Assembly (NCBI GenBank): GCA_902780305.1
Contig: CACZFB010000005.1
Coordinates: forward strand, 1 to 64,000
Reading direction: 5' to 3'
Length of the DNA stretch: 64,000 nt
Source of the DNA: an uncultured Coriobacteriaceae bacterium
GTDB taxonomy: Bacteria; Actinomycetota; Coriobacteriia; Coriobacteriales; Atopobiaceae
In this document: in pieces, positions 1-64,000 of the stretch
Layout of the letters: every line of letters begins with the position of its first letter
How positions within the stretch are numbered: position 1 is the first letter of the stretch
Position numbers and translations under genes: made by a program
The notes under the pieces: model-generated
Database searches by the model: none
The model's input: the letters and a program-made list of their open reading frames with translations, nothing else
What the model was told of the DNA's origin: nothing

Positions 1-639
1 TTGAAAACCGCATGGCCTGCCCGGGCGGGCGCCCCGGCACCTCACAAGGTCACATTGTTTAATGTGCCACGTGCGCGCTCAGCAATTTGCCGTTCTACAC
101 TCTCGGAACTCACCGGGCTGACCGTCGGAAACACCCTCGTCGAGCACGAGAGCCCGCATGTCTACGTCGTGGGCAAGGGCGACAAGGAGCGGCCCATCGG
201 CCTCTCGGACGAGACGGTAGCCCAGGTCAGGCGCCACATGTCCGTGTCGCACGGGCCGAACCCGGACAAGTCGGACTACCTGTTCTATGCGTGGCACGGG
301 GGCACGAGGAACCGGATGTGCTCGAGCAACGTCCAACGAATCGTGAAGAAATATGCCGACGAGGCGCGCAAGAACTGTCCGGAGGTGCCTGACCCCTGCT
401 ATCCCCATATGTGGCGCCGCACGCGGGCGACGGACCTGTACCAGCAGGGGACCGAGCTCGCCTTGGTGTCGCGCATCCTGGGACATGCCTCCATGGAGAC
501 GACGAAGGTGTACGCCAGGCCCTCCATGGAGATGATGCGAGAGGCTATGAACTCTGCCTCCAATGGCATCGGAGCCGGCGAGCAGGCATCTTGGGAGGCA
601 GACGAGGATCTGATGGCCAGACTCTGCGGACTTCGCTGA
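1..639 (+). pseudogene. Tyrosine recombinase (integrase) C-terminal remnant
   Basis: The C-terminal half of the reading frame matches the catalytic domain of phage-type tyrosine integrases, which cut and rejoin DNA at attachment sites. Visible are the beta-hairpin GKGDKERPIGL, the HMWRRTRATDL box (His-x-x-Arg), the GHASMETTKVYARP box and its nucleophile Tyr. The usual first catalytic Arg (ARxSEL) is not in place: the sequence there reads CRSTLSELTGL. The roughly 45 residues upstream look unrelated to integrases. The usual N-terminal SAM-like core-binding domain is absent, although the gene could also be cut by the window edge. Most likely a decayed integrase that once mobilised part of this island. 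IS256 debris follows directly. Confidence 0.75.
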
Positions 640-648
640 CAACCGGCG

Positions 649-766
649 TAATGCCCATCTTTGCACGGACGCCGACGGCTCTACCTGCCGGTTCATGCGG
701 CGCTACGCCAAGGATGGGCATTAAGGGATGCTGGGCGGAAGGCCCTTAATGCCGATATCGGCATTA
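649..766. repeat. Cluster of TAATGCC palindromic sites
   Basis: TAATGCCCATC at 649-659 is repeated inverted at 713-723. A perfect 20-bp palindrome, TAATGCCGATATCGGCATTA, sits at 747-766. All three share the half-site TAATGCC. They lie between the integrase remnant and the IS256 fragment. They could be recombinase or repressor binding sites, or the end of a small mobile element; the role is inferred. Confidence 0.5.
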
Positions 767-1027
767 CTCGCCGAGCGCGCGAACGAGGAGATAAAGCGCA
801 GGACGAAGGTCGTGGGCGTGTTCCCCTCGAAGGAGTCTCTGATGCGGCTGGTCGGCTCGGTGCTCGTCGACGTGAACGAGGAGTGGATGCTCGGGCAGTT
901 CATGGACGCGTCGTCCCTGGTCGGCCTCGAGAGGGACGCGAGCGCGCCGGAGCCCCCGAGCGCGGAGGTCGTCGAGCTGGCAAGGACGAGGATCGCGGCG
1001 GCGATCGAGGGGAGGAGGGCGGCGTGA
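728..1027 (+). pseudogene. IS256-family transposase, C-terminal fragment
   Basis: The translated segment EIKRRTKVVGVFPSKESLMR followed by LVGSVLVDVNEEW is the conserved C-terminal signature of IS256/Mutator-type transposases, which move the element by cut-and-paste with a DDE active site. Only about 90 residues remain, so the catalytic Asp residues are missing. An inverted IS-end-like sequence lies 80 bp downstream (1106-1130). That is the spacing expected for the 3' end of an IS256-type element. The matching N-terminal part is not next to it; a fragment from another copy lies at 11006-11512 on the minus strand. Not functional. Confidence 0.8.
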
Positions 1028-1105
1028 TGGTGTAGCATTGTCCCGGTTCCGGGCGACATCCCGCTCGCTCGGGCAGGCCCTAGGCCTGCCGCTCGCGGTC
1101 GGGAT

Positions 1106-1130
1106 TGATGACACCAGCTTTCGGCACACA
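1106..1130. repeat. IS256-type terminal inverted repeat
   Basis: The core GACACCAGCTTTCGGCACAC is the inverse of GTGTCGGGAAAGTTGGTGCA at 13271-13295. It also resembles the ends at 11601-11626 and 19531-19552. It lies just past an IS256 transposase C-terminus, so it is read as that element's right end. Confidence 0.6.
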
Positions 1131-1310
1131 ACCCTTTTGACTGATTATTCCATGGCAAAATGGCCATCGTTCCAGGTTATCGGCCCACCATTCCATACGC
1201 CAGCACGTGTTACGGGCACCGGCACCCCTTACGGACTAACGGTCACCCTGCGCTCCACCGTGCGCGCCAAACCGCTGTTAGCGTTGGCTAAAATCAACCA
1301 ACTAGCGTCG

Positions 1311-1390
1311 GTAGTGTCGGGAATGTTGGCGTAACGGCCATTTCGCAGGGAGCGCGGCCAGCCACCCAGAACCTCGAGTCACTGCCTCAT
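1311..1390. repeat. IS-end-like 80-bp repeat, copy 1
   Basis: Starts GTAGTGTCGGGAATGTTGGC and continues with a block (CGGCCATTTCG, GCGGCCA, GAACCTC, TCACTGCC) that recurs in the same order at 19531-19608. A weaker copy is at 13271-13330. The first 23 bases resemble the IS256-type terminal repeat. The block probably marks a former insertion end. Confidence 0.55.
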
Positions 1391-1391
1391 C

Positions 1392-1487
1392 CTACGCCGC
1401 CTCGAGCTCGTCCGCAAGCTCCAGGCTCGCGTCGATCGCCTTCCTTGCCATGGGCCTCAGCTCCGCCGCCCTCTCCTCTGACGGCAT
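1392..1487 (-). CDS. 31-residue peptide or gene remnant
   Basis: A short frame starts at ATG 1487 behind a very strong ribosome site (GGAGGGAGGT) and encodes a charged, Ala/Glu-rich helix (MPSEERAAELRPMARKAIDA...). It begins immediately downstream of the 118-bp direct repeat when read on the minus strand. The other repeat copy leads into different coding-like sequence. The ribosome site supports translation. The peptide is unrecognised and may be the start of a gene truncated by the repeat at 1311-1390. Confidence 0.35.
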   Translation of the reverse strand: MPSEERAAELRPMARKAIDASLELADELEAA

Positions 1488-1502
1488 ACCTCCCTCCTCC
1501 GG

Positions 1503-1620
1503 CCTGAACGGGCACGCCCGTGTCACAATTAAGCAATGTGCCCTTGGACACACCTGGCCATGACCAGCCCTCTTTGGGCACAAGAGTTCACCCGAGGGTT
1601 GGTCCACAAGGCAACTGCCG
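1503..1620. repeat. 118-bp direct repeat, copy 1
   Basis: Matches 8469-8586 in the same orientation with two mismatches over 118 bases. The pair brackets 6.85 kb holding the KAP NTPase, IS3 remnant, AbiH and the ATPase-nuclease pair. This looks like the footprint of a duplication, a composite element or homologous recombination between two copies. Confidence 0.85.
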
Positions 1621-1635
1621 GGCCCTTGCGCCAAC

Positions 1636-3391
1636 CTATTTGTCTTCGCTCGGGAATTGTTCAAGTAACTTTGCAGAACCTCTCTCGAGGCACTCGCGAA
1701 GCTCCTTCGCGTAGTGACGCCGCATGAATGATTCGATTGCTGTGGATTCCAGGGCTTGGGCAATTGTTTCTGCCCATTTCGCACAACCTATAATGTCGCC
1801 TTCATTCCACGGCTTTATCCGGTCAAAGAGTACTGAAACGGATGCTTGCAGACTACAAATCGAGTTCGCGTTACTCGTTTGAACGCATCTCACGACAATC
1901 TCGGGCGGTGTCTCCACGCATGCCCACGGAATGAACTTTGAATGAACATAGGTATCGATTTGTCTGGCAAGCTCTGCGCACGAGTTCTCTTCACCCGTTA
2001 CCTTAAAGCGCTGTAGCTCGAGTTGGAGTGCCTCCTCAGTGATGGGGATGTCCCAGACGTAGTCGCGAAGCACATCGATCTCTGCAACGATGTCATTGTC
2101 GGGAATGATTTCTGCTTGCCATGAAACTGGATCGGCAGATACGGTTCGCCTCGATTCGTATGGGTCTGAATTCAGAATTGCCTTAGAGAGCTCGACACAG
2201 CGCTCGACTATGTTCGAGTCGGTAATTCCAATATCTCTGAGTGTCACGAGAAGAGTAATCATTCTCGGAATTAGTGTGGGTGGTAGCTCTTCGCTCTCGA
2301 ATGACTTGACAATCTTTTCGGAAATCCGTCGAGCATCGCTATCTTCGACTTTTAGATTGTGGAATAATCGCTCTGCTTCGACCGCATCCTGACAGATAGA
2401 ACTGTAGGGATACCTCAAGCGTGCTTGGCGGCTTAGAACCTCACTAATGTTATTCTTGTCCAAGGGCATTCCGTTGTCATAGTACGAACTGACGAATGCT
2501 AGGTCTTTTAACAATGCTTGATTGTCCCTTATTGCCGATTCTTTGTGATGAATATTCTAGGCAGAGACGCAGCACGTCTTCTAACATAGCACCACGAGCA
2601 TAGGTGGGTATCCCTGCATCTGTTGTAAAGCTACAGGCGCAAAGTGCCTGTAGCATGCGTCTAAGTTTCCATAGCTCACGGATGTTGTGGCATTGCGTCG
2701 CAGCGAAGGCAGAGAGTAGCCGGCTGCGAATATCCAGACTATTCGGGAACGAATCGTCGAGATGCTCTAATATGTTGTCGACCTGTTCTTCCATGCTTGG
2801 GGTATAGCGCACCCGCCGCCAAATAATCTTATCGAACGCATTTACCACGCTCTTATCTTTTTTGTCATTGCAGAGGAAGACAATCTTAACGCCGCGACCC
2901 TCTACCAAGTCATTTATCTGACCAAAAAGGATGTTGTCGGAATCTGGCGCTCGTCGCTCAAGGTCATCAAGTACGAGAACCGTTTTGCTCCAAGTGAGTG
3001 CTGAAGCTAGCATTCCGGTTGTCAGATTGATAGAGACACCCGTTTTGCCTTTTATAGCATCCTGCACGTTCTTCAGCATCATGTCAATGAAACGACCATT
3101 GGGTGACTCAAGTCGTTCGCTTTTCTGTTTCTTGTACACATCCTGATTCTTCGGCATGATCTCCCTTGCACGTGCTGCCACGATTCTCGCATTGAGTTCT
3201 TCGGAAGTCGCCACTCCATATAGCGAGACACGCGTTAGATTCCATTCATTATTTGACAACGCTTCTCGTACATCGTTTTCGATAAGCCAAGTCTTACCAC
3301 AGCCCCATTCGCCGGTGACCATCATCGCATATCGGTCACTGTCTGCCACGTAGTCGAGAATAGTATCAATAATGCCCTGCCTGTCTGACAT
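1636..3391 (-). pseudogene. KAP-family P-loop NTPase, frameshifted
   Basis: KAP NTPases are large STAND-like ATPases, many of them in anti-phage loci. The N-terminal part (start ATG 3391, ribosome site GGAGAG) shows Walker A GEWGCGKTW and Walker B VLVLDDLERR. The frame ends at 2477. The continuation lies in another frame: read upstream of 2514 it gives IHHKESAIRDNQALLKDLAF with no break, so a net one-base change near 2550 (CTAGAATATTC) splits one roughly 585-codon gene. No intact domain is lost otherwise. It may be a true pseudogene, a sequencing error or phase variation. A dyad AGTCAG-gatt-CTGACT (3442-3457) lies in the upstream region. Confidence 0.75.
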
Positions 3392-3714
3392 GTATGTCTC
3401 TCCGTTCCTTGCTGACGGCTTTGTGATAATGATATATGCTGAGTCAGGATTCTGACTTCCGCAATAGTTTTACTCCGTTTGCCCCATTCTAGATGGGCAA
3501 ACAGCGCCTTCGTGTTGAATGTTTTCATACGGCGCCCTGTGGACGGATACCTCCTGTTCCACAAGATGAACGATGAGTAGTAACCCCTGTTTAGTTTCAA
3601 GGCCCTCCTGTATCGTTGGTGCCGTCAAACAGGCCTGTGTTTTGTCAAGTAGGAGTTTCGGTTTGGGACTGCGGTGGGAAACTTGGACCCGAATGGGACA
3701 AGGAGGACACCGAC
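3392..3714. other. Intergenic region upstream of the KAP gene
   Basis: No convincing gene. It holds an AT-rich stretch (3421-3440) that may carry the minus-strand KAP promoter, next to the small dyad at 3442-3457. The right part leads into the IS3-type remnant. Confidence 0.4.
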
Positions 3715-4272
3715 ATGTTCAGCACGGAGCAGAGAAGGATCGCGATAGAGACCTTCATCAAGTACGGCCACAGCTACGCCGACACCATTGCCGAGCTCGG
3801 CTACCCGAACAGGGCGACGCTGAGGCTGTGGTGGGGGGAGTACGAGTCGACGGGCGAGATCCCGGAGGGGAGGGGAACGCGGCGGTCGAAGTACACGGAC
3901 GAGCAGATGAGGGCCGCCGTCGACCACTACCTCGAACACGGCAGGAGCCTCTCCAGGACGATGCGGGCCTTGGGCTATTCCAAGGGCAGGCAGACGCTGT
4001 GCGGCAGGTACAGGCTCGTCCTCGCGTTGCACGACGGGATGCAGACGGTCCTGTACGGGCTGTGCGCTGCGGGCTTCGCCCTCGTCGTCCGGGCCGGCCG
4101 CAACGGGCGCCGGGTAGGCACCGCGTGGCTGGCGCTCTGCGGGTTTTTTGTGCCACGTGTTTTGGGACAGCACATCGTTTGCAAAAAGCGTGACGGCCTA
4201 CTCCCGCAATCTGCAATGTGGCATTTGACGTTTGGTGGCAATGCTTTCGCATGGCTGGTTTCGTTTACTTAA
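3715..4272 (+). pseudogene. IS3-type OrfA transposase remnant
   Basis: Start ATG 3715 follows AAGGAGG. The first 95 residues or so form a helix-turn-helix OrfA of the IS3 type: FSTEQRRIAIETFIKYGHS, then LGYPNRATLRLWW, then a second helical repeat ending MRALGYSKGRQTLCGRY. OrfA binds the IS ends and normally frameshifts into a DDE-containing OrfB. Here the frame continues into about 85 unrelated residues and stops, and no OrfB follows. The element is therefore dead. It may have brought in, or recombined next to, the neighbouring defence genes. Confidence 0.65.
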
Positions 4273-4385
4273 CCTGTATACGGTTGGGTTGCCAAAGTAG
4301 TTCATTGGTGTGTCATGATCGACACGTCTATCTAAGTCAATGTAAGCTAAGTCTACTAACCCGTTACGCTATTCGGAAAGATGGG

Positions 4386-5591
4386 ATGACACGCATGGCA
4401 TACTCATGGAACGACACTTCCAAACCGGATGTAAGGTATGCGATTGTTGGCAACGGCTTCGACTTGGAGTGTGGCTTGCACACCGGCTACGATAGCTTTC
4501 TAAAGTTTGTGCGCGAGGACGGGTATGCCAGTCTTCCTGTGGGTGCGTCGCTGACGAACTCCATAGACTGGCAGGGTTTTCGGAGTCACAACTATTGGCT
4601 CAAGCGGTTCGAATCTGTTCAAATCGGGAGCGGGTGGGTTGACTTCGAAAATGAGATTGCCAGGGTTATCGTGACCGTCGAGAAAGGCATGGCTAATGCG
4701 AGCGCCATTCAGGCGTTCTTGGACGATGATATAAAGTGGAACTCCCTGATCAGATCTCTTTCCATTTTTGGTGAACTATACAACTTTTTTAAGGATGATG
4801 GTGCACCTATCCAATCGTACCGCGATCTTGTTAAGAGGTTGCTTGATGACCTTAGGTATCTTACCAGATGCCTAGAGGCGTATCTGCGCGATTATGTTTG
4901 CACGAAGCCTCCCAAAGAGACCGCAGCGACAAAAGCCCTCGTGAGGCGCCTTTGCGAGAGTGACCGAGCGCGTGTTATATCCTTCAACTACACCCGAACG
5001 TTTGAGCAAATGCTTAAGAGCAAGGGCGTCGACTGCGAGTTTTGCTATGTCCATGGCGCCATTGGGGACGGAAGCAAAAAGAACACAATGGTTCTTGGTG
5101 TCGACGCGAACGTTGAGCCGGATGGGGCTACCACTCCTGTGGAGTTCGGGCCTTTTATGAAGTACAACCAGCGGATATTTAAGCAAACCGACAACAGATA
5201 CATGACTTGGTTGGATAATGTACGGTCGTCTCACGAAGGGATCCGTCAGCTCAAGGAGTTGGCAGATCGATTCGTGTTGGCACCTAGCAGCTCCGTCGAT
5301 ATGGGTGCAACCCTCGATCGAATTGAATACCTGAAAAGCGAGCTGAGAAAAGAGCTGCGAAAAAGCGAGGTCGTGGTTTTTGGGCACTCCCTCGGTCTCA
5401 CTGACAGGGACATACTTAAGTCCTTTATTACTCTGCCAGACACGAGAACGGTTGTGTACTACCACGACGAGAAGTCTTTTTCCAGCCAAGTATCCAATCT
5501 GAGCTCCATCCTTGGTGCGGACGAGCTTATTACTCGTACGGGCGGCGAGGCAAGAACGCTAGAGTTTAGAGATCAACGCGAGCTGGTTTGA
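4386..5591 (+). CDS. abiH: AbiH-family abortive infection protein
   Basis: AbiH proteins (Pfam AbiH) are single-gene anti-phage factors first described in Lactococcus; the biochemical mechanism is not known to me. The family marks are present: N-terminal YAIVGNGFDLECGLHTGY, the WVDFENE motif, a central VISFNYTRTFE block, a YVHGAIG segment and a C-terminal VVVFGHSLGLTDRDI segment. The start is taken at ATG 4386 (GGAAAG upstream), with ATG 4395 as alternative; a longer frame from 4218 is unlikely because it runs through IS remnant DNA. About 400 residues, near normal length. It stands alone between the IS3 remnant and the ATPase-nuclease pair, in less GC-rich DNA than the chromosome right of 30 kb, which suggests transfer. 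Confidence 0.85.
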   Translation: MTRMAYSWNDTSKPDVRYAIVGNGFDLECGLHTGYDSFLKFVREDGYASLPVGASLTNSIDWQGFRSHNYWLKRFESVQIGSGWVDFENEIARVIVTVEKGMANASAIQAFLDDDIKWNSLIRSLSIFGELYNFFKDDGAPIQSYRDLVKRLLDDLRYLTRCLEAYLRDYVCTKPPKETAATKALVRRLCESDRARVISFNYTRTFEQMLKSKGVDCEFCYVHGAIGDGSKKNTMVLGVDANVEPDGATTPVEFGPFMKYNQRIFKQTDNRYMTWLDNVRSSHEGIRQLKELADRFVLAPSSSVDMGATLDRIEYLKSELRKELRKSEVVVFGHSLGLTDRDILKSFITLPDTRTVVYYHDEKSFSSQVSNLSSILGADELITRTGGEARTLEFRDQRELV

Positions 5592-5780
5592 TTGAGCTGC
5601 CCGCAATCGCGTTCGTCCTTTTCGGGACAAGGTCCTGATGCTTGCCCTCCGTGATCGCCCCTTGAACAGCTGGAATCAAGCGGCGGATTCCATTGGCATG
5701 CTGCCTAGCGCTTTTGTCTCCACCTTCTCGAAATGGAAATATATACTTGAAGACCGTAGGCCTGTTTATGAGGAGTGGAC

Positions 5781-7082
5781 ATGGAATTTGCCATAAAACA
5801 AATTGCCGACGTTTACAAAGCGAATATAACCCTCAACGGCATTACCGTGCTGGCAGGAAAGAACAACACCGGAAAGAGCACCGTGAGCAAGTCCCTCTGG
5901 TGTATGATTCGCTCTTTGGACAACATTGGAAAGCAGGTTGAGCACGAGCGCGGAGTACGGTACGCACGCATATTGGAAAGAATTCTTCATGAGTCGACCT
6001 ACGACACCCCACTCGTACGCAACTCTTACGGCAAGGTGCTGCAAATGGCACAAGACTTCGCACGCAAAAGCGAGGGCGGTTCGCTCGATCCCGACTTGGT
6101 TAAGCGTGAGCTGCGAGAGTCGTTTCCAAGCCTAGGGGAAGAACCCCAAATTGGCCTGCTCTTCGAGGATGAGCTTAACGAAGGGGTTGACCGCGTGGCT
6201 GAGCTTGTGGAATTCTCCACCATTCCAAGCGGGGACATTGCTCGTGTCCTCCTACAAAACAGACTACTCAACGAGTTTCACACTCAAGTCAATAATGTGG
6301 ATACACATTCTAAAGGCACCATGGTTTTGAAGCGGGGAAAACTTGAGTTCACAGCTTCAATCATTAACGATTCGGTCGTTGATTTTTGTGTTGGAACTGG
6401 TTTGCGGCAGACAGCGATCTACCTTGACGATCCGTTCGTGCTCGACTATTACTCGAGCACGGTGGCGAGACGTCGGCATGCAGACGCGCGCAACGAGGAC
6501 CATCGATCTCACGCAAATGCGCTACTCCATCCAGCAGAGACATACGGCGGAGACGTACTCGGCTCAATCATGGCAGACAGAAAGATTGACGAGGTTATGG
6601 GAAGGTTAGACTCGGTCGTGAGCGGACTGACCGCGTCGAGCAGGAAACACGGAATCGTATACCGTCGGCCCGAGGGAAAGTCGGACCTTGATGTGCGCAG
6701 CATCTCTTCGGGAATGAAAACGTTTGCGGGCATCAAGACTCTCCTACATGAGAACAGAATTCACGACGGCGATATACTTATTCTCGATGAGCCGGAGAAT
6801 CATTTGCATCCTGAGTGGCAATTAGTGTTTGCCGAACTCATTGTGCTTCTATACAGGGCGTTCAATCTAAGAATACTCCTTGCGACGCACAGCCCGTACT
6901 TCCTCCGTGCCATTGAGGTGTACTCCGCCCATTATGGGATGGCCGACAGATGCAAGTACTACCACGCCATGCATGATGAGGACGGCTCATTCTTCCAAGA
7001 CGTTACGTTCGACACCGATGAGATATACGAGGACATGTCTGTTCCGTTCGACCTCCTTGATGAGCTCATGCCAGAGGAGTAG
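5781..7082 (+). CDS. ABC/OLD-like AAA ATPase of a two-gene system
   Basis: A soluble ATPase of about 433 residues. In order it has Walker A GKNNTGKST near residue 28, a long helical insertion, an ABC-type signature SISSGMKTF, Walker B DILILDEPENHLHPEWQ and a switch histidine in LLATHSPYFLRA. These mark the AAA_21/OLD/RecF-like group used as the sensor or motor part of many defence systems (Gabija, Septu, PARIS, retron Eco8-type). No TOPRIM domain follows in the same chain. Start ATG 5781 has AGGAG upstream. Its stop is 5 bp before the next gene, so the two are co-translated. Function inferred: ATP-dependent sensing or gating of the nuclease-like partner. Confidence 0.8.
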   Translation: MEFAIKQIADVYKANITLNGITVLAGKNNTGKSTVSKSLWCMIRSLDNIGKQVEHERGVRYARILERILHESTYDTPLVRNSYGKVLQMAQDFARKSEGGSLDPDLVKRELRESFPSLGEEPQIGLLFEDELNEGVDRVAELVEFSTIPSGDIARVLLQNRLLNEFHTQVNNVDTHSKGTMVLKRGKLEFTASIINDSVVDFCVGTGLRQTAIYLDDPFVLDYYSSTVARRRHADARNEDHRSHANALLHPAETYGGDVLGSIMADRKIDEVMGRLDSVVSGLTASSRKHGIVYRRPEGKSDLDVRSISSGMKTFAGIKTLLHENRIHDGDILILDEPENHLHPEWQLVFAELIVLLYRAFNLRILLATHSPYFLRAIEVYSAHYGMADRCKYYHAMHDEDGSFFQDVTFDTDEIYEDMSVPFDLLDELMPEE

Positions 7083-7087
7083 GGGAA

Positions 7088-7705
7088 ATGCTCAACATCG
7101 ATGCGCTAAATCAACTTGAAATGAGTAAAGTTGGGCCAGTTCAGAGTACGGTACGGGAAACCTCCTATGACGACAAAAACAATGAGTATATGGTTACTAT
7201 GCCAGCGCCTGCTTTTGACATGGATGCGGCGATGCGTTCGTATGTCGAGTCGCTGCCAGGGCAGGACGGCTGTCCTCGTTCAATCGACGCATTGCTTTGC
7301 GGGGCGAATGGAAACTATTACCTTCTTGAGTTCAAAAACGGTTCAGTGAAAAAGGACGAGGTGCTCAACAAGCTCTATGCAACCCTCCTCATGTTGCAAG
7401 ACGTGTGTTCGCTGTCACTTGACGATGCGCGGTCGGACTTCGTCTTCGTGCTGGTCTATGACAAGGCAAAACTTGGCGGACAAGGCAATGGCACGGGCTC
7501 CTCCGACAGACGGGTCAACGATGCTCGTTATTTCGGGCGCATTCGGCACAATGTCGCTAGGCACGCTAAGACTGATACGCGATCGGTGCCAAAGCGAATC
7601 AGGGGAATGGGAAATAGCATAAAGAATATTTTTGTAAAGGATTACATCTGCTGTGATAGAAGCGATTTCGAAGACGTGCTATCCGAAGCCTTGGTATCTC
7701 GTTGA
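7088..7705 (+). CDS. Small PD-(D/E)XK nuclease-like partner of the ATPase
   Basis: About 205 residues, with start ATG 7088 and AGGGGA ribosome site. The central part reads SIDALLCGANGNYYLLEFKNG followed by a Lys-rich helix, which fits the PD-(D/E)XK nuclease pattern: Asp, a beta-hairpin, then Glu-Phe-Lys. No membrane segment or signal peptide. The C-terminal part is basic (RSVPKRIRGMGNSIKN). The tight coupling to the ABC-type ATPase suggests an effector that cuts nucleic acid when the ATPase is triggered. The family was not recognised by name. The fold call rests on one motif and needs a profile search. Confidence 0.6.
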   Translation: MLNIDALNQLEMSKVGPVQSTVRETSYDDKNNEYMVTMPAPAFDMDAAMRSYVESLPGQDGCPRSIDALLCGANGNYYLLEFKNGSVKKDEVLNKLYATLLMLQDVCSLSLDDARSDFVFVLVYDKAKLGGQGNGTGSSDRRVNDARYFGRIRHNVARHAKTDTRSVPKRIRGMGNSIKNIFVKDYICCDRSDFEDVLSEALVSR

Positions 7706-8468
7706 GTCCTCCTTTGCCAGATCGGGGAGGACCCTTCGGTAGCCTCTACTGCCGCCTAGGTATCATAGCGTGGTCATATGTGCCCCCATTGTCGTTGCGT
7801 GAGCTTGTTGGATGCTGTGTAAGTGGACGCCCTTTCGTACTGGCAACACCGTCGAAGATCTAGTGGCGAAGTGCGCAATGAGCGCGAAGTGGACGTCGTC
7901 TTTCGGTTCGTACTTGCTGCGACCCACCTCCCCGACAGGCGTTACTATCCGTCGCACGAGAGCATACGGGACCGAGAGTAACGCGACGAGGTTCGAACCC
8001 GTGTTAGCGTCGGATTAATTTAGCCACCACCAAGAAAAAAGTCCTTGACATTCAGAAAAAAGTCCTTGACATTCACATAGACTCCAGGGCCTCGTCTATA
8101 ATCTGCTGCAGGCCATCGTACTTGTCACTCATCCATCATTCCTCCTAACGCCGGCGCGTCGACAACAGGCATAGGGGAGGCGGGGCGGGTGCGGTGGCTG
8201 TTTTCCTTTGACTCAAATTGGTTGATTTAGTCCCTTGTGGTTGAATTCGCCCGACGCTAACAACGCAAAGTCGTACTCTCCTTGTTGTTGGAAGCAGTGC
8301 GCTGTATATCCTTGGTCTGCATAAGCGTGGTGTCTACGAGTTGCTAACGCCCTTCGCTTAGCCAGATTTCTCGAGGGCAACGAGCTCTCGGTTCTGCTGG
8401 TAAATGATGCGAAGGCGCGGAATCCGCTTATCGTACTCGTCGCAGGTGCGGCTGGAGCCGTCACCCAA
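7706..8468. other. Intergenic region with tandem 21-bp repeat and gene remnants
   Basis: No intact gene. Two perfect tandem 21-bp units (core AAAAAAGTCCTTGACATTC) occupy 8033-8074. On the minus strand 8073-8132 encodes a 19-residue peptide (MSDKYDGLQQIIDEALESM) behind AGGAGG. It looks like the start of a gene cut off by the tandem repeat. Minus-strand sequence 8360-8468 (…YDKRIPRLRIIYQQNRELV…) also looks coding-like but is unrecognised. Confidence 0.45.
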
Positions 8469-8586
8469 CCTGAACGGACACGCCCGCGTCACAATTAAGC
8501 AATGTGCCCTTGGACACACCTGGCCATGACCAGCCCTCTTTGGGCACAAGAGTTCACCCGAGGGTTGGTCCACAAGGCAACTGCCG
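8469..8586. repeat. 118-bp direct repeat, copy 2
   Basis: Near-identical partner of 1503-1620, in the same orientation. It forms the right border of the KAP/AbiH/ATPase-nuclease block and the left border of the reverse transcriptase module. Confidence 0.85.
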
Positions 8587-8641
8587 AACGCTGCGCGGGC
8601 CATCGTGCCGTTCTGTTATCATTGTCATCGAGTGGCACTTC

Positions 8642-8773
8642 GGATGATTCGTCATCCGGGCCCTCGCGTATGTGAGGGTATCGGTAGTTGCTTGCATACC
8701 GCGAACATGGCTCCTGATCGCGTGCTTGGCACCGTCTGAGAGGGGCGTCAGTCGTACAAGTTAAATGGGTGCC
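8642..8773 (+). ncRNA. Candidate structured RNA upstream of the reverse transcriptase
   Basis: Four stems fall in 130 bases directly before the RT gene: GGATGA-TTCG-TCATCC (8642-8657), CCCTC/GAGGG (8661-8678), GGTAT/ATACC (8677-8700, competing with the former) and a closing GGCACC/GGTGCC (8728-8773). The UUCG loop is unusually stable. Several defence RTs (retrons, DRT2, DRT9) use an RNA encoded just upstream. Whether this one is transcribed, or is only a leader or terminator, is unknown. Confidence 0.4.
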
Positions 8774-8825
8774 ACTCGCTTTCGAGTTCGGTCGGTCGAC
8801 GTCTATTTGAGGGCGAGGCGCAACA

Positions 8826-10166
8826 ATGCGCTCAGGCGATGCCTACAACACGCACTTCTCAAAGGAGGGCCTCGAGGAGATATATGCCCGCGACGTCGCG
8901 GGCCGCACGGCTGTCGGCAAGGATCGCGTGACGCCACAGCGCCTCGGTGATGAGCTGGATGGTGCGATAGAGACCATCCTACGGAAGGCTGACGGCGGGA
9001 GCTATCGGTTCACCAACTATCGCCAGCTGCTCGTTTCAAAGGGGCTGGGAAAAAACCCGAGAGAAATCTGCATCCCCTCAGCGCGCGACATGCTCGTCTT
9101 GGCGGGCCTCAAGGCCGTACTCGCCGATGTCCTCGGTCAGACGTGCCAGACGCCAAGGCCCCAACCAGTAATCGCGCGACTGCAACAGGAGATGGAATCG
9201 GGGCGCTTTGACCACTTCATGAAAATCGACGTGGAGGAGTTCTACCACTCAATAGATCACCAAACGCTCATGCATATACTGCGGTATCGGTTGCGCATTC
9301 GCAAGCCAGAGGTGCTCAAGCTGATACGCGCCGCCATCTCAACGCCGAGCTCACCCATGGATGCACCGAGCTGCCCGCCTCGGAAGGCGGGGCTTCCCGA
9401 GGGCCTGCCGATCTCGAACATACTCGCCAACGCATACATGTCAGGTCTGGACAAAGACTGCGCGAGCAATTCCCGCATTTGTTACTTCCGCTATGTCGAC
9501 GACATCGTCATTCTGTGCGACTCGGCATATGCGAGCACGGCGAAGAGGTTCGTGCGCTCCCGTCTGGACAGACTCGGACTAAACACGAATCCGAACAAGC
9601 GGTCAAAGGGAACCTTAAGGTTGGATCGGCTTGAGTACCTTGGCTATGTGTTCGACGGGGCGGGGGTGGGCATTAGGAGGTCGTCCGTGCTTCGCCTAGA
9701 GCAGCGGATAGAGTCCCTCGTCAAGCAGTGCGCGCGCGGCCAACAGGCCAACCGCGAGCGGGCGCTGCTGGAGCTGAGTCTCGTTATCACAGGCTGCATT
9801 TGGCAGAGGGATGGCCACGACGAGCAGAGGTATGGCTGGGCCATGTACTACGCGCAGACAACCGACTACGCCTGCTTCGTGAAGCTCGACAGGACACTCA
9901 AAAAGATGGACGCCCGCTACAAGGCGGGCGTCGCAGGCGAGCTGCCAAGGTTCCGCCGCGTATACTTTGAGGTGAAGTACCGGTTGAGGCAAACGACGTA
10001 CATCCCCCGCTATGGCCATGAGATGCCGACTGAGGAGAAGCGGCGCATTTTGGCCAAGCTAGGCGTTCCCATTGACGGTCGTGACGAGTCGTGGATCGAC
10101 CGAGTATTCACTCGGCGGCTGCTGAGGCTGTGCCGGAAGCTGGACCGCGATGTCGGTGCGTACTGA
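8826..10166 (+). CDS. Reverse transcriptase of the defence (UG/DRT-like) type
   Basis: RNA-dependent DNA polymerase of about 446 residues. It shows the N-terminal KDRVTPQRLGDEL and KNPREICIPSARDMLVL motifs, a catalytic Asp in FMKIDVEEFYHSI, the GLPEGLPISNILANAYM block and the polymerase core FRYVDDIVIL with YVDD at residues 223-226. The last 180 residues or so are helical and basic. There is no group II intron maturase X or HNH domain and no intron RNA-like flank, which argues against an intron RT. Start ATG 8826 follows GGGCGAGG. The stop overlaps the next gene, a SLATT-like membrane effector. This arrangement fits the antiviral RT families; the exact subtype cannot be fixed by eye. Confidence 0.85.
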   Translation: MRSGDAYNTHFSKEGLEEIYARDVAGRTAVGKDRVTPQRLGDELDGAIETILRKADGGSYRFTNYRQLLVSKGLGKNPREICIPSARDMLVLAGLKAVLADVLGQTCQTPRPQPVIARLQQEMESGRFDHFMKIDVEEFYHSIDHQTLMHILRYRLRIRKPEVLKLIRAAISTPSSPMDAPSCPPRKAGLPEGLPISNILANAYMSGLDKDCASNSRICYFRYVDDIVILCDSAYASTAKRFVRSRLDRLGLNTNPNKRSKGTLRLDRLEYLGYVFDGAGVGIRRSSVLRLEQRIESLVKQCARGQQANRERALLELSLVITGCIWQRDGHDEQRYGWAMYYAQTTDYACFVKLDRTLKKMDARYKAGVAGELPRFRRVYFEVKYRLRQTTYIPRYGHEMPTEEKRRILAKLGVPIDGRDESWIDRVFTRRLLRLCRKLDRDVGAY

Positions 10167-10836
10167 ACTCATGCAAACATGCGCTCGAAGAATGGAGCAC
10201 TTGCCGATGGACGACAAGGGACAGATGATGCCAATAGGCTGGAAGCTTAGCGAGACGATTCGAGGGACGCGAGGGTGCCACATTGAGGCGGAGCGGCGCC
10301 TGCTTGCCCGTTCTGCACAAACGAGCCATGCGAACCTGTACTATGGCTGTTGGTCAGCGGTGCTAACCCTCCTGACGCTCGACCAGAGGTTCGCGGGCCT
10401 GGGCCTGCCCGCAGCGTGCTTCGCGACTACAGTTGCGCTTTGGGCCGCGTACGCCTCCGCAGAGAAATACGAGCTCCGCGCCCGGGACTTCTATTGCAGC
10501 TACCTGCAGCTCCAAGACTTGTGGAAGGAAGCCGAATGTGCCGAGGCGCTGCCGTCGGACAACCCCGTTCGTACAAGGGTCCTCGATGACGTTTGGGGAA
10601 GGTACTGCCAGGTGCTGGCATCGACGGAAAATCACACCGAGGAGGACTACATCAACTTTCTCGTCGCCGAATATGAAAAGAAGACCAGTGGGGATGCGAC
10701 CGCCCAGATGACCGAAAGGCAGAGGCGGAAGAGGCTGTGGTTCGGAACGGTCCGCCTCCTGCGCTGGGCTGCGATATACCTCTTGGCTCCAGCCATATTG
10801 CTCTTCGCGTCGTCGATTGCGGCGGTCTTCGTATAG
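10150..10836 (+). CDS. SLATT-like 2TM effector partnered with the RT
   Basis: About 228 residues, starting inside the RT gene (17-bp overlap; in-frame ATG 10171 is an alternative). The N-terminal helix carries ETIRGTRGCHIEAERRL. Two close membrane segments follow (around 60-95), then RDFYCSYLQLQDL and the motif LASTENHTEEDYINF, and a further hydrophobic C-terminal segment (around 205-228). The R-x-F-x-x-Y and seNHs-x-x-D pattern is that of the SLATT family 5 (SMODS and SLOG-associating 2TM effector), which Burroughs, Aravind and co-workers linked to RTs. The proposed role is membrane damage and cell death on activation. The product of RT action is the likely trigger (inference). Confidence 0.75.
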   Translation: MSVRTELMQTCARRMEHLPMDDKGQMMPIGWKLSETIRGTRGCHIEAERRLLARSAQTSHANLYYGCWSAVLTLLTLDQRFAGLGLPAACFATTVALWAAYASAEKYELRARDFYCSYLQLQDLWKEAECAEALPSDNPVRTRVLDDVWGRYCQVLASTENHTEEDYINFLVAEYEKKTSGDATAQMTERQRRKRLWFGTVRLLRWAAIYLLAPAILLFASSIAAVFV

Positions 10837-10857
10837 CACACTGTGAAAGTGCGTCTC

Positions 10858-11037
10858 TCAGAATGACGTCAGGCCCGCCCTTCCTTGGAGCCTTCTGTCC
10901 GGGCCGTGGAAGCGGATCGTCTCTGTCGGCTCGCCGATGTGGTCGATGATTGCTTGGGTGAGGCCGTCGTCGTAACGCCTCGATAGCCATCTTGCAAAGT
11001 CCTCCCTATCGTAGAAGGAGGTGGTTACCGTGTGCTT
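10858..11037 (-). pseudogene. Gene-tail fragment next to the IS256 remnant
   Basis: The minus strand carries about 59 codons without a stop, ending at a TGA at 10858 (…TSFYDREDFARWLSRRYDDG…, ending QGRAGLTSF). The composition looks coding, but no start is present: upstream the DNA becomes IS256 transposase in another frame. It resembles the C-terminal tail of a mobile-element ATPase only loosely. The family is not recognised. Confidence 0.35.
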
Positions 11038-11512
11038 GGCTACAGAGCGGCTCGTCCGCCTCGGCGTCCAGGCTGTGGGCTAACGCGCTGATCTGGTCCT
11101 TGCTGAGCCGCTCGACCCCCATGGCCTTGGCCACCCTCTGCACCTTCCTCGTGCCCGTGCTGGTGGCGCACGTCTCGGCCACGGCAGACACAATGGCGAG
11201 GCTCACCCGCTGGTAGCGCTCGATCACGTCGTCGGGGAAGAAGCTGCCAGTGCGCAGCTTGGGGATCCTGAGCGCTGGCGTGCCGAAGCACGTGGTCAGC
11301 ATCCTCTCTCGATAGCCGTTCCTGCTGTTCTTTGTCGCCCCGCAGGGCTGGTCCGCCTCGGCGCTCGTGATCTCGTTCACGACGGACTCGGCCGGCTGCC
11401 TCAGCAGCTCCCGCAGGTTTATGCAGACGTCCCCGAACCTCGGCATCGCTGCCACCCCGACGGCGACGTCGGCCGTCGCCTCGTCTGCAATGCTGTCCGC
11501 TGCGGTCATCAC
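11006..11512 (-). pseudogene. IS256-family transposase, N-terminal fragment
   Basis: Start ATG 11512. Residues about 60-150 read NSRNGYRERMLTTCFGT, LRIPKLRTGSFFPD, then STG-TRKVQRVAKAMGVERLS and SKDQISALAHSLDAE. This is the conserved N-terminal region of IS256/Mutator transposases (DNA-binding part before the DDE core). The homology ends near 11040 and the catalytic core is missing. The upstream end sequence at 11601-11626 marks the left end of the element. Together with 728-1027 it shows that at least one IS256-type element has been broken up in this island. Confidence 0.8.
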
Positions 11513-11600
11513 CTTTCTCTAGAACCTGTCATTGTGGTGATTTCAGATTCTAGGCGGTGGCCGCCTCACTTTCAAACGGCGGTGCCTGCGCAGGGCTTTC

Positions 11601-11626
11601 GCTTACACCAGCTTTTTCGACACGAT
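11601..11626. repeat. IS256-type terminal inverted repeat
   Basis: GCTTACACCAGCTTTTTCGA plus CACGAT, 89 bp upstream of the transposase start at 11512. Its inverse matches GTGTCGGGAAAGTTGGTGCA at 13271 well, so it is read as the left end of this IS copy. Confidence 0.65.
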
Positions 11627-11694
11627 CATCAATGCATTGAGTAACATACAAACAAACACAGCAACGAAATCGTTTGAACACACAAGGAGACACG

Positions 11695-12936
11695 ATGCCC
11701 GGCCTGTTATATCCCGCATACCAGAAATTCTACAGTGCGCTGCGCAATCTAGTTCGGTTTGACAAGGAAGCTGACTTCTTCGATAACATTACTTGTCTGG
11801 ACGGCTTTTTCTCGGAATATCGCAACGTCACCTTCGTCATACAGTCGCAGCTCAAGCACACGAATCACTTTAACCTGTACGAGCAGGCTCGCGACACCTA
11901 CTTAAAGGACCACTGGTTCGTGGAGAAGCGCAACGAGACCATTAAGCAAGCTCCGTTCCGACTGGTCAAAAGCATCAGACTCACCACGTACTCCCCCTCA
12001 AACGAAATAGTAGTGAGCGAGCATGACTTCACTGTTGAGGATGACGTGCCACTCAACTCGCTCCGGAATCAGGTTGTTGCAGCCTTCTCCCGTTCGCCAT
12101 TCCCCGAAGTGTTCTTCTCCGCTACATATTCATTCCACGAGCTCGATAGCGATATCGAACTGCTCGAGAAGCTACTCGCCGGTATAACATCCATGAGCGA
12201 TTTCCTAGAAGAAATGGATCGTGGAATCAATGAGGAGTGCGTACCATGCGAGGAACTCAAAAAGCGGATCGAGAAGCTAATGCACGAACTCACCCTTCCA
12301 CGGGACCTCTTGTTAGCAAACGACTACGTTTACCACAAGACCGACGGCCACTTCGAGAAGGCGGACAGAATTGCATTGCTAGGACCTGTCGGCGGTAAGT
12401 TCGTGGAACACAGGCCTGTCACCGAACTAACAAGGACGAAACGCTTTAACTACGATGGAACTGTATTCGGCACGTTCACCCTCATGCATGCAACTATACG
12501 CGCTGCAGACCCGAGAGCGGACATCATGCCTGCCATTCTCACTGTGTATGACAACGGAACCTACGACCTGGACGTATTCCATGCGAGCATCAAGACCACG
12601 GTGTACAGGAAGATCAACGAGACCGCCAAGGTCATCATGGGTGGCAGTGTAAAAGAGGTGTGTTATGTGTCGTTGTACGCCGTCCTCAACGCCACGCAAG
12701 ACATTTCCGCCCATCACAACGAACGTATGCTGATGTCGACCTCCGACATGCTGGTGGTCGCTAGTGTTAATAAACAACTGGATGAGAAGGAATACGTATT
12801 CGACGGCGCTAAGATCCGAGGCATCAAATATGTTTCGGAGATAATGCGTAAAGGGCCGCAACACCAACTCCGAGCCAGTAAGCGTAATCTGTCTCCCATC
12901 CAACGGGCTTTTGCATCGAGGGATAATAGCGAGTAG
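11695..12936 (+). CDS. Hypothetical protein, about 413 residues
   Basis: Start ATG 11695 is chosen because CAAGGAGA lies 5-10 bases upstream. The protein is soluble, without signal peptide or membrane segments. The N-terminal half carries a conserved-looking block, GFFSEYRNVTFVIQSQLKHT, then KDHWFVEKRNETIKQAPF. A central acidic helical region (ELDSDIELLEKLL…) is followed by a beta-rich C-terminal part. I recall similar unassigned proteins in many bacteria but cannot name a family. The gene stands alone just outside the IS256 left end, in lower-GC DNA, so it may be cargo. Confidence 0.7.
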   Translation: MPGLLYPAYQKFYSALRNLVRFDKEADFFDNITCLDGFFSEYRNVTFVIQSQLKHTNHFNLYEQARDTYLKDHWFVEKRNETIKQAPFRLVKSIRLTTYSPSNEIVVSEHDFTVEDDVPLNSLRNQVVAAFSRSPFPEVFFSATYSFHELDSDIELLEKLLAGITSMSDFLEEMDRGINEECVPCEELKKRIEKLMHELTLPRDLLLANDYVYHKTDGHFEKADRIALLGPVGGKFVEHRPVTELTRTKRFNYDGTVFGTFTLMHATIRAADPRADIMPAILTVYDNGTYDLDVFHASIKTTVYRKINETAKVIMGGSVKEVCYVSLYAVLNATQDISAHHNERMLMSTSDMLVVASVNKQLDEKEYVFDGAKIRGIKYVSEIMRKGPQHQLRASKRNLSPIQRAFASRDNSE

Positions 12937-13546
12937 CCTCGAACCGTCATCTTGACGAGCATGCACATCGCGCTGCGTGAGACCATGGGGAGGAGTGGGC
13001 GCTCGTAGCGCCAAGGCTGAATCCACCCTGAGACTGGCACGAGGATCATCCAGGTCGGCTCGTTGCCATCGCCAGCATAGAACGCAATACTCACGGTCGG
13101 ATACTGACGAGGCTCGAGCGTCACGCCACGAGTCATTGACAGGGCGGACCTCGCAAGAAGTATCAATCTCCGTAACGGTGGACCGATGCTATGGGGCAAT
13201 CATACGAACGAACACCACAATCACAAATTGTAGTAGCGCCAGATAATAAACTCGCAAACGAGAAACACCGATCGTGTCGGGAAAGTTGGTGCAACGGCCC
13301 ATTTGCGAGGGGCGCGGCAAGCCATCATCGGGACAGCTCCGCTGCCTCTGACAGCTCGGGCTTCTCATTTTGCGCTGGCGCCAAGCGCCGTTCCGTTTCA
13401 TCCATTTCGGGGGCACAAAATGTTAAGAATATCGAGATGTGTACGGTTTTACGGTGCCTAGTCGCCACAGGGCAGACATCACGCCTCGTATCGCTGCAGG
13501 TATAAGGGGGTGCGAATAGGTCCCCGAGGGGACCGGACGTACCGAT
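12937..13546. other. Gene-poor stretch with an IS end
   Basis: No convincing gene on either strand. It contains the IS256-type end at 13271-13295 (ATCGTGTCGGGAAAGTTGGT) followed by a weak copy of the 80-bp block. A minus-strand frame at 12950-13200 has mildly protein-like composition but no start signal or family. The region looks like rearranged DNA that removed the front of the next gene. Confidence 0.4.
13271..13295. repeat. IS256-type terminal inverted repeat
   Basis: Forms an inverted pair with 11601-11626, 1.67 kb apart, bracketing the hypothetical gene at 11695-12936. The pair could act as ends of a small non-autonomous unit. Confidence 0.5.
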
Positions 13547-14254
13547 ATGCTGAGAAGCAAGGAGTATCCCGGCGGCTATGCCAATGAATTCGGGTCGGCC
13601 GTTGACATGATCATGGCACTCACGCCCGCCCGCGAGGACATCTCGGGTGCCTTCAGGAGGTCGGTTACGGCCTATCCAGAGCGGGCGGTTAGGGAGATTC
13701 TCGCAAACGCGCTGATACACCAGGACCTGGGACTCTCGGGCAATGGCCCCGTCGTCGAGATATTCTCCAACCGAATCGACTTCACGAACCCGGGCAAGTC
13801 TCTCGTTGACCTCATGCGCCTCGTCGACAACCCGCCGAAATCGCGCAACCAGAGGCTTGCGAGCCTCATGAGGCGCTTCCGCATATGCGAGGAGCTCGGA
13901 ACCGGATGGGACAAGATTATCCAGTCGTGTGAGCTGGCGTTCATGCCGGCGCCCAAGGTGACCGAGTACGATGACGCCGGCGGCAGCATGCGCGTCTCGC
14001 TGCTGTCCTATGCCCCCTTCTCCTCGATGGGACAGCTGGAGCGCATAATGACGTGTTACTGGCATGCCTGCATCTGCTTCGCTAGCGACGTGCCTATGCG
14101 AAACCAGTCCCTCCGCGCGCGGTTCGGGGACGAGGCGCCGAGTGCTTCGTCCATATCAAAGCTCATAGCCGCGACAGTCAATGCCGGCCTAATTAAGCTC
14201 TTTGACGAGAGCGCGGCCCCGCGTTTTAGGCGTTACGTTCCCTTCTGGGTGTGA
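13547..14254 (+). pseudogene. AlbA/Schlafen-type ATP-binding regulator, C-terminal part
   Basis: The frame begins in the middle of a known architecture. AVREILANALIHQDLGLSG, VVEIFSNRIDFTNPGKSL and RICEELGTGWDKIIQSCE are the GHKL-type ATPase box of AlbA_2/Schlafen-domain regulators, followed by a winged-helix-like C-terminus (SISKLIAATVNAGLIKLF). The N-terminal AlbA_2 DNA-binding domain, about 200 residues in the intact relative at 24123-25517, is absent. A rearrangement at the IS end near 13271 probably removed it. Translation from ATG 13547 is possible but lacks a good ribosome site. Confidence 0.65.
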
Positions 14255-14803
14255 GCTTACTTTCCCAAACAGGTCAAAAACTAGCCGATAGACAGTGTTT
14301 TCGCAGGTGAGTGGTCTCTTCTTTTACTTTCCTCATATTTTCCTAGGAGTGTGACAGAATCTAGATGTTGCGTCAAAATGGCATGATTCTGTTGCATCGC
14401 ACTACATGTTGTATGTCTTTACTTTCCCAATAAGGTTGGGCTGCCTTTTTGTCCTCTGATGGTCAGTTCGCCGTCTCCTAGGCGGATGTCCGTATCCCAG
14501 TGATGCGGAGACGTCGTCGACGGTTTCACGGGCAAGGAAGCGCTCCCTCGGCTGCGCGTCGAATTCGCCGAGCGCCATGGCATCCTTTCGTGACAACGAA
14601 TCCGCCAAACTGAAGTCGATGACACGGGCTCGAGTGCGTGGTAGTGCGACGTGACCGTGAGGGCGCTACGTTCGGGCACGGGAAATCCTATCACAAGGGG
14701 TGGGGCTCATCTCGCACAATCGTTTCACACCGCAGACTCCCAGTTGCTACATTGAACGTGGCCGTGTGCCGCGGGAATCTCCACTCGCTCGGAATGCGGA
14801 CAG
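14255..14803. other. Intergenic, possible decayed coding sequence
   Basis: The short motif TTTACTTTCC occurs around 14257, 14322 and 14417. CAGAATC/GATTCTG forms a wide inverted repeat (about 14357-14393). Minus-strand 14402-14640 is coding-like in two frames (…KDAMALGEFDAQPRERFLA…) and may be a frameshifted remnant. No family was recognised. Confidence 0.3.
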
Positions 14804-15404
14804 GCGGCTCTCGCCGATACGTTGCGGTTCGGGGAGGCTCAGTCCGACGAGGATTACGTTATCTATGCGTCCCTGCACCTGCTGGGTGAGGACGGCACCG
14901 ACTAGGGGGTTCTGACCAAGGATGGTAAAGCAATCGAGGCGACCGCGAACGTGCGGTCAGTTGACGACGGCAGGGTGCTGCGCCTTCCGATTACGTTCGA
15001 CGCGAGAGGCATGGAAGGCAAGACCGTTGCATGCTTTGTCATTCGAGAACTTGATCGAAGGCGAGGATTACCGACTCAACGTCGTAATCGCCGACGCCAG
15101 TATGGGCGAGCCGTTGCGCGACGGGTCCGGCAAGGAGATTGGCATGATGGGTAAGAGGCGCGACGAGATGCTGACAGACAGCTTTGACACCGCCGAGGAC
15201 AGGATGATCGCTGACCTCCTCTTCTACTGGATGAATGACGGGTCCCACAGCATTCCCGACGATCTCTACATCGACTCCTTTTCAGATGCGATTCCGAGGT
15301 ACAGGCGGGGGTTCAGGGAGATCTTCGAGCGGGCTGGTCACGGTGCGCACTACGACATGATGATGGGGGTTGGCTCTCAATCGTCGAGCCAAGAGGTGGA
15401 GTGA
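14804..15404 (+). pseudogene. VaFE-repeat surface protein remnant
   Basis: Two adjacent frames together show the pattern of VaFE repeats, isopeptide-forming beta domains of Gram-positive surface proteins: DTLRFGEAQSDEDYVIYASL, an in-frame TAG, GVLTKDGKAIEATANV, ITFDARGMEGKTVACFVIREL, and after a frameshift near 15050 FENLIEGEDYRLNVVIADA with GEPLRDGSGKEIG. Intact proteins have many such repeats, a signal peptide and an LPXTG anchor; none of these is present. The 3' part (15150-15404) is unrelated to VaFE and unassigned. Clearly decayed. Confidence 0.5.
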
Positions 15405-15599
15405 GATACGCCCTCGATTGAGGTGATGGGCTCCTGCTTGCACCATTGCAAACAGTTGGCATGTAAGGCAAATCTGCGATGCGCGCGCTCTTCCTGCCGG
15501 GTCTGGCGAAAGCAGATCGTTCCTGTTGCCGCCCCTCTCGGCCTGTGCTAAACTCGCAATACACAAATCATACACAATTACCTACACAAGGGAGCGCAC

Positions 15600-16223
15600 A
15601 TGGCGAAGGAGCGACTCGATCTCATGGTCGACGGCAAGGTGAAGAGGATGCTTCGGGACGTGGCTGCCTCCGAGGGGATCTCCATGTCCCAGCTCGTGGA
15701 GGTGATGCTCACCGAGCACCTCTCTGCCGACGGGGAGCCCGCGGGACCGGCGCACGCCGTGGGCGACCTTCTCTGGATTCAGAAGCTCCAGGGGGAGTTC
15801 GAGCGGGCGATGGAGCTGGGAAGGATTCACTCGTTCCGCAGTTGGGCCGGGTCCACTGGTCACGTGCGTCCGTCCGAGGGTGACGGACCAGTCGTGCTCT
15901 TCGTCGGCAAGAGCGAGGACGGCTACCGTGAGGGAGACGTGGTGGTCGACTGGTATGCAGACGGAGCAGACGTCGGAATCCTCTCGACCTACGACTGCGT
16001 GCTCAAGACCGTCTGCGTTCGCTTGGAATGGACGGACGGCGAGGACGGGTCGTTCATCCCGTACGGCCTCCTCGTCTGGCCAAAGGAGGGGGGTGGCAGG
16101 ATTCAGGACCCGCTCTTCGAGTGGAAGTGTCCGACGAGATGGCGGGCCAAGGCGCCTCTCGATGTTGCCATAGGACGCCAGGGAGAAGCAGACACAGCTC
16201 TGGCCAGCGGGCGAGAAAGCTGA
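15600..16223 (+). CDS. RHH-like small protein preceding the helicase fusion
   Basis: About 207 residues; start ATG 15600 with AAGGGAG upstream. The first 45 residues (ERLDLMVDGKVKRMLRDVAA then SEGISMSQLVEVMLTEHL) fit a ribbon-helix-helix or CopG-like fold: one strand and two helices. The rest is mixed alpha/beta with FVGKSEDGYREGDVVVDWYA and no known family. It ends 10 bp before the nuclease-helicase gene and surely shares its transcript. It may be a repressor of the operon or a DNA-binding partner of the helicase. Confidence 0.65.
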   Translation: MAKERLDLMVDGKVKRMLRDVAASEGISMSQLVEVMLTEHLSADGEPAGPAHAVGDLLWIQKLQGEFERAMELGRIHSFRSWAGSTGHVRPSEGDGPVVLFVGKSEDGYREGDVVVDWYADGADVGILSTYDCVLKTVCVRLEWTDGEDGSFIPYGLLVWPKEGGGRIQDPLFEWKCPTRWRAKAPLDVAIGRQGEADTALASGRES

Positions 16224-16233
16224 GGCGTCTGGC

Positions 16234-19200
16234 ATGATCACCATAGCGAGGGGCCCGCACGGCGAGAGGGTCCACGTTGACGACACGGAAAGCCGTTGCG
16301 ACTACACTTGCCCCGTTTGTGGCACTTTGCTCGTTCCTCACAAGGGCGATGTGCGTCGTCATCACTTCAAGCACAAGGGCGACCACGCCTGCGTTGACTC
16401 GTGGGGTGGAACGTACTGCGACTCCGAGTGGCATCACGCCTGGCAGGAGCGATTCCCGCTCGACAACCGCGAGGTTACGCTTGCGCTCGGCTCGGTTCGG
16501 CACAGGGCGGACGTGATCGTAGGGCAGACGGTCGTCGAGTTCCAGCACAGCAGACTCGCGAAGGAGCGCTACGACGACCGCAACGCGTTCTATGGCGACC
16601 TGGGCTACAAGGTTGCGTGGCTCTTTGATCTGCGGTCTGCCTTCGAGGACGGCAGCATCGTGCTGAGGCCTGATTCCCAGGTCGACTCCCGCGGGTTGCA
16701 AACGGCGTTCCAGTGGGACAACCCAAGGGAGGCGTTTCGCGCTTATGACCCTTCCGACGGAAGCGTGGACCTCTACTTCCAGCTTGAGGACGACGTAGAT
16801 GACAGGCCGTGTATTGTACGCGTCGTCAGGACGACGAAGGGTGGGTTCGAGGAGTTCGAGACGTTGCCGTGGCTTACTGCCGAGGAGTTCCTTGCACTGA
16901 CGGGTGAGCGCGAAGGGGAGTTCCCTCCGCCCGACTGCTCTCCGCTGGAACCTCGCGAGGACTACCTCCGCTTCAAAGAGCGATTTGACGTCTGTCTGGA
17001 CGCCCAGCAGGAGCGTGCTGCACAGTCCGTGGACGGCGCGACACTTCTGCTCGCCGTGCCCGGCTCCGGAAAGACCACGACCATGGTGGCTCGTCTGGGA
17101 TACCTGACCTTGGAGCGCGGGATCGATCCCCGGTCTATCGTTGCGGTGACGTATGGCAAGGATGCGACGGAGGAGATGCGCCGGCGGTTCGTGCGGCAGT
17201 TCGGAAACCAAGAGATCGCGAACGCCATCACCTTCTGCACAATCAACGCGCTTTGTAGGGGCATCTATCACGAATGGTGCGACAGGAAACCGGGTCGTCG
17301 GTCCAAGAGGAAGCTCATTGAGGAGGGAGCTGCTAAGCGGCTGCTCAGGGACATCTACGGGAAGCTCAAGAATGGATTCGTCTCCGAGGACGAGCTCATA
17401 GACCTGTCGACGAGGATCTGCTGGGTGAAGAACAACATGCTCGAGCCTAGCGAGCACCCCTGGCTGGACGAGGACATCCCTCACTTCATCGAGATGTACG
17501 AGCGGTACTGCGACCGCCTCAAGAATGATGGGATGATGGACTTCGACGACCAGATGCGCTTCGCCAAGTATGTGCTCGAGCAAGACCAGGAGCTGCTGGA
17601 GAGGTGCCGGCAGCGATACCGCTACTGGTGTGTGGACGAGGCGCAGGACACGTCGCGCATCCAGCACCACGTCATCCGCATGCTCGCCGGTCCCGGTGGG
17701 TCAGGCAACGTGTTCATGGTGGGCGACGAGGACCAGAGCATCTACGGCTACAGGGGTGCGTTCCCGGAGGCGCTTCTGAGCTTTACAGTCGACTACCCGA
17801 ACGCACGCGTCCTGAAGATGGAGACCAACTACCGCTCTGGCGAGGAGATCGTGTCCGCGGCCAATAAGTTCGTCAGCCACTGCAAGGGGCGCATCGACAA
17901 GCGCATGGTGTCGGCCCGCGGTACCGTGTCGTCTGTCCAGATCGAGGAAGTCGGAGACCGCATCGATCAGTTCAACGCTGTCCTCAGGCTAATTCTCGAG
18001 CACCAGGGCGCCGGGGGCGGCAAGCTTGCGGTGCTGTACCGCAACAACGCCACGGCCGTTCCGCTCGCAGACATCCTCATCCGGGAGGGTGTCGCCTTCA
18101 CGATGGGCGGCAAGGTCAATACGTTGCTCACATCGCCGACGGTGATGGACGTGAAGGCCTTCATGCGACTTGCGATGGACCCTGGTGACGAGAAGGCGTT
18201 CATGCGGGTTTACATGAAGGGCGGGGATGGGCCCGTTGCCAAAAGGGACGCGGAATGGGCGTGCAAGAACGCGAGGAGGAATCAGGCAAGCATCCTCGAC
18301 GCGTTCGTCGACCAGATGTCCAGCTATCGCAAGGGATGGCAGGTCAGGAAGGATTTGCCGAAGGCGATGAGGCTGTCCTCACTCGTACGAGGTATAGCAG
18401 ATTTACCTCCGCTTGCCGCCATCGAGCTGCTGCTCTCGGGCGGATATGGCGACTGGCTCGATTCCAAGGGCAAGAGCGCCCATAACGTCGAGCTCCTGAA
18501 GCCCATCGCGGTCCGCGAGACGACGCTGGCGTCCTTCCTGCACCGCCTCGACTTCCTGGGAGGTGAGCATGGCAAGACATGGCCCGACCACCGCGTGTCG
18601 GATGCCGTGACGCTGGCGACCACACACGCATGCAAGGGGCGCGAGTTCGATACGGTCGTCGTTATTGATGCCATTGATGGCGTGTTCCCCTCGGAGCGGG
18701 CTGACCCGCTGGACTACGGGAAGGACAGGGCGAGGGACTGGCAGGAGGAGCGCAGGCTCTTTTACGTTGCGATGACCCGTGCGAAGGATGAGCTAATCCT
18801 GTTGCGTCCCGCCGACGAGGACACGCCCTTCGTGGACGAGGTCGTGTCCCGCCCGGCAGTGCAAGTGACGTCGGCGTATGCGGGCCTTGGCTCGCAGATG
18901 ACCGTGATAGGCGAGTCAATTGACGATGGGCCGCACGGTGTCGGCGGGCGCGTTCTCCCCGTGCGTCCTAACCTTGGGGTTTCGGTCCCCAAGCCGAAAC
19001 CCGTGCGTCAAGTGTCGCGTTACGACGTGGATACATGGCAGATTGTCGAGCGTAGGGGCGAGGCGTATTGCCGGGCCGAGAACGAGGGAATGAAAGCGGA
19101 GATAACGCGCGGGCCTGCGGGAAAGACGGTGGACCTGCACGTGCCCTGGACCCGTGACGCAATCATGGATGTCGCCGAGCACGTTGAGGGGCTTGCGCAG

Positions 19201-19485
19201 GGCTGCTCAGAGTTCGTGGCACACGTCGACGTCACGGGAGCACAGCTGGGCGGGAGCGTGCGATACGATGCAACGGAGGGCGATGCAGTCAGATTCGTAT
19301 TCGAGGATGGGCAGCCCGCAGAGGCCCTGTCCAGGCTTGTCCAGTCGCTTGAGTCCCTGGCCGGGATGGGGACGCTCGTCGTGTTGGGATGCAAGCCGCC
19401 GGACGGCGCCCGTGGCGAGAGGCTGGTGCGGGAGGTCGATGGGCATCTGAGAACGATTTTGGTCAGCGCCGAGATCTATGAGTGA
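16234..19485 (+). CDS. CoiA-like nuclease fused to UvrD/Rep-type helicase
   Basis: One chain of 1083 residues. The N-terminus (about 20-160) looks like the competence protein CoiA family: a zinc-type knuckle CDYTCPVCG…HHFKHKG and a nuclease core RADVIVGQTVVEFQHSRLAK (PD-(D/E)XK style, Asp then Glu-Phe-Gln). From about 260 it is a superfamily 1A helicase: AVPGSGKTTT (Walker A, near 274), VDEAQDTS (near 467), GDEDQSIYGYRGA, ETNYRSG, and FYVAMTRAKDELILL near 845. The C-terminal 150 residues are unassigned. SF1A helicases unwind DNA 3' to 5'. With a nuclease in front, it could process phage or foreign DNA. I know of no named system with this order. The upstream RHH-like gene completes a two-gene unit. 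Confidence 0.85.
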   Translation: MITIARGPHGERVHVDDTESRCDYTCPVCGTLLVPHKGDVRRHHFKHKGDHACVDSWGGTYCDSEWHHAWQERFPLDNREVTLALGSVRHRADVIVGQTVVEFQHSRLAKERYDDRNAFYGDLGYKVAWLFDLRSAFEDGSIVLRPDSQVDSRGLQTAFQWDNPREAFRAYDPSDGSVDLYFQLEDDVDDRPCIVRVVRTTKGGFEEFETLPWLTAEEFLALTGEREGEFPPPDCSPLEPREDYLRFKERFDVCLDAQQERAAQSVDGATLLLAVPGSGKTTTMVARLGYLTLERGIDPRSIVAVTYGKDATEEMRRRFVRQFGNQEIANAITFCTINALCRGIYHEWCDRKPGRRSKRKLIEEGAAKRLLRDIYGKLKNGFVSEDELIDLSTRICWVKNNMLEPSEHPWLDEDIPHFIEMYERYCDRLKNDGMMDFDDQMRFAKYVLEQDQELLERCRQRYRYWCVDEAQDTSRIQHHVIRMLAGPGGSGNVFMVGDEDQSIYGYRGAFPEALLSFTVDYPNARVLKMETNYRSGEEIVSAANKFVSHCKGRIDKRMVSARGTVSSVQIEEVGDRIDQFNAVLRLILEHQGAGGGKLAVLYRNNATAVPLADILIREGVAFTMGGKVNTLLTSPTVMDVKAFMRLAMDPGDEKAFMRVYMKGGDGPVAKRDAEWACKNARRNQASILDAFVDQMSSYRKGWQVRKDLPKAMRLSSLVRGIADLPPLAAIELLLSGGYGDWLDSKGKSAHNVELLKPIAVRETTLASFLHRLDFLGGEHGKTWPDHRVSDAVTLATTHACKGREFDTVVVIDAIDGVFPSERADPLDYGKDRARDWQEERRLFYVAMTRAKDELILLRPADEDTPFVDEVVSRPAVQVTSAYAGLGSQMTVIGESIDDGPHGVGGRVLPVRPNLGVSVPKPKPVRQVSRYDVDTWQIVERRGEAYCRAENEGMKAEITRGPAGKTVDLHVPWTRDAIMDVAEHVEGLAQGCSEFVAHVDVTGAQLGGSVRYDATEGDAVRFVFEDGQPAEALSRLVQSLESLAGMGTLVVLGCKPPDGARGERLVREVDGHLRTILVSAEIYE

Positions 19486-19530
19486 TGATCCTTGAACAAG
19501 CGCGCTTTGCGTTATGGCCGTGTGTCCGGT

Positions 19531-19608
19531 AGTGTCGGGAAAGCTGGCGTAGCGGCCATTTCGTGGGCAGTTCGGCCAACTATCCGGAACCTCTAATCAC
19601 TGCCCCTT
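19531..19608. repeat. IS-end-like repeat, copy 2
   Basis: AGTGTCGGGAAAGCTGGCGT begins a block matching 1311-1390 in order and spacing. It lies 45 bp after the nuclease-helicase stop codon and 120 bp before palindromic repeat A. It may mark the right edge of a mobilised block. Confidence 0.55.
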
Positions 19609-19731
19609 CCCAAACAGACGCCGCGGGCGGCCAATCGTCGTTCGGCCAGCCAGGCTTTCGTCCAGGTCGGGGAAAGCGTCCATAGCCCATCACCGCAGAG
19701 GCATGAGTCGAACCCCTCGGGGCGCGTCTTC

Positions 19732-19943
19732 CCAAAAAGTGTATGCTCGGAGGCTGTTTCATTCGCCAAAACGGGGTTTGTGTACGGAATAAAGGGCTCC
19801 GAAATTACGGGGGTTGTAAAACGGTACCACCTACCTGCGGCTTTGCGGGGCTTCTTGCGGCCCATACGGCGATTCGAGCCTCCAAAACCGTACACAAACC
19901 CCAAAACGGCGAATGAAACGACGTTCGAGCATACACTTTTTGG
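19732..19943. repeat. 210-bp palindromic repeat, copy A
   Basis: The ends are inverted copies: CCAAAAAGTGTATGCTCGGA near 19732 and CGAGCATACACTTTTTGG ending at 19943. Inside lie inverted GTTTCATTCGCCAAAACGGG and GGGGTTTGTGTACG blocks and a conserved non-palindromic centre CTACCTGCGGCTTTGCGGGG…ATACGGCGATTCGAGCC. Flanking bases (CGCGTCTTCC left, CTGGC right) are also shared with copies B and C. Confidence 0.9.
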
Positions 19944-20434
19944 CTGGCGCGGCCTTGAGCTGGAGGTTTCGAAGTAGCATCGCCGACCAAAGAGACGGAG
20001 TTGCCCGCGCATGTCGATCTGACTGGCGTGGCGGGGCTGGCTGTTCGTGGGGTTAGGCTAAGGGAAGCTTCATGTGCTGCGACTCAATGCGTCGTGGCTG
20101 TCGGTGGCCGTGGTCCGTATTGTTGGGCAATAGTTAAGCACTATGGCTGATCAGAGCCATCTCCTAAGATTGGAAAGACGCTCTTGTCATGCAGTGGACT
20201 GTCCCAAACTCAATCGGCTACCTTTTTTATCTTATGCTTTATGCTTGTACGACCCTATCGATGGGTTGGTTGTTTGGGTGCGAGAAACGCATATCGCCAA
20301 GATTTCGAGCGACCTCAAGAAGGCGTATGCGAAGCGTGTCAGAGGGTGTCCTCGTTTGGTGGCTTATTTGCCGTTGTGGCTGGATTTATGTATAGTGTGA
20401 GCAACATAGCGTGACGCTAAGTCTTGGAGCCTAT

Positions 20435-20797
20435 ATGGGTACACGGAGGGAACGACGAAGAGCACCCACTTATTCGCTTGAGAGTGTGAAGAGACTCGTT
20501 GAAGAGGGGAAGGTACGCATTGGTTCTAGGCCAAGAGTTTTTATCCGCAATCGGGTGGGCCGGTTTGATACAAAGGCCTTTATGCAAGAACTATTCGAGG
20601 CACTAGATCCGGACGACTTTTACAAGACAGAAGAGCTCAACGTATTGCCGGGGACGTGGGCCGATGTGTATAAGTCGATTCCATTCACTGACGCTGAGTC
20701 CGGGGAGACGAGCGATTGGTACCTTAAGTTCTACGTTGAAGGCGACTATCTTCGTGTCCATGTGCTGAGTGCGAACTATGACGGGTACATCCACTAG
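20435..20797 (+). CDS. mqsR: MqsR-family mRNA interferase toxin
   Basis: About 120 residues. Start ATG 20435 has TTGGAG upstream; a frame from 20411 is longer but lacks a site. RRAPTYSLESVKRLVEEGKV at the N-terminus, then DPDDFYKTEEL, TWADVYKSIPF and DWYLKFYVEGDYLRVHVLSA match MqsR, a RelE-fold RNase that cuts mRNA at GCU. It is followed 19 bp later by an MqsA-type antitoxin, the normal mqsRA order. A promoter-like TTGCCG/TATAGT pair lies around 20370-20398. It has about 20 more residues than E. coli MqsR. Confidence 0.85.
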   Translation: MGTRRERRRAPTYSLESVKRLVEEGKVRIGSRPRVFIRNRVGRFDTKAFMQELFEALDPDDFYKTEELNVLPGTWADVYKSIPFTDAESGETSDWYLKFYVEGDYLRVHVLSANYDGYIH

Positions 20798-20816
20798 TTT
20801 TTGAAGGGGTTTTGCT

Positions 20817-21674
20817 ATGCGGTGCTCCGTGTGTGGCTCTTCCATGAGTGAGATAACTGGAGCGATAACAGAGACGGTTAGAGGCGTTCCTACTACAGTA
20901 GATGGCATTCACCATTTCGTTTGCGATGCCTGTGGGGAAATCGAGATGGATTTGGACAATGCCGACAGGCTGTCTAGAGAGCAGATGAGGCAAGTGGCAA
21001 AAGCGAAGGGAATTCTTTCGCCTGATGAGATTCGGGGAATAAGGAAGGGCCTAGGCTTAACGCAGGAGGAATTCCAGCGCCTGCTCGGAGTGTCGAGTCC
21101 CGCCGTCTCTCGATGGGAAACGGGTGCCATGCTCCCATCGAAGACTACTGACAATCTGATGCGGGTTATTGCGGAGGTGCCCGAGGCGGTGGCGTTTCTT
21201 ATGGACAGGGAGCCTGACATAGAGTTTAAGGTGAAGATTGCCTTGGATGACCCTGCACCCACAGTGCGGTACGTGAGAGAAGTTACGAATGGCCACGTAT
21301 TTGACATGAAGTTCATTGACCCTATCTTTCCCGAGGACCAGACTATCACTCGTGAGTTCTACATCGTGGGCATCAGGCATCATGCCGGTTGCTGCGGATC
21401 GGACTGCAATCGTCTTCCACGGGTCAAAGAGGGGGACGAGGTAACGCTGCGGCCAGAGCCTGACAACGCGTTCGACGAGTTTGCTCTTACGGTCCACACG
21501 CAGGAAGGGGAGATGCTTGGGTATATCCCGAGGTATTACAGCGAGGGCATCTCGGCCAGGCTTGCCGTAGGGATGACGTATGAGTGCGAGGTAATCGAGA
21601 TTGACCATGAGCATAACTGCGAGGTCTGTCTAAAGGTGCGGCTTTCGATTCCGAGGGAAGAGCCGGCATCTTGA
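20817..21674 (+). CDS. mqsA: MqsA antitoxin fused to a HIRAN domain
   Basis: About 285 residues; start ATG 20817 behind AAGGGG. The N-terminus has two CxxC pairs (Cys3/Cys6, Cys36/Cys39) as in MqsA, which bind zinc and grip the toxin. Residues about 62-120 form a helix-turn-helix (IRGIRKGLGLTQEEFQRLL, SSPAVSRWETGAMLPS) for operator binding. Ordinary MqsA ends there at roughly 131 residues. Here a further 160 residues carry EFYIVGIRHHAG, GDEVTLRPEPDNAFDEFALT and MLGYIPRYYSEGISARL, the pattern of a HIRAN domain. HIRAN domains bind 3' DNA ends or stalled forks in HLTF-type proteins. A fusion like this could tie toxin release to DNA damage or phage replication (inference). Confidence 0.85.
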   Translation: MRCSVCGSSMSEITGAITETVRGVPTTVDGIHHFVCDACGEIEMDLDNADRLSREQMRQVAKAKGILSPDEIRGIRKGLGLTQEEFQRLLGVSSPAVSRWETGAMLPSKTTDNLMRVIAEVPEAVAFLMDREPDIEFKVKIALDDPAPTVRYVREVTNGHVFDMKFIDPIFPEDQTITREFYIVGIRHHAGCCGSDCNRLPRVKEGDEVTLRPEPDNAFDEFALTVHTQEGEMLGYIPRYYSEGISARLAVGMTYECEVIEIDHEHNCEVCLKVRLSIPREEPAS

Positions 21675-21736
21675 TGCGGCCACGCTTCTTTGAGCTTGAC
21701 TGTCTGTACTAGACCATACCTAAGGGGCGGGCCTGC

Positions 21737-22117
21737 ATGAGCATGTACGACCGTGATTGGTACCGAGAGCTTATACGCGAAGAGCGAGAGCAAGCTCAGC
21801 GGCAAGAGCAAGGCAAACGGCAGGGGCAAGCCCGGCGGCGGGAGGACGCGACCGTAACGGGCAGTCTGGCCATTTTCGTTTGCACTGCCCTTACGCTTGC
21901 GTCGGTGGCCTTATCGTTGAGGGTTTTTGTGGGGGATCCATTGCCTTCGATGGTTGCTGTTGCCGTCAACGCTTGCGCGTTTGTGATGGTCGGCAGAGAG
22001 AGGGTGCGTGGCCACAAGGGAATGGCGAGCGTGGTGGCACTGGTGGTGAGCATGCTTGGATTCTCGTTTTCGTTTGTGCTTTCGTTCTTTCTTCTGTATG
22101 CCCGTTTGGGTGCGTGA
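21737..22117 (+). CDS. Small membrane protein with basic coiled-coil head
   Basis: About 126 residues, start ATG 21737 with AAGGGG upstream. The first 40 residues are strongly charged (EREQAQRQEQGKRQGQARRR). Then come three hydrophobic segments (about 43-65, 68-84, 96-124). No family recognised. It sits downstream of mqsA on the same strand (62-bp gap) and may be co-transcribed with it. Confidence 0.55.
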   Translation: MSMYDRDWYRELIREEREQAQRQEQGKRQGQARRREDATVTGSLAIFVCTALTLASVALSLRVFVGDPLPSMVAVAVNACAFVMVGRERVRGHKGMASVVALVVSMLGFSFSFVLSFFLLYARLGA

Positions 22118-22399
22118 CGGCCAGGGGGGATTGCCGTCGGTTCCCGTTGGCCGCGGCGATGGCTCGCGAGCTTGGCCGTGGCGGACAGCGGCCTCGTGTT
22201 GCCGGTAACCCGACACGTGCCCGGTTGCTCACTGCAGATGTAGACGGAATCGCCACAGGCGAGAGTCTACGTTATGGAGCCAGAAGGGCAGCTAGACAAC
22301 TTGCGGGCATGGTCTCGTGGGTGTCCGTTGATGCCGTCGGGGCCACGGCATGGGATATTATTGGAACGCTATCCAGTTGGTCCCTCAAGGCGCGTCTCC

Positions 22400-22610
22400 C
22401 CAAAAAGTGTATGCTCGGAGGCCGTTTCATTTGCCAAAACGGGGTTTGTGTACGAAATATCGGGCTCCGAAATTACGGGGTCGTAAAACCGCGCCCCCTA
22501 CCTGCGGCTTTGCGGGGTGTCTTGCGGCCTATACGGCGATTTGAGCCTCCAAAACCGTACACAAACCCCAAAACGGCAAATGAAACGGCCTTCGAGCATA
22601 CACTTTTTGG
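22400..22610. repeat. 210-bp palindromic repeat, copy B
   Basis: Full copy. Its right flank (22611-22690) is nearly identical to the right flank of copy C (27382-27461), so these two copies share about 80 bp beyond the palindrome. That flank lies at the 3' end of the hipA C-terminal remnant. Confidence 0.9.
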
Positions 22611-22649
22611 CTGGTGGCCGGCAACCGCGTCCGTGAGCGACCATGCGGG

Positions 22650-23176
22650 CATGATTGGGGTGCCCTTGCCCGCTCGAGCGGCCGTCCCTATCCATGTTGC
22701 GCAGCATTGCCTCGCAGTTTGCGCTCACGGTTCGTACGAGCTCGGGACCTATCCTGTCAACTCCAGCGATATGTGCACTTGCGGTGACGACATCACCAAC
22801 CTGCTCGAGTATGTCGCTTGCCAGCTGAGCCATGGCGGCGCGGCACGCTTCGGAATCCAGGTTGTTGTTCGAGGCGAACCTGTCGATGTTCGATCCGGTT
22901 ATCCTGCCGAACGCCTTCCCTCTCCCAATGGACATGGCCGCATGACGTTGCTTGCGCGTCAGCGCCCAATAGGGCAGGACGCTCGCCACGTCATGAGGCG
23001 GCGCTAGGAATGTGTCGTCGGCATGCAGGTGCATGAGGGAATAGTTCTTTGCGTGGGCATCGGTAGCGCCAATCAGGTAGTTGAAGAGGAGGGCGCGAAC
23101 GAAATCGGTGATGCTGCGTCGCGACTCGTCTGCGCTAAGTAGGTAAATAGTCTCCGAGGGAGTCGGTTCGTACTTC
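22650..23176 (-). pseudogene. hipA: HipA kinase toxin, C-terminal remnant
   Basis: Read on the minus strand from a stop at 23177, the frame gives SRRSITDFVRALLFNYLIGA, TDAHAKNYSLMHL (catalytic loop of HipA-type Ser/Thr kinases), FLAPPHDVASVLPYW and RKQRHAAMSIGRGKAFGRI. HipA phosphorylates GltX-type targets and causes dormancy. The N-terminal 60% is missing, so the toxin is dead. A second, N-terminal hipA remnant with its hipB lies 4.3 kb away (27500-28131). Both end in the same 80-bp flank beside a palindromic repeat, implying two former hipA copies or one copy broken by rearrangement. Confidence 0.7.
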
Positions 23177-23253
23177 TACGGTGTCGGCGAGACGATACCT
23201 GGAAGTGCGCTAAGGTATGACCGTATGGTTATACTGACGGGTGAGGTTACGCA

Positions 23254-23937
23254 ATGGCAGAGTATGCGCTTATCGATGGCATTGAATGTGTGCTGGAGGA
23301 AGTGGTCGAGCACGCTGTCTCGGGTGAGCGCATTTGCATCTTTGCAACCACCACTGGTTCGCGCAGGTACGTTACGCATGACGAGTGGATCGAGGCCTCG
23401 GCTCGCTTTGAGTCCCATGCCCAGCAGTGGGGAATAGTTACTTCGCAAAGCCCACCCGCACAGAAGATCGCGCTCTTTCGCTCCCTCTTTCGTGGGCGCA
23501 CCGACGTCTTTGCCCGCGGGTATCTCGGCAAGGATGGCAACATCCGCTATGGTCCCGTTTGCGCTCATGGGCGAACGAGCCAATGCCCGCGATGGACACG
23601 CGCGCGACGCGGCCTCAAGTGCTCGGATTGTCCCAACCGCGATTACGTGCCGCTTTCCGACCATGACCTCAACAGGCACTTTACTGGCGCCGACCCAGAG
23701 TATCGCGACGTTGTTGGTCTCTACGTGCTGGATGCGGATTGCTGCACCCATATATTGGTGGCCGACTTTGACAAGGACGGATGGCAGCAGGAGACGGTGC
23801 GATACTGCGCGTCGTGCGCCAAGCATGGTCTGATGCCAGCGGTGGAGCGCTCACGCTCTGGAAATGGTGCCCATGCGTGGCTCTTCTTTGCTGAGCCGGT
23901 AAGCGCCAAGCGAGCAACGCGTAGGCTTTGCCATTGA
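23254..23937 (+). pseudogene. TOTE-type archaeo-eukaryotic primase, truncated
   Basis: The sequence matches the primase domain of TOTE conflict systems: KIALFRSLFRGRTDVFARGY, zinc-type cysteines (CAHG…CPRW, LKCSDCPNR), the metal-binding HILVADFDKDGWQ (DxD) and ERSRSGNGAHAWLFFAEPV (conserved His). Intact TOTE proteins are far longer, with helicase and nuclease parts after the primase. This one stops 15 residues after the His motif at a TGA. The start ATG 23254 has GTGAGG upstream. Primase motifs are intact, so a short product could fold, but a truncated remnant is likelier. Sequence after 23937 is unrelated. Confidence 0.7.
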
Positions 23938-24094
23938 TTGGTTATTCCAGAGCGAGCAGGCACACGCGCGGCAGACACGGACACGGAACGAGAAGCCCCG
24001 CCCCAGCTTTTCGCACTTGAGGTAGTTGAGGCGGACGAATAGGGGGTCGCCGGCCCCAGAGCGCGGCGCCGTGGGATCGCGTTGGTAGCGCTAG
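23938..24094. other. Unassigned spacer
   Basis: The minus strand shows about 40 open codons (…FVRLNYLKCEKLGRGFSF…) without a start; no family recognised. Ends in GCGTTGGTAGCG, also found as the arm start of the palindrome at 25907. Confidence 0.3.
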
Positions 24095-24131
24095 GCGACA
24101 ATGTCGCGACACGAAAGCGACATCATGTCGC
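24095..24131. promoter_or_regulatory. Two operator-like palindromes at the regulator's 3' end
   Basis: GCGACAATGTCGC (24095-24107) and GCGACATCATGTCGC (24117-24131) are perfect odd-length palindromes with the half-site GCGACA. The stop codon of the regulator lies inside the second. The same half-site occurs three times in its promoter (25547-25614). Confidence 0.65.
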
Positions 24132-25517
24132 GTCTGTGTCGTCACCGGTGTCGCGCAGGACGTACTGGCGGGCGTCGTTGAGTCTCACGTCGAGCTGTCC
24201 GCTGTCGCGCAATGATTTAATCCAGCGCTGCGCGGTTCTGATGGAAACGTCGCCCACCTTGGCGAGCTCGGAGGTGGTGAGGGATCCGTCGCGTTCTATG
24301 ATCGACGCCACGAGGGCGAGGACCGCATCTTGCCCTGATCCTGCCGCCGTTCGCTCCACGGGCACGCTCGCGCGGAAGATGTCGCCGTCTACGAGTGTGG
24401 CGACGCGGCCGCTGTAGAGCCGCGAGAACTTGTCCAGGTTCCTCATGCCGCTGCCCAGCTCCTCGGCGCGTCCTATATTGGCGAACACGTCGGCGATGGT
24501 GGGGTTCTTGGGCATCGGGTTGAAGTCGGAGAGCGTGATGCGCCCCTCGTAGAGCGCCCGGCTCGCGTTCTCGGTCCGGATGCCGCCGGCATCAATGATG
24601 AGCTTGGCAGGGAACGGGCTCATGAATTCGCGGTGGATGAGCAGGTTCGAGACGAGCTCGCGTACGATGATGTCTCGCGCGCTCTTGCGCTGGTCCCCGT
24701 CGAGTACGAACTTGTCGGGCAGGTGCTTCCTAGCGAAATCCGAGAGCAGGTCGTACGCCTCGATGAGGTTCGTCCTCACCACGAGTCGGTCGTCGTAGCG
24801 GTCGGTGTCGCTCATTCGGCATATGGCGTCTGTCTTGTAGGCAGGGCACACGTCACCTATGACGTCGTCGTCTCCCAGAAGGAGAATCGCGGCAAGCGTG
24901 AAGCCCTCCTCGCCGGTGGTCCTGTCCTTGGCGTAGAGCTTGGCGCTCCGCAGCATCGTGGCGTCGTTGAGAGAGCCCCAGTCGTGGTCGGGCCTCCTCG
25001 CGACGGCCATCTGGCGCATGCGTGCGATGAGGTCGGGACGGAGGTCCCCCATCCCCACGTAGGGGTAGATTCTGCGCTCGGAGAAGGTGTTCTGCTTTCT
25101 CAGGTACATAAGCGAAAGCTGGTCGACGCCCGCGATCTTCACGTCCGCGTCGGCGAGTCGGTCGTAGACGGTGCCCTTGTAGCTGTAGACGGCAGGTCCC
25201 ATAGGCACCCACACACGGATGATCACCCTGTCGTCGTAGTTGACGTCCTCCATCTCCACGAGTGGGGCGGGACGGAAGACTTGCGGGTTGTTGAGCGTCT
25301 TTGCGATGCTTCGCTTGATGTCCCGTGTGGCGTTGCGGGCTACCCCCACAACGGTGCCGTCGTCCTCCACCCCGAGGAGGATGTTTCCTCCCTGGCGGTT
25401 CGCGAACGAGCAGACCGTCTCGAAGAAGTCCCTGTCGGGCTTGTTGCTGCAGCGCTTGTACTCCGTGGATATCCCCTCGCCTGCCCTAAGGTGGGCCTCG
25501 AGCTCCCGTTGGTCCAT
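24123..25517 (-). CDS. AlbA_2/Schlafen ATP-binding transcriptional regulator
   Basis: About 464 residues. Start ATG 25517 is chosen for GGGAGG upstream; the frame is open to 25568 but the extra codons lie in operator DNA. The N-terminal AlbA_2 domain carries GISTEYKR, FANRQGGNILLGVEDDGTVV and YSYKGTVYDR. A GHKL-type ATPase follows (IIVRELVSNLLIHREF, AEELGSGMRNLDKFSRLYSG), then a winged helix (SLTTSELAKVGDVSIRTAQR). Such proteins are common solitary regulators of accessory DNA. Palindromic GCGACA sites overlap its promoter and its stop codon, so self-regulation is likely. It is the intact relative of the remnant at 13547-14254. Confidence 0.8.
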   Translation of the reverse strand: MDQRELEAHLRAGEGISTEYKRCSNKPDRDFFETVCSFANRQGGNILLGVEDDGTVVGVARNATRDIKRSIAKTLNNPQVFRPAPLVEMEDVNYDDRVIIRVWVPMGPAVYSYKGTVYDRLADADVKIAGVDQLSLMYLRKQNTFSERRIYPYVGMGDLRPDLIARMRQMAVARRPDHDWGSLNDATMLRSAKLYAKDRTTGEEGFTLAAILLLGDDDVIGDVCPAYKTDAICRMSDTDRYDDRLVVRTNLIEAYDLLSDFARKHLPDKFVLDGDQRKSARDIIVRELVSNLLIHREFMSPFPAKLIIDAGGIRTENASRALYEGRITLSDFNPMPKNPTIADVFANIGRAEELGSGMRNLDKFSRLYSGRVATLVDGDIFRASVPVERTAAGSGQDAVLALVASIIERDGSLTTSELAKVGDVSIRTAQRWIKSLRDSGQLDVRLNDARQYVLRDTGDDTDAT

Positions 25518-25546
25518 TGCGCCTCCCGTCTCGTGACGTGTCGTAT

Positions 25547-25614
25547 GCGACAATGTCGCGACATACATGCGACACTATGTCGCCGTCAGTATAACCTATG
25601 CGGTGTCGCGACAC
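25547..25614 (-). promoter_or_regulatory. Promoter with three operator palindromes
   Basis: Minus-strand promoter: -10 TATACT near 25589-25594 and -35 TTGTGT near 25612-25617, spacer about 17. GCGACAATGTCGC (25547-25559), GCGACACTATGTCGC (25569-25583) and GTGTCGCGACAC (25603-25614) cover the start region and the -35. This layout fits repression by the AlbA_2 regulator encoded downstream. Confidence 0.65.
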
Positions 25615-25701
25615 AAATGAATGGTCATGGTGAGGAATCACACGGAACCTCATTGTTATCAACGGTTGAGTTCGCGACTCAACTAGATCGAGGAAGCTGC
25701 T

Positions 25702-25893
25702 TTGCAAGAAGTGATTCGCCGCCTGGACACCGCTCGCTCTTCCAGGCGGGCGAGACGGGCGCTAGGGATGATTGAGTCGTACCTTGCGCCGTTGGGCATG
25801 CGCGGTGAGGATCTGCTGGATTGCACGCTGCTTGTGGTGGGGCTGGCGGACTATGATGCGGCGGAGGAGTTCGTGTGCCGGTACGTGGGATGA
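25702..25893 (+). CDS. Small hypothetical protein, 63 residues
   Basis: Starts at TTG 25702 with GAGGAA nine bases upstream. Basic helical N-terminus (RRLDTARSSRRARRALGMIE), then MRGEDLLDCTLLVVGLADYD and a short acidic tail. No family recognised. It ends just before the strong palindrome at 25907, which could serve as its terminator. Confidence 0.4.
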   Translation: MQEVIRRLDTARSSRRARRALGMIESYLAPLGMRGEDLLDCTLLVVGLADYDAAEEFVCRYVG

Positions 25894-25906
25894 CGCTGCG
25901 CGATTG

Positions 25907-25974
25907 CGTTGGTAGCGTTTGGGGACGCATGACGACGTTTTTTGCCCCTCATGCGTCCCCAAACGCTACCAACG
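25907..25974. repeat. Perfect 26-bp-arm inverted repeat
   Basis: The arms CGTTGGTAGCGTTTGGGGAC+GCATGA and their exact inverse enclose a 16-base loop with a T run. The stem is far longer than needed for a terminator. Confidence 0.85.
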
Positions 25975-25979
25975 TAGAA

Positions 25980-26047
25980 GGATGGTAGTATTTCGGGACA
26001 CATAGGGGCCTCAGGAGCGTCCCATCTGTCCCCAAATGCTGCCATCC
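25980..26047. repeat. Second imperfect inverted repeat of the same style
   Basis: GGATGGTAGTATTTCGGGAC is repeated inverted as TGTCCCCAAATGCTGCCATC, 21-bp arms with three mismatches. It starts six bases after the preceding palindrome and shares its TTTGGGGAC core. Confidence 0.75.
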
Positions 26048-26169
26048 TACCGCTCTGCCGGTAGTCCACAGCCCATCGAATTGAAGAACTCAATCCTTGG
26101 AGAGCTTTTGGACCTTCGTCGCGCCCTTTGACGAGTCCCATGACTCCGATTGCAATTTGCCTACCACGT

Positions 26170-26499
26170 TTACGATGGCTGCTCGAGCCGCCGATCGAAA
26201 TCCCTGCGGGCATAGAGCACGCGGACTACGGTGACCGTCTCGTCCTCCTCGGATACCCAGAAGAAAGCCAGATAGTTTCCCACCCTGAGCTTGCGATACT
26301 CGTGCTTGAGCGGCCTGATAGGCGCATGGGCTGGACAGCGCGTTGGGAGATGTCCGAGTGATGCGATGCCTTTGGTCAAGTCCTGAGCCAGTTTTTGAGC
26401 AGCAGAGGGGTTCTTGAGCTCGCCCGCGACGTAACCAACGATGTCTTCCATATCATGTAATGCAGCTGGCTGTACGATTACCCTGTAGTTGATGGGCAT
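26170..26499 (-). CDS. relE: RelE/ParE-family toxin
   Basis: About 109 residues; start ATG 26499, two bases past the antitoxin stop. YRVIVQPAALHDMEDIVGYV (N-terminal helix pair), PIRPLKHEYRKLRVGNYLAF and VTVVRVLYARRDFDRRL match RelE/ParE toxins of the plasmid-stabilisation group. RelE-type toxins cut ribosome-bound mRNA and ParE-type block gyrase; the sequence alone does not separate them, though the Phd/YefM-type antitoxin favours RelE/YoeB-like action. Complete in length and motif, thus probably active. Confidence 0.85.
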   Translation of the reverse strand: MPINYRVIVQPAALHDMEDIVGYVAGELKNPSAAQKLAQDLTKGIASLGHLPTRCPAHAPIRPLKHEYRKLRVGNYLAFFWVSEEDETVTVVRVLYARRDFDRRLEQPS

Positions 26500-26501
26500 G
26501 G

Positions 26502-26783
26502 CTATCCTGCCTTGGAGACGGAATCGATGCGGGCGCGCAGCTTGGCAAGCACCTCGTCTGGAGAGTAGCGCTCCTCCGTGAGCGTGGCCTCGACCTCCGC
26601 CTCACGCAGGGCGGTATAGACCTCGCTCTCAAAGGCAAGCGCTTCGTAGGCATCCATGCTCATAACAACCATGTCGCCGGATCCGTTCTTCGTGAGGAAA
26701 ACGGGTCGCCCCGTCTCGTGAACGTCTTGCGAGATACTCGCAAAGTTGTTGCGGAGGTCCGACACGGGCCTGATGCTCTTCAT
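26502..26783 (-). CDS. Phd/YefM-family antitoxin
   Basis: About 93 residues. Start ATG 26783 has GAGG seven bases upstream. MKSIRPVSDLRNNFASISQD and PVFLTKNGSGDMVVMSMDAY are the DNA-binding N-terminal fold of Phd/YefM antitoxins. The acidic C-terminus (ATLTEERYSPDEVLAKL) is the flexible toxin-binding part. A 16-bp perfect palindrome upstream (26807-26822) is the likely operator. Forms an operon with the RelE-like toxin. Confidence 0.85.
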   Translation of the reverse strand: MKSIRPVSDLRNNFASISQDVHETGRPVFLTKNGSGDMVVMSMDAYEALAFESEVYTALREAEVEATLTEERYSPDEVLAKLRARIDSVSKAG

Positions 26784-26806
26784 GGTAATCCTCTTTCCCT
26801 CAAAGC

Positions 26807-26822
26807 TATCATAATTATGATA
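26807..26822. promoter_or_regulatory. Antitoxin operator palindrome
   Basis: TATCATAATTATGATA, perfect 16-bp palindrome 24 bp upstream of the antitoxin start, in an otherwise GC-rich region. Suited to dimeric Phd/YefM autorepression and overlapping the AT-rich promoter. Confidence 0.7.
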
Positions 26823-26877
26823 ACACAAGGGAGACTGCTGGGTGACGAGGTGGTCGTGCGGGGTATTGTCCGCGCAT

Positions 26878-26917
26878 GTGCGAATGAAACGGGATTTGAG
26901 CATACACCTGACGGCTG
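26878..26917. repeat. Half copy of the 210-bp palindromic repeat
   Basis: CGAATGAAACGGGATTTGAG then CATACACCTGACGGCTGGC corresponds to the right arm only of the repeat plus its right flank. No left arm is seen, so it is a decayed or truncated copy. Confidence 0.6.
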
Positions 26918-27171
26918 GCTGCCGTGGTCAAGGGTGTGGCTGTGGCCACCCTGTTCCTGCTTGGCGCGATGATTGCGCCGCGTAGCGTAAAAACCCGAGC
27001 GACTCGGCAACAAATGTTCCAACGGAGGTCGTGTCGCAAGACGCGGATAGCAAGCGGACAACGCGGGCAGTCAATCGTCGTTTAGCCAGCCAGGCCCTCC
27101 GCCAGGATGCGGAGAGCAACCATGATTCACCACTGAAAAGTCATGGCTCGGGCCCTCAGGACGCGTCTCAC

Positions 27172-27381
27172 GAAAAAGTGTATGCCCGAAGGCCGTTTCA
27201 TTTGCCAAAACGGGGTTTGTGTACGAAATATCGGGCTCCGAAATCACGGGGTCGTAAAACCGCGCCATCTACCTGCGGCTTTGCGGGGTGTCTTGCGGCC
27301 CATACGGCGATTCGAGCCTCCAAAACCGTACACAAACCCCAAAACGGCGAATGAAACAGCCCCTGAGCATACACTTTTTGG
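27172..27381. repeat. 210-bp palindromic repeat, copy C
   Basis: Full copy with left end CGAAAAAGTGTATGCCCGAA and right end GAGCATACACTTTTTGG. The left flank (27068-27110) shares CAATCGTCGTT and GCCAGCCAGGC with the flank of copy A; the right flank is shared with copy B. Confidence 0.9.
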
Positions 27382-27499
27382 CTGGTGGCCGGCAACCGCG
27401 TCCGTGAGCGACCATGCGGGCATGATCGGGGTGCCATTGCCCGCTCGAGCGCGCGTCCCGCCACCTGTGCCTGCACGCCGGCCCGGTCCGCGGGCGTGA

Positions 27500-27862
27500 G
27501 TATCCACACTACCAAAGGCCCACGATTGGCGCTAAATCTGGATGATCCCGACCGCAATGGCCTGAGCGTTCCAATCGACCAGACGCGATGACATGAGATA
27601 GGCTCGTAGTCTCCCTCTTGGGCAAGCACCGACGCGACGTCGAGTGGCGAACAGATCTGCACAGCGCCCGGGCAATCTCTCCCGAAGTATTCCAGCAGTT
27701 CGAAGGGGTTGGTCGCACTGCATGATGCCTCGCGTGCCATGCTCTGCCGTACGCGGGAGTTGTCGGGAAGCAATCCCTCTATCCATGGGACGAGGACGTC
27801 GGTATAAAACGGGCCGCTTCCCACTGGCATGCGTACCGAAAGGCAGGGCCCCGTGTATGCCG
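27500..27862 (-). pseudogene. hipA: HipA kinase toxin, N-terminal remnant
   Basis: Minus-strand sequence YTGPCLSVRMPVGSG, VPWIEGLLPDNSRVRQ, then NPFELLEYFGRDCPGAVQIC is the N-terminal lobe of HipA. The first 40 residues or so of normal HipA are missing: the reading frame enters out of the end of hipB, whose last codons overlap it. Past about 27600 the frame breaks and runs into the flank shared with copy B. No kinase catalytic loop follows. It is a dead toxin next to an apparently intact antitoxin gene. Confidence 0.7.
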
Positions 27863-27864
27863 TG

Positions 27865-28131
27865 TCAGAGTGGAAGCTCGCGTGCTACTCGCGCGTCCTC
27901 TTCCGCGTGGGGTGTCACTCCGCGACGGGGGACGAAGCTTATCTCGAGCCCCAAGGCATCCAGTACCTGACTGATGGTTTTCAGCTGCATGCCTTGGTTG
28001 TTGCCGTTCTCTAGGTTGACCACCGTGTGTCGGGAGACCCCGGCGCGCTCTGCCAGCTCTCGCTGTGACAGACCCACGCGCGTGCGGTGGTGATATACGG
28101 TGTCGGCGACGATACCTGCGGTGTCTGTCAT
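27865..28131 (-). CDS. hipB: HipB-like XRE-family antitoxin/repressor
   Basis: About 88 residues, start ATG 28131 with AGGGGG upstream. VGLSQRELAERAGVSRHTVV and NLENGNNQGMQLKTISQVLD form a typical XRE/Cro helix-turn-helix, as in HipB, which neutralises HipA and represses the operon. The last 15 residues or so (HAEEDARVARELPL) are read from former hipA DNA in another frame, so the native C-terminus is altered. With hipA broken, it is an orphan repressor. An ideal inverted repeat lies 15 bp upstream. Confidence 0.8.
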   Translation of the reverse strand: MTDTAGIVADTVYHHRTRVGLSQRELAERAGVSRHTVVNLENGNNQGMQLKTISQVLDALGLEISFVPRRGVTPHAEEDARVARELPL

Positions 28132-28145
28132 GATTCCCCCTGGCT

Positions 28146-28167
28146 GATGTTCATGTTTATGAACATC
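28146..28167. promoter_or_regulatory. HipB operator
   Basis: GATGTTCAT-gttt-ATGAACATC, perfect 9-bp arms, just upstream of hipB. The position and symmetry fit autorepression by the XRE protein. Confidence 0.75.
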
Positions 28168-28339
28168 CTAGCACAGATTTGCACAGTAGCCGTGGGCCGG
28201 CAGGACGCGGTGCCGTAGATGGACTCTGGTATGTCTCCTAGCCGGACGTTGAACATACGCTGCCTCTCTTGGTGGGAATTGCTCGCAAACGCCCGGCTGG
28301 AAGGGCGTGCTGCTATACTGACATCTGAGAGGAGCCAGC

Positions 28340-28546
28340 ATGAGAATTTGGTGTGACGCACACGACAACCTCATCACCGACGAGCAACTCATTCGCTATG
28401 TGGCCACGTTCGGCAGCCTGTCTGCCGCCCTCGAGGAGGGTGACGTGCGTCTTGTCACCTCTTCCGACGAACTTGCGAATCCCGTCGAGGCCCCGAAGCG
28501 GGACGGAAGGAGGCGGTCCCATGCGCCCCTCTCTACGTACCTCTGA
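28340..28546 (+). CDS. Small protein co-encoded with Fic
   Basis: About 68 residues; start ATG 28340 with GAGAGGAG upstream. It overlaps the fic start by 26 bp in another frame, which suggests translational coupling. MRIWCDAHDNLITDEQLIRY then TFGSLSAALEEGDVRLVTS contains a helix but not a clean Fic-inhibitory [ST]xxxE[GN] motif (the Ser position is Ala). It may be an antitoxin-like partner; the family is unrecognised. Confidence 0.6.
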   Translation: MRIWCDAHDNLITDEQLIRYVATFGSLSAALEEGDVRLVTSSDELANPVEAPKRDGRRRSHAPLSTYL

Positions 28547-29294
28547 GATCGGGCGATGCTATATGGCGCTATGCGCCAGATGGCGTGACCTGGGCGAGCC
28601 CGAAAGATGGTTGCTGATAGGCTCCTTTGCCGTCGACTTCGCCTACCACTCGGGTGGCTTAGAGAACGATCGGATCTCCCTGCGCGACACACGCGAGGTG
28701 TTCGACCGCGATGGCGTGTCGGCCTACACCGGTGACGTGAGGACGCTCTTTGAGCTGGCAAACCTCAAGGCCATGTGGTCGTGGACGTGCGAAACGCTCC
28801 CAGCGGGGTTCTCCTTCGACACCGAGGAGCTGCTCTTTTGCCACGAGACCCTCACACATGGTACGTATGACCAGCGTCGGTGGTCGCTAGGCGAGCGTCC
28901 GGGAACATTCAAGCGCCATATGTTTGAGGTAGCGGACGGTGTGGGGGACCTTCCTGATGACGTTCCCGAGTCGGTCGATTCGCTGCTCCATGAGGTGCGA
29001 GATGCCCTTTCCACGACGCGGGATGCATTGGGGAGTCTGGCTGTTGCGGCGTTCCTGCACGCCGGCCTGGTTGACATCCATCCCTTTGCCGATGGCAACG
29101 GGCGTGTCGCGCGCCAGTTGACCAACATGGTGCTCCTGAGCGAGTGTCTGCCGCCAGTACTGGTTCCTATCGAGGACCGTATGGCGTACTTCGGCGCCCT
29201 CGACGCCTATCACTACGACGACGAGCTCTATCCCGTTATGCAATTCTTGGCCGTGGAGACTATCAAGCGGTGGGACGGCGTCCTGCGCGGGTAG
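28521..29294 (+). CDS. fic: Fic-domain AMP-transferase
   Basis: About 257 residues; start ATG 28521 follows GGAAGGAGG. The Fic core HPFADGNGRVARQLTNMVLL (residues about 187-206) is complete, with the catalytic His and the Mg/ATP-binding acidic residue in place. The upstream helix bundle (SLLHEVRDALSTTRDALGSL) is the usual Fic/DOC fold. Fic enzymes attach AMP or related groups to proteins. As accessory toxins they often act on gyrase or topoisomerase IV. The small upstream gene may hold it in check. Target unknown. Confidence 0.85.
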   Translation: MRPSLRTSEIGRCYMALCARWRDLGEPERWLLIGSFAVDFAYHSGGLENDRISLRDTREVFDRDGVSAYTGDVRTLFELANLKAMWSWTCETLPAGFSFDTEELLFCHETLTHGTYDQRRWSLGERPGTFKRHMFEVADGVGDLPDDVPESVDSLLHEVRDALSTTRDALGSLAVAAFLHAGLVDIHPFADGNGRVARQLTNMVLLSECLPPVLVPIEDRMAYFGALDAYHYDDELYPVMQFLAVETIKRWDGVLRG

Positions 29295-29299
29295 GAGGT

Positions 29300-29368
29300 G
29301 GACACAAGGGACAGTCCCCTGGACACAGGGGACTGTCCCTTTTGTCCAGGGGACTGTCCCTTTTGTCC
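29300..29368. terminator. GGGACAGTCCC palindrome between convergent genes
   Basis: The 22-bp arms (29300-29321 and 29326-29347, one mismatch) contain AAGGGACAGTCCCCTG. The right arm is then repeated in tandem (29347-29368). It lies between fic (+) and the GHKL gene (-), where a bidirectional terminator is expected. Related palindromes occur at 36840 and 59977. Confidence 0.7.
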
Positions 29369-29394
29369 GACGCTGGCCTCAGCGCTTCCGTGCG

Positions 29395-30213
29395 TTATGG
29401 AGTCACGGGCAGCATGGCGGAGAGGTCGATCGCCGTGCCCTTTTGCTCGTACGACGTCACACCGCCGTGCTCTTGGACGATGGTGGAAACATAGGTGAGG
29501 CTATTTTCACCACGCAGATTCGTATGTGGCTGGCATGGCCCTAGCACCTGGACGAAGAACTGTCCCGCACTCACCTTGGATCGCACGATGATGGTCGCGT
29601 CTGCGGGCAGGGTCCCCTCGTCCGCGAGCGCGCGGCACTCATTGATGGCCTTCTCGATAAGATACAAGAGGATTGCACCCGCCACATCGTCCAAAACGGG
29701 CAGCTCTGTAGGCAGCGTCACATGGGCCTGGAGTTCGACGCCCAGCTCCGCGCATTCCGTCTCCTTGCTCACGAGCAGCGCAGACACCATGACGTTGGCG
29801 CACTTTGGTGTTACGGCGTGCGAGGCAATACCCACGCTTTTGCGCAGGTGCGTGGTGAGGTTCTCCAAATCCCCGCGCTCAAGGGCCTCTTGGGCGCTTG
29901 TGAGCTCGGCGTCCACGTTGCGCGCAAGCTGCAGAGAGATCTGGTTGACGTGGTCCGTTCGCTTCCCATACTCCGCAAGCGACGTCGCAATCCGTGCGTC
30001 AGCCTCCTCTTTGTAGGCTTCTCTTAAGGCATCCGCCCGTTTAATGGTGCTCGTGCAAATCACGGCGTCCACTATGCCGCTCGCAACTACGAGTACGACG
30101 TATATGCCTGTGGAGCTGGGGTCGCTCTTTTGTGCGGCATAGGCCAGTAGGCCCACCTGCACAACGAACAGCAGGATAAGCGCCGCGATAATGGCGGACC
30201 TTCGCGTGTTCAT
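29395..30213 (-). CDS. Membrane GHKL histidine-kinase-like protein, degenerate
   Basis: About 272 residues: two membrane helices (about 8-28, 38-58), a coiled-coil and DHp-like region (SLAEYGKRTDHVNQISLQLA, LENLTTHLRKSVGIASHAVT) and a C-terminal GHKL-type ATPase fold. The N box, usually NLLDNAIEA, reads YLIEKAINECRAL, with both Asn replaced. The glycine box reads GENSLTYVSTIVQEHGG rather than G-x-G-L. This suggests poor or no ATP binding. Last gene of a three-gene operon after the LytTR regulator and a second membrane protein; its start overlaps the previous stop by 4 bp. Probably one half of a split sensor. Confidence 0.75.
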   Translation of the reverse strand: MNTRRSAIIAALILLFVVQVGLLAYAAQKSDPSSTGIYVVLVVASGIVDAVICTSTIKRADALREAYKEEADARIATSLAEYGKRTDHVNQISLQLARNVDAELTSAQEALERGDLENLTTHLRKSVGIASHAVTPKCANVMVSALLVSKETECAELGVELQAHVTLPTELPVLDDVAGAILLYLIEKAINECRALADEGTLPADATIIVRSKVSAGQFFVQVLGPCQPHTNLRGENSLTYVSTIVQEHGGVTSYEQKGTAIDLSAMLPVTP

Positions 30214-31145
30214 GCGGTTTTCCTACCATCGAGTTCGTCGCCGGAGTCGCCGGAGTCGTCGGAGTCGTCGGAGGAGCTTATGGCGCGATGCGCCTGCTCG
30301 CGCAAGGCGTTGAGGTACGTCCTTGCGTTGCGCGTGTCGCCCTGCTCAACGAGCTCGCAAATGGTTGAGGCTTCGTTTGCCAACACGTGATGAAGCCGTC
30401 GCGTTACGGCCGCACGCTTGGTTGCGGCGTCGATTTCGGCCCTCACGAGCTTGGACTGCTCGTCGGTTAGCGCGCGCTGGCTTTCACGACGCGCCGTCTG
30501 CACGTCTCCGCGAAAAAGCAGCGCCGAGACGGCACACAGCGCAAGGACGAGCACGTAGTAGGTACTGCTCACTACGCCAAGCCTAGGGTCAGCCGAATAC
30601 GATTGGTTGCCGGCAAGCGTAAAGCAGAACACGCTGATAAGGTACGACCACAAAAGCAGGAGCACGAAAGGCGGCATAAGGGTGATGTCCTGGCGTTTTT
30701 CCCAACGCGCCATCAGCGCCAGGAGTATCTCGATGCAAAAGCCCGAGCTGGTAGTGGAGAGCACCAAGGTGAGCAGGGCGGTCGTCTCGCTGCCGTAGCC
30801 CGTGAGCTCCACCGCGGACGGCCCAAAGCAGACTGCAAGAACAAGAGCCGACGGCATGACCGAGACCATCATGGCGGTGAGTATGAGGGCGCAGCGCAGG
30901 ACACGCTGCCTGAGCGGGCCGCGTGAGCAGGCGAGGGGCAACACGAAGAACACGACCGGTCCCATGAAGGCAGTCCTAAACAGGGGGACCGAAAACAGGG
31001 CGTCGACGCCCATGGCAACGATCATACCCCCTATGCTGAGCATGCCAAACACAACGTTTGAGCGCATGTCGAACAGCTTGCAGTATGCGCGGACAATTAT
31101 CAGCTGAGTAATGAGATTGCTTGCAAATTGGATGATAGGAGCCAT
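30210..31145 (-). CDS. Multi-pass membrane sensor with DHp-like tail
   Basis: About 311 residues. Start ATG 31145 is chosen because earlier codons lie inside the regulator gene. Six or seven hydrophobic segments fill residues 5-205, typical of peptide- or ligand-sensing 5TM/6TM kinases. A cytosolic helix pair follows (TRRLHHVLANEASTICELVE, QGDTRNARTYLNALREQAHR), resembling a DHp phosphoacceptor region but with no ATPase domain. The C-terminus is a Ser/Asp repeat (SSSDDSDDSGDSGDELDG) encoded by short DNA repeats near 30229-30270. With the next gene's GHKL-like domain it may make one heteromeric kinase feeding the LytTR regulator. Confidence 0.7.
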   Translation of the reverse strand: MAPIIQFASNLITQLIIVRAYCKLFDMRSNVVFGMLSIGGMIVAMGVDALFSVPLFRTAFMGPVVFFVLPLACSRGPLRQRVLRCALILTAMMVSVMPSALVLAVCFGPSAVELTGYGSETTALLTLVLSTTSSGFCIEILLALMARWEKRQDITLMPPFVLLLLWSYLISVFCFTLAGNQSYSADPRLGVVSSTYYVLVLALCAVSALLFRGDVQTARRESQRALTDEQSKLVRAEIDAATKRAAVTRRLHHVLANEASTICELVEQGDTRNARTYLNALREQAHRAISSSDDSDDSGDSGDELDGRKTA

Positions 31146-31153
31146 GGCACGTT

Positions 31154-31873
31154 CTAGCCTTCCATGGTGGCCAAGTAGGCGAGCAGGTCGTGCTGCACCT
31201 GGCGTGAGCGCCTCCTGCTTACGGGGATGAGCGTGTCGTCGTGAAGCTGCATTTCCAACTGCTCGAACGAGCGGACGTAGGCCAGGTTTACCAAATAGCT
31301 GCGATGGCACCTCGAGAAGTACGCGGGGAGCTGATTTTGCAAATCGTCGAGGCGCGCATAGGTGGTGTAGGTCTTGCTGCCGCAATGGACCAACACCTTG
31401 TGGAGGTTGCTCTCCAGGTAGTGGATGTGGGAGGCGTTGACGAGCCTGTCCTTGTGTCCGCACTTAATGCGAAGCATGTCGGGCTTTGCTTGGGGCAGGG
31501 CCGCATAGGCGCGCTCGAGCGCCTCGTGCAGCTTGCTGGGATCGATGGGCTTGAGCAGGAAGTACAGGTGCTGGGTGGCATACACCTCGGGCGCCTGCCA
31601 CAGGTCGCCGCTGGTGTAGATGATTTGGGTGCCACTGGTGGGCGGGAACATTCCGCGCACGACGTCGATGCCGGACGGTTGGCCCTCGGGCATGTTGATG
31701 TCCGCAACAAGAATGTCGATGTGCGTCCCCGACGCAAGGATGTCCCTCAGCTCGTTGAGATTCTCTGCCATCAGGATGGTACGCGCGCCATCCTGCGGCG
31801 CCTCTTGTTCTATGAGTTGGTGGATACGAGCAAGGAATGATGGCTCGTCATCAAACACAACGATGGTTGCCAT
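31154..31873 (-). CDS. LytTR-family response regulator
   Basis: About 239 residues; start ATG 31873 with AAAGGAGC upstream. The receiver domain has the acidic pair FDDE, phospho-acceptor Asp58 in LVADINMPEG and a conserved Lys in FLLKPIDPSKL. The C-terminal LytTR DNA-binding domain shows VNASHIHYLESNLHKVLVHC, PAYFSRCHRSYLVNLAYVRS and PVSRRRSRQVQHDL. LytTR regulators usually control bacteriocin, competence or surface genes. First gene of the operon with the two sensor-like proteins. The adjacent large ChW surface protein (32132-35119) is a possible target but has its own promoter region. Confidence 0.85.
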   Translation of the reverse strand: MATIVVFDDEPSFLARIHQLIEQEAPQDGARTILMAENLNELRDILASGTHIDILVADINMPEGQPSGIDVVRGMFPPTSGTQIIYTSGDLWQAPEVYATQHLYFLLKPIDPSKLHEALERAYAALPQAKPDMLRIKCGHKDRLVNASHIHYLESNLHKVLVHCGSKTYTTYARLDDLQNQLPAYFSRCHRSYLVNLAYVRSFEQLEMQLHDDTLIPVSRRRSRQVQHDLLAYLATMEG

Positions 31874-32047
31874 TGAGTGCTCCTTTTGCTGGCGCGCAGA
31901 CGCGGTGATTGCATTGTAGCAACCAAAAGTGCCGACTATGATGCCAAATCTGTCAACATCGCAAATACCGATATGCGGGGTTGGGCGTCCCCGTTACTGT
32001 GTACTTGGTATTGCCGACCATAAGCCGTTGGCGAGCCATCCCTTCCC

Positions 32048-32086
32048 AAGCACGCGGGCGCGCCGCCAACTTACGCCCGCGTGCTT
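32048..32086. terminator. Hairpin with T run
   Basis: AAGCACGCGGGCG (32048-32060) pairs with CGCCCGCGTGCTT (32074-32086). A T-rich run follows on the plus strand. It lies between the regulator operon's upstream region and the 3' end of the surface protein gene. It would end plus-strand transcription best but may also stop the minus-strand gene. Confidence 0.6.
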
Positions 32087-32131
32087 TTATCTTGGTTCCA
32101 ACAGGTGCGCTAAACGCCCGCTGCCGAGTTT

Positions 32132-35119
32132 CTAGCGCGCGCGAATCGCGTTCTGAGTGCTGCCTGGAGCCGCCGCGCCCTGGGGCAGAATCACGATCTG
32201 AACGGCTTCGGCACGCTTTCCAAAACCGGTGGTGCCTGCTGGGTCCCCGTCGCACGCCCATCCGGACCAACCAAAGGTCTGGCTGTGCACGCGATACCAT
32301 ACGCTCAGGTGCTCCGCGAGCTCGCCGGTGAGGTGGATCTGCACGGCCTCTAGGCGCTTGGACTTACCGATGGTCCCGGCTTGGGCGCCATTTGCGACCT
32401 CGTCCGTCCAGCCCTTTCCCTGAACGTGCGCTTGGTAGGCAATGCCGCCGGAGTAGATGTCGGTAAGCGCCGTGGGCACAGACAAGGTCAAGCATTCGAG
32501 GCGCTTGGACTTGCGCGTGGTGCCTATGGTGCCGGCGCTCTTGTTGCCGGTCCAGCCGGTGCCCTGCACGTGCGCGTTGCCGGTGGCTGCCGCTTGGAAG
32601 GCGGGGGCGTTGGCATCGTAGTCCTCAGGCTTCTGTCCCTCGGGTAGGATCAAGACTTGGTAGGCCTCGACGCGCTTGGACATGCCGACCGTGCCCGCAG
32701 GCTCGCCATCCTTGGCCCAGCCCAGCCAGCCGTAGGTCTGGGAGTGGACGCGATACCATACGCTGTTGTTCTTGGCGTGCTCGCCGGTGAGACGCACCTG
32801 GATCGCCTCGACACGCTTGGACTGATTGATGGTGCCGGATTCGCCACCATCCTTGGCCCAGCTGCTCTCCCAACCTGTGCCCTGCACGTGGCTGCGATAC
32901 TCGATGGAGCCGGCGGACTCGTCAGCAAGCTTGATTGTGAGTGCTTCCAAGCGCTTCGCCTCGTTGACGGTGCCTGCCGCGGTGCCGTTGGATCCGGAAG
33001 GCGCGTTCCATCCGTAGGTCTGGCAGTGAGCCGCGTACGTTACGTCGTTGTTGGTTGCGGGCGGCACGGGCGGATCAACGCGGGGCGTGATGCTAAAGCT
33101 GGTGGTGATGTGGTTGTACCTTGTTAGAGATGTATTGGGCGTCCAGCCGTTGCCCTTTTCGAGCTTGTACTGCGCCACATAGTCGCCCACGTCCTTGGGG
33201 GCACCCGAGAGCGGCGCACCATCCTTCGTGAAGTACTCTATCTTGCTCGCGTCGTACACGTAGGGATTCTCGGCCTTCCAGCCTTCGCTTGCGGTGAGTG
33301 TGGCGATGACGGGCGAACCGTCGTATGCCTTGCTCTGCGCGCTCAGCGTGAGGGTGGCCGTCAGGGCATGGGGACACGCCCCGTGTTTTCTCGCATATTG
33401 GTTGGCAAGTCCCATTTGGCACGCAGCCGTGAGGAGGTTTTCCTGATGGCTGACTTGCTTCTCGCCGTTGTCGTCGAGGTTGATGGCATACTGATAGCAA
33501 GGCTGCCAAACGTGGCTGTGCAGTACCCTAGAGGCCTCGCCGTTGCTACCCTGACGGTGGTCGGTACCGGTTTCGTCTTCGCCCTGATTCCAGCATATGA
33601 AGGCGTTTCTGGTTTTACCAATTACGTCTTTTGCCGTCGCACTGTCGTACTTGAAGAAGGTGGCGGGATCGGTCTTCAGATTGTGCGTTTTGTAATCGTC
33701 AGTAAACCACACATCGGTGCCATCTGCGGGTATGGTGACGCCAATCTGTGGCCCATCGGCGCCATCGGGTGTGGCGAGCTGGCCAGTGATCTGAATCCTC
33801 TTGCTAAACTCGGATGAATCAAGCAGCGTTCCCTCGAGCTTGACGTTGCACGCCACGCCGTTGCTGCCGTTGCCCAAAATCTTGGGCGATCCCTCGAGCT
33901 TGAAGATGTTGCGCGAATTATCGCTGACCAAGACGCCGAGAGTGTTACCCGTGATCTCGCCGCCGGACATGGTAAAGGTGGCGTTGCCTTCCCCAGATGT
34001 GTCCGTGGAGCTAACGGCCACACCCGCATCTGCATTGGTGCTGATCGTACCGCCATACATTTCAAAGGTGCTGTCATGGGGCATGGACACGCCATCGGTA
34101 GCGTTGTTACTGATGGTGCCGTCGTACATGGTGAAGGTGCTCTCTTTGTCCATGCGCACGCCCTCGGCACCGTTGTCGCTGATCGCGCCGTCGTACATGG
34201 CGAAGAGGGGATGGGCCACAACGGAAGTGGAGCCACCAACGTTATAGCATTTTAGGTACACGCCACCCTTTTCGTTCTTGCAGATGGTGCCACCATTCAT
34301 CTTAAAGAGCGCCCTGCCATAGATTCGCACGCCATAGCCGGCGCATTCTTCGCTGGCGCTAGCCGTGCAGCCGCGAATGGTGCCACCATTCATCTCGAAT
34401 TGGGCGCTGTACTTGTTGGAGACGTATGTCCCATTGCCAAACAATTCGACCGTATTCTGCGTGCCGCCGCTGATCGTGCCCCCGCGCAGGTCGAGGCTCG
34501 ACGAGTAGTCGTTTTGGGACCCGCGATTGTAGCCGGACACCTTTATTACGGTTTCAATGTTGTTGCAAACGAGGGCACCTGACCCACTGTTGTCTTCTAT
34601 GACCAGGTCGACGCTGATGGCGGCAGAAGAGCTGTCCTCGTTGCCCTCGCCTGCATAGATGAGAGCGGAGCCAACATAGCCCTCAATCGGCTTCAAGGTT
34701 GCCTTGTGGCCGTTGAGGTCGAGCGTCTTCTTGCCCGACTTCGTAAAGCGTATGGCGGCAGGAACGGTATCCTCGACGTCCTTTCGGAGCGTGAGCCTTG
34801 CGTCTCCGGATGCCTCAGCCCACGCCTGGAGCGCCAGGTTGATGTTGTTGTACGACGATTGCACTCCACTCGCCGAAACGTATGCGACGGCTTCGGGGTC
34901 CGCCTGCTGCATAAGGGCGATTTCCTCTTCCTCATCCAAAGCAACGGCAGACTGTACCGTTAGCGACGTGTCCTCCTCTGTGGTTTCCTCCACAACGTTC
35001 GTCTCGTCGCTCTCCGTGGCGTACGCCACGCTTGGGGCGTTGAACCCTATCCCGGCCAATGTCAGCACGAACGCGACGACCGCCATGCGCCGTGCCCATA
35101 CCCTCTCCGTCTTGCTCAT
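32132..35119 (-). CDS. Secreted beta-helix and ChW-repeat surface protein
   Basis: 995 residues. The signal peptide (VWARRMAVVAFVLTLAGIGF, ending near PSVAYA-TES) marks export. Residues about 120-430 are right-handed beta-helix-like repeats (MNGGTIRGC, MYDGTISNNATDGVSM, MYGGTISTNADAGVAV). A bacterial Ig-like strand domain follows (SKAYDGSPVIATLTASEGWK). The last 300 residues hold six ChW repeats of the pattern Y-x-x-H-x-Q-x-x-GW…G…G-x-S-x-R-x-E-A-x-x-I, a domain found in Clostridium and coriobacterial exported proteins. No LPXTG motif. Start ATG 35119 follows GGGGAAGG. Likely a cell-surface adhesin. Confidence 0.85.
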   Translation of the reverse strand: MSKTERVWARRMAVVAFVLTLAGIGFNAPSVAYATESDETNVVEETTEEDTSLTVQSAVALDEEEEIALMQQADPEAVAYVSASGVQSSYNNINLALQAWAEASGDARLTLRKDVEDTVPAAIRFTKSGKKTLDLNGHKATLKPIEGYVGSALIYAGEGNEDSSSAAISVDLVIEDNSGSGALVCNNIETVIKVSGYNRGSQNDYSSSLDLRGGTISGGTQNTVELFGNGTYVSNKYSAQFEMNGGTIRGCTASASEECAGYGVRIYGRALFKMNGGTICKNEKGGVYLKCYNVGGSTSVVAHPLFAMYDGAISDNGAEGVRMDKESTFTMYDGTISNNATDGVSMPHDSTFEMYGGTISTNADAGVAVSSTDTSGEGNATFTMSGGEITGNTLGVLVSDNSRNIFKLEGSPKILGNGSNGVACNVKLEGTLLDSSEFSKRIQITGQLATPDGADGPQIGVTIPADGTDVWFTDDYKTHNLKTDPATFFKYDSATAKDVIGKTRNAFICWNQGEDETGTDHRQGSNGEASRVLHSHVWQPCYQYAINLDDNGEKQVSHQENLLTAACQMGLANQYARKHGACPHALTATLTLSAQSKAYDGSPVIATLTASEGWKAENPYVYDASKIEYFTKDGAPLSGAPKDVGDYVAQYKLEKGNGWTPNTSLTRYNHITTSFSITPRVDPPVPPATNNDVTYAAHCQTYGWNAPSGSNGTAAGTVNEAKRLEALTIKLADESAGSIEYRSHVQGTGWESSWAKDGGESGTINQSKRVEAIQVRLTGEHAKNNSVWYRVHSQTYGWLGWAKDGEPAGTVGMSKRVEAYQVLILPEGQKPEDYDANAPAFQAAATGNAHVQGTGWTGNKSAGTIGTTRKSKRLECLTLSVPTALTDIYSGGIAYQAHVQGKGWTDEVANGAQAGTIGKSKRLEAVQIHLTGELAEHLSVWYRVHSQTFGWSGWACDGDPAGTTGFGKRAEAVQIVILPQGAAAPGSTQNAIRAR

Positions 35120-35324
35120 GGCATTCCTTCCCCTCGATCATAACTCGAATAGGTTCATCAATAATTTTGATGCCAAAACCATACGCATATAGCGAATATA
35201 GCGCAAAAGAGGCGGGTGATGCTCCAGATTGGCCATTTGGAAACCCACCCCATTGGCGGTCGCAGGTGGTGGTGCCTCTGTGGCTGCTTTGCGCTCGCAA
35301 CAAGGTTATACTGGTGCGACGTTG

Positions 35325-36122
35325 ATGAGGGCGACTCGGGGAGAGCGGGTGAGTAGGGTGGCTGGAGGCGTCGGCTTTCTTGCCCGCCATGGCAAGGCGA
35401 TACAGGAGGGCATGCGCGACGGCGTTCCCATTGGCGCCGGCTACTTTGTGGTTGCCTTCTCGCTTGGCATAGTCGCTCGCAACGCGGGACTCACCCCCTG
35501 GGAAGGCTTTGTGGCAAGTTTTTTGAACAATGCGTCCGCTGGCGAATACGCCGGCTTTACCCTCATGGCTGCCAACGCCTCCTATTTTGAGCTGGCGGTC
35601 GTCACGCTCATTGCCAACGCCCGGTACCTGCTTATGAGCACGGCGCTGAGCCAGCGTTTCTCTCCAAAGACGGGCACCCTGCATCGCGTGCTTGTGGGCT
35701 TCGACGTCACGGACGAGCTCTTTGGCATCGCCATCGCGCGGCCCGGGACCGTCGATCCGTTCTATTCGTACGGTGCCTTCGTGCCGGCGCTCTTGGGATG
35801 GTCGGTTGGCACAGCACTGGGTATCGTTATGGGAAACGTCCTGCCCGCGCGTGCGGTGAGTGCCCTCTCCGTTGCGCTCTATGGCATGTTCCTCGCCATC
35901 ATCATTCCACCCGCTCGGAAGAGTCGCGTGGTGCTGGGATGCGTCGTCGTGAGCTTCCTCGCGAGTTTGGTGTTCTCGGTTGCCCCCTTCGTCGCCACGC
36001 TTTCGCCTGGTACGCGCACCATCATCCTTACGGTGGCCATCTCCTCGATTGCGGCGTTGCTCTTTCCCGTGTCGGACGAGGAACTCAGGCACGAGCAGGA
36101 GGGGGATGCGGATGCAACATAG
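35325..36122 (+). CDS. azlC: AzlC-family branched-chain amino acid exporter, large subunit
   Basis: About 265 residues. Start ATG 35325; an in-frame GTG near 35349 with GGGGAG upstream is an alternative. GMRDGVPIGAGYFVVAFSLG, FLNNASAGEYAGFTLMAA, LIANARYLLMSTALSQRF and the later GFDVTDELFGIAIARP match AzlC, a membrane protein with about eight segments. With the small partner AzlD it exports branched-chain amino acids or their analogues. The azlD gene overlaps its end by 11 bp. Complete. Confidence 0.9.
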   Translation: MRATRGERVSRVAGGVGFLARHGKAIQEGMRDGVPIGAGYFVVAFSLGIVARNAGLTPWEGFVASFLNNASAGEYAGFTLMAANASYFELAVVTLIANARYLLMSTALSQRFSPKTGTLHRVLVGFDVTDELFGIAIARPGTVDPFYSYGAFVPALLGWSVGTALGIVMGNVLPARAVSALSVALYGMFLAIIIPPARKSRVVLGCVVVSFLASLVFSVAPFVATLSPGTRTIILTVAISSIAALLFPVSDEELRHEQEGDADAT

Positions 36123-36420
36123 CACCTTCCTGTATATTGCCGTAATGTCTGCGGTAACGCTTTCTGTTAAGATCTTGCCCCTCACGCTCATCCGCAAGCC
36201 CATTAAGAGTCGCTTCGTGCGGTCGTTTTTGTACTACGTGCCCTACGTCACGCTGTCCGTTATGACGTTTCCGGCCATCGTGCAGGCAACCGACGTGCCG
36301 GCGGCGGGCGCAATCGCCCTTGCGGCCGGCATCGTGGCCGCATGGTTGGGGGCAAGCCTGTTTCAGGTGGCCGCGATGTGTTGCGCACTCGTCTTTGTCG
36401 TCGAGCTGTTCGTGCTTTAG
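36112..36420 (+). CDS. azlD: AzlD-family small transport subunit
   Basis: About 102 residues. Start ATG 36112 gives proper spacing from GGAGGGGG; ATG 36106 is too close. YIAVMSAVTLSVKILPLTLI, RSFLYYVPYVTLSVMTFPAI and two further hydrophobic segments match AzlD, the four-helix partner of AzlC. Translation is coupled to azlC by the overlap. Confidence 0.9.
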   Translation: MQHSTFLYIAVMSAVTLSVKILPLTLIRKPIKSRFVRSFLYYVPYVTLSVMTFPAIVQATDVPAAGAIALAAGIVAAWLGASLFQVAAMCCALVFVVELFVL

Positions 36421-36573
36421 CGCGTCCCACCAAGCGGTGCGCGTTCCCTGCCTTCCTAAGGTGCGTAACTGTTCGGGCCTGTCTGCGGGTACGCCGTTTT
36501 GGACCAGCGCATATACGTCTTGACGTGCTGTTGGCTGAATGTGGTGCCTGGCTCGTCACCTCGAGATGTGTCT

Positions 36574-36781
36574 CCAAAAAGTGTATGCTCGGAGGCCGTT
36601 TCATTCGCCAAAACAGGGTTTATGTACGAAATATCGGGCTCCGAAATCACGGGGTTGCAAAACCGCGCTCCTGACCTGCGGTTTTTCGGGGCGTCTTGTG
36701 GCTCATAGGGCGATTTGAGCCTCTAAAACCGTACATAAACCCCAAAATGGCAAATGAAACGGCTTCCGAGCATACACTTTA
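36574..36781. repeat. 210-bp palindromic repeat, copy D
   Basis: Full but more diverged copy (AAAACAGGGTTTATGTACG left, CGTACATAAACCCCAAAATGG right). The paired change GTTTGTGTACG to GTTTATGTACG appears in both arms, keeping the pairing. Confidence 0.9.
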
Positions 36782-36839
36782 TGCGCCCCACCCTGATGGG
36801 CTGAGAAATAGTGCGTACGGATACTTGAACGTGGTACTC

Positions 36840-36874
36840 GGCTGGACGCGGGGGACAGTCCCCCGCGTCCAGCC
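36840..36874. terminator. Perfect GGGACAGTCCC palindrome
   Basis: Two perfect 17-bp arms (GGCTGGACGCGGGGGAC and its inverse) around a single A. It lies upstream of the bile salt hydrolase-like gene. Same core as 29300 and 59977. Confidence 0.75.
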
Positions 36875-36981
36875 GGCACGCAAAAGGCCGATGCAACCGC
36901 TGGGCGACATGGGGCTTTACCTCAGGTTGCTGCAAATGATACGTTTTAAATGTTGTTGTAGGCACGACGTTGGGGGGAGCT

Positions 36982-37932
36982 ATGTGCACGAGCATTCGGT
37001 TTACCAGCACGCAGGGCAGCATGTTCTTTGGGCGCAACTTGGATTGGAGCTGCGGATACGGGCAGCGGGTGGTTATTACCCCTACGGGATGGACGCCCAA
37101 CTCGCCGTTTGGCGCCGTTGAGGCCGTGCGACGCCCCGTGTATGGCATGGGTATCGTTGCCGAGAACACCCCGCTGTACTTCGACTGCGCCAACGACGCC
37201 GGCCTCGCCGTCGCTGGTCTCAACTTCCCCGGATACGCCCAGTACGAGAGCGGTCCCGTGGAGGGGAAGACCAACGTGTGCGCCTGGGAGTTTCCGCTGT
37301 GGGTCGTGGCCAACTTCCAGACCGTCGACGAGGTGGAGGCCGCGCTGGCCAACACCGCCATCGTGGACCGGCCCATTAACGAGCAGTTCCCCTGCTCGCT
37401 GCTGCACTGGATGATTGGCGACGCCACACGCAGCATCGTGGTGGAGTACATGGCCGACGGCATGCACGTGTATCACGACGATCTGGACGTGCTGGCCAAC
37501 CAGCCCACGTTTGCCTATCATGCCGAGAACGTGCGCAGCTACATCTCCTGCGCGCCCGAGGTGGTTGGTCCCGTAACGTGGGGCACTGCCGAGCTCGCCG
37601 CCTACGGGTCGGGCAGCGGTATGCGCGGACTCCCCGGCGACTGCTACTCTCCGTCTCGCTTCGTGCGCGTGGCGTATCACAACGCGCACTATCCGCAAAA
37701 GGACACCGAGGCGGAGAACGTCTCGCGCCTGTTCCACACGCTGGGCGCCGTGTCCATGGTGGACGGGGCCGCAAAGATGGGTGATGGCGCGTACGAGATA
37801 ACCGTGTACACGGGTGGTGTCTCCACTGCGACGAACACCTATTACTGGAACACCTACGACGACCCCGCAATTCGCTCGGTGGCACTGGCCGACTACGACG
37901 GCGCCGGTACGGAACTCATCCAGGTGGCGTAG
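36982..37932 (+). CDS. bsh: Choloylglycine (bile salt) hydrolase family enzyme
   Basis: About 316 residues. Start ATG 36982 (GGGGGGAG upstream) puts Cys at position 2, the autocatalytic N-terminal nucleophile after Met removal. Conserved residues can be counted: Cys2, Arg18 and Asp21 in FFGRNLDWS, a GLAVAGLNFPGY block, PCSLLHWMIGDATRSIVVEY and GLPGDCYSPSRFVRVAY with the C-terminal Arg. This is the Ntn-hydrolase family of bile salt hydrolases and penicillin V acylases, cytoplasmic enzymes splitting amide bonds. Gut habitat favours bile salts. Terminator at 37976. Confidence 0.9.
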   Translation: MCTSIRFTSTQGSMFFGRNLDWSCGYGQRVVITPTGWTPNSPFGAVEAVRRPVYGMGIVAENTPLYFDCANDAGLAVAGLNFPGYAQYESGPVEGKTNVCAWEFPLWVVANFQTVDEVEAALANTAIVDRPINEQFPCSLLHWMIGDATRSIVVEYMADGMHVYHDDLDVLANQPTFAYHAENVRSYISCAPEVVGPVTWGTAELAAYGSGSGMRGLPGDCYSPSRFVRVAYHNAHYPQKDTEAENVSRLFHTLGAVSMVDGAAKMGDGAYEITVYTGGVSTATNTYYWNTYDDPAIRSVALADYDGAGTELIQVA

Positions 37933-37950
37933 GGCCAGGTGGCGTAGGGC
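37921..37950 (+). repeat. 15-bp tandem duplication at the stop codon
   Basis: CAGGTGGCGTAGGGC occurs twice in a row. The first copy contains the stop codon TAG, so the second copy lies in the 3' untranslated part. A recent slippage duplication. Confidence 0.8.
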
Positions 37951-37975
37951 AAAAGAGCGAATCAACCACAACGAG

Positions 37976-38015
37976 ACTGCCCCCGATGGCCAATGGGCCT
38001 TCGGGGGCAGTTTCT
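37976..38015. terminator. Terminator between convergent genes
   Basis: ACTGCCCCCGA (37976-37986) pairs with TCGGGGGCAGT (38001-38011), with an inner GGCC/GGCC stem and a short T-rich tail. It serves the hydrolase gene and probably the convergent SAP-like gene too. Confidence 0.75.
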
Positions 38016-38037
38016 CAGTGGCAAAACCTCGCTCGGG

Positions 38038-38743
38038 CTAGTACCAGAAGGACGCGCCAAGAGCGTCGAAGTCCTCGCAGGCATCCTTCCAGTCCTGCAG
38101 GTTTTCCTTTACGGTGTCGAGCACCTCGTCAAGGTCCTCCGAGCTCACGTGCCCACGCTCGCACATGCACTTATAGAACTTCTTGAGGCTCGCGGCCGTC
38201 TGCTGAATCGTCTTGGGCGAGGACCACATGGCCTTGCGGATAAACCAGTTGCCCAGGAAGTCGTCGATGTGCTGCGGGCCGTCCTGCATGGGGATGGCAT
38301 CGTAGTGCAGCAGGTAGCGGTTGAGGAAGAAAGCCACGTTGTCGATGTGATTGTCAATAGTCTTGGGCTTGAGTCCCGACGCGCTTCAAGCCGGCGACGA
38401 ACTTTGGGCCATAGCCTGCGGCAAAGCTCGGGTAATCGTGCTCGGGAGATGCAAAGAGCGCACAGAGAAACGCGACGAGGTCGGCCTTCTTGACGCCCTT
38501 GAGTCCGTCGGCGATGTGAAAGGCCTCCAACTCCTCGCGCAGTTCGCGCACCGGCAGGGCGTTGAGCATATCGGCGAGTCGCAAGACGGGCTTCTCCTTG
38601 ATGCATACGTCCTCGGCCAAGATCGCCAGCCCCTGTTTCTGTATGTGCGCGGCAAGCGTCGCGTGCGCCGCTTGCCGCGACCGCGCGTCTGGCGCAACGG
38701 TGCGATCGCGCGCTGAGGTATACGGGTGTCGTGGTACGGGCAT
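38038..38743 (-). pseudogene. SAP-like/core-binding-like protein, frameshifted
   Basis: Read with one frame correction, a single gene starts at ATG 38743 (AGGA upstream). Its first part holds a SAP-like helix pair (VRELREELEAFHIADGLKGV, KKADLVAFLCALFA) and ends KFVAGLKRVG. The frame then breaks in GTCGGGACTC near 38375. The other frame continues GLKPKTIDNHIDNVAFFLNR and FLGNWFIRKAMWSSPKTIQQ to the stop at 38038. A one-base G insertion would explain the break. The helical C-terminal part resembles recombinase core-binding domains, but no catalytic domain follows. A sequencing error in the G run cannot be excluded. Confidence 0.65.
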
Positions 38744-38765
38744 GTGTCCTGCTCGTATCGCGATG

Positions 38766-39629
38766 TTATGTGAACGAGACTGCCACGTAGGTCGCGTCGT
38801 CGCTGATTTTGGAGCGGTGCACGCGCATGAGGTCGGCATCGGCCTGCTCAGCAGCGCGCAGGGCGGCTGCCACCTGCTCGCCGCGGCCGGCCAGCACGTC
38901 CTGGGCAAGGCTCGGTGCGTCTGCCAAGACGCCCATCTCGACCGCGGCCACGAACCCGTCGCTGCAGGCGAAGGCGCCTGTTGCTTGGGTCAGGGAAAAG
39001 CGCTCCACCAGTTCGTGTCCAAAGCCGCGGCAGGTGGCGTCTGCCGCCCAGTAACCACCGGGCTCGTTCATCTTGAGACGATTCTCGATAAAGCGGTCGT
39101 TGAGCGCCTTGCGTGCCGCGGCCATGGTCGCGTGGTTTTGCGTGGCGTAGCGAAACATGCGCTCGTAGTTTTGCTGGTCGAGCTCGTCGAGCGTGGCGTC
39201 GTGCACGACGCTCGCGCTGCCGTCTGCAAACATAACCACGGCAGTGCAGTCGCCGAGCATGGTTACCTCGAGCTCGTCGCTTGTCCAGCGCAGGATGGCG
39301 ACGCTGCCGTTGGGGAGGTCTTCCCGGCGCAGCTGCTTTGCGCCGGGAAGGCGCAGGTACTCGTCTGCCACCGCGGTGCCGGCCTGACGCAGTGCCTGGG
39401 CCGTGGGCAGTGTGGGGTCGTCGAGAAGCGCCGCCGTGCGCTCGGCGAGCTCGCGCGCATACCACGACGCGTCGGTTTCGCCTGCGATGAGATTTGCCTT
39501 GGTGAGGCCGGTCGCGCCGTCCACGAGCACCGCGCAGCCGTCGTCGTGGATGACGGCGTAGTCCTCGTTGATGCGCCCTGCCCCGGAGCCGGTCCAGGTG
39601 CGGGTTTGGGAATGCGTTGCGTGTGGCAT
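38766..39629 (-). CDS. PP2C-like protein phosphatase
   Basis: About 287 residues; start ATG 39629 with AGGAGG upstream. GSGAGRINEDYAVIHDD, AVLVDGATGL, VTMLGDCTAVVMFADG, GAFACSDGFVAAVEM and ISDDATYVAVSF follow the order of metal-binding motifs in PP2C Ser/Thr phosphatases, with the key Asp residues present. No membrane segment, so a cytosolic enzyme reversing Ser/Thr kinase action. The spacing of motifs is looser than in PstP-type enzymes. The substrate is unknown; no kinase gene is adjacent. Confidence 0.75.
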   Translation of the reverse strand: MPHATHSQTRTWTGSGAGRINEDYAVIHDDGCAVLVDGATGLTKANLIAGETDASWYARELAERTAALLDDPTLPTAQALRQAGTAVADEYLRLPGAKQLRREDLPNGSVAILRWTSDELEVTMLGDCTAVVMFADGSASVVHDATLDELDQQNYERMFRYATQNHATMAAARKALNDRFIENRLKMNEPGGYWAADATCRGFGHELVERFSLTQATGAFACSDGFVAAVEMGVLADAPSLAQDVLAGRGEQVAAALRAAEQADADLMRVHRSKISDDATYVAVSFT

Positions 39630-39745
39630 GGCGACCTCCTGAGCGACCGGAAGCGTGACTGCTACGAGCATAGCACGACCGTCCCCCGCGTACCGCGGAG
39701 CGGGGCGATGCGCTATGCTAAGGGCTTGGGTGTCACGGGCTACGG

Positions 39746-40939
39746 ATGGGAAAGATGGGCAAGTCGCGCGTTGACTACAACATGAAACTCTTTACGGCGA
39801 TTGCCATGGTGCTGGTCGTGTCGGCGCATCTTGACGGAGGACAGACCGGGTTGGCGGGGCCCTACAACCTGTTTAGGCCCTACGCCTTCCACGTGGCCGC
39901 GTTCGTGTTCGTCTCGGGCTACTTCTACAAGCCGGCGAGCGAGCGGGATCCGTGGCGCTACCTCGTGCGGAAGGCCAAGCGGCTCATCGTGCCCCTGTTC
40001 TTGGTGAGCGCCGTGTACGGCTACGTATGGGTGCTTGCCCGAATGGCGGTGGGCGTGTCGGACGTGAGCCTGCCCACCGTGCAAAACCTGCTGATAGACC
40101 CGCTGATAAACGCTCATCAGTATCGCTTTACCGCCGCCCTGTGGTTCCTGACCCCGCTCTTTTGCACCGAGGTGCTTAACGTGTTGATTCGCAAGGCCCT
40201 GGCTCGCGTGCCCTGGCCAAGCAAGACGGTTCGCGAGGTGGTCCTGTTCATCGCGTATTTGCTGCTGGGAGCGGTGTCCATCGTGGTGGGTGGCACGCAA
40301 GGCATTGAGCCGAGCTGGCTTTTGCTGGTCTGTCGGACGCTGCTCTTTGTGTCCTTCTTTGGCATGGGTCGCTTTTACCGGGAGGTGCTCGAGCCGCACG
40401 ACACGCTCGGGAGTACCTGGTACTTCGCCATCGTCCTGTTTGCCCAGCTGATCGTTGCCGTGGCCTGCCACGGCAACTACACCTACACACCCTCGTGGTG
40501 TCGCTACCCCCATGGCATTCTGGGTACCTACGCGGTAACCATGCTGGGCATTGCCTTCCTGCTGCGCATCTGCAAGCTGCTGGGTCCGGTGATTGGCCAG
40601 AGCCGGGTTGTGCTGGCCATCGCCAACAACTCGTTTAGCGTTATGTGCCACCATCAGTGCGGGTTCTTCGTACTCAATTATCTCTTTTATGTGCTGTCGG
40701 CAGCTACGGGCTTTCCCCAGAGCTTCGACGTTGGCGAGTTCGTGTCGAACAGCCAGTACATGATGCCCCTCAGCGGCGCCGGGCAGTTCGTCTTGGTGTA
40801 CGTGGTGTTCGCCATAGCGTTCTCGCTTTGCGTGCATGGCGTGTGGGTGCGGATCCGAGGGCTCGCATCCAGAGGTGGAGCGTCTGTCCAGGACGCCTCG
40901 TCCTCCGTTGGCTCGGCCCGAGCAAGTGGGCAGCGATGA
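39746..40939 (+). CDS. Membrane acyltransferase (Acyltransferase-3 family)
   Basis: About 397 residues and ten or so membrane segments. RVDYNMKLFTAIAMVLVVSA with HLDG, FRPYAFHVAAFVFVSGYFYK, RKAKRLIVPLFLVSAVYGYV and a final SVMCHHQCGFFVLNYLFYVL match the acyltransferase-3 family (OafA, WecH-like), which acetylates or succinylates surface sugars. The start is ATG 39746; ATG 39755 is possible. Its stop overlaps the next acyltransferase start by 4 bp, so the two act as a unit. Confidence 0.8.
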   Translation: MGKMGKSRVDYNMKLFTAIAMVLVVSAHLDGGQTGLAGPYNLFRPYAFHVAAFVFVSGYFYKPASERDPWRYLVRKAKRLIVPLFLVSAVYGYVWVLARMAVGVSDVSLPTVQNLLIDPLINAHQYRFTAALWFLTPLFCTEVLNVLIRKALARVPWPSKTVREVVLFIAYLLLGAVSIVVGGTQGIEPSWLLLVCRTLLFVSFFGMGRFYREVLEPHDTLGSTWYFAIVLFAQLIVAVACHGNYTYTPSWCRYPHGILGTYAVTMLGIAFLLRICKLLGPVIGQSRVVLAIANNSFSVMCHHQCGFFVLNYLFYVLSAATGFPQSFDVGEFVSNSQYMMPLSGAGQFVLVYVVFAIAFSLCVHGVWVRIRGLASRGGASVQDASSSVGSARASGQR

Positions 40940-41961
40940 CCAAGGGGCGTCAGCGAAGCCAGCTCGTGGAGCTGTGCAGGTTCGTGGCGTCGGTGCTCAT
41001 CGTGTGCCACCATTCCGAGATGCTTGGCCATCGCACGCACTTTGTTGCGGGCTGGGTGTTCGTGGAGTTCTTCTTCATGCTTACGGGCTACTTTACCGCG
41101 CGGCACGTGGCGCGAAGGCCGCCGTCGCAGGGCCCCTTCCGCGAGGCGGTGCACTACACGCGAGACAAGCTGGCGCGGGTCGTCCCGTTTGCATGGACGG
41201 GCGTTGCGCTCGGTGTGGTCGCCATGCTGCTTCGCGCCAATCTCGCCGACGAATGGCTGCGCATGCTCCTCTCGGTGCCGTACAACCTGCTGTTTTTGCA
41301 GGGGTTGCCCCTACACCTGCCTGTGGTGAACTACGACGTGCCGCTGTGGTATCTTACGGCGCTCATGCTGTTCCTGCCGCTGCTGGTGGCGACCATGCGA
41401 CGGATGCCGAGCGCGTACCGGCGGCTGCTGTGCTGGTTCGTGCCCCTGGTGTTGCTGGGACACAACCTGGTGGTCGTGGGCAAGCTCTCGGTGTGGGAGG
41501 CGGGCGTGCCCAAGCTCATGCGCGGACTTGCCGACCTCATGCTGGGCACGCTGGCGTATACGATAGCTGAGTGGGTGCGTGGCCGGGCGACGGATCGTGC
41601 GATGCTGCTGGTTCGGCTGGGTGGTGTCGCGTCGTTTGCCGCGCTGTGCGCCATTGCCGGGGTGCTTGGCGTTGAGGGCTATGAAGCCTCGGTGGCGCTC
41701 GTCGCCCTCGCCTTCGTCGCAACGCTGCTGGTGGTTACCAACGAGCGTAACTACGTGGAGGGGCGGACTCCCTACGCGCTGTGCGGGTATCTGGGCGCGC
41801 TGTCCATGCCCCTGTTCTGCCTGCATTATCCCGTGGGGCAGATCGTGCAAACGTGCGTGCCAACCCTGTCGTACGAGGCAAAGCTGCTCTTGTGCCTGGC
41901 GGCCTCCGTTGGTCTCTCGGCGCTGGCGCTTGGGGTGATTCGCGGGCGGACGTACACCTAG
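40936..41961 (+). CDS. Second membrane acyltransferase (Acyltransferase-3 family)
   Basis: About 341 residues; start ATG 40936 inside the previous stop (ATGA). SQLVELCRFVASVLIVCHHS, FVEFFFMLTGYFTARHVAR, then ten membrane segments and the late LCGYLGALSMPLFCLHYPVG are typical of acyltransferase-3 enzymes with the conserved His near the N-terminus (CHH). Different from the first copy in sequence, so not a recent duplication. A likely modifier of exported glycans. Confidence 0.8.
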   Translation: MTKGRQRSQLVELCRFVASVLIVCHHSEMLGHRTHFVAGWVFVEFFFMLTGYFTARHVARRPPSQGPFREAVHYTRDKLARVVPFAWTGVALGVVAMLLRANLADEWLRMLLSVPYNLLFLQGLPLHLPVVNYDVPLWYLTALMLFLPLLVATMRRMPSAYRRLLCWFVPLVLLGHNLVVVGKLSVWEAGVPKLMRGLADLMLGTLAYTIAEWVRGRATDRAMLLVRLGGVASFAALCAIAGVLGVEGYEASVALVALAFVATLLVVTNERNYVEGRTPYALCGYLGALSMPLFCLHYPVGQIVQTCVPTLSYEAKLLLCLAASVGLSALALGVIRGRTYT

Positions 41962-42018
41962 GGTTCGGCGCGGTCTGCTACCATAGATTCGTATGTGTAT
42001 GTGGAAAGGAGCGGCCGC

Positions 42019-42744
42019 ATGAGGACGCACGCAATTGTAATCGCCGGTGGCTCGGGCTCGCGCATGGGCCAGGACATTCCCAAGCAGTTTATTAACGTGT
42101 ACGACAAGCCCGTGCTCATCTACACGCTGGAGAGCTTTCAGCGCCACAAGCTGATCGACAACATTGTGGTGGTGTGCATTGACGGCTGGCATGACGTGTT
42201 GCACGCCTATGCCCGACAGTTCGAGATTACCAAGCTCAGCCAGGTGGTTTCGGGCGGGTCCACGGGACAGGAGTCCATCCGCAACGGCGTGTATGCGCTG
42301 GAGGGCGTGGCACAGCCGGATGACCTCGCGGTCATTCACGACGGCATTCGACCGCTGGTGGCGCCCGAGGTCCTTACCGACGTGGTGAACGTGGCCGCAA
42401 AGAAGGGCAATGCCGTAACGAGCATGCCCTACAACGAGCAGATTTTTGTGGTGGGCGAGGACGACCCCACGACCACCACGCGCTTTATTCCGCGCGAGAC
42501 GCTGCGTCGCGTGTCCACGCCGCAAGCCTACCGTTACGACCTGCTGCTGAGTGCCTACCGCGAGGCGTTTGCGCGCGAGGTGGGTATCTATGGCTCGCAC
42601 TATACCAACACCATGATGGTGGAGCTGGGCCATACGCTGCACTTTGCCGCCGGTTCCGACAAGAACATTAAGCTCACCACCAAGGACGACCTGGAAATGT
42701 TTAAGGCGTACCTGCACCAGGACGAGGACACGTGGCTCAAGTAG
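42019..42744 (+). CDS. IspD/TarI-type cytidylyltransferase
   Basis: About 241 residues; start ATG 42019 follows AAGGAG. IVIAGGSGSRMGQDIPKQFI is the CTP-binding loop. LAVIHDGIRPLV and PYNEQIFVVGE with ETLRRVSTPQAYRYDLL complete the family. IspD makes CDP-methylerythritol; TarI and Bcs1-type enzymes make CDP-ribitol. The adjacent SDR gene and surface-polymer context favour a CDP-polyol for a cell-surface polymer; IspD function cannot be excluded by eye. Confidence 0.8.
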   Translation: MRTHAIVIAGGSGSRMGQDIPKQFINVYDKPVLIYTLESFQRHKLIDNIVVVCIDGWHDVLHAYARQFEITKLSQVVSGGSTGQESIRNGVYALEGVAQPDDLAVIHDGIRPLVAPEVLTDVVNVAAKKGNAVTSMPYNEQIFVVGEDDPTTTTRFIPRETLRRVSTPQAYRYDLLLSAYREAFAREVGIYGSHYTNTMMVELGHTLHFAAGSDKNIKLTTKDDLEMFKAYLHQDEDTWLK

Positions 42745-42755
42745 GGGAGGGCGCC

Positions 42756-43820
42756 ATGAACCGGTTGGACAACCCGTTGTATGCGGAGGACTTGGAGCTC
42801 GTCGCGTCGTGCGGCGCGGACTGGGATGTGCTGAACGGCGCCACGGTGGGCGTCTCGGGAGCCACGGGCATGGTGGGGACGCTGCTGGTGGACGCGCTCA
42901 TGCATATGGCGCGGACGGGCAGGCTGGATGTGCGTGTGGTGGCGCTTGGTCGCAGCGAGCAGCGCGCCCGTGCGCGGCTGCCGTACTTTGAGGACCCGCG
43001 GTTCGCGTTCGAGGAGCTCGACGTGAGCGTGCCCGGTGCTTCTCCGCATGCGGCCGCCAACATGGTGGTGCACCTGGCGAGCACCACGCATCCGCGCGCC
43101 TACGCCACGCAACCCATCGGCACCATCACGTCCAACGTGGTGGGGCTTCAGAACCTGTTGGAGTGGCAGCTGGCGAGCGTCGAGGCGCTGGGCGTGTCGG
43201 GACGCTTTGTATTTGCGTCGTCGGTGGAGATCTACGGAGAGAATCGCGGCGACGTGGAACGCTTTGACGAGGGCTACTGCGGCCAGCTGGATTGCAATAC
43301 GCTGCGGGCGGCCTATCCCGAGGCCAAGCGGTTGTGCGAGGCGCTGTGTCAGGCGTATGCCGCCGAGCGGGGTGCGCATGTGTTCGTGCCGCGTCTGCCG
43401 CGGATCCTTGGTCCCACGCTGCTGCCCAGCGACACCAAGGCACTCTCGCAGTTCCTGCACAAGGCGGTTGCCGGCGAGGATGTGGTGCTTAAGAGCGAGG
43501 GGACGCAAACCTACTCGTACCTGTATGCGACCGATGCGGTAAGTGCACTGCTGTGGGTGCTCACGCGTGGTGAGGAGGGCGCGGCATACAACGCGGCCGA
43601 CGAGCGCTGCGACGTGGCGCTGCGCGACCTGGCGACGTGCGTTGCCGAGGCTGGTGGCGGCAAGGTGGTGTTCGACCTGCCCGACGAGGTGGAGCGTGCG
43701 GGGTATTCCACGGCCACCAAGGCGTTGCTGGACGCCTCGCGCTTGCGGGCGCTGGGCTGGCGGGCGCACTTTGGCATCGAGGAAGCCGTGGCCAGAACGG
43801 TTGCCATGCTGCGCGAGTAG
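42756..43820 (+). CDS. NAD-dependent epimerase/dehydratase (extended SDR)
   Basis: About 354 residues; start ATG 42756 with GGGGAGGG upstream, 11 bp after the cytidylyltransferase stop. Rossmann motif GVSGATGMVG, the catalytic Ser in FVFASSVEIYGE and the active-site pair in AAYPEAKRLCEAL (YxxxK) mark an extended short-chain dehydrogenase acting on sugar nucleotides. Paired with a cytidylyltransferase, it may act on CDP- or UDP-activated sugars or polyols. Palindromic repeat E begins 10 bp after its stop. Confidence 0.85.
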   Translation: MNRLDNPLYAEDLELVASCGADWDVLNGATVGVSGATGMVGTLLVDALMHMARTGRLDVRVVALGRSEQRARARLPYFEDPRFAFEELDVSVPGASPHAAANMVVHLASTTHPRAYATQPIGTITSNVVGLQNLLEWQLASVEALGVSGRFVFASSVEIYGENRGDVERFDEGYCGQLDCNTLRAAYPEAKRLCEALCQAYAAERGAHVFVPRLPRILGPTLLPSDTKALSQFLHKAVAGEDVVLKSEGTQTYSYLYATDAVSALLWVLTRGEEGAAYNAADERCDVALRDLATCVAEAGGGKVVFDLPDEVERAGYSTATKALLDASRLRALGWRAHFGIEEAVARTVAMLRE

Positions 43821-43830
43821 CGGCTCCTCG

Positions 43831-44040
43831 CCAAAAAGTGTATGCTCGAAGGCCGTTTCATTCGCCAAAACGGGGTTTGTGTACGAAATATCGGGCTCTG
43901 AAATCACGGGGTCACAAAACCGCGCCCCCTACCTGCGGCTTTGCGGGGCGTCTTGCGGCCCATACGGCGATTCGAGCCTCAAAAACCGTACACAAACCCC
44001 AAAACGGCAAATGAAACGGCCTTCGAGCATACACTTTTTT
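43831..44040. repeat. 210-bp palindromic repeat, copy E
   Basis: Full copy with arms CCAAAAAGTGTATGCTCGAA and TTCGAGCATACACTTTTTT. The left flank AGCGGCTCCTCG is shared with copy F. It sits between the SDR gene and the next gene on the same strand, so it is probably transcribed. Confidence 0.9.
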
Positions 44041-44104
44041 GAGAAGAGCACAGAACCGCCGCGCACGAGCATGCGCGCTCAGCAAAACAATGGGGAGATG
44101 TTGC

Positions 44105-45091
44105 ATGAAGCTGCTGGTAAGCCATCATACGGCGCTGCGCTACTGGAGATCTGCGACCGAATTGGAAGTGAAGGTGGCTAAGCCCACGCGCATAGCCACA
44201 ACAAAGGGCAGCGTGGCGAGCGTTAAGGATGCCAAGTACCTTGCGCCCGCAGATCATGGACTCGTGGTCAACGACAAGGCCCCCTGCGACGTGTTGGTGT
44301 ACGACGCAGACAGCCGCCGACCAGCCGCCACGCTTGTGCCGCACGTATGGAGTGGCCCCGTGCCGGCCGGTGCGTTTGTGCGTATAGCCGAAGGCATCTT
44401 TGTGAGCACACCGGAGTTCGTGTACCTGCAGCTGGCGGGAACGCTGGACGAGGTGGAATGCGCCCGGCTGGCCAACGAACTATGCGGATATTACAATCTC
44501 AGGAGATACGAGCATTTTACCCAGCGGATAGCTGCCCTCACTTCCAAGGCCAGGCTGACCAATATGGTTAACCGCTCGAAGCACTGCTATGGAGCGACTA
44601 AGGCCCTTGCCGGATTGCGCTGGGTTTGCGACAACAGCAGGTCACCGCAGGAGACGAACGTGCTTTTGGCCCTGTGCCTGCCAAAGCGCATGGGCGGCAT
44701 GGGACTGCCGCTACCAAAGCTGAATCCCCAAATAGAGCTAGGCGGGCGTCTCTCCTCTTATGTTGAGGAGGGGAAGTATTTTCCCGACCTCATGTGGGAA
44801 CGGCAGGTTCGGGGCAAGAGCGTGCGGGTAGTGGTGGAATACGACAGTCATGAGTATCACGACGAGGAGTCAGACGCGGAGCATACGCGCATTCGTCGAA
44901 ACGAGTTTAAGACCGTGGGCATGCTGGTGACTTCCATAAATCGCTCGCAGATGAAGGACGCGCAGTCCTTTATAAAGGCGGGACGACAGATTGCCCGCGA
45001 TTTGGGTCTGTGGCGCAAAGAACCCGACACGAAGCAGGTGTCTGCCTGTCAGGATTTGCTCGACAAGTTGGCAAACGAGACGGTGTTCTAG
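44105..45091 (+). CDS. VSR/DUF559-like nuclease-fold protein
   Basis: About 328 residues; start ATG 44105 with GGGGAG upstream. The N-terminal half (LLVSHHTALRYWRSATELEV, AEGIFVSTPEFVYLQLAGTL) resembles AbiEi-like or transcription-regulator-type proteins. The C-terminal part has GKYFPDLMWERQ, then VRVVVEYDSHEYHDEESDAE and HTRIRRNEFKTVGMLVTSIN, fitting the very-short-patch/DUF559 endonuclease fold (Asp, Glu-Tyr-Asp, His). I remember similar proteins as multi-copy families in coriobacteria. No partner gene; the gene lies between two copies of the palindromic repeat. Confidence 0.6.
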   Translation: MKLLVSHHTALRYWRSATELEVKVAKPTRIATTKGSVASVKDAKYLAPADHGLVVNDKAPCDVLVYDADSRRPAATLVPHVWSGPVPAGAFVRIAEGIFVSTPEFVYLQLAGTLDEVECARLANELCGYYNLRRYEHFTQRIAALTSKARLTNMVNRSKHCYGATKALAGLRWVCDNSRSPQETNVLLALCLPKRMGGMGLPLPKLNPQIELGGRLSSYVEEGKYFPDLMWERQVRGKSVRVVVEYDSHEYHDEESDAEHTRIRRNEFKTVGMLVTSINRSQMKDAQSFIKAGRQIARDLGLWRKEPDTKQVSACQDLLDKLANETVF

Positions 45092-45119
45092 CGGATTGGC
45101 CATCCTCAGCGGCTCCTCG

Positions 45120-45328
45120 CCAAAAAGTGTAAGCTCGAAGGCCGTTTCATTCGCCAAAACGGGGTTTGTGTACGAAATATCGGGCTCCGAAATCACGGGG
45201 TCGCAAAACCGCGCCCACTACCTGCGGCTTTGCGGGGCGTCTTGCGGCCCATACGGCGATTCGAGCCTCAAAAACCGTACACAAACCCCAAAACGGCAAA
45301 TGAAACGGCCTCCGAGCATACACTTTTC
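45120..45328. repeat. 210-bp palindromic repeat, copy F
   Basis: Full copy, nearly identical to E, with the same AGCGGCTCCTCG left flank. The pair E/F encloses only the gene at 44105-45091, like ends of a small mobile unit. Confidence 0.9.
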
Positions 45329-45350
45329 TTGCGCACGGCCCACAGCCAAC

Positions 45351-45382
45351 AAAAAAGAGGCCCGGGAGCATTCCCAGGCCTC
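45351..45382 (-). terminator. Terminator of the dlt-like operon
   Basis: On the minus strand, a GAGGCCTGGGA/TCCCGGGCCTC stem with a 4-base loop is followed by six T residues. It lies 32 bp after the carrier-protein stop codon. A classic intrinsic terminator. Confidence 0.9.
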
Positions 45383-45413
45383 CGCGCGCGCTGTTGCCGT
45401 GCCGTGTCCCGCG

Positions 45414-45641
45414 CTACTCCGACTGCAGCTTCTCGATAAGCTCTTGCATGGCGGCGACAGTGTTGAAGTTCTCGGGCTCGAGGTCCTCCACGTCGATCTC
45501 GATGTCGAACTCCTCGTTGAACTCGCCCACGATGGTAATGATGTCGAACGAGTCCAGGATGTCGTCGTCGATAAGGCGCTCCTCGGCGAGGAAGTCGACG
45601 TCGGGACGAACCTCTTGCAGGATTTCCAGAATCTCTTCCAT
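45414..45641 (-). CDS. dltC: DltC-like D-alanyl carrier protein
   Basis: About 75 residues, acidic, start ATG 45641. LIDDDILDSFDIITIVGEFN carries the Asp-Ser-Phe phosphopantetheine site of DltC-type carriers; helices follow in the ACP pattern (EFDIEIDVEDLEPENFNTVA). The activated D-alanine, or another acyl group, is loaded here by the DltA-like ligase and passed to the MBOAT protein. Last gene of the operon, 3 bp after the GNAT gene. General ACP of fatty acid synthesis is unlikely given the context. Confidence 0.85.
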   Translation of the reverse strand: MEEILEILQEVRPDVDFLAEERLIDDDILDSFDIITIVGEFNEEFDIEIDVEDLEPENFNTVAAMQELIEKLQSE

Positions 45642-45644
45642 GAC

Positions 45645-46466
45645 TTACTCCTCTTCTGCTACGAACTGCAAAACCACCCGCGTGGTGGCACAAAAGCCCA
45701 TGCCCTCGTGCAACGCGATGGAAGCGTAGTTCGCGTCGCTAATCCATGTGCTCACCTTGAGCATACCAGTTTGCCAGGCGTCCGTGGCGCACAGCGCAAG
45801 AAGCGTCTTGGCCAATCCACGGCGCGTGTGGCGCTCGTCCACCACGATGTGGCGCATGAGTCGCGTTTTGCCTGCATCCTGCCACCAAATCGCGCCGGCA
45901 AGCTCGCCCGAGGGGGAGAGCGCGCACCACACCGCATCACCTCTCGACAAAAACTCCTTGTGCGCCAGTGGGATGTCGGCAAGGCCCAGACGTCGCTCCC
46001 ATAGTGCGACGACCTCCGCGGCCAGCGCCTCGTCCTCGCATCGAGCCATGGCATAGCCGTCGACGCGGTCGTCGGCACAGCCGTCCCAGTCGTCGCGTGC
46101 GAGCACGTACTGTACGTTGCGCTTTTGCAGCACCAGTCCCGCGTCGCGCAAAAACGCCGCATGCTCGTCGCAGGGCTCGTGCGTCTCCTCCACGTAGAGT
46201 GGCACGTTGTCTTGCAGCCGAACCAGCGGCGCGCCCTCTCGCCAGTAATAATACAGGGTGGCGTAGGCGCCCTCGTCCGTGCGCACGAGCAGGCCATCGT
46301 CGTACGTCGCAAAGGCAAGCCGGCCGTCCGCTGCGGGTTCGGCAAACGCGCGCGGCATGAGCATGCAGTTGGTGCGCACCGTGCCCAGCCGCCGCTTGTT
46401 GTCCTTTACCAGCGCACGGTACTCGTCTGCGCTGGCGAGGGGCTGCATGCTCGCGAGGGACCGCAT
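45645..46466 (-). CDS. GNAT-family acetyltransferase within the dlt-like operon
   Basis: About 273 residues. Start ATG 46466 (ATGCTAG) overlaps the DltA-like stop region, so the genes are coupled; the frame is open to 46496. The C-terminal half is a GNAT fold: MRHIVVDERHTRRGLAKTLL (acetyl-CoA loop of the R/Q-x-x-G-x-A type) and SIALHEGMGFCATTRVVLQF. The N-terminal half is a second, weaker GNAT-like lobe. No equivalent exists in the textbook dltABCD operon. It may acetylate the polymer precursor or the carrier protein. Confidence 0.75.
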   Translation of the reverse strand: MRSLASMQPLASADEYRALVKDNKRRLGTVRTNCMLMPRAFAEPAADGRLAFATYDDGLLVRTDEGAYATLYYYWREGAPLVRLQDNVPLYVEETHEPCDEHAAFLRDAGLVLQKRNVQYVLARDDWDGCADDRVDGYAMARCEDEALAAEVVALWERRLGLADIPLAHKEFLSRGDAVWCALSPSGELAGAIWWQDAGKTRLMRHIVVDERHTRRGLAKTLLALCATDAWQTGMLKVSTWISDANYASIALHEGMGFCATTRVVLQFVAEEE

Positions 46467-46467
46467 G

Positions 46468-47979
46468 CTAGCGCCTGCCCTGTTCGTACGTGGCACGCAG
46501 CTGCTTGCGGTCGATCTTGCCGTTCTTGGTAAGCGGCATTTGGTCCAGCTGCACGAAGATGTTGGGAATCATGTACTTGGGCACCACGCGCTTGAGCTCG
46601 TTGATAATCTGGACCTTGTTCGCCTCGCCCACGTAGCAGCCCACGATCTTGTTGCGCTGCTCGTCGAACAAGCAGCACGCGCGAGCGACGCCCTCCACGG
46701 CGCCCATGTGGGCCTCGATCTCCTCAAGCTCGATGCGATGGCCCATGTGCTTGATCTGGAAGTCCTTGCGGGCGGCAAAGTAGTAGTTGCCGTCCTCGGA
46801 CAGCTCGGCCAGGTCGCCGGTGCGATACATCAGCTGCGGGTAGGCGTCGTTGAGCGGATTCTGCACGAAGACCTCTGCCGTTCGTTGGGGGTTGCGATAG
46901 TATCCCAGCGCCAGGCAGGTGCCCGTAACGCAGATCTCGCCCGTCTGGCCGGGCTCGATGGGCCGATCGTGCTCGTCGAGCACCAGCACCTCCTCGTTGG
47001 CAAACGTCGTGCCCAACGGCAGGCGCTCGGTGAGCTCGAACTCGCGGTCCAGCACGTAGTACATGCAGTTGCAGGTAATCTCGGTGGGGCCGTACAGGTT
47101 GACGAACGTGGCGTTGGGCAGGGCGGCGCGCCACACGTTGAGCAGCTTGATGGGCATCACCTCGCCCGAGAAGAGCACGTTGCGTATGGACTTGGGCGCG
47201 CCGTGCTTAAAGCCGTTGACGGTCGCCACGATGCATACGGCCGAGACGGCCCACACCAGGGTGGTGATGCGCTGCTCGTCGAGCGTGCGCACCAGCAGCT
47301 TGGGCATCGAGAAGCACTTGCGCGGGATGATGTACATGGTTGCGCCGCAGTACAGCGTGGAATAGATGTCCTTTACCGACACGTCGAAGTCGAAGGGCGC
47401 CTGGTTGCCAAAGACCTCGTCTTGGGCAAAGCCAAACGTGTCCACGAACACGGGGATAAAGTCGAGGACCGAGCGGTGAGAGACCAGCACGGCCTTGGGA
47501 ACGCCCGTGGAGCCCGAGGTGCAGATGGCGTAACACGGGTCGATGTCCAAACAGCCCGTGCGAACGCGCGCGATGGCCTCGTCATCGATGGGCGCCTCGG
47601 CGAGCTCCGCATACTGCAGGATCGGCAGCCACTCTGGGACCTCGAGGCCTTGCGGCAGCTCGCCCATGGCCACGAGCGCCTGCGGCCGAATTTGCCCCAG
47701 GATGCTGGCAATGCGCTCGGGAGGCTGGGTCTGGTCTATGGGCACGTAGAAGTTGCGGCTGAGCGCGATGCCCATAAACGCGCAGATGCTCTGCACGTTG
47801 CGGTCGATGAGTACCGCGACGGGCTGGTTGGGCGTCCGAGACAGCTCGAGCAGGGCGCTCGCAATGTGCTGGGCCGTCTGCCATACCTCGGTGTAGGTTA
47901 GGCTCTGCGCACTGTCGGCAAAGGCCACCTTGTGCGGGTGCGCCTGCGCAGAGCGCTCCAGCAGGTTAACGACGTTCAT
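46468..47979 (-). CDS. dltA: DltA-like D-alanine--carrier protein ligase
   Basis: About 503 residues; start ATG 47979 with a GGAGTAAC-type site. The adenylation domain core motifs appear in order: YAICTSGSTGVPKAVLVSHR (A3), FDFDVSVKDIYSTLYCGAT, NLYGPTEITCNCMYY (A5), YRTGDLAEL (A7), FQIKHMGHRIELEEIE (A8) and LTKNGKIDRKQLR (A10 Lys). It matches DltA in length and in the FDFDVSVKD stretch. DltA activates D-alanine with ATP and loads DltC, giving the teichoic acid a positive charge. Specificity for D-Ala is inferred from context. Confidence 0.85.
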   Translation of the reverse strand: MNVVNLLERSAQAHPHKVAFADSAQSLTYTEVWQTAQHIASALLELSRTPNQPVAVLIDRNVQSICAFMGIALSRNFYVPIDQTQPPERIASILGQIRPQALVAMGELPQGLEVPEWLPILQYAELAEAPIDDEAIARVRTGCLDIDPCYAICTSGSTGVPKAVLVSHRSVLDFIPVFVDTFGFAQDEVFGNQAPFDFDVSVKDIYSTLYCGATMYIIPRKCFSMPKLLVRTLDEQRITTLVWAVSAVCIVATVNGFKHGAPKSIRNVLFSGEVMPIKLLNVWRAALPNATFVNLYGPTEITCNCMYYVLDREFELTERLPLGTTFANEEVLVLDEHDRPIEPGQTGEICVTGTCLALGYYRNPQRTAEVFVQNPLNDAYPQLMYRTGDLAELSEDGNYYFAARKDFQIKHMGHRIELEEIEAHMGAVEGVARACCLFDEQRNKIVGCYVGEANKVQIINELKRVVPKYMIPNIFVQLDQMPLTKNGKIDRKQLRATYEQGRR

Positions 47980-48010
47980 GTGTTACTCCTTTGGTTGTTG
48001 CACAGTCGGC

Positions 48011-48058
48011 GTGCCGGGAGGCTTCGCGGCGCGTGGCCGTCGGGAAGCCCCCCGGCAC
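48011..48058 (-). promoter_or_regulatory. Hairpin inside the dlt-like operon
   Basis: 15-bp arms (48011-48025, 48044-48058, one G-T pair) lie between the dltB-like stop and the dltA-like start. No T run follows. It may stabilise or attenuate the transcript and set the ratio of upstream to downstream genes. Confidence 0.55.
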
Positions 48059-48061
48059 ATC

Positions 48062-49657
48062 CTAGAACTGTCCGTAGATGAAGCTGGCGGCGTCGTAGGC
48101 GGGGCCCCACACGCCAAAGATGTACACGGCGAGGATGCCGCCGTAGTAGATGACCCAGCGCAGCGGGAGGCGCTGCCGGTCGATGGCCTCGCGCAGGCGA
48201 ATGCCGTGCTCGTGCTTGCGGTCGACCCACAGTAGCACCATGACGGCGGCAAACAGCAGAATCCAGTCGCGCTCGGTGAGGCCCAGCGTAAGGCGGGTAC
48301 TCTCGCTGAGGAAGGTGAGATTGCTCCACTCGGTAAAGATGGAGCCGAACATCTGCCACGCGGCCTCCAGCGTCTCTCCGCGCGAGAAGAGCCTGCCCAG
48401 CGTGCAGATGACGAAGGTGCGCACGATTTGGAACGTGCGCCAGTAGAACGATTCGCGATCTATGTGCAGGCGGTCGGTCCACTTGGCGTACTGCTCGGGC
48501 AGGAGGATGCCGGCAACCAGGAAGATGCCGTTCCACACGCCGTACATGATGTACTTCCAGTCGGCACCGTGCCAGAATCCCACGAGGAAGTACACCGTGA
48601 ACATGGCCAGGATGGGTGGCAGTCGCTTGCCCACGAAGTCTCCCAGGAAACGTCGCGACTTGCGGCTGAGTCCGGCAAACGCCTTGGACAGCGAGAGGGG
48701 ATAGAACACGTAGTTCTTCATCCAGCTGCCCAGCGTTATGTGCCAACGGCGCCAGAAGTCCTCGATGCTAATGGAGAAGTACGGCTGCTTAAAGTTGAGC
48801 TCCAGCTCGATGCCCAGCATTTGTGCCACGCCGCGGGCAATGTCCATGCCGCCCGAGAAGTCCGTGTACACCTGCAGGCCGTAGCCGGCGGCGGCGAGGA
48901 ACAGCATGAGGCCGTGATACTGCGTGTAGTTCTCGAAGACCTGACTCACGGGGGTGGCGAGACGGTCGGCGATCACCATCTTTTGGAACAGGCCCCAGAG
49001 CGCGAGCTGGGCGCCATGGCACAGGCGCGTGTAGTCGAAGCTGTGCGGCTCGTACAGCTGCTTGGCCAGCTGGCCATGGCGGGGGATGGGACCCTGCACG
49101 ATTTGCGGGAAGAACGACATGAACAGCGTGAACTTACAGAAGTTGCGATCGGCCGTTACCTTGCCCCGGAACACGTCTGTCATGTAGGCGATGGCCTGCA
49201 AGGTGTAGAACGAGATGCCCAGCGGCAGCAGGAACGCGAAGTGCGGCGGCCGAATGCCAAAGGGTTTGAGCAGCCCGGCGGCGTTGTCGGCAAAGAAGTC
49301 GTAGTACTTGAGCAGGAGCAGGGCGCCAAGCACGAGCACCACACCCACCGTCAGGATGCGGCGCGAGCGCTTTTTGGTCTTGGCGCGCAAGTTCTTCTTG
49401 TCGGCGCGGGATGCCTTCTTGCCCAGCGCCTTGAGCTCCTCCTTGCCGCGCTTGTTGGACGCCTCGATCCACAGCGCGCAGCCAAAGGTGACGGTGCACG
49501 TGCCCAGCAGGATGAGCAGCAGCCAGCCGCTGTTGATCCAGTAGAAGGCAAGGCTTGCCACCAGCAGAGTTATCCAGCGGAAGCGCTTGGGGGTAATAAA
49601 ATACGCAAGGACGGTGACGCCCACGAAGGCAAAGAAGGCAATGTCGGTAAAGCTCAT
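48062..49657 (-). CDS. dltB: DltB/MBOAT membrane acyltransferase
   Basis: About 531 residues, a dozen membrane segments; start ATG 49657 overlaps the dltD-like stop by one base. MBOAT hallmarks: FQKMVIADRLATPV, DFSGGMDIARGVAQMLGIEL, FWRRWHITLGSWMKNYVFYP and the active-site His in FLVGFWHGADWKYIMYGVW. Together with a DltD- or AlgJ-type partner it moves acyl groups across the membrane onto the surface polymer. About 100 residues longer than Bacillus DltB, with an extra basic loop (about residues 75-105, KKASRADKKNLRAKTKKRSR). Confidence 0.85.
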   Translation of the reverse strand: MSFTDIAFFAFVGVTVLAYFITPKRFRWITLLVASLAFYWINSGWLLLILLGTCTVTFGCALWIEASNKRGKEELKALGKKASRADKKNLRAKTKKRSRRILTVGVVLVLGALLLLKYYDFFADNAAGLLKPFGIRPPHFAFLLPLGISFYTLQAIAYMTDVFRGKVTADRNFCKFTLFMSFFPQIVQGPIPRHGQLAKQLYEPHSFDYTRLCHGAQLALWGLFQKMVIADRLATPVSQVFENYTQYHGLMLFLAAAGYGLQVYTDFSGGMDIARGVAQMLGIELELNFKQPYFSISIEDFWRRWHITLGSWMKNYVFYPLSLSKAFAGLSRKSRRFLGDFVGKRLPPILAMFTVYFLVGFWHGADWKYIMYGVWNGIFLVAGILLPEQYAKWTDRLHIDRESFYWRTFQIVRTFVICTLGRLFSRGETLEAAWQMFGSIFTEWSNLTFLSESTRLTLGLTERDWILLFAAVMVLLWVDRKHEHGIRLREAIDRQRLPLRWVIYYGGILAVYIFGVWGPAYDAASFIYGQF

Positions 49658-51996
49658 TACATGACCTCCTCTGCGGCCTGCGCTGCCGCGGCCTGGGCGG
49701 CCGCATCCGTTGCGGTCGCGTCGCCGGCGACTTGGCCCGGAACGCCTTGGCTCGTGCCCGTGGTGGTCGCGGGACGTGTCGCCGTGGCTGCGACGACCTC
49801 CTCAGGCGTGCGTAGCACCTGCTCGAAGACGACCTTCTCGATGATGTCGCCCGAATCGGGATCGTATACCACTGCCTGCAGTCCGCGCTGCTCGGTGGCG
49901 TGGTTGGTGCCCAGGCCGCTCGCGGCTATGCGGATGGTGGCGTAGTTGCCCGCCTCGAGGCCGGCGCTTTGCAGTGAGTAGTCCTGCTCCTTGAGGGCGG
50001 CTACCTCCGATGCCGAGGTGCGCTGCTCGATGATGGTGTCATCGGGGTCCTGTACGCCGCAGTACGACTCGCGATATCCCAGGGTGGCCAGGTCCGTGAA
50101 GCCCATCTCGGCGAGCGTCTGACAGTCCTCGGCGCTGAGCACCTGAGCCGCCTCGTCCTTAACCGTAAGCAGCACGCGAACGTTGGCGTTGCCGGCGTAG
50201 TCCTGCAGGAACTGGGCCACATAGGGGACGTGCGTGCCCTGGATCACCTGCTGCGTGCGTGCGGTGTGCAGCGCGCGCATGTTGTAGCGATACAGACTCT
50301 TTTGCTCGGGCGTGAGGCTGCTGTACGGCTTGCCCTGGGCGATGAGCTCCTCTGGGCTGGTGCGATCGGCAACCTCGCGCGTCGCGGCGGCGTACGTGTC
50401 GAAGCACGCGGTGTTCACCACGTGGTGCGTGTCGTTGTCGTACACGACCACGTTGATGCCGCGGCTTTTGGGGCTGTTCTCGGCGCTGCCGATAAGACAG
50501 GAGCTGGTAGCGCCCGTGTTGGCCCCGCCGCTGGTGAGCGTGACGCCCTTGCCGTCCCGCAGCACTGACTTGAGCACGAGCGGGGATGACGCCAGGTCCT
50601 TGTCGAAGGAGATGCCGTCGTAGGCCATGTAGGGCGGATACACGAGCGCGGTAAGGTCGTTGGGAGGGGCCGTGCTCGTGTCCTTCTTGGTGTCCTGTTC
50701 GACCACCTTGCCGTCGTCGACGATGGCGGCGTAGCAGTCACGGATGCCCAGGGTGGCGAGGCCAGTGAGGCCCATGTCCCAAAACGTCTTGCGCTGTGCG
50801 TGGGTGAGCTTGTTGCTGCCTTCGTTCATAACTGTGATGAGCAGCGTGTAGTTGCCGCTGGAGGCGAGGTCCTTAAGGTACTTGGCCGGGTCCTTCTCGG
50901 TGAGGGCGGCGTGCAGTGGGTCGAACTTTTGGTGCCAGTCGGTAACCTCTTCCTGCATAAACGCATAGGCGGGGTTGTTGCGCACGTCGGAGAGCTGGCA
51001 CTGCTCGCGCAGGTAGCGCGCGATCCACGACGTGAGCTTGACGGCACCGGTGTAGCCCATGTGCGAGCCGTCGATGGTGTCCAGGTTGGGGTTAAAGTCG
51101 ATTTCCTGAAGTAGGGGGCTGATGCCAAAGTCCAGGAAGGCGACGCCGTAGCGGTCGGCAAGCGACTGAATGGCGTTGTGTTCCCCGTCGCTCCAGGACC
51201 CCGAGGTGGGCGTGGAGAAGCACACCAGCTGGAGGTTGTTCTGGCGGCAGAAAGTAACCAGGCGCTCGAAGTACACCAGCGAGTCGGCGTTGAGCTTGGC
51301 TTGGGCTTTGGTGTCGGAGACGGTTATAAGCGGCGTGGCCACCGCGTCGGGGTCCGTAACGTTGAGCAGCTGGTCGTAGTTTACGTTGTAGCCGCGATAG
51401 AACGCGCTATTTACGGGCTGATTCTTTATGAAGTCCGAGTAGTCCAGGGTCGACCAGCGGTCGTGGTAGGCGAATGCCGGCACCAGGTAGGTGAGCAGCT
51501 CGTCCACGTCTTTGGAGAGCTCCTGGGCGGCCTCGACCTTTACCGGTGAGAGCTCCATGTTGTCGAGCGCCTTGTGGTACAGCGACAGCGCGGGTGACTG
51601 TGCCTTTCGGATTTGCGACACGTCCAGCAGCACGGTCTTGAGCGACTGCGGGTGCTTGCGGTACGCCTCCTTCACCCAGTAGTACGAGGCCATCATGGGC
51701 TGCCACTCGGTGGCCAGGTTGTATGCGCAGACGCCCTGCTCCTCGTACATCTGCGTGGGGATGAGGCTGTTTACGGTAAGGCTCGCGCCCACCGAGACGG
51801 CCTCCACGGTGTTGGGGGGCTGCTGATAGAAGCCATGGTGGGTGTGGTAGTTGTTCCACTCGTACCATACGGGCTGGAAGAGCACGTTTGCGCCGGCGAG
51901 CAGCAGTGCCAGTATGAGGCCAAAGAGGGCCACCTTGGGCACGACGGTGCGCGCTCGCTTGCCGTTTGGTGGAGGGTCCTTGGGTATTTCCCGCAT
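49657..51996 (-). CDS. dltD: DltD-like protein with two C-terminal ILEI/PANDER-like domains
   Basis: 779 residues. Start ATG 51996 (AGAAAGG upstream) gives a short basic head and one membrane anchor (VALFGLILALLLAGANVLFQ). The extracytoplasmic part is DltD/SGNH-like: VEAVSVGASLTVNSLIPTQM (Ser motif), MYEEQGVCAYNLATEWQPMM, VCFSTPTSGSW and DTIDGSHMGYTGAVKLTSWI (Asp-x-x-His). Normal DltD stops near 400. Here two repeats follow, each with a TLLITVMNEGSNKLTHAQRK or VRVLLTVKDEAAQVLSAEDC start, a GLATLGIRDCYAAIVDD or DLATLGYRESYCGVQDP middle and a GINVVVYDNDTHHVV or GLQAVVYDPDSGDII end, as in ILEI/PANDER domains. The tail is Ala-rich. First gene of the operon. Confidence 0.8.
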   Translation of the reverse strand: MREIPKDPPPNGKRARTVVPKVALFGLILALLLAGANVLFQPVWYEWNNYHTHHGFYQQPPNTVEAVSVGASLTVNSLIPTQMYEEQGVCAYNLATEWQPMMASYYWVKEAYRKHPQSLKTVLLDVSQIRKAQSPALSLYHKALDNMELSPVKVEAAQELSKDVDELLTYLVPAFAYHDRWSTLDYSDFIKNQPVNSAFYRGYNVNYDQLLNVTDPDAVATPLITVSDTKAQAKLNADSLVYFERLVTFCRQNNLQLVCFSTPTSGSWSDGEHNAIQSLADRYGVAFLDFGISPLLQEIDFNPNLDTIDGSHMGYTGAVKLTSWIARYLREQCQLSDVRNNPAYAFMQEEVTDWHQKFDPLHAALTEKDPAKYLKDLASSGNYTLLITVMNEGSNKLTHAQRKTFWDMGLTGLATLGIRDCYAAIVDDGKVVEQDTKKDTSTAPPNDLTALVYPPYMAYDGISFDKDLASSPLVLKSVLRDGKGVTLTSGGANTGATSSCLIGSAENSPKSRGINVVVYDNDTHHVVNTACFDTYAAATREVADRTSPEELIAQGKPYSSLTPEQKSLYRYNMRALHTARTQQVIQGTHVPYVAQFLQDYAGNANVRVLLTVKDEAAQVLSAEDCQTLAEMGFTDLATLGYRESYCGVQDPDDTIIEQRTSASEVAALKEQDYSLQSAGLEAGNYATIRIAASGLGTNHATEQRGLQAVVYDPDSGDIIEKVVFEQVLRTPEEVVAATATRPATTTGTSQGVPGQVAGDATATDAAAQAAAAQAAEEVM

Positions 51997-52030
51997 GAGT
52001 GCCTTTCTTGTTGCTACGTTTGTGTTTTGC

Positions 52031-52036
52031 ATTGTA
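52031..52036 (-). promoter_or_regulatory. -10 box of the dlt-like operon
   Basis: TACAAT on the minus strand, 35 bases before the start ATG 51996. No clear -35 is seen. Confidence 0.4.
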
Positions 52037-52111
52037 GTGGAATTGCGCGTGTGCGTACGGCTCGCGCGGCTTTTGCGTCGTTTCTTCGAATCGTGGTGGG
52101 TGCAAGCTGAC

Positions 52112-52185
52112 GGTGTCCGTTTGGGAAGGGGTGCCTTTTGGCCATCGGCCGATGGCCAAAAGGCACCCCTTCCCAAACGGACACC
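52112..52185. repeat. 74-bp perfect palindrome without loop
   Basis: Two exact 37-bp arms meet at 52148/52149 (centre GGCCATCGGCCGATGGCC). It lies between two divergent promoters, where no terminator is needed. Outer arm: GGTGTCCGTTTGGGAAGGGG. Confidence 0.95.
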
Positions 52186-52213
52186 ACGGGGCAAACGCAC
52201 TTGGGTTTTCTCT

Positions 52214-52244
52214 TTGCACGGAGTGCATGCACTGGTAGTATAAT
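52214..52244 (+). promoter_or_regulatory. Promoter with embedded palindromic operator
   Basis: TTGCAC (52214-52219) and TATAAT (52239-52244) are separated by 19 bases. The spacer contains the perfect palindrome AGTGCATGCACT (52222-52233). It drives the ChW/CHAP gene starting at 52285. A spacer of 19 with a dyad inside suggests activation by a MerR-like or other dimeric regulator, or repression. Confidence 0.6.
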
Positions 52245-52284
52245 GAATGCTCAAAAACACACCTCACACGCACTGGAGCCCCTT

Positions 52285-53967
52285 ATGAAGCACGCCGTTG
52301 CCAAGCGCGTTATTGCCCTCACGCTCGTCGTAACCACCGCGTTGCAGAATCCTGCCACGATTGCGATGGCAGAGCAGGGTGACCCTGCGATCGTGGATTC
52401 GGGCACCCCGGTGTTGGTGGACGCTCCCGCAGATGTGACGACCAACGACGCGGGCGTGCCAGCTGCGCCGCAGGCAACCCAGCCCGAGTACGTGGAGTAC
52501 ATGCCCCTGCAGCAGAACCAGGACGGCCAGAACGTGGAGGTCGTTGAGGAAGACACCAGGGCCATGGAGGGCTACGAGGTGCAGGTGGTGGAGCCCGACT
52601 CCACGGATGCGAGCGTGGAAGCGCAGAGTGTGACGGTCGAGGAGGAGCCGTCGGTACAGACGCAGGCCGTCAACGTGCGGAGGATTCCTGCCAAGAACTG
52701 TGACTTCGTGCAGAGCTGTGAGCGCGAGCTCTCCAAGTGGCCGGCGGGCCAAACCTTGCAGGAGTGGGACTGTGAGTATTGGATTGGGCCGGAGCCGGAG
52801 AGGTATCTAACGGAGGCGCCCTATTCGGAGCGGCAGCCTGTTGACAAGGTAAAGGGCGGACACTGGGGCGAGTCGACGTGGTGCAGCGAGTTCGTGGGCT
52901 GGAACCTGTGGAACGTGGGACTGGTGCCGGGCGAGACCATGCCCAAGGATCCCTGGAAGTCGAGCGAGTACTTTGATTTCTACACCAGGCAACGCCCCGA
53001 TTTGGCCGAGATTCACATGAATGACGGCACGTACACCCCGCGTCGTGGCGACATCATCCTTACCAGGGGATTTGGCCACACCGAGATGGTCTCGGAAGTT
53101 GAGGCGGGCGGCATGAGCTGGACGGGTGTCTCGGGCGGCACCAGCCTTACCCGCACGCACTGGAGCGTTGAGGACAAGATCAACCAGTACTTTATTACCA
53201 TCAACTGGAAGGCTGCGGGCGCTGCCCATGCCGTAAACACGAGCGTGCCGCTTACCCACGTGAACACGCGCGCCATCGGTGACCAGGCGTGGACGGGTCG
53301 TGCCATCAAGCCCAAGCCCACCATCACCTATGGCTACTACACGCTGCGCGAGAGCACCGACTACACGCTGAGCTACGCGAACAACGTGAACGGCGGCACG
53401 GCGACGGTGACCATTCGGGGTGCCGGCGAGTTCTATGGCACGCGGACCCTCTCGTTTAACATCATCCAGCCCGCACGGCAGGACCCCGTGGTGAGCTATC
53501 ACACGCACGTGCAGCGCATCGGCTGGCAGAACTACGTGTCCAACGGCGCCGTGGCGGGGACCTCGGGCAAGTCACGCAGGCTCGAGGCCATTCAGATTCG
53601 GCTGGACCGCCAGCCCGTCTCGGGCGACATTCAGTACCGCACGCACATCCAGCGCAAGGGTTGGGAGAAGAACTGGAAGTCCAACGACGGCAAGAGCGGC
53701 ACGTCGGGCAAGAGCCTGCGCCTGGAGGCCATCCAGATTCGGCTTACGGGCAAGATGGCCGAGCAGTACGACGTGTACTATCGCGTGCATGCCCAGAAGT
53801 TTGGCTGGATGGGCTGGGCCAAGAACGGGGCGCAGGCCGGAACGGCTGGCTACTCGTATCGCCTCGAGGCCATTCAGATTGTGCTGGTCCCCAAGGGTCA
53901 GAGCAAGCCCACCGCGACGTATGGAGGCGTGAAGCAGCGCGTCTCGGCTCCGTTCAAGAAACGGTAG
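52285..53967 (+). CDS. Secreted CHAP/NlpC-like protein with ChW repeats
   Basis: About 560 residues. Start ATG 52285 is chosen for GGAG eight bases upstream; ATG 52243 lies in the -10 box. Signal peptide HAVAKRVIALTLVVTTALQN, acidic linker, then a CHAP/amidase-like domain with STWCSEFVGWNLWNVGLVPG (Cys nucleophile) and GFGHTEMVSEVEAGG (His). An Ig-like or fibronectin-like strand domain (TITYGYYTLRESTDYTLSYA) and three ChW repeats (HTHVQRIGWQNYVSNGAVAG, HIQRKGWEKNWKSNDGKSGT, HAQKFGWMGWAKNGAQAGTA) follow. Probably a peptidoglycan hydrolase or a surface-binding enzyme. Related to the protein at 32132-35119 in its ChW part. Confidence 0.8.
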   Translation: MKHAVAKRVIALTLVVTTALQNPATIAMAEQGDPAIVDSGTPVLVDAPADVTTNDAGVPAAPQATQPEYVEYMPLQQNQDGQNVEVVEEDTRAMEGYEVQVVEPDSTDASVEAQSVTVEEEPSVQTQAVNVRRIPAKNCDFVQSCERELSKWPAGQTLQEWDCEYWIGPEPERYLTEAPYSERQPVDKVKGGHWGESTWCSEFVGWNLWNVGLVPGETMPKDPWKSSEYFDFYTRQRPDLAEIHMNDGTYTPRRGDIILTRGFGHTEMVSEVEAGGMSWTGVSGGTSLTRTHWSVEDKINQYFITINWKAAGAAHAVNTSVPLTHVNTRAIGDQAWTGRAIKPKPTITYGYYTLRESTDYTLSYANNVNGGTATVTIRGAGEFYGTRTLSFNIIQPARQDPVVSYHTHVQRIGWQNYVSNGAVAGTSGKSRRLEAIQIRLDRQPVSGDIQYRTHIQRKGWEKNWKSNDGKSGTSGKSLRLEAIQIRLTGKMAEQYDVYYRVHAQKFGWMGWAKNGAQAGTAGYSYRLEAIQIVLVPKGQSKPTATYGGVKQRVSAPFKKR

Positions 53968-53983
53968 TCCTTAAGGGTCGCGT

Positions 53984-56005
53984 ATGTGGATGGGGTTGGT
54001 CGTTGCGTGCGTCGTGCTGCTCTTGCTGTTGTACGTGCCGGGCTACCTGCTCTTTCGCGGCATGGGATTGGGACGTGTGGTGTGCGTGTGCTGCGCGCCG
54101 TGCGCAAGTATCGCGGCCTATGCCGGCCTGTCCGTTGCGTATGGCTTCGTGGGGATTCCCTGCGGTGCGCTGAGCGTGGGTGCGCCGGCACTGCTTGCGG
54201 GCGTGGTTGTGTGGCTGGTGGGGCGGCGGCGTGAGCGCGTGCTGGACGCAGGCGGCCAGGCGCCGCTGACGCTCTTGGGGTGGAAGGTGCCGTTTAATCT
54301 GGCGGTGCCCGCGTGCTACGTGCTTGTTGGCCTGACGGTGAGCGTGCTGATGTTTGGGGCCAACCTGTCGCGTCCGGACTCCATCGTGTGTGACTACGAC
54401 AACCAGACGCACCTCAACGCGGTGCGGGCGTTTTTGGACTCGGGCATGTGGTCCTCGCTGCACGTGGGGCCGTATTTGGCGATGCCTCGCGAGTTGGTGC
54501 CGGTGACCAACGCCCTGGGTGGCTTTTACCCTGCGGGTTGGCACGACACGGTGGCGCTCGCGTGCCTGCTCGCGCAGGTCTCGGTGCCCGTGGCGACCAA
54601 CGCCATGATCTTGGTGGTGTGTGGTGTGGCGTATCCGCTGGCCGCGTACCTGTTTGTGCGGGTGATGCTGCCCGAGGACCGGTTGGCGGCGCTTTTGGGC
54701 GCGCTGCTGCCCTTGTCGTGCGCGGCGGTTCCGTGGATCTTTGTGGCCTTGGGGCCAACCCTGCCCGACATGGCCGGACGGCTGCTGGTAATCGCGCCGC
54801 TGTCCGTGGTGGTTCTGTTCGTGCGAACGGGCGACGTCCTGCGGTACAAGGCGGTCTTTTGCGCGTTCGTAGCCTGTGCGTTTGGGGGGCTGGCCCTGCT
54901 GCATCCCAATACCGTGTTCGTGTCGTATGTGTTCCTGGTCGCGTTCGGCGCGCACCTGCTGTGGGGGCGTGGCGCGCACGGCCGTCCCCGCATGGCGGTG
55001 ATGGCGCTGTACGGTGTGGCCGTGGTGGCGTTGTGGGTGGCGTTCTACCAGCTGCCGTTCTTGCAGTCCACGCTGGGCTATTATCGGGCCGAGCACCAGG
55101 GTGCGCTGTCCATGGTCCGCACGGTCGCTACGTTTGGGTTCAACTTTGGACGCCTGCAGGTGGTGCTCAGCGTGCTTGCGGCGATTGGCGTCGTTGCCCT
55201 GGTACGGCGTGGCGCGTGGTGGATGCTGTTCCCCGTGGTGTTCTTTTGCGCGTGTTACGTGTTTGGCGGCATGGGAATCAAGGCGGTGTCCTATTGGCTT
55301 GGCGGCCTGTGGTATCAGTCGAGCGTGCGGTTTCCGCCCAGCATCGTGGTGTTCTTGCTGCCGTGCTTGGCGCTGGGTGCCGCGTGCCTGGGCCGTGCGG
55401 TGTGGCGGGCCGCAGGTGACCAGGTGTGGGGACGTGCGGTTGCCGGCGTGCTGGTTGTGGTGCTGTGCGTGGCAAACTATGCACCGCTGAGCCGCTATGA
55501 CGCCGATGCCGACGCGGGCTACGAGTCGGCCTTCGCATGCGTTGGCCGCAAGCTGCACCAGGTGCTCTCGGATGACGTGGAACAGGTGTACAGTGCGCGC
55601 GAGATGGCGTTTGTGGAGCGGGCGATGGAGGTGCTGCCCGAGGGCGCCTATATGCTCAATGCGCCCAACGATGGCACGATGTGGGCATATGCGGTCAATG
55701 ACGCGCCGGTGTGCTTCCGGGACCGGTCCACCAAACGGCTTACTGACGACGCCAAGCTCGTGGCGGGACACCTGCGTGAGTACGCCAGCAATCCGCAGGT
55801 ACGCGAGGCTGTTGAGCGCATGGGCATTCGCTACGTGCTGCTGCTCGACAAGGGCGTCTCGCGCGAGGAGGGGACGTGGCTGGTGCAGTACACGCAGGCC
55901 CAGGAGACGGCGTGGCAGGGGATTGGCAGCATCGATGACAACACGCCCGGCTTCGACGTGGTCCTCGCACAGGACGACGACATGCGCCTGTACCGAATTG
56001 GGTGA
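53984..56005 (+). CDS. Large multi-pass membrane protein (DUF6541-like), copy 1
   Basis: About 673 residues; start ATG 53984 with AAGGG upstream, 16 bp after the preceding stop. Thirteen or so membrane segments, beginning LVVACVVLLLLLYVPGYLLF. Conserved loops: DNQTHLNAVRAFLDSGMWSS and GGFYPAGWHDTVALACLLAQ, then LHPNTVFVSYVFLVAF. The C-terminal extracytoplasmic domain has YMLNAPNDGTMWAYAVNDAP and ends in GIGSIDDNTPGFDVVLAQDD. The loop layout resembles membrane glycosyltransferases of the GT-C fold, with an early Asp in the first large loop, but a catalytic role is unproven. A paralogue lies at 56363-58435 on the other strand. Confidence 0.75.
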   Translation: MWMGLVVACVVLLLLLYVPGYLLFRGMGLGRVVCVCCAPCASIAAYAGLSVAYGFVGIPCGALSVGAPALLAGVVVWLVGRRRERVLDAGGQAPLTLLGWKVPFNLAVPACYVLVGLTVSVLMFGANLSRPDSIVCDYDNQTHLNAVRAFLDSGMWSSLHVGPYLAMPRELVPVTNALGGFYPAGWHDTVALACLLAQVSVPVATNAMILVVCGVAYPLAAYLFVRVMLPEDRLAALLGALLPLSCAAVPWIFVALGPTLPDMAGRLLVIAPLSVVVLFVRTGDVLRYKAVFCAFVACAFGGLALLHPNTVFVSYVFLVAFGAHLLWGRGAHGRPRMAVMALYGVAVVALWVAFYQLPFLQSTLGYYRAEHQGALSMVRTVATFGFNFGRLQVVLSVLAAIGVVALVRRGAWWMLFPVVFFCACYVFGGMGIKAVSYWLGGLWYQSSVRFPPSIVVFLLPCLALGAACLGRAVWRAAGDQVWGRAVAGVLVVVLCVANYAPLSRYDADADAGYESAFACVGRKLHQVLSDDVEQVYSAREMAFVERAMEVLPEGAYMLNAPNDGTMWAYAVNDAPVCFRDRSTKRLTDDAKLVAGHLREYASNPQVREAVERMGIRYVLLLDKGVSREEGTWLVQYTQAQETAWQGIGSIDDNTPGFDVVLAQDDDMRLYRIG

Positions 56006-56092
56006 TTTGGATCGGGGCGAGGTTCCGGCATCGTGGCCATGAGGTCGCCGCCGTCCGATTTGCGGGCGCTCACGGATTGGTGTTCGCGAAAA

Positions 56093-56243
56093 CGCAGACT
56101 TTTTTCGATTTTGGGTTGTATTTTGGTGTCCGGATTTTCGGGGCTGCATTTTTGCCTCATCTACCTGCGCAAACGTGAGGGGGTTTGTGGCCCCTACGGC
56201 GATTTGAGCCGCAAAAAGAACCTAAAATCGAAAAAAGTCTGCG
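56093..56243. repeat. 151-bp palindromic element related to the 210-bp family
   Basis: The 25-bp arms CGCAGACTTTTTTCGATTTT+GGGTT and its inverse (one mismatch) enclose a centre with CTACCTGCG…TACGGCGATTTGAGCC. That is the centre of the 210-bp repeat with entirely different arms. It lies between the two convergent DUF6541-like genes. Confidence 0.8.
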
Positions 56244-56362
56244 CATCCGGCGTGGCAAATCTGTGAGCACGCTTGGTGTGTGCGAGACGGCTCGTTCCGA
56301 GCGCTGAAGTATTGTCTTAAAAGCATATTCTGACCGTCCTGCCGGCGTCGCAACCGCCGCAC

Positions 56363-58435
56363 TTACCCAATGCGATACAGGCGACGCTCGGAACCTTCGG
56401 AAAGGACGGTCGTAAAACCGGGCGTGTTGTCGTTGATGCTGGTGATGCCTGACCACGCCGACTCCTGGTCCTGGGTGTACTGCCAGAGCCAGATGCCCTG
56501 CCACCATCCCTGGTGGTAGCTCACGCCCCGGTTGAGCAGCAGCACGTATGCGGCGCCGGTGCGGCCGACGGCCTCGCGTACGCGCTCGTCTCGTGCATAG
56601 GCGCTGAGGCGCTCTCGGATGAGCCGGGCGTCGTCGGTGTGGCTCACGATCTTTATGTGGCGGTAGTAGGTGTTGATGCCACAGATACCGTACGCCCACA
56701 TGCTGCCGTCTGCCGGCGCGTTGACTACCAGCGCATCTGGCGGGATAGCCTGCATGGCGCGCCTGACGAAGGCAACCTCCTCGGTACTCAGGATCTGCTC
56801 TTGGTAGCGCTCTCCCACAAGACGCGAGGCCTGGGCGAGCGGAGAGGCAATCGTGAGGTTGTAGACGGGAATCCAAACGGCGGGCGAGAAGGTGACAACG
56901 ATCGCACAGGCCGCAAGGGCGGCGGGCACGACCTTGGTCGCGCGCCGTGGCGCGGCCGGGACGTTTTTGTCGCGTTCGAGGCGGGCACGAGCCCGTGAGG
57001 GCAGCAAGGCGTCGAGTCCGAGTGCCGCCACGGGCATGAGGTACAGAGAGAGGTTGGCCGCCATGCGGCGTAGGTCGGAGTACCAGAGCGCGGCGACCCA
57101 GTGCTTTACGACCCACCAGTCCGCGCGCGCCGCCACATATCCCAGGGCAAAGAACGCGAGCGGTCCCAGCATCCAACGCCGTCGGGGGCAGAGCGCCACA
57201 CATACGATGCCCACCCACGAGAGCGCGGCCATGCCCAGCTGTGGGTTGGTAAACATAAAGCTCATGCCCAGGAGGTCGGGAAGGATGTCTGCCAGCTGCG
57301 ACTGCTCTCGCTCGACGTAGCCAATGGTGGACTGGAGCATGGGCAGCGAGTAGCACAACACCCACACTGCAACGATGCCGCACGTGAAGCAACACAGGAT
57401 GGCAAGGCGTTTTGGCCAAGGCAGTACGAGGCACCAAATGCGATGCGCCCCATAAAACGCCAGGAACACGTAGCTCGAGAACACCGTGGAGGGATGGGCG
57501 AGCGTGAGCGCGACGAAGCTTACGAGGCCGCAGATCACAAGGCGTGCCACGCGGATGCGTGGCCCTCCCTCGCGCAGGAACGTGAGCACCAGCGCAAGGG
57601 CGCAAAACTGCAAGGCGATGCCCAGCTGGTTGGGATAGAGCGGGCCGGTGTGGATGTACTGCCATGGCCAGTTGGCAAACCCCGCGCTCGTAAGGGCACC
57701 CAGCAGGATGGCGCGACGCTCCTCGGGCAGCAGCGCCCGCAAGAAGGCGAGCATGCCCAGCGGAAAGATCACGCCACAGCACAGCGCTATTTGGGCGTTG
57801 ACGGCAACCATGAGGTCGGTGCCTGCCAGCTGCGCGATTAGCACCACCATGCAGTTCCATGCGGCGGGATAGAAGCCGCCGTCGCCCGCCACCGAGCGCG
57901 CCTGCTCGGGAGAGGCGAGGAAGGTGCTCGTGTGCAAAGAGGACCATTTGCCCGAGTCAAAAAACGCCCGGCACAGGTTGAGGTGGGTAATGTTGTCGTG
58001 CCGCGGCGCGAAGGCGTCTGCCTGGGGCAGCTGGCTCACAAAGCACACGAGGCATGCGATGGTGGCAACCAGCACGAAGAGCACTGCGGCGGCAAGGTCG
58101 AACGAGACGGCGCGGCCGGCGATGGTAAGGGGACGCTGGGGGGCGAGTGCGATGTGGGCTGGTGCGTCGCCCTGGGCATGGGTCCTGCGCAGACGTCCAG
58201 CGACATAGACGGCAGCCGCCACCACGCACGCGGGCACGGTCACGGTTGCCGGATCGCAGGGGATGCCCAGCTCGTAGTAAGCGATGGGCAGCGTCGCGTA
58301 GGTCGCAACGCTAAACAGCGGACCACAGCAGAGCGCTAGGATGCGAGAGAATCCCAGACCGCGGAAGAACGCGTAACCGGGTACGTAGAGCAATGCGGTC
58401 GCAACCACCGTCGCCCAGGCAAGTTGCTCCCACAT
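56363..58435 (-). CDS. Large multi-pass membrane protein (DUF6541-like), copy 2
   Basis: About 690 residues; start ATG 58435. Paralogue of 53984-56005: first helix ATVVATALLYVPGYAFFRGL, loop HDNITHLNLCRAFFDSGKWS, GGFYPAAWNCMVVLIAQLAG, LAHPSTVFSSYVFLAFYGAH, and extracytoplasmic end LVVNAPADGSMWAYGICGIN with GITSINDNTPGFTTVLSEGS. Identity looks moderate, so the duplication is old. It faces copy 1 tail to tail. Both could act in transfer or export of surface glycans. Downstream flippase and acyltransferase genes support this. Confidence 0.75.
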   Translation of the reverse strand: MWEQLAWATVVATALLYVPGYAFFRGLGFSRILALCCGPLFSVATYATLPIAYYELGIPCDPATVTVPACVVAAAVYVAGRLRRTHAQGDAPAHIALAPQRPLTIAGRAVSFDLAAAVLFVLVATIACLVCFVSQLPQADAFAPRHDNITHLNLCRAFFDSGKWSSLHTSTFLASPEQARSVAGDGGFYPAAWNCMVVLIAQLAGTDLMVAVNAQIALCCGVIFPLGMLAFLRALLPEERRAILLGALTSAGFANWPWQYIHTGPLYPNQLGIALQFCALALVLTFLREGGPRIRVARLVICGLVSFVALTLAHPSTVFSSYVFLAFYGAHRIWCLVLPWPKRLAILCCFTCGIVAVWVLCYSLPMLQSTIGYVEREQSQLADILPDLLGMSFMFTNPQLGMAALSWVGIVCVALCPRRRWMLGPLAFFALGYVAARADWWVVKHWVAALWYSDLRRMAANLSLYLMPVAALGLDALLPSRARARLERDKNVPAAPRRATKVVPAALAACAIVVTFSPAVWIPVYNLTIASPLAQASRLVGERYQEQILSTEEVAFVRRAMQAIPPDALVVNAPADGSMWAYGICGINTYYRHIKIVSHTDDARLIRERLSAYARDERVREAVGRTGAAYVLLLNRGVSYHQGWWQGIWLWQYTQDQESAWSGITSINDNTPGFTTVLSEGSERRLYRIG

Positions 58436-58457
58436 TCAGACGGCCCCCCGCTCTTTG

Positions 58458-59903
58458 CTACCAGCGCGCGAGGCGTGGCAGCACCCGCTTGAGCTCGGCG
58501 TTCTTGGTGAGGTAGCACCATGCATACGAGAGGACGAGGTAGAGCACACCCCCAAGGGCAATCTCGGCAAGCAGGCCGTGCACGGTGGCGGCGGCAGGGC
58601 CCAGCAGGGCGGCGAACGCCCGGATGCACACGAACATTGCGGCGCCGATGGCCGCGAAGGGCAGCATGCCACGCAGGTATTGGGCGAGCGGCAGCTCGGT
58701 GCGCAGCACCCAGGCCTGGAACACGAGGACCATTATCTCGGCGGCTACGGTGGCAATCGATGCGCCCAGGGCGCCCGCGGCGGGTATCGCCACCACGTTG
58801 ACGGCAATGTTCACCGCCGCACCACAGGCGACCGACGCGGTAAACAGGTTGTCTCGCTTGGTGGGCAGCAGGTACTGCACGCCCAGCACGTTGGTGGCGC
58901 AGATCAGCGGCACGATGATGCACAGCAGACGCAGCAGGGGCTTGCAGGGGTCGTACTTGGGACCCAAGAACACGACGCAGAACTCCGGCGCCACGCCGGC
59001 GATGCCAAACGCGAGCGCCAGGGCGCAGGCGAGCATGAGCCACATGGTGGTGCCCACCAGCTGCTTGCCCTCCTCGAGGCGCCCCTCGGCAATGACGGTG
59101 GTCATCTTGGGCAGTACTACGGCGCCCAGTGCGGTTATCACCGAGAGGGGCATCTTCGAGACCTTCTCGGCGTAGTCGTAGAGGCCGGTCTGCTCCATGC
59201 CAGCCATGGAGCCCAGCATCACCTTGTCCATGATGGTGTACAGGCTGGTGGCGATAACGGGCACGAAGAGCGTGAGGTTGGGCATGATGTGGGAGCAGAT
59301 GCCCTTCCAGGTGGGGTGCGCCCAGTCCACGTAGCGACCCACGACGGGCCACACGAGCAGCGCGTTTGCCAGATAGGAGCTGGCGATGGCAAAGACGTAG
59401 CCCCACACGTCGTTGGCGCTGCGAACGAGCACGAAGATGAGCGCGATCGAGGCCAGGCGCGTGCAGAAGTTTCGGATGGTGGGGATTTTGAACTCCTGTA
59501 CGCCCCACAGGAGCCAGGTGACGTCGAGCACCGACGAGAGGACCCACATGCCCCAAAGAACCCACAGTTGGAGGAACTGTTTGCCGGGTCCCAGCGCGTA
59601 GGCCACGTAGGCAGCGAGCACGACCACGCCCACCATAACGTTTTGGAGCCAGAGCTCCCAAAAGGTCTTGGAGCGCAACGCCCGGTCGTCTCCGCACTCG
59701 GCGATGGTACGCACGCCGTAGTTGGTCATGCCGAGCACGGCCGCCAGCACGAAGTAGTTGGTGATGGACTGGGTGAAGGTAAAGACGCCGTTGCCTTCGG
59801 AACCGATGACGCGCGACAGATAGGGGGTGGTTACCAGTGGCGCGGCGGCCACCAGCAGCTGATAGGCGGAATTGTACAGGAAGTTCTTCTTAACGCTGGC
59901 CAC
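58458..59903 (-). CDS. Polysaccharide flippase (Wzx/MVF-like)
   Basis: About 481 residues. Start GTG 59903 has GGGGGGAGG upstream; the frame is open further but the extra part lies in palindromic DNA. KNFLYNSAYQLLVAAAPLVT with PYLSRVIGSEGNGVFTFTQS is the N-terminal signature of O-antigen and teichoic-type flippases. LWLLWGVQEFKIPTIRNF, then IMDKVMLGSMAGMEQTGLYD and fourteen or so helices complete the fold. It flips lipid-linked oligosaccharide units to the outer face of the membrane. It stops 22 bp before the DUF6541-like gene start, so the two share a transcript. Confidence 0.85.
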   Translation of the reverse strand: MASVKKNFLYNSAYQLLVAAAPLVTTPYLSRVIGSEGNGVFTFTQSITNYFVLAAVLGMTNYGVRTIAECGDDRALRSKTFWELWLQNVMVGVVVLAAYVAYALGPGKQFLQLWVLWGMWVLSSVLDVTWLLWGVQEFKIPTIRNFCTRLASIALIFVLVRSANDVWGYVFAIASSYLANALLVWPVVGRYVDWAHPTWKGICSHIMPNLTLFVPVIATSLYTIMDKVMLGSMAGMEQTGLYDYAEKVSKMPLSVITALGAVVLPKMTTVIAEGRLEEGKQLVGTTMWLMLACALALAFGIAGVAPEFCVVFLGPKYDPCKPLLRLLCIIVPLICATNVLGVQYLLPTKRDNLFTASVACGAAVNIAVNVVAIPAAGALGASIATVAAEIMVLVFQAWVLRTELPLAQYLRGMLPFAAIGAAMFVCIRAFAALLGPAAATVHGLLAEIALGGVLYLVLSYAWCYLTKNAELKRVLPRLARW

Positions 59904-59976
59904 GCGACCTCCCCCCGGTCGTTGCATTGTAGCCCAAAGCGCCCGTGTCGCAAAATGACACCGTTGTACGCGGGGG

Positions 59977-60044
59977 ACAGCCCGCTGGACAAAGGGGACA
60001 GTCCCCTGTGTCCAGGGGACTGTCCCCTTTGTCCAGCGGGCTGT
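59977..60044. terminator. Perfect 32-bp-arm palindrome of the GGGACAGTCCC type
   Basis: Exact arms at 59977-60008 and 60013-60044 around a TGTC loop; core AAAGGGGACAGTCCCCTG. It lies between two genes on the minus strand, downstream of the acyltransferase (60082-61158), so it could end that transcript. Confidence 0.85.
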
Positions 60045-60081
60045 GCAGCGGAGTGTGGTGGGGTCGGTCCGCGCGGCGACG

Positions 60082-61158
60082 CTACGCCCGGCGAGTGCGG
60101 GTACGGGCGCGGACGAGGGCATGGAACGCGAGCGCGATGGCAAAGGTGAGGCCGACGGCAAGCGCCACCTGGCCGACCGGCAAAATCCCGCCGCCCACGA
60201 GCTTCGTGAGGTTGAGGCCGGTCACCTGCGAGAGGTACAGCGGCGTAGAGAACGCGCCCAGCCACAGAATGGCCTTGCGGTCGAGCAGGTCGTTGAGCAG
60301 GGAATGGCGCGAGAACGACAGCGCCACGCCGACGGCGAGCAGCAGCAGGAACAGGAACTCGGCCTGCGTGTTCATGGTAGTGCAGAAACCCGCGAGCACC
60401 GTCACGATCGACGCCGCCTGGACAAACGAGAGCAGTCGCTGTTGGCCACGCGAGAGCTGGAGCTGGTCGAGGTGCTGCACGATGTCGTGGAGCCAAATGC
60501 CCAGCGCAATCTCGGCAAGCGCGCGGAGCACGGAGCGATAGGTGATGCCGCACCACGCCGAGACCCCCGTGAGCTGACCGGATTCCCTAAACAGCCACCC
60601 CAGCACGGCAAGCGAGAGCAACGGGGCGACGACCTTTTTGAACATGTGGTAATGGCGTCTGAGCATCGGATAGAGCACCGTCATTACGATGAGCATGGCC
60701 GAGATGTACCACTCCACGGAGTTCGGGTTGCCCCCCTTGAATCCCAACATCTGCAAAAAGAAGAAGCTGGGGATGGAGCGCAGGGCGTATTCCGCGGTGC
60801 CTACGACCCCAAGCCCCATAACGAGCGCGGCCGTGATCAGTGACGTTACGAACAGGGGCACGTGATACGGCCACACCGAGCGGGCCTTGCCCAGCACGAA
60901 GGACTGCGTGTCGCGAGCCAGTTCCTCTCCGCTCGTTGGCTCGGCCTTGCGTCCGACGGAGGCGGCCATAAGGTATCCGGATACCAGGAAGAAGAACTCC
61001 ACCGCACAGTTGCCGTGCGCAAAGAGCGTGAAGCGTGCCACATAGGGGTCCACCACGTGCGAGAGGAACGAGTCCTGTGCGTGGAACAGCACGACCGTCA
61101 AGCTAAACAAAAAGCGGCACAGCTCGATCGAGCTGATCCTTCGTTTGCGACCCAACAC
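60082..61158 (-). CDS. Membrane acyltransferase (Acyltransferase-3 family)
   Basis: About 358 residues. Start GTG 61158 with AAGGGAGG upstream is preferred over the open frame to 61197. RRISSIELCRFLFSLTVVLF with HAQDS, GNCAVEFFFLVSGYLMAASV and the late LGAFSTPLYLSQVTGLNLTK match acyltransferase-3 enzymes with about ten membrane helices. The early His (FHAQ) is the proposed catalytic residue. Third such enzyme in the window and closest in layout to 40936-41961. Likely modifies the glycan made by the neighbouring genes. Confidence 0.8.
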   Translation of the reverse strand: MLGRKRRISSIELCRFLFSLTVVLFHAQDSFLSHVVDPYVARFTLFAHGNCAVEFFFLVSGYLMAASVGRKAEPTSGEELARDTQSFVLGKARSVWPYHVPLFVTSLITAALVMGLGVVGTAEYALRSIPSFFFLQMLGFKGGNPNSVEWYISAMLIVMTVLYPMLRRHYHMFKKVVAPLLSLAVLGWLFRESGQLTGVSAWCGITYRSVLRALAEIALGIWLHDIVQHLDQLQLSRGQQRLLSFVQAASIVTVLAGFCTTMNTQAEFLFLLLLAVGVALSFSRHSLLNDLLDRKAILWLGAFSTPLYLSQVTGLNLTKLVGGGILPVGQVALAVGLTFAIALAFHALVRARTRTRRA

Positions 61159-61259
61159 GTGCCTCCCTTGCCCTCGACCGCTGCAATTATACGACAAGTG
61201 ATAATAAAATGAGAAAATGCACCAAACACCATTTCTGGGCCGGATCGGCGGGCGACAAA

Positions 61260-61290
61260 CTGAGAAAAGGGGTTTGGCCCCTTTTCTCAG
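61260..61290. repeat. CTGAGAAAAGGGG hairpin, copy 1
   Basis: 13-bp exact arms around TTTGG. An almost identical hairpin is at 63291-63319. Each lies 35-80 bp before the start of the following gene (61341, 63366). Confidence 0.85.
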
Positions 61291-61309
61291 TCGGGTGGCG
61301 CCGTTGCTC

Positions 61310-61315
61310 TATACT
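61310..61315 (+). promoter_or_regulatory. -10 box upstream of the membrane protein gene
   Basis: TATACT lies 26 bases before ATG 61341, just after the hairpin. No clear -35 box; the hairpin's right arm occupies that zone. Confidence 0.4.
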
Positions 61316-61340
61316 TTTGCGTTACGTGGGAAGGAGAGGC

Positions 61341-63284
61341 ATGCAACGGGACAGACGACGTCACGGCTGGCTGATGCTGGCGGCACTGGCGTGCACGGTG
61401 GTGGCCGTGGCCGTGTCGTGGCTGCTGGCCCCGCCCACCTTTGGTATGAACGACGACGCCAAGATGCAGCTGATCCTCTCGGGCGGGGGCTGGTCACAAC
61501 CCAGCGGCCACGCGGTGTTCATTAACTACGTGTTGGGGCAGGTAGTGGCCGCGCTCTTTTCGCTCGCGCCGGCGGTGCCTTGGTGGTTCGTCTGGCAGGT
61601 GGCCTGCATCGCGGCATCGCTGTATGTGTGGAACCTGTGCGTCGCTTACGCCATGTGCGGCGACGAGGGGAAGGGGCCGCTGCGACGCGGCCGCGCGTGC
61701 GCTGCGGTGGCCGTGTGTCTGCTGTCGAGCGTGTGCGTGTACATGTACGCCCTCACGCTGGTGTCGTTTACGCTGACGGCCGGAACCATGGCATCGTGCG
61801 CGGTAATGCTGCAGTGCGTGCGCATGGCGCGACCCGCCCTTGCCGCGCGCAGGCGCTATGGCGCGTACGAGGCATTGCTGGTGGCGGCCGCCTACTGCAC
61901 GCGCTCGTCCTCGGCCATCGCGGCGCTGCCTTTTGCGGCGCTGCTGTTCGTGCCGCCGCTGGTGGACGTAATCCGCGCGAAGGACGACCGACGTGCCCGC
62001 GCGCTGGGCCTTGCGCGCTCCCTGGTGCCACTGGCCGCGGGCGTGGCGCTGGCGTTGTGCTGCAACGTGGTGCACTCGGTGCAGTACGGCACGCCAGAGT
62101 GGCGGCAGTTCCTCTCGACGAACGCGGCGCGTCACAAGTACATGGACTATCCGCACGACTCGTACGAGGAGAACCCCCAGCTGTACCAGAGCGTTGCGTG
62201 GTCGGCTGAGCTGGAGACGCTGGTTAACGACGAGTGGCTCTTTATGGACGAGCGCGTGACGCCCGAAGCGTTTCTTACGCTGAGCAAGGAGGGCGCCCAG
62301 ACGGAGCAGCTGGGGCTGCGCGACATCTACGACAGCTGGCGCTTTGGCGAGGGCATGTTCGACAGCCGGACCGTGACGGCGCTCGTGGTGCTTTGCGGCC
62401 TGTGCGTAGTGCTGCTCGCCATGCTGCTGCGGGGCAGGCGCTGGTGGCCGCAGCTGCTGCTGGTGGCGGGCGGCGTGGTGCTGTGCATGGCCGAGCTGTA
62501 CTACCTGGAGATGCGCGGGCGGCTGGTTACGCGCGTGGGTCTGGTCTCGGTGTGGCCGACGCTGGCGCTCCTGCTGGGTGTCACGCTCACCTGCGGGCTG
62601 GAGGCGGCCCGCGAGCTGTCCGAGAAGGACCTGGACGCGCGCCGGCCGTGGCACCTGGCGGTCCGTGCGGCGTGCGCCGCCGTGCTGATGCTGGCAGCGG
62701 GTCGCTTTGCCCTGGCGGCATACCGAACCGACGCGGAGTGGAAGCTCACCTACGCGCTGCTCCTCGTTATCTGCGCAGGGCTCGTCGTGGTGTGTGGGCT
62801 TCGCCGTCGCGCATGGCTGCGCTACGTGGTGCCGAGCTTGCTGGTGCCGCTGCTCTTCGTGGGTTGCCTGCTGGCCAAGCGAGACATTCGCGGGACGCTG
62901 TACACCATCGACGAGTACAACGACGCGGCCAGCAAGGGCATCTCGTACATCGCGGAGCATCCCGATTTGCAGGTGTTCAGCATGGTGAGCCTGTTCGCGC
63001 CGTACGACCCACAGGTGACGCAGCTGCCGCCCAACATGGTGTACGTGGGCGGGTGGGAGTTCTACACGCCGGCGTACCAGGAGCGCGTCGCGGGCATTCG
63101 CGGAGAAGACCGCCACAACTACGACATCCTGTTGCGCGACGACGTGCGCGTGCTGTGCCTTACCGACGAGCAGGCCGACCAGCTGTGTGCCTGCATGGAG
63201 CAGGTTCTGGGCACCGACGTCTCTTGGGAGCGCGCGGGACATCCGCCGTACGGGGTTCTGTGCCGCTACACCGCGATGCGCTGA
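61341..63284 (+). CDS. Large membrane protein, GT-C-like layout
   Basis: About 647 residues; start ATG 61341 with AAGGAGA upstream. It begins with one helix (HGWLMLAALACTVVAVAVSW), then an extracytoplasmic loop with PTFGMNDDAKMQLILSGGGW containing an Asp-Asp pair. Some eleven more membrane helices follow, and a late soluble part (GTLYTIDEYNDAASKGISYI, PPNMVYVGGWEFYTPAYQER). The first loop with paired Asp resembles GT-C glycosyltransferases or mannosyl-type transferases. Family unnamed. The glycosyltransferase that follows points to surface glycan work. Confidence 0.65.
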   Translation: MQRDRRRHGWLMLAALACTVVAVAVSWLLAPPTFGMNDDAKMQLILSGGGWSQPSGHAVFINYVLGQVVAALFSLAPAVPWWFVWQVACIAASLYVWNLCVAYAMCGDEGKGPLRRGRACAAVAVCLLSSVCVYMYALTLVSFTLTAGTMASCAVMLQCVRMARPALAARRRYGAYEALLVAAAYCTRSSSAIAALPFAALLFVPPLVDVIRAKDDRRARALGLARSLVPLAAGVALALCCNVVHSVQYGTPEWRQFLSTNAARHKYMDYPHDSYEENPQLYQSVAWSAELETLVNDEWLFMDERVTPEAFLTLSKEGAQTEQLGLRDIYDSWRFGEGMFDSRTVTALVVLCGLCVVLLAMLLRGRRWWPQLLLVAGGVVLCMAELYYLEMRGRLVTRVGLVSVWPTLALLLGVTLTCGLEAARELSEKDLDARRPWHLAVRAACAAVLMLAAGRFALAAYRTDAEWKLTYALLLVICAGLVVVCGLRRRAWLRYVVPSLLVPLLFVGCLLAKRDIRGTLYTIDEYNDAASKGISYIAEHPDLQVFSMVSLFAPYDPQVTQLPPNMVYVGGWEFYTPAYQERVAGIRGEDRHNYDILLRDDVRVLCLTDEQADQLCACMEQVLGTDVSWERAGHPPYGVLCRYTAMR

Positions 63285-63290
63285 GAGAAT

Positions 63291-63319
63291 GAGAAAAGGG
63301 GTTTGGCCCCTTTTCTCAG
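63291..63319. repeat. TGAGAAAAGGGG hairpin, copy 2
   Basis: Same stem and TTTGG loop as at 61260, seven bases after the preceding stop codon, followed by a similar CCGG(C/G)TGG tail. It may be a terminator for 61341-63284. Confidence 0.85.
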
Positions 63320-63365
63320 CCGGCTGGTGGTAGGATGGGGTCTGTTGGACCGCGAAAGGCATGGT

Positions 63366-64000
63366 ATGGCGCAACAAGAGCAACAACTCATTAGCTTTGT
63401 GATTCCCTGCTACTGCAGCGAGGGCTCGGTGGGGCTGGTCATCGACGAGATACGCGAGGTCGTGGGCGCGCGACCCGAGTTCGACTTTGAGGTCGTGGCG
63501 GTTAACGACTGCTCGCCCGATGGCACGATTGACGCGCTGCGAGCCGCCGCGCAGGCCGACGAGCGCATTACGGCCATCGATCTGGCACGCAACGGCGGGC
63601 GGCACAGCGCGCTGATGTGCGGCTGCCACTACGTACGCGGCGACTACGTGGTGTTCGTGGACGACGACCAGCAGTGTCCGCTCGACCGGTTGTGGGATCT
63701 GCTCGAGCCGCTGTTCTCGGGCGTGGCAGACGTCTCCATAGCGCGCTATCCCAAGAAGAAGCAGTCGCGGTTTAAGAACCTTGGGTCGTGGGTCAACGAC
63801 GTGGGTACCACGTGGCTTCTGGGCAAGGACCGCGACCTAAAATTCTCCAACTTCTCGGCCATGCGCCGTTTTGTGCGTGACGAGGTGGTTAAGTACACCA
63901 ATCCGTACCCGTACCTCAGCGGCTTGATGTTTCGGTCCACGAGCCGGGTGGTAAACGTGGACATGGAGGAGCGGGAGCGCACCATCGGCACCGGCCACTA
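63366..64000 (+). CDS. GT2 glycosyltransferase, cut by the window end
   Basis: The first 211 residues are visible; start ATG 63366 with GAAAGG upstream. SFVIPCYCSEGSVGLVIDEI, VVAVNDCSPDGTIDALRAAA, LARNGGRHSALMCGCHYVRG and VVFVDDDQQCPLDRLWDLLE (Asp-Asp-Asp, metal site) form a GT-A domain of the GT2 family, close to ArnC/GtrB/DPM1-type enzymes. Those move a sugar from UDP-sugar to undecaprenyl phosphate and end with two membrane helices, which would lie past the window. Possibly it supplies lipid-linked sugar to the GT-C-like proteins nearby. Confidence 0.85.
   Translation, partial: MAQQEQQLISFVIPCYCSEGSVGLVIDEIREVVGARPEFDFEVVAVNDCSPDGTIDALRAAAQADERITAIDLARNGGRHSALMCGCHYVRGDYVVFVDDDQQCPLDRLWDLLEPLFSGVADVSIARYPKKKQSRFKNLGSWVNDVGTTWLLGKDRDLKFSNFSAMRRFVRDEVVKYTNPYPYLSGLMFRSTSRVVNVDMEERERTIGTGH

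Follow-up and report, generated by a model that had tools for sequence, protein, structure and literature searches.

A CoiA-type nuclease and a UvrD/PcrA-type helicase are joined in a single protein encoded in the window, the 64,000-nucleotide stretch of contig CACZFB010000005.1 from an uncultured Coriobacteriaceae bacterium that was analyzed here. This fusion is a real, selected, and rare architecture of the nuclease-helicase defence kind and brings no new principle. With a probability of roughly 0.6, it is a single-protein effector that destroys phage or plasmid DNA, with the small ribbon-helix-helix (RHH)-like protein encoded upstream as its autorepressor. The coordinates of the two open reading frames in a preliminary description of this DNA, and the 10-bp gap between them, were verified. 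The features are as follows.

15560..15589, + strand: candidate RHH operator, read from the sequence; three direct TACACAA repeats with 11–12-bp spacing, the last of which stops 10 bp short of the start codon of the RHH gene
15600..16223, + strand: RHH-like protein, 207 aa; putative N-terminal CopG/RelB-type ribbon-helix-helix (approximately residues 1–42), followed by a conserved C-terminal domain of no known family
16234..19485, + strand: CoiA-nuclease/UvrD-helicase fusion protein, 1083 aa (ORF call, profile matches)
16279..16392, + strand: CoiA_N zinc knuckle, residues 16–53 (C26, C29, H43/H44, H47, C53; profile, alignment)
16426..16632, + strand: CoiA PD-ExQ nuclease core, residues 65–133 (D93, E102, Q104; profile, alignment)
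16996..18807, + strand: SF1A UvrD/PcrA-type helicase, residues 255–858, with all motifs (profiles, motif reading)
18844..19485, + strand: C-terminal extension, residues 871–1083, without a family match; found in the genus copies and absent in Treponema

Domain Architecture of the Fusion Protein

The N-terminal part of the fusion was compared with the Pfam profiles of the CoiA family. CoiA_N (PF25164) matches residues 16–53 with an E-value of 1.5e-5 and 24.8 bits, slightly below the cut-off of 26.3, and CoiA_nuc (PF06054) matches residues 86–133 with an E-value of 1.1e-4 and 22.8 bits, above the cut-off of 20.3. E-values as low as 1.6e-11 for CoiA_N and 8e-9 for CoiA_nuc, both above cut-off, are obtained with the homologues, and both profiles exceed the Pfam cut-offs in the fusions at L011, L024, and L064. 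The nuclease half is therefore no chance match, and the nuclease-like N-terminus that had been proposed is borne out at the profile level. Residues C29, H43, H44, H47, C53, D93, E102, and Q104 are invariant in all nine of the aligned CoiA-type N-termini, two of which come from stand-alone proteins. D93, E102, and Q104 correspond to the PD-ExQ active-site variant proposed for CoiA (PMC1189080).

The AlphaFold model of the N-terminus is poor (mean pLDDT of 56). At this low confidence a helix appears at residues 65–73, strands at 81–104, a helix at 110–122, and a strand at 126–132, an order that fits a PD-(D/E)XK core. Fold searches with the low-confidence models of the N-terminus and of the RHH-like protein returned no significant match. 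The PDB profile matches of the N-terminus were set aside as chance.

The N and C parts of UvrD span residues 256–858 with Pfam E-values of 1.6e-53 and 2.8e-32, respectively. The SF1A motifs appear in order in the translation as AVPGSGKTT (274–282), VDEAQDT (467–473), and VGDEDQSIYGYRGA (496–509), together with NYRSGEE (532–538), TTHACKGREFD, and QEERRLFYVAMTRA. The zinc knuckle, PD-(D/E)XK core, and complete SF1A helicase of the preliminary description are thus found in one chain. The PcrA equivalog model gives 283.7 bits against a cut-off of 911.2, and the protein does not qualify as a housekeeping PcrA/UvrD/Rep. A second UvrD-type helicase is encoded in the same genome on C21 (31% identity over 406 residues). 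In the helicase tree, read without row L079 (wrong frame), the fusions group with an unfused gut helicase (L059); the branching is not resolved, and one origin for the fusion is therefore not proven.

Distribution and Selection

Intact fusions are present in 4 of the 16 genomes of the genus, namely that of the window, G184 (L011), G1060 (L021), and G1058 (L064), and the last three are 44–46% identical to the window copy. The named genomes are RUG assemblies of uncultured Coriobacteriaceae, which we take from the prefix to be of rumen origin. The fusion of Treponema saccharophilum (L024) has 844 aa and 36% identity and is without the C-terminal extension. The nuclease and helicase motifs are conserved across two phyla, and the occurrence of intact fusions in other genomes of the genus and in T. 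saccharophilum indicates that the fusion is no accident. Broken copies are found at L012/L013 and L022.

When 84,980 species were scanned with a seed pattern, which gives a lower bound, T. saccharophilum alone was added. Samples of the order (299 genomes), the phylum (396), and the Treponema phylum (393) contained no additional fusion. The fusion is rare, with no further intact copy in the approximately 1,000 genomes that these three partly overlapping samples comprise together.

The L011 and L021 loci have in common a 4505-bp block of 98.7% identity. Its start is 65 bp upstream of the RHH gene, and it stops 0.6 kb past the fusion. Outside this block, the two loci align over just 55 bp. Between them the fusion gene has 12.5 synonymous changes in 726 sites and 15.5 others in 2451, for a pN/pS of 0.37, which argues that the product is being kept by purifying selection.

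When the nuclease-helicase junction was searched in plasmids and phages using tblastn, the matches were confined to the helicase part, and the fused form appears in no phage or plasmid record. In viral contigs, two matches were confined to the zinc knuckle of a CoiA-like protein that has no helicase; two further viral-contig scans gave no match. Separate CoiA and UvrD genes lie ≤6 kb apart in three of the nine annotated plasmid CoiA loci examined. On the Nocardioides plasmid pNOCA01 (L084, 3086–6546), genes for an AAA ATPase, a UvrD helicase, and CoiA form an adjacent trio, a Gabija-like locus with CoiA.

Genomic Setting

A worn defence island occupies the first 30 kb of the window. Its genes include a KAP ATPase matching PDC-S49, AbiH, an AriA/PD-T4-4-like AAA ATPase, a UG17 reverse transcriptase with SLATT, a PDC-S06 remnant, MqsR with MqsA-HIRAN, AlbA, a TOTE primase fragment, Fic, and a HipA fragment. 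The fusion gene had been described as undecayed among decayed neighbours, in agreement with the pN/pS between L011 and L021 and with neighbouring ORFs that match only parts of their families (a C-terminal piece of PDC-S06, a piece of TOTE primase, and an N-terminal piece of HipA). The UG17-type reverse transcriptase and SLATT_5 genes are located at 8826–10836, in a known DRT-type arrangement. At 20411–21674, the gene after that for an MqsR-like toxin encodes an MqsA antitoxin with a fused HIRAN domain, a fusion that looks unusual for MqsA.

The fusion at L011 is accompanied by ABC-3C, BrxA, GajA, and a HEPN protein, and the one at L064 by an AbiL-like ATPase. The tested ORFs beside the genus copies included no integrase, relaxase, or phage structural gene. 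The Treponema fusion is located in a stretch bounded by transhydrogenase-like and ABC-transporter genes, apparently housekeeping genes, with no visible defence island. The island location that had been suggested thus holds for the genus copies, in which no housekeeping synteny is seen, and is not visible for the Treponema copy. A PBECR4-domain gene (L024, 7445–7885) is located directly upstream of the T. saccharophilum fusion.

The RHH-like Protein and Its Candidate Operator

The RHH-like protein of the window is 47% identical to the L011 homologue and 35–36% identical to those at L018 and L071. It matches the RelB_DinJ model (TIGR02384) weakly, with an E-value of 0.012. Sub-threshold matches of the family are mostly to RHH families and include FitA-RHH, RelB, DUF6290, and RHH_5; CopG and the antitoxin Rv0298 are among the top five PDB matches of the family profile (E-values of 0.3–0.7). 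The AlphaFold model is poor (57), with two helices at residues 12–24 and 29–42. The small RHH-like partner of the preliminary description is present as a gene, and its N-terminal domain is tentatively assigned to the RHH fold from matches that are faint but consistent.

The family has five members among 397 genomes of the order. Three of these (window, L011, and L021, the last two nearly identical) precede a fusion, and the gene heads two of the four fusion lineages. It was not found at the fusion loci L064 and L024 and is present without a fusion at L018 and L071; searches around the broken copies L012/L022 and in plasmids gave no match. The constant pairing that had been named as a check is accordingly not supported, and the pairing is frequent only.

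At L018 (5453–9818), the RHH gene adjoins a gene for a PLD nuclease-SF2 helicase-DUF3427 enzyme. Models of type IV restriction match this enzyme, and the locus also has a type I system. At L071 (1795–4575), the RHH gene adjoins a gene for a PDC-S41 protein, which combines a nuclease-like N-terminus with a Schlafen-group-3 helicase. In both cases the neighbour and the RHH gene are convergent. Each of the five RHH genes thus has a nuclease-helicase gene next to its 3' end; these genes fall into three unrelated kinds, with CoiA-UvrD in three cases. It is quite unlikely, in our estimate, that the family serves nuclease-helicase defence proteins as a portable control or sensing module, which might tie their activity to phage attack beyond plain autorepression.

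The sequence TACACA occurs three to four times in the 100 bp upstream of each of the five RHH genes, mostly at a spacing of 11–12 bp. These 16 copies compare with approximately 0.15 expected from the density in the same loci. The motif was selected from the window, and L011/L021, L018, and L071 therefore serve as the test loci; all of them keep the arrays despite much divergent upstream DNA. By analogy with known RHH operators, a spacing of approximately one helical turn would suit adjacent RHH dimers. With the arrays as the firmest evidence, autoregulation of the operon by the RHH protein through this candidate operator is very probable. At L064 (2990–3010), a TACACA/TACACG pair 11 bp apart lies approximately 330 bp upstream of the RHH-less fusion, possibly an operator relic after loss of the RHH gene or a product of chance.

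Comparison with Known Systems

No named system with the CoiA-UvrD architecture was found in Pfam, PADLOC, NCBIfam, or the literature searched, as had been anticipated, and CoiA and UvrD are not mentioned together in that literature, which covers few subscription journals. Several phage defences, including Nhi, Hna, Gabija, and Hachiman, likewise combine the work of a nuclease and a helicase. Nhi, which has been described as nicking and unwinding DNA (PMC12904381), also combines nuclease and helicase in one protein. The fusion differs in its CoiA-type PD-ExQ nuclease, zinc knuckle, and PcrA-like motor, and in the RHH gene ahead of it in some lineages; Nhi is not among the best 25 of the 54 PADLOC matches that the full protein gives. 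With its N-terminal part as the query, the one PADLOC match is DruB1, and it is weak. Hna, too, joins a PD-(D/E)XK nuclease and a helicase in one effector, but in Hna an SF2 helicase comes first and the nuclease is C-terminal (PMC13381803), whereas the fusion has an N-terminal nuclease and an SF1A motor and so does not share the Hna layout. The fusion is best read as working like Nhi or Hna while being neither.

Gabija also employs a UvrD-like helicase with a nuclease, and GajB models match the helicase part of the fusion (2e-67). The PcrA model nevertheless scores higher than the best GajB model (283.7 and 226.1 bits, respectively), and the nuclease is a CoiA PD-ExQ domain in the same chain, whereas GajA is an OLD-TOPRIM protein. 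No GajA/TOPRIM ATPase was found beside the window fusion among the tested neighbours, and the locus is not a Gabija system. In AddA and RecB, a UvrD-type motor is joined to a PD-(D/E)XK nuclease that is C-terminal, whereas that of the fusion is N-terminal and of the CoiA type; the matches to the AddA and RecB models are limited to the helicase part and score far under cut-off. The CoiA family (PF25164, PF06054) has the same zinc knuckle and PD-ExQ core, to which the fusion adds a complete helicase and the C-terminal extension, with no sign of a link to competence.

Proposed Function and Alternatives

In the proposed mechanism, the UvrD motor would probably load on single-stranded or flap-containing DNA, such as the replication and recombination intermediates of phages or plasmids, and would travel 3'→5' while the N-terminal PD-ExQ nuclease, aided by the zinc knuckle, cuts the strand encountered. 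RHH dimers would bind the TACACA repeats before the operon and repress transcription, so that little of a dangerous nuclease is made until the repression ends. A defence role is suggested by the intact conserved motifs, the defence-gene neighbours of the genus copies, the patchy occurrence, and the purifying selection. It is also suggested by the proximity of CoiA and UvrD genes on plasmids, the TACACA arrays, and the presence of a CoiA-domain protein in a validated E. coli anti-phage system (PMC9519451). Since CoiA itself has its known role in competence, a CoiA domain is by itself no proof of defence. Island membership is guilt by association and, like the Treponema copy outside a visible island and the poor AlphaFold models, is counted against this role.

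A toxin-antitoxin-like pair, in which the fusion is a self-harming nuclease that the RHH protein neutralises by direct binding while repressing the operon, would account for the RHH gene coming first with a 10-bp gap, for the resemblance to the RelB, FitA, and Rv0298 antitoxins, and for a repeat array like those before autoregulated antitoxin operons. It is considered unlikely, since the two genes are not a conserved pair: the fusion occurs without the RHH gene at L064 and L024, and the RHH gene without the fusion at L018 and L071. The findings agree better with a fusion effector that an RHH autorepressor often governs than with a paired system.

The related unfused helicase at L059 is located on a gut phage-like contig, and the operon is common as a block to genomes with different flanks, as might be expected if the fusion were a repair or replication helicase that aids the replication or recombination of a mobile element instead of defending the host. 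The tested ORFs beside the genus copies and the phage and plasmid records, in which neither element genes nor the fused form were found, respectively, make this improbable. A competence or recombination factor that processes incoming DNA, like CoiA in streptococci, would be consistent with the CoiA ancestry, with the fusion being the sole CoiA of its genome (a fact equally compatible with the alternative), and with the ComEC-family gene in that genome. This role is very unlikely for a gene that is absent from 12 of the 16 genus genomes, located among defence genes, and repeatedly broken, unlike a core competence gene.

As a defence effector, the fusion would add a single-protein nuclease-motor assembled from unusual parts to the DNA-targeting defences. 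To our knowledge, the nuclease activity of CoiA has hitherto been a prediction, and the fusion would place CoiA in one chain with its motor, a setting where the nuclease can be tested. With the repeat array, control of the system can be tested in a simple binding assay.

Other TACACAA Copies in the Window

The remaining TACACAA copies in the window, except one, are part of dispersed repeats of approximately 120 bp with inverted TTGTGTA/TACACAA ends (AACGGGGTTTGTGTACG...CCGTACACAAACCCC). These are located at 19770–19905, 22438–22572, 27209–27343, 43869–44003, and 45158–45292. They yield many spurious ORFs and resemble a palindromic mobile or REP-like element.
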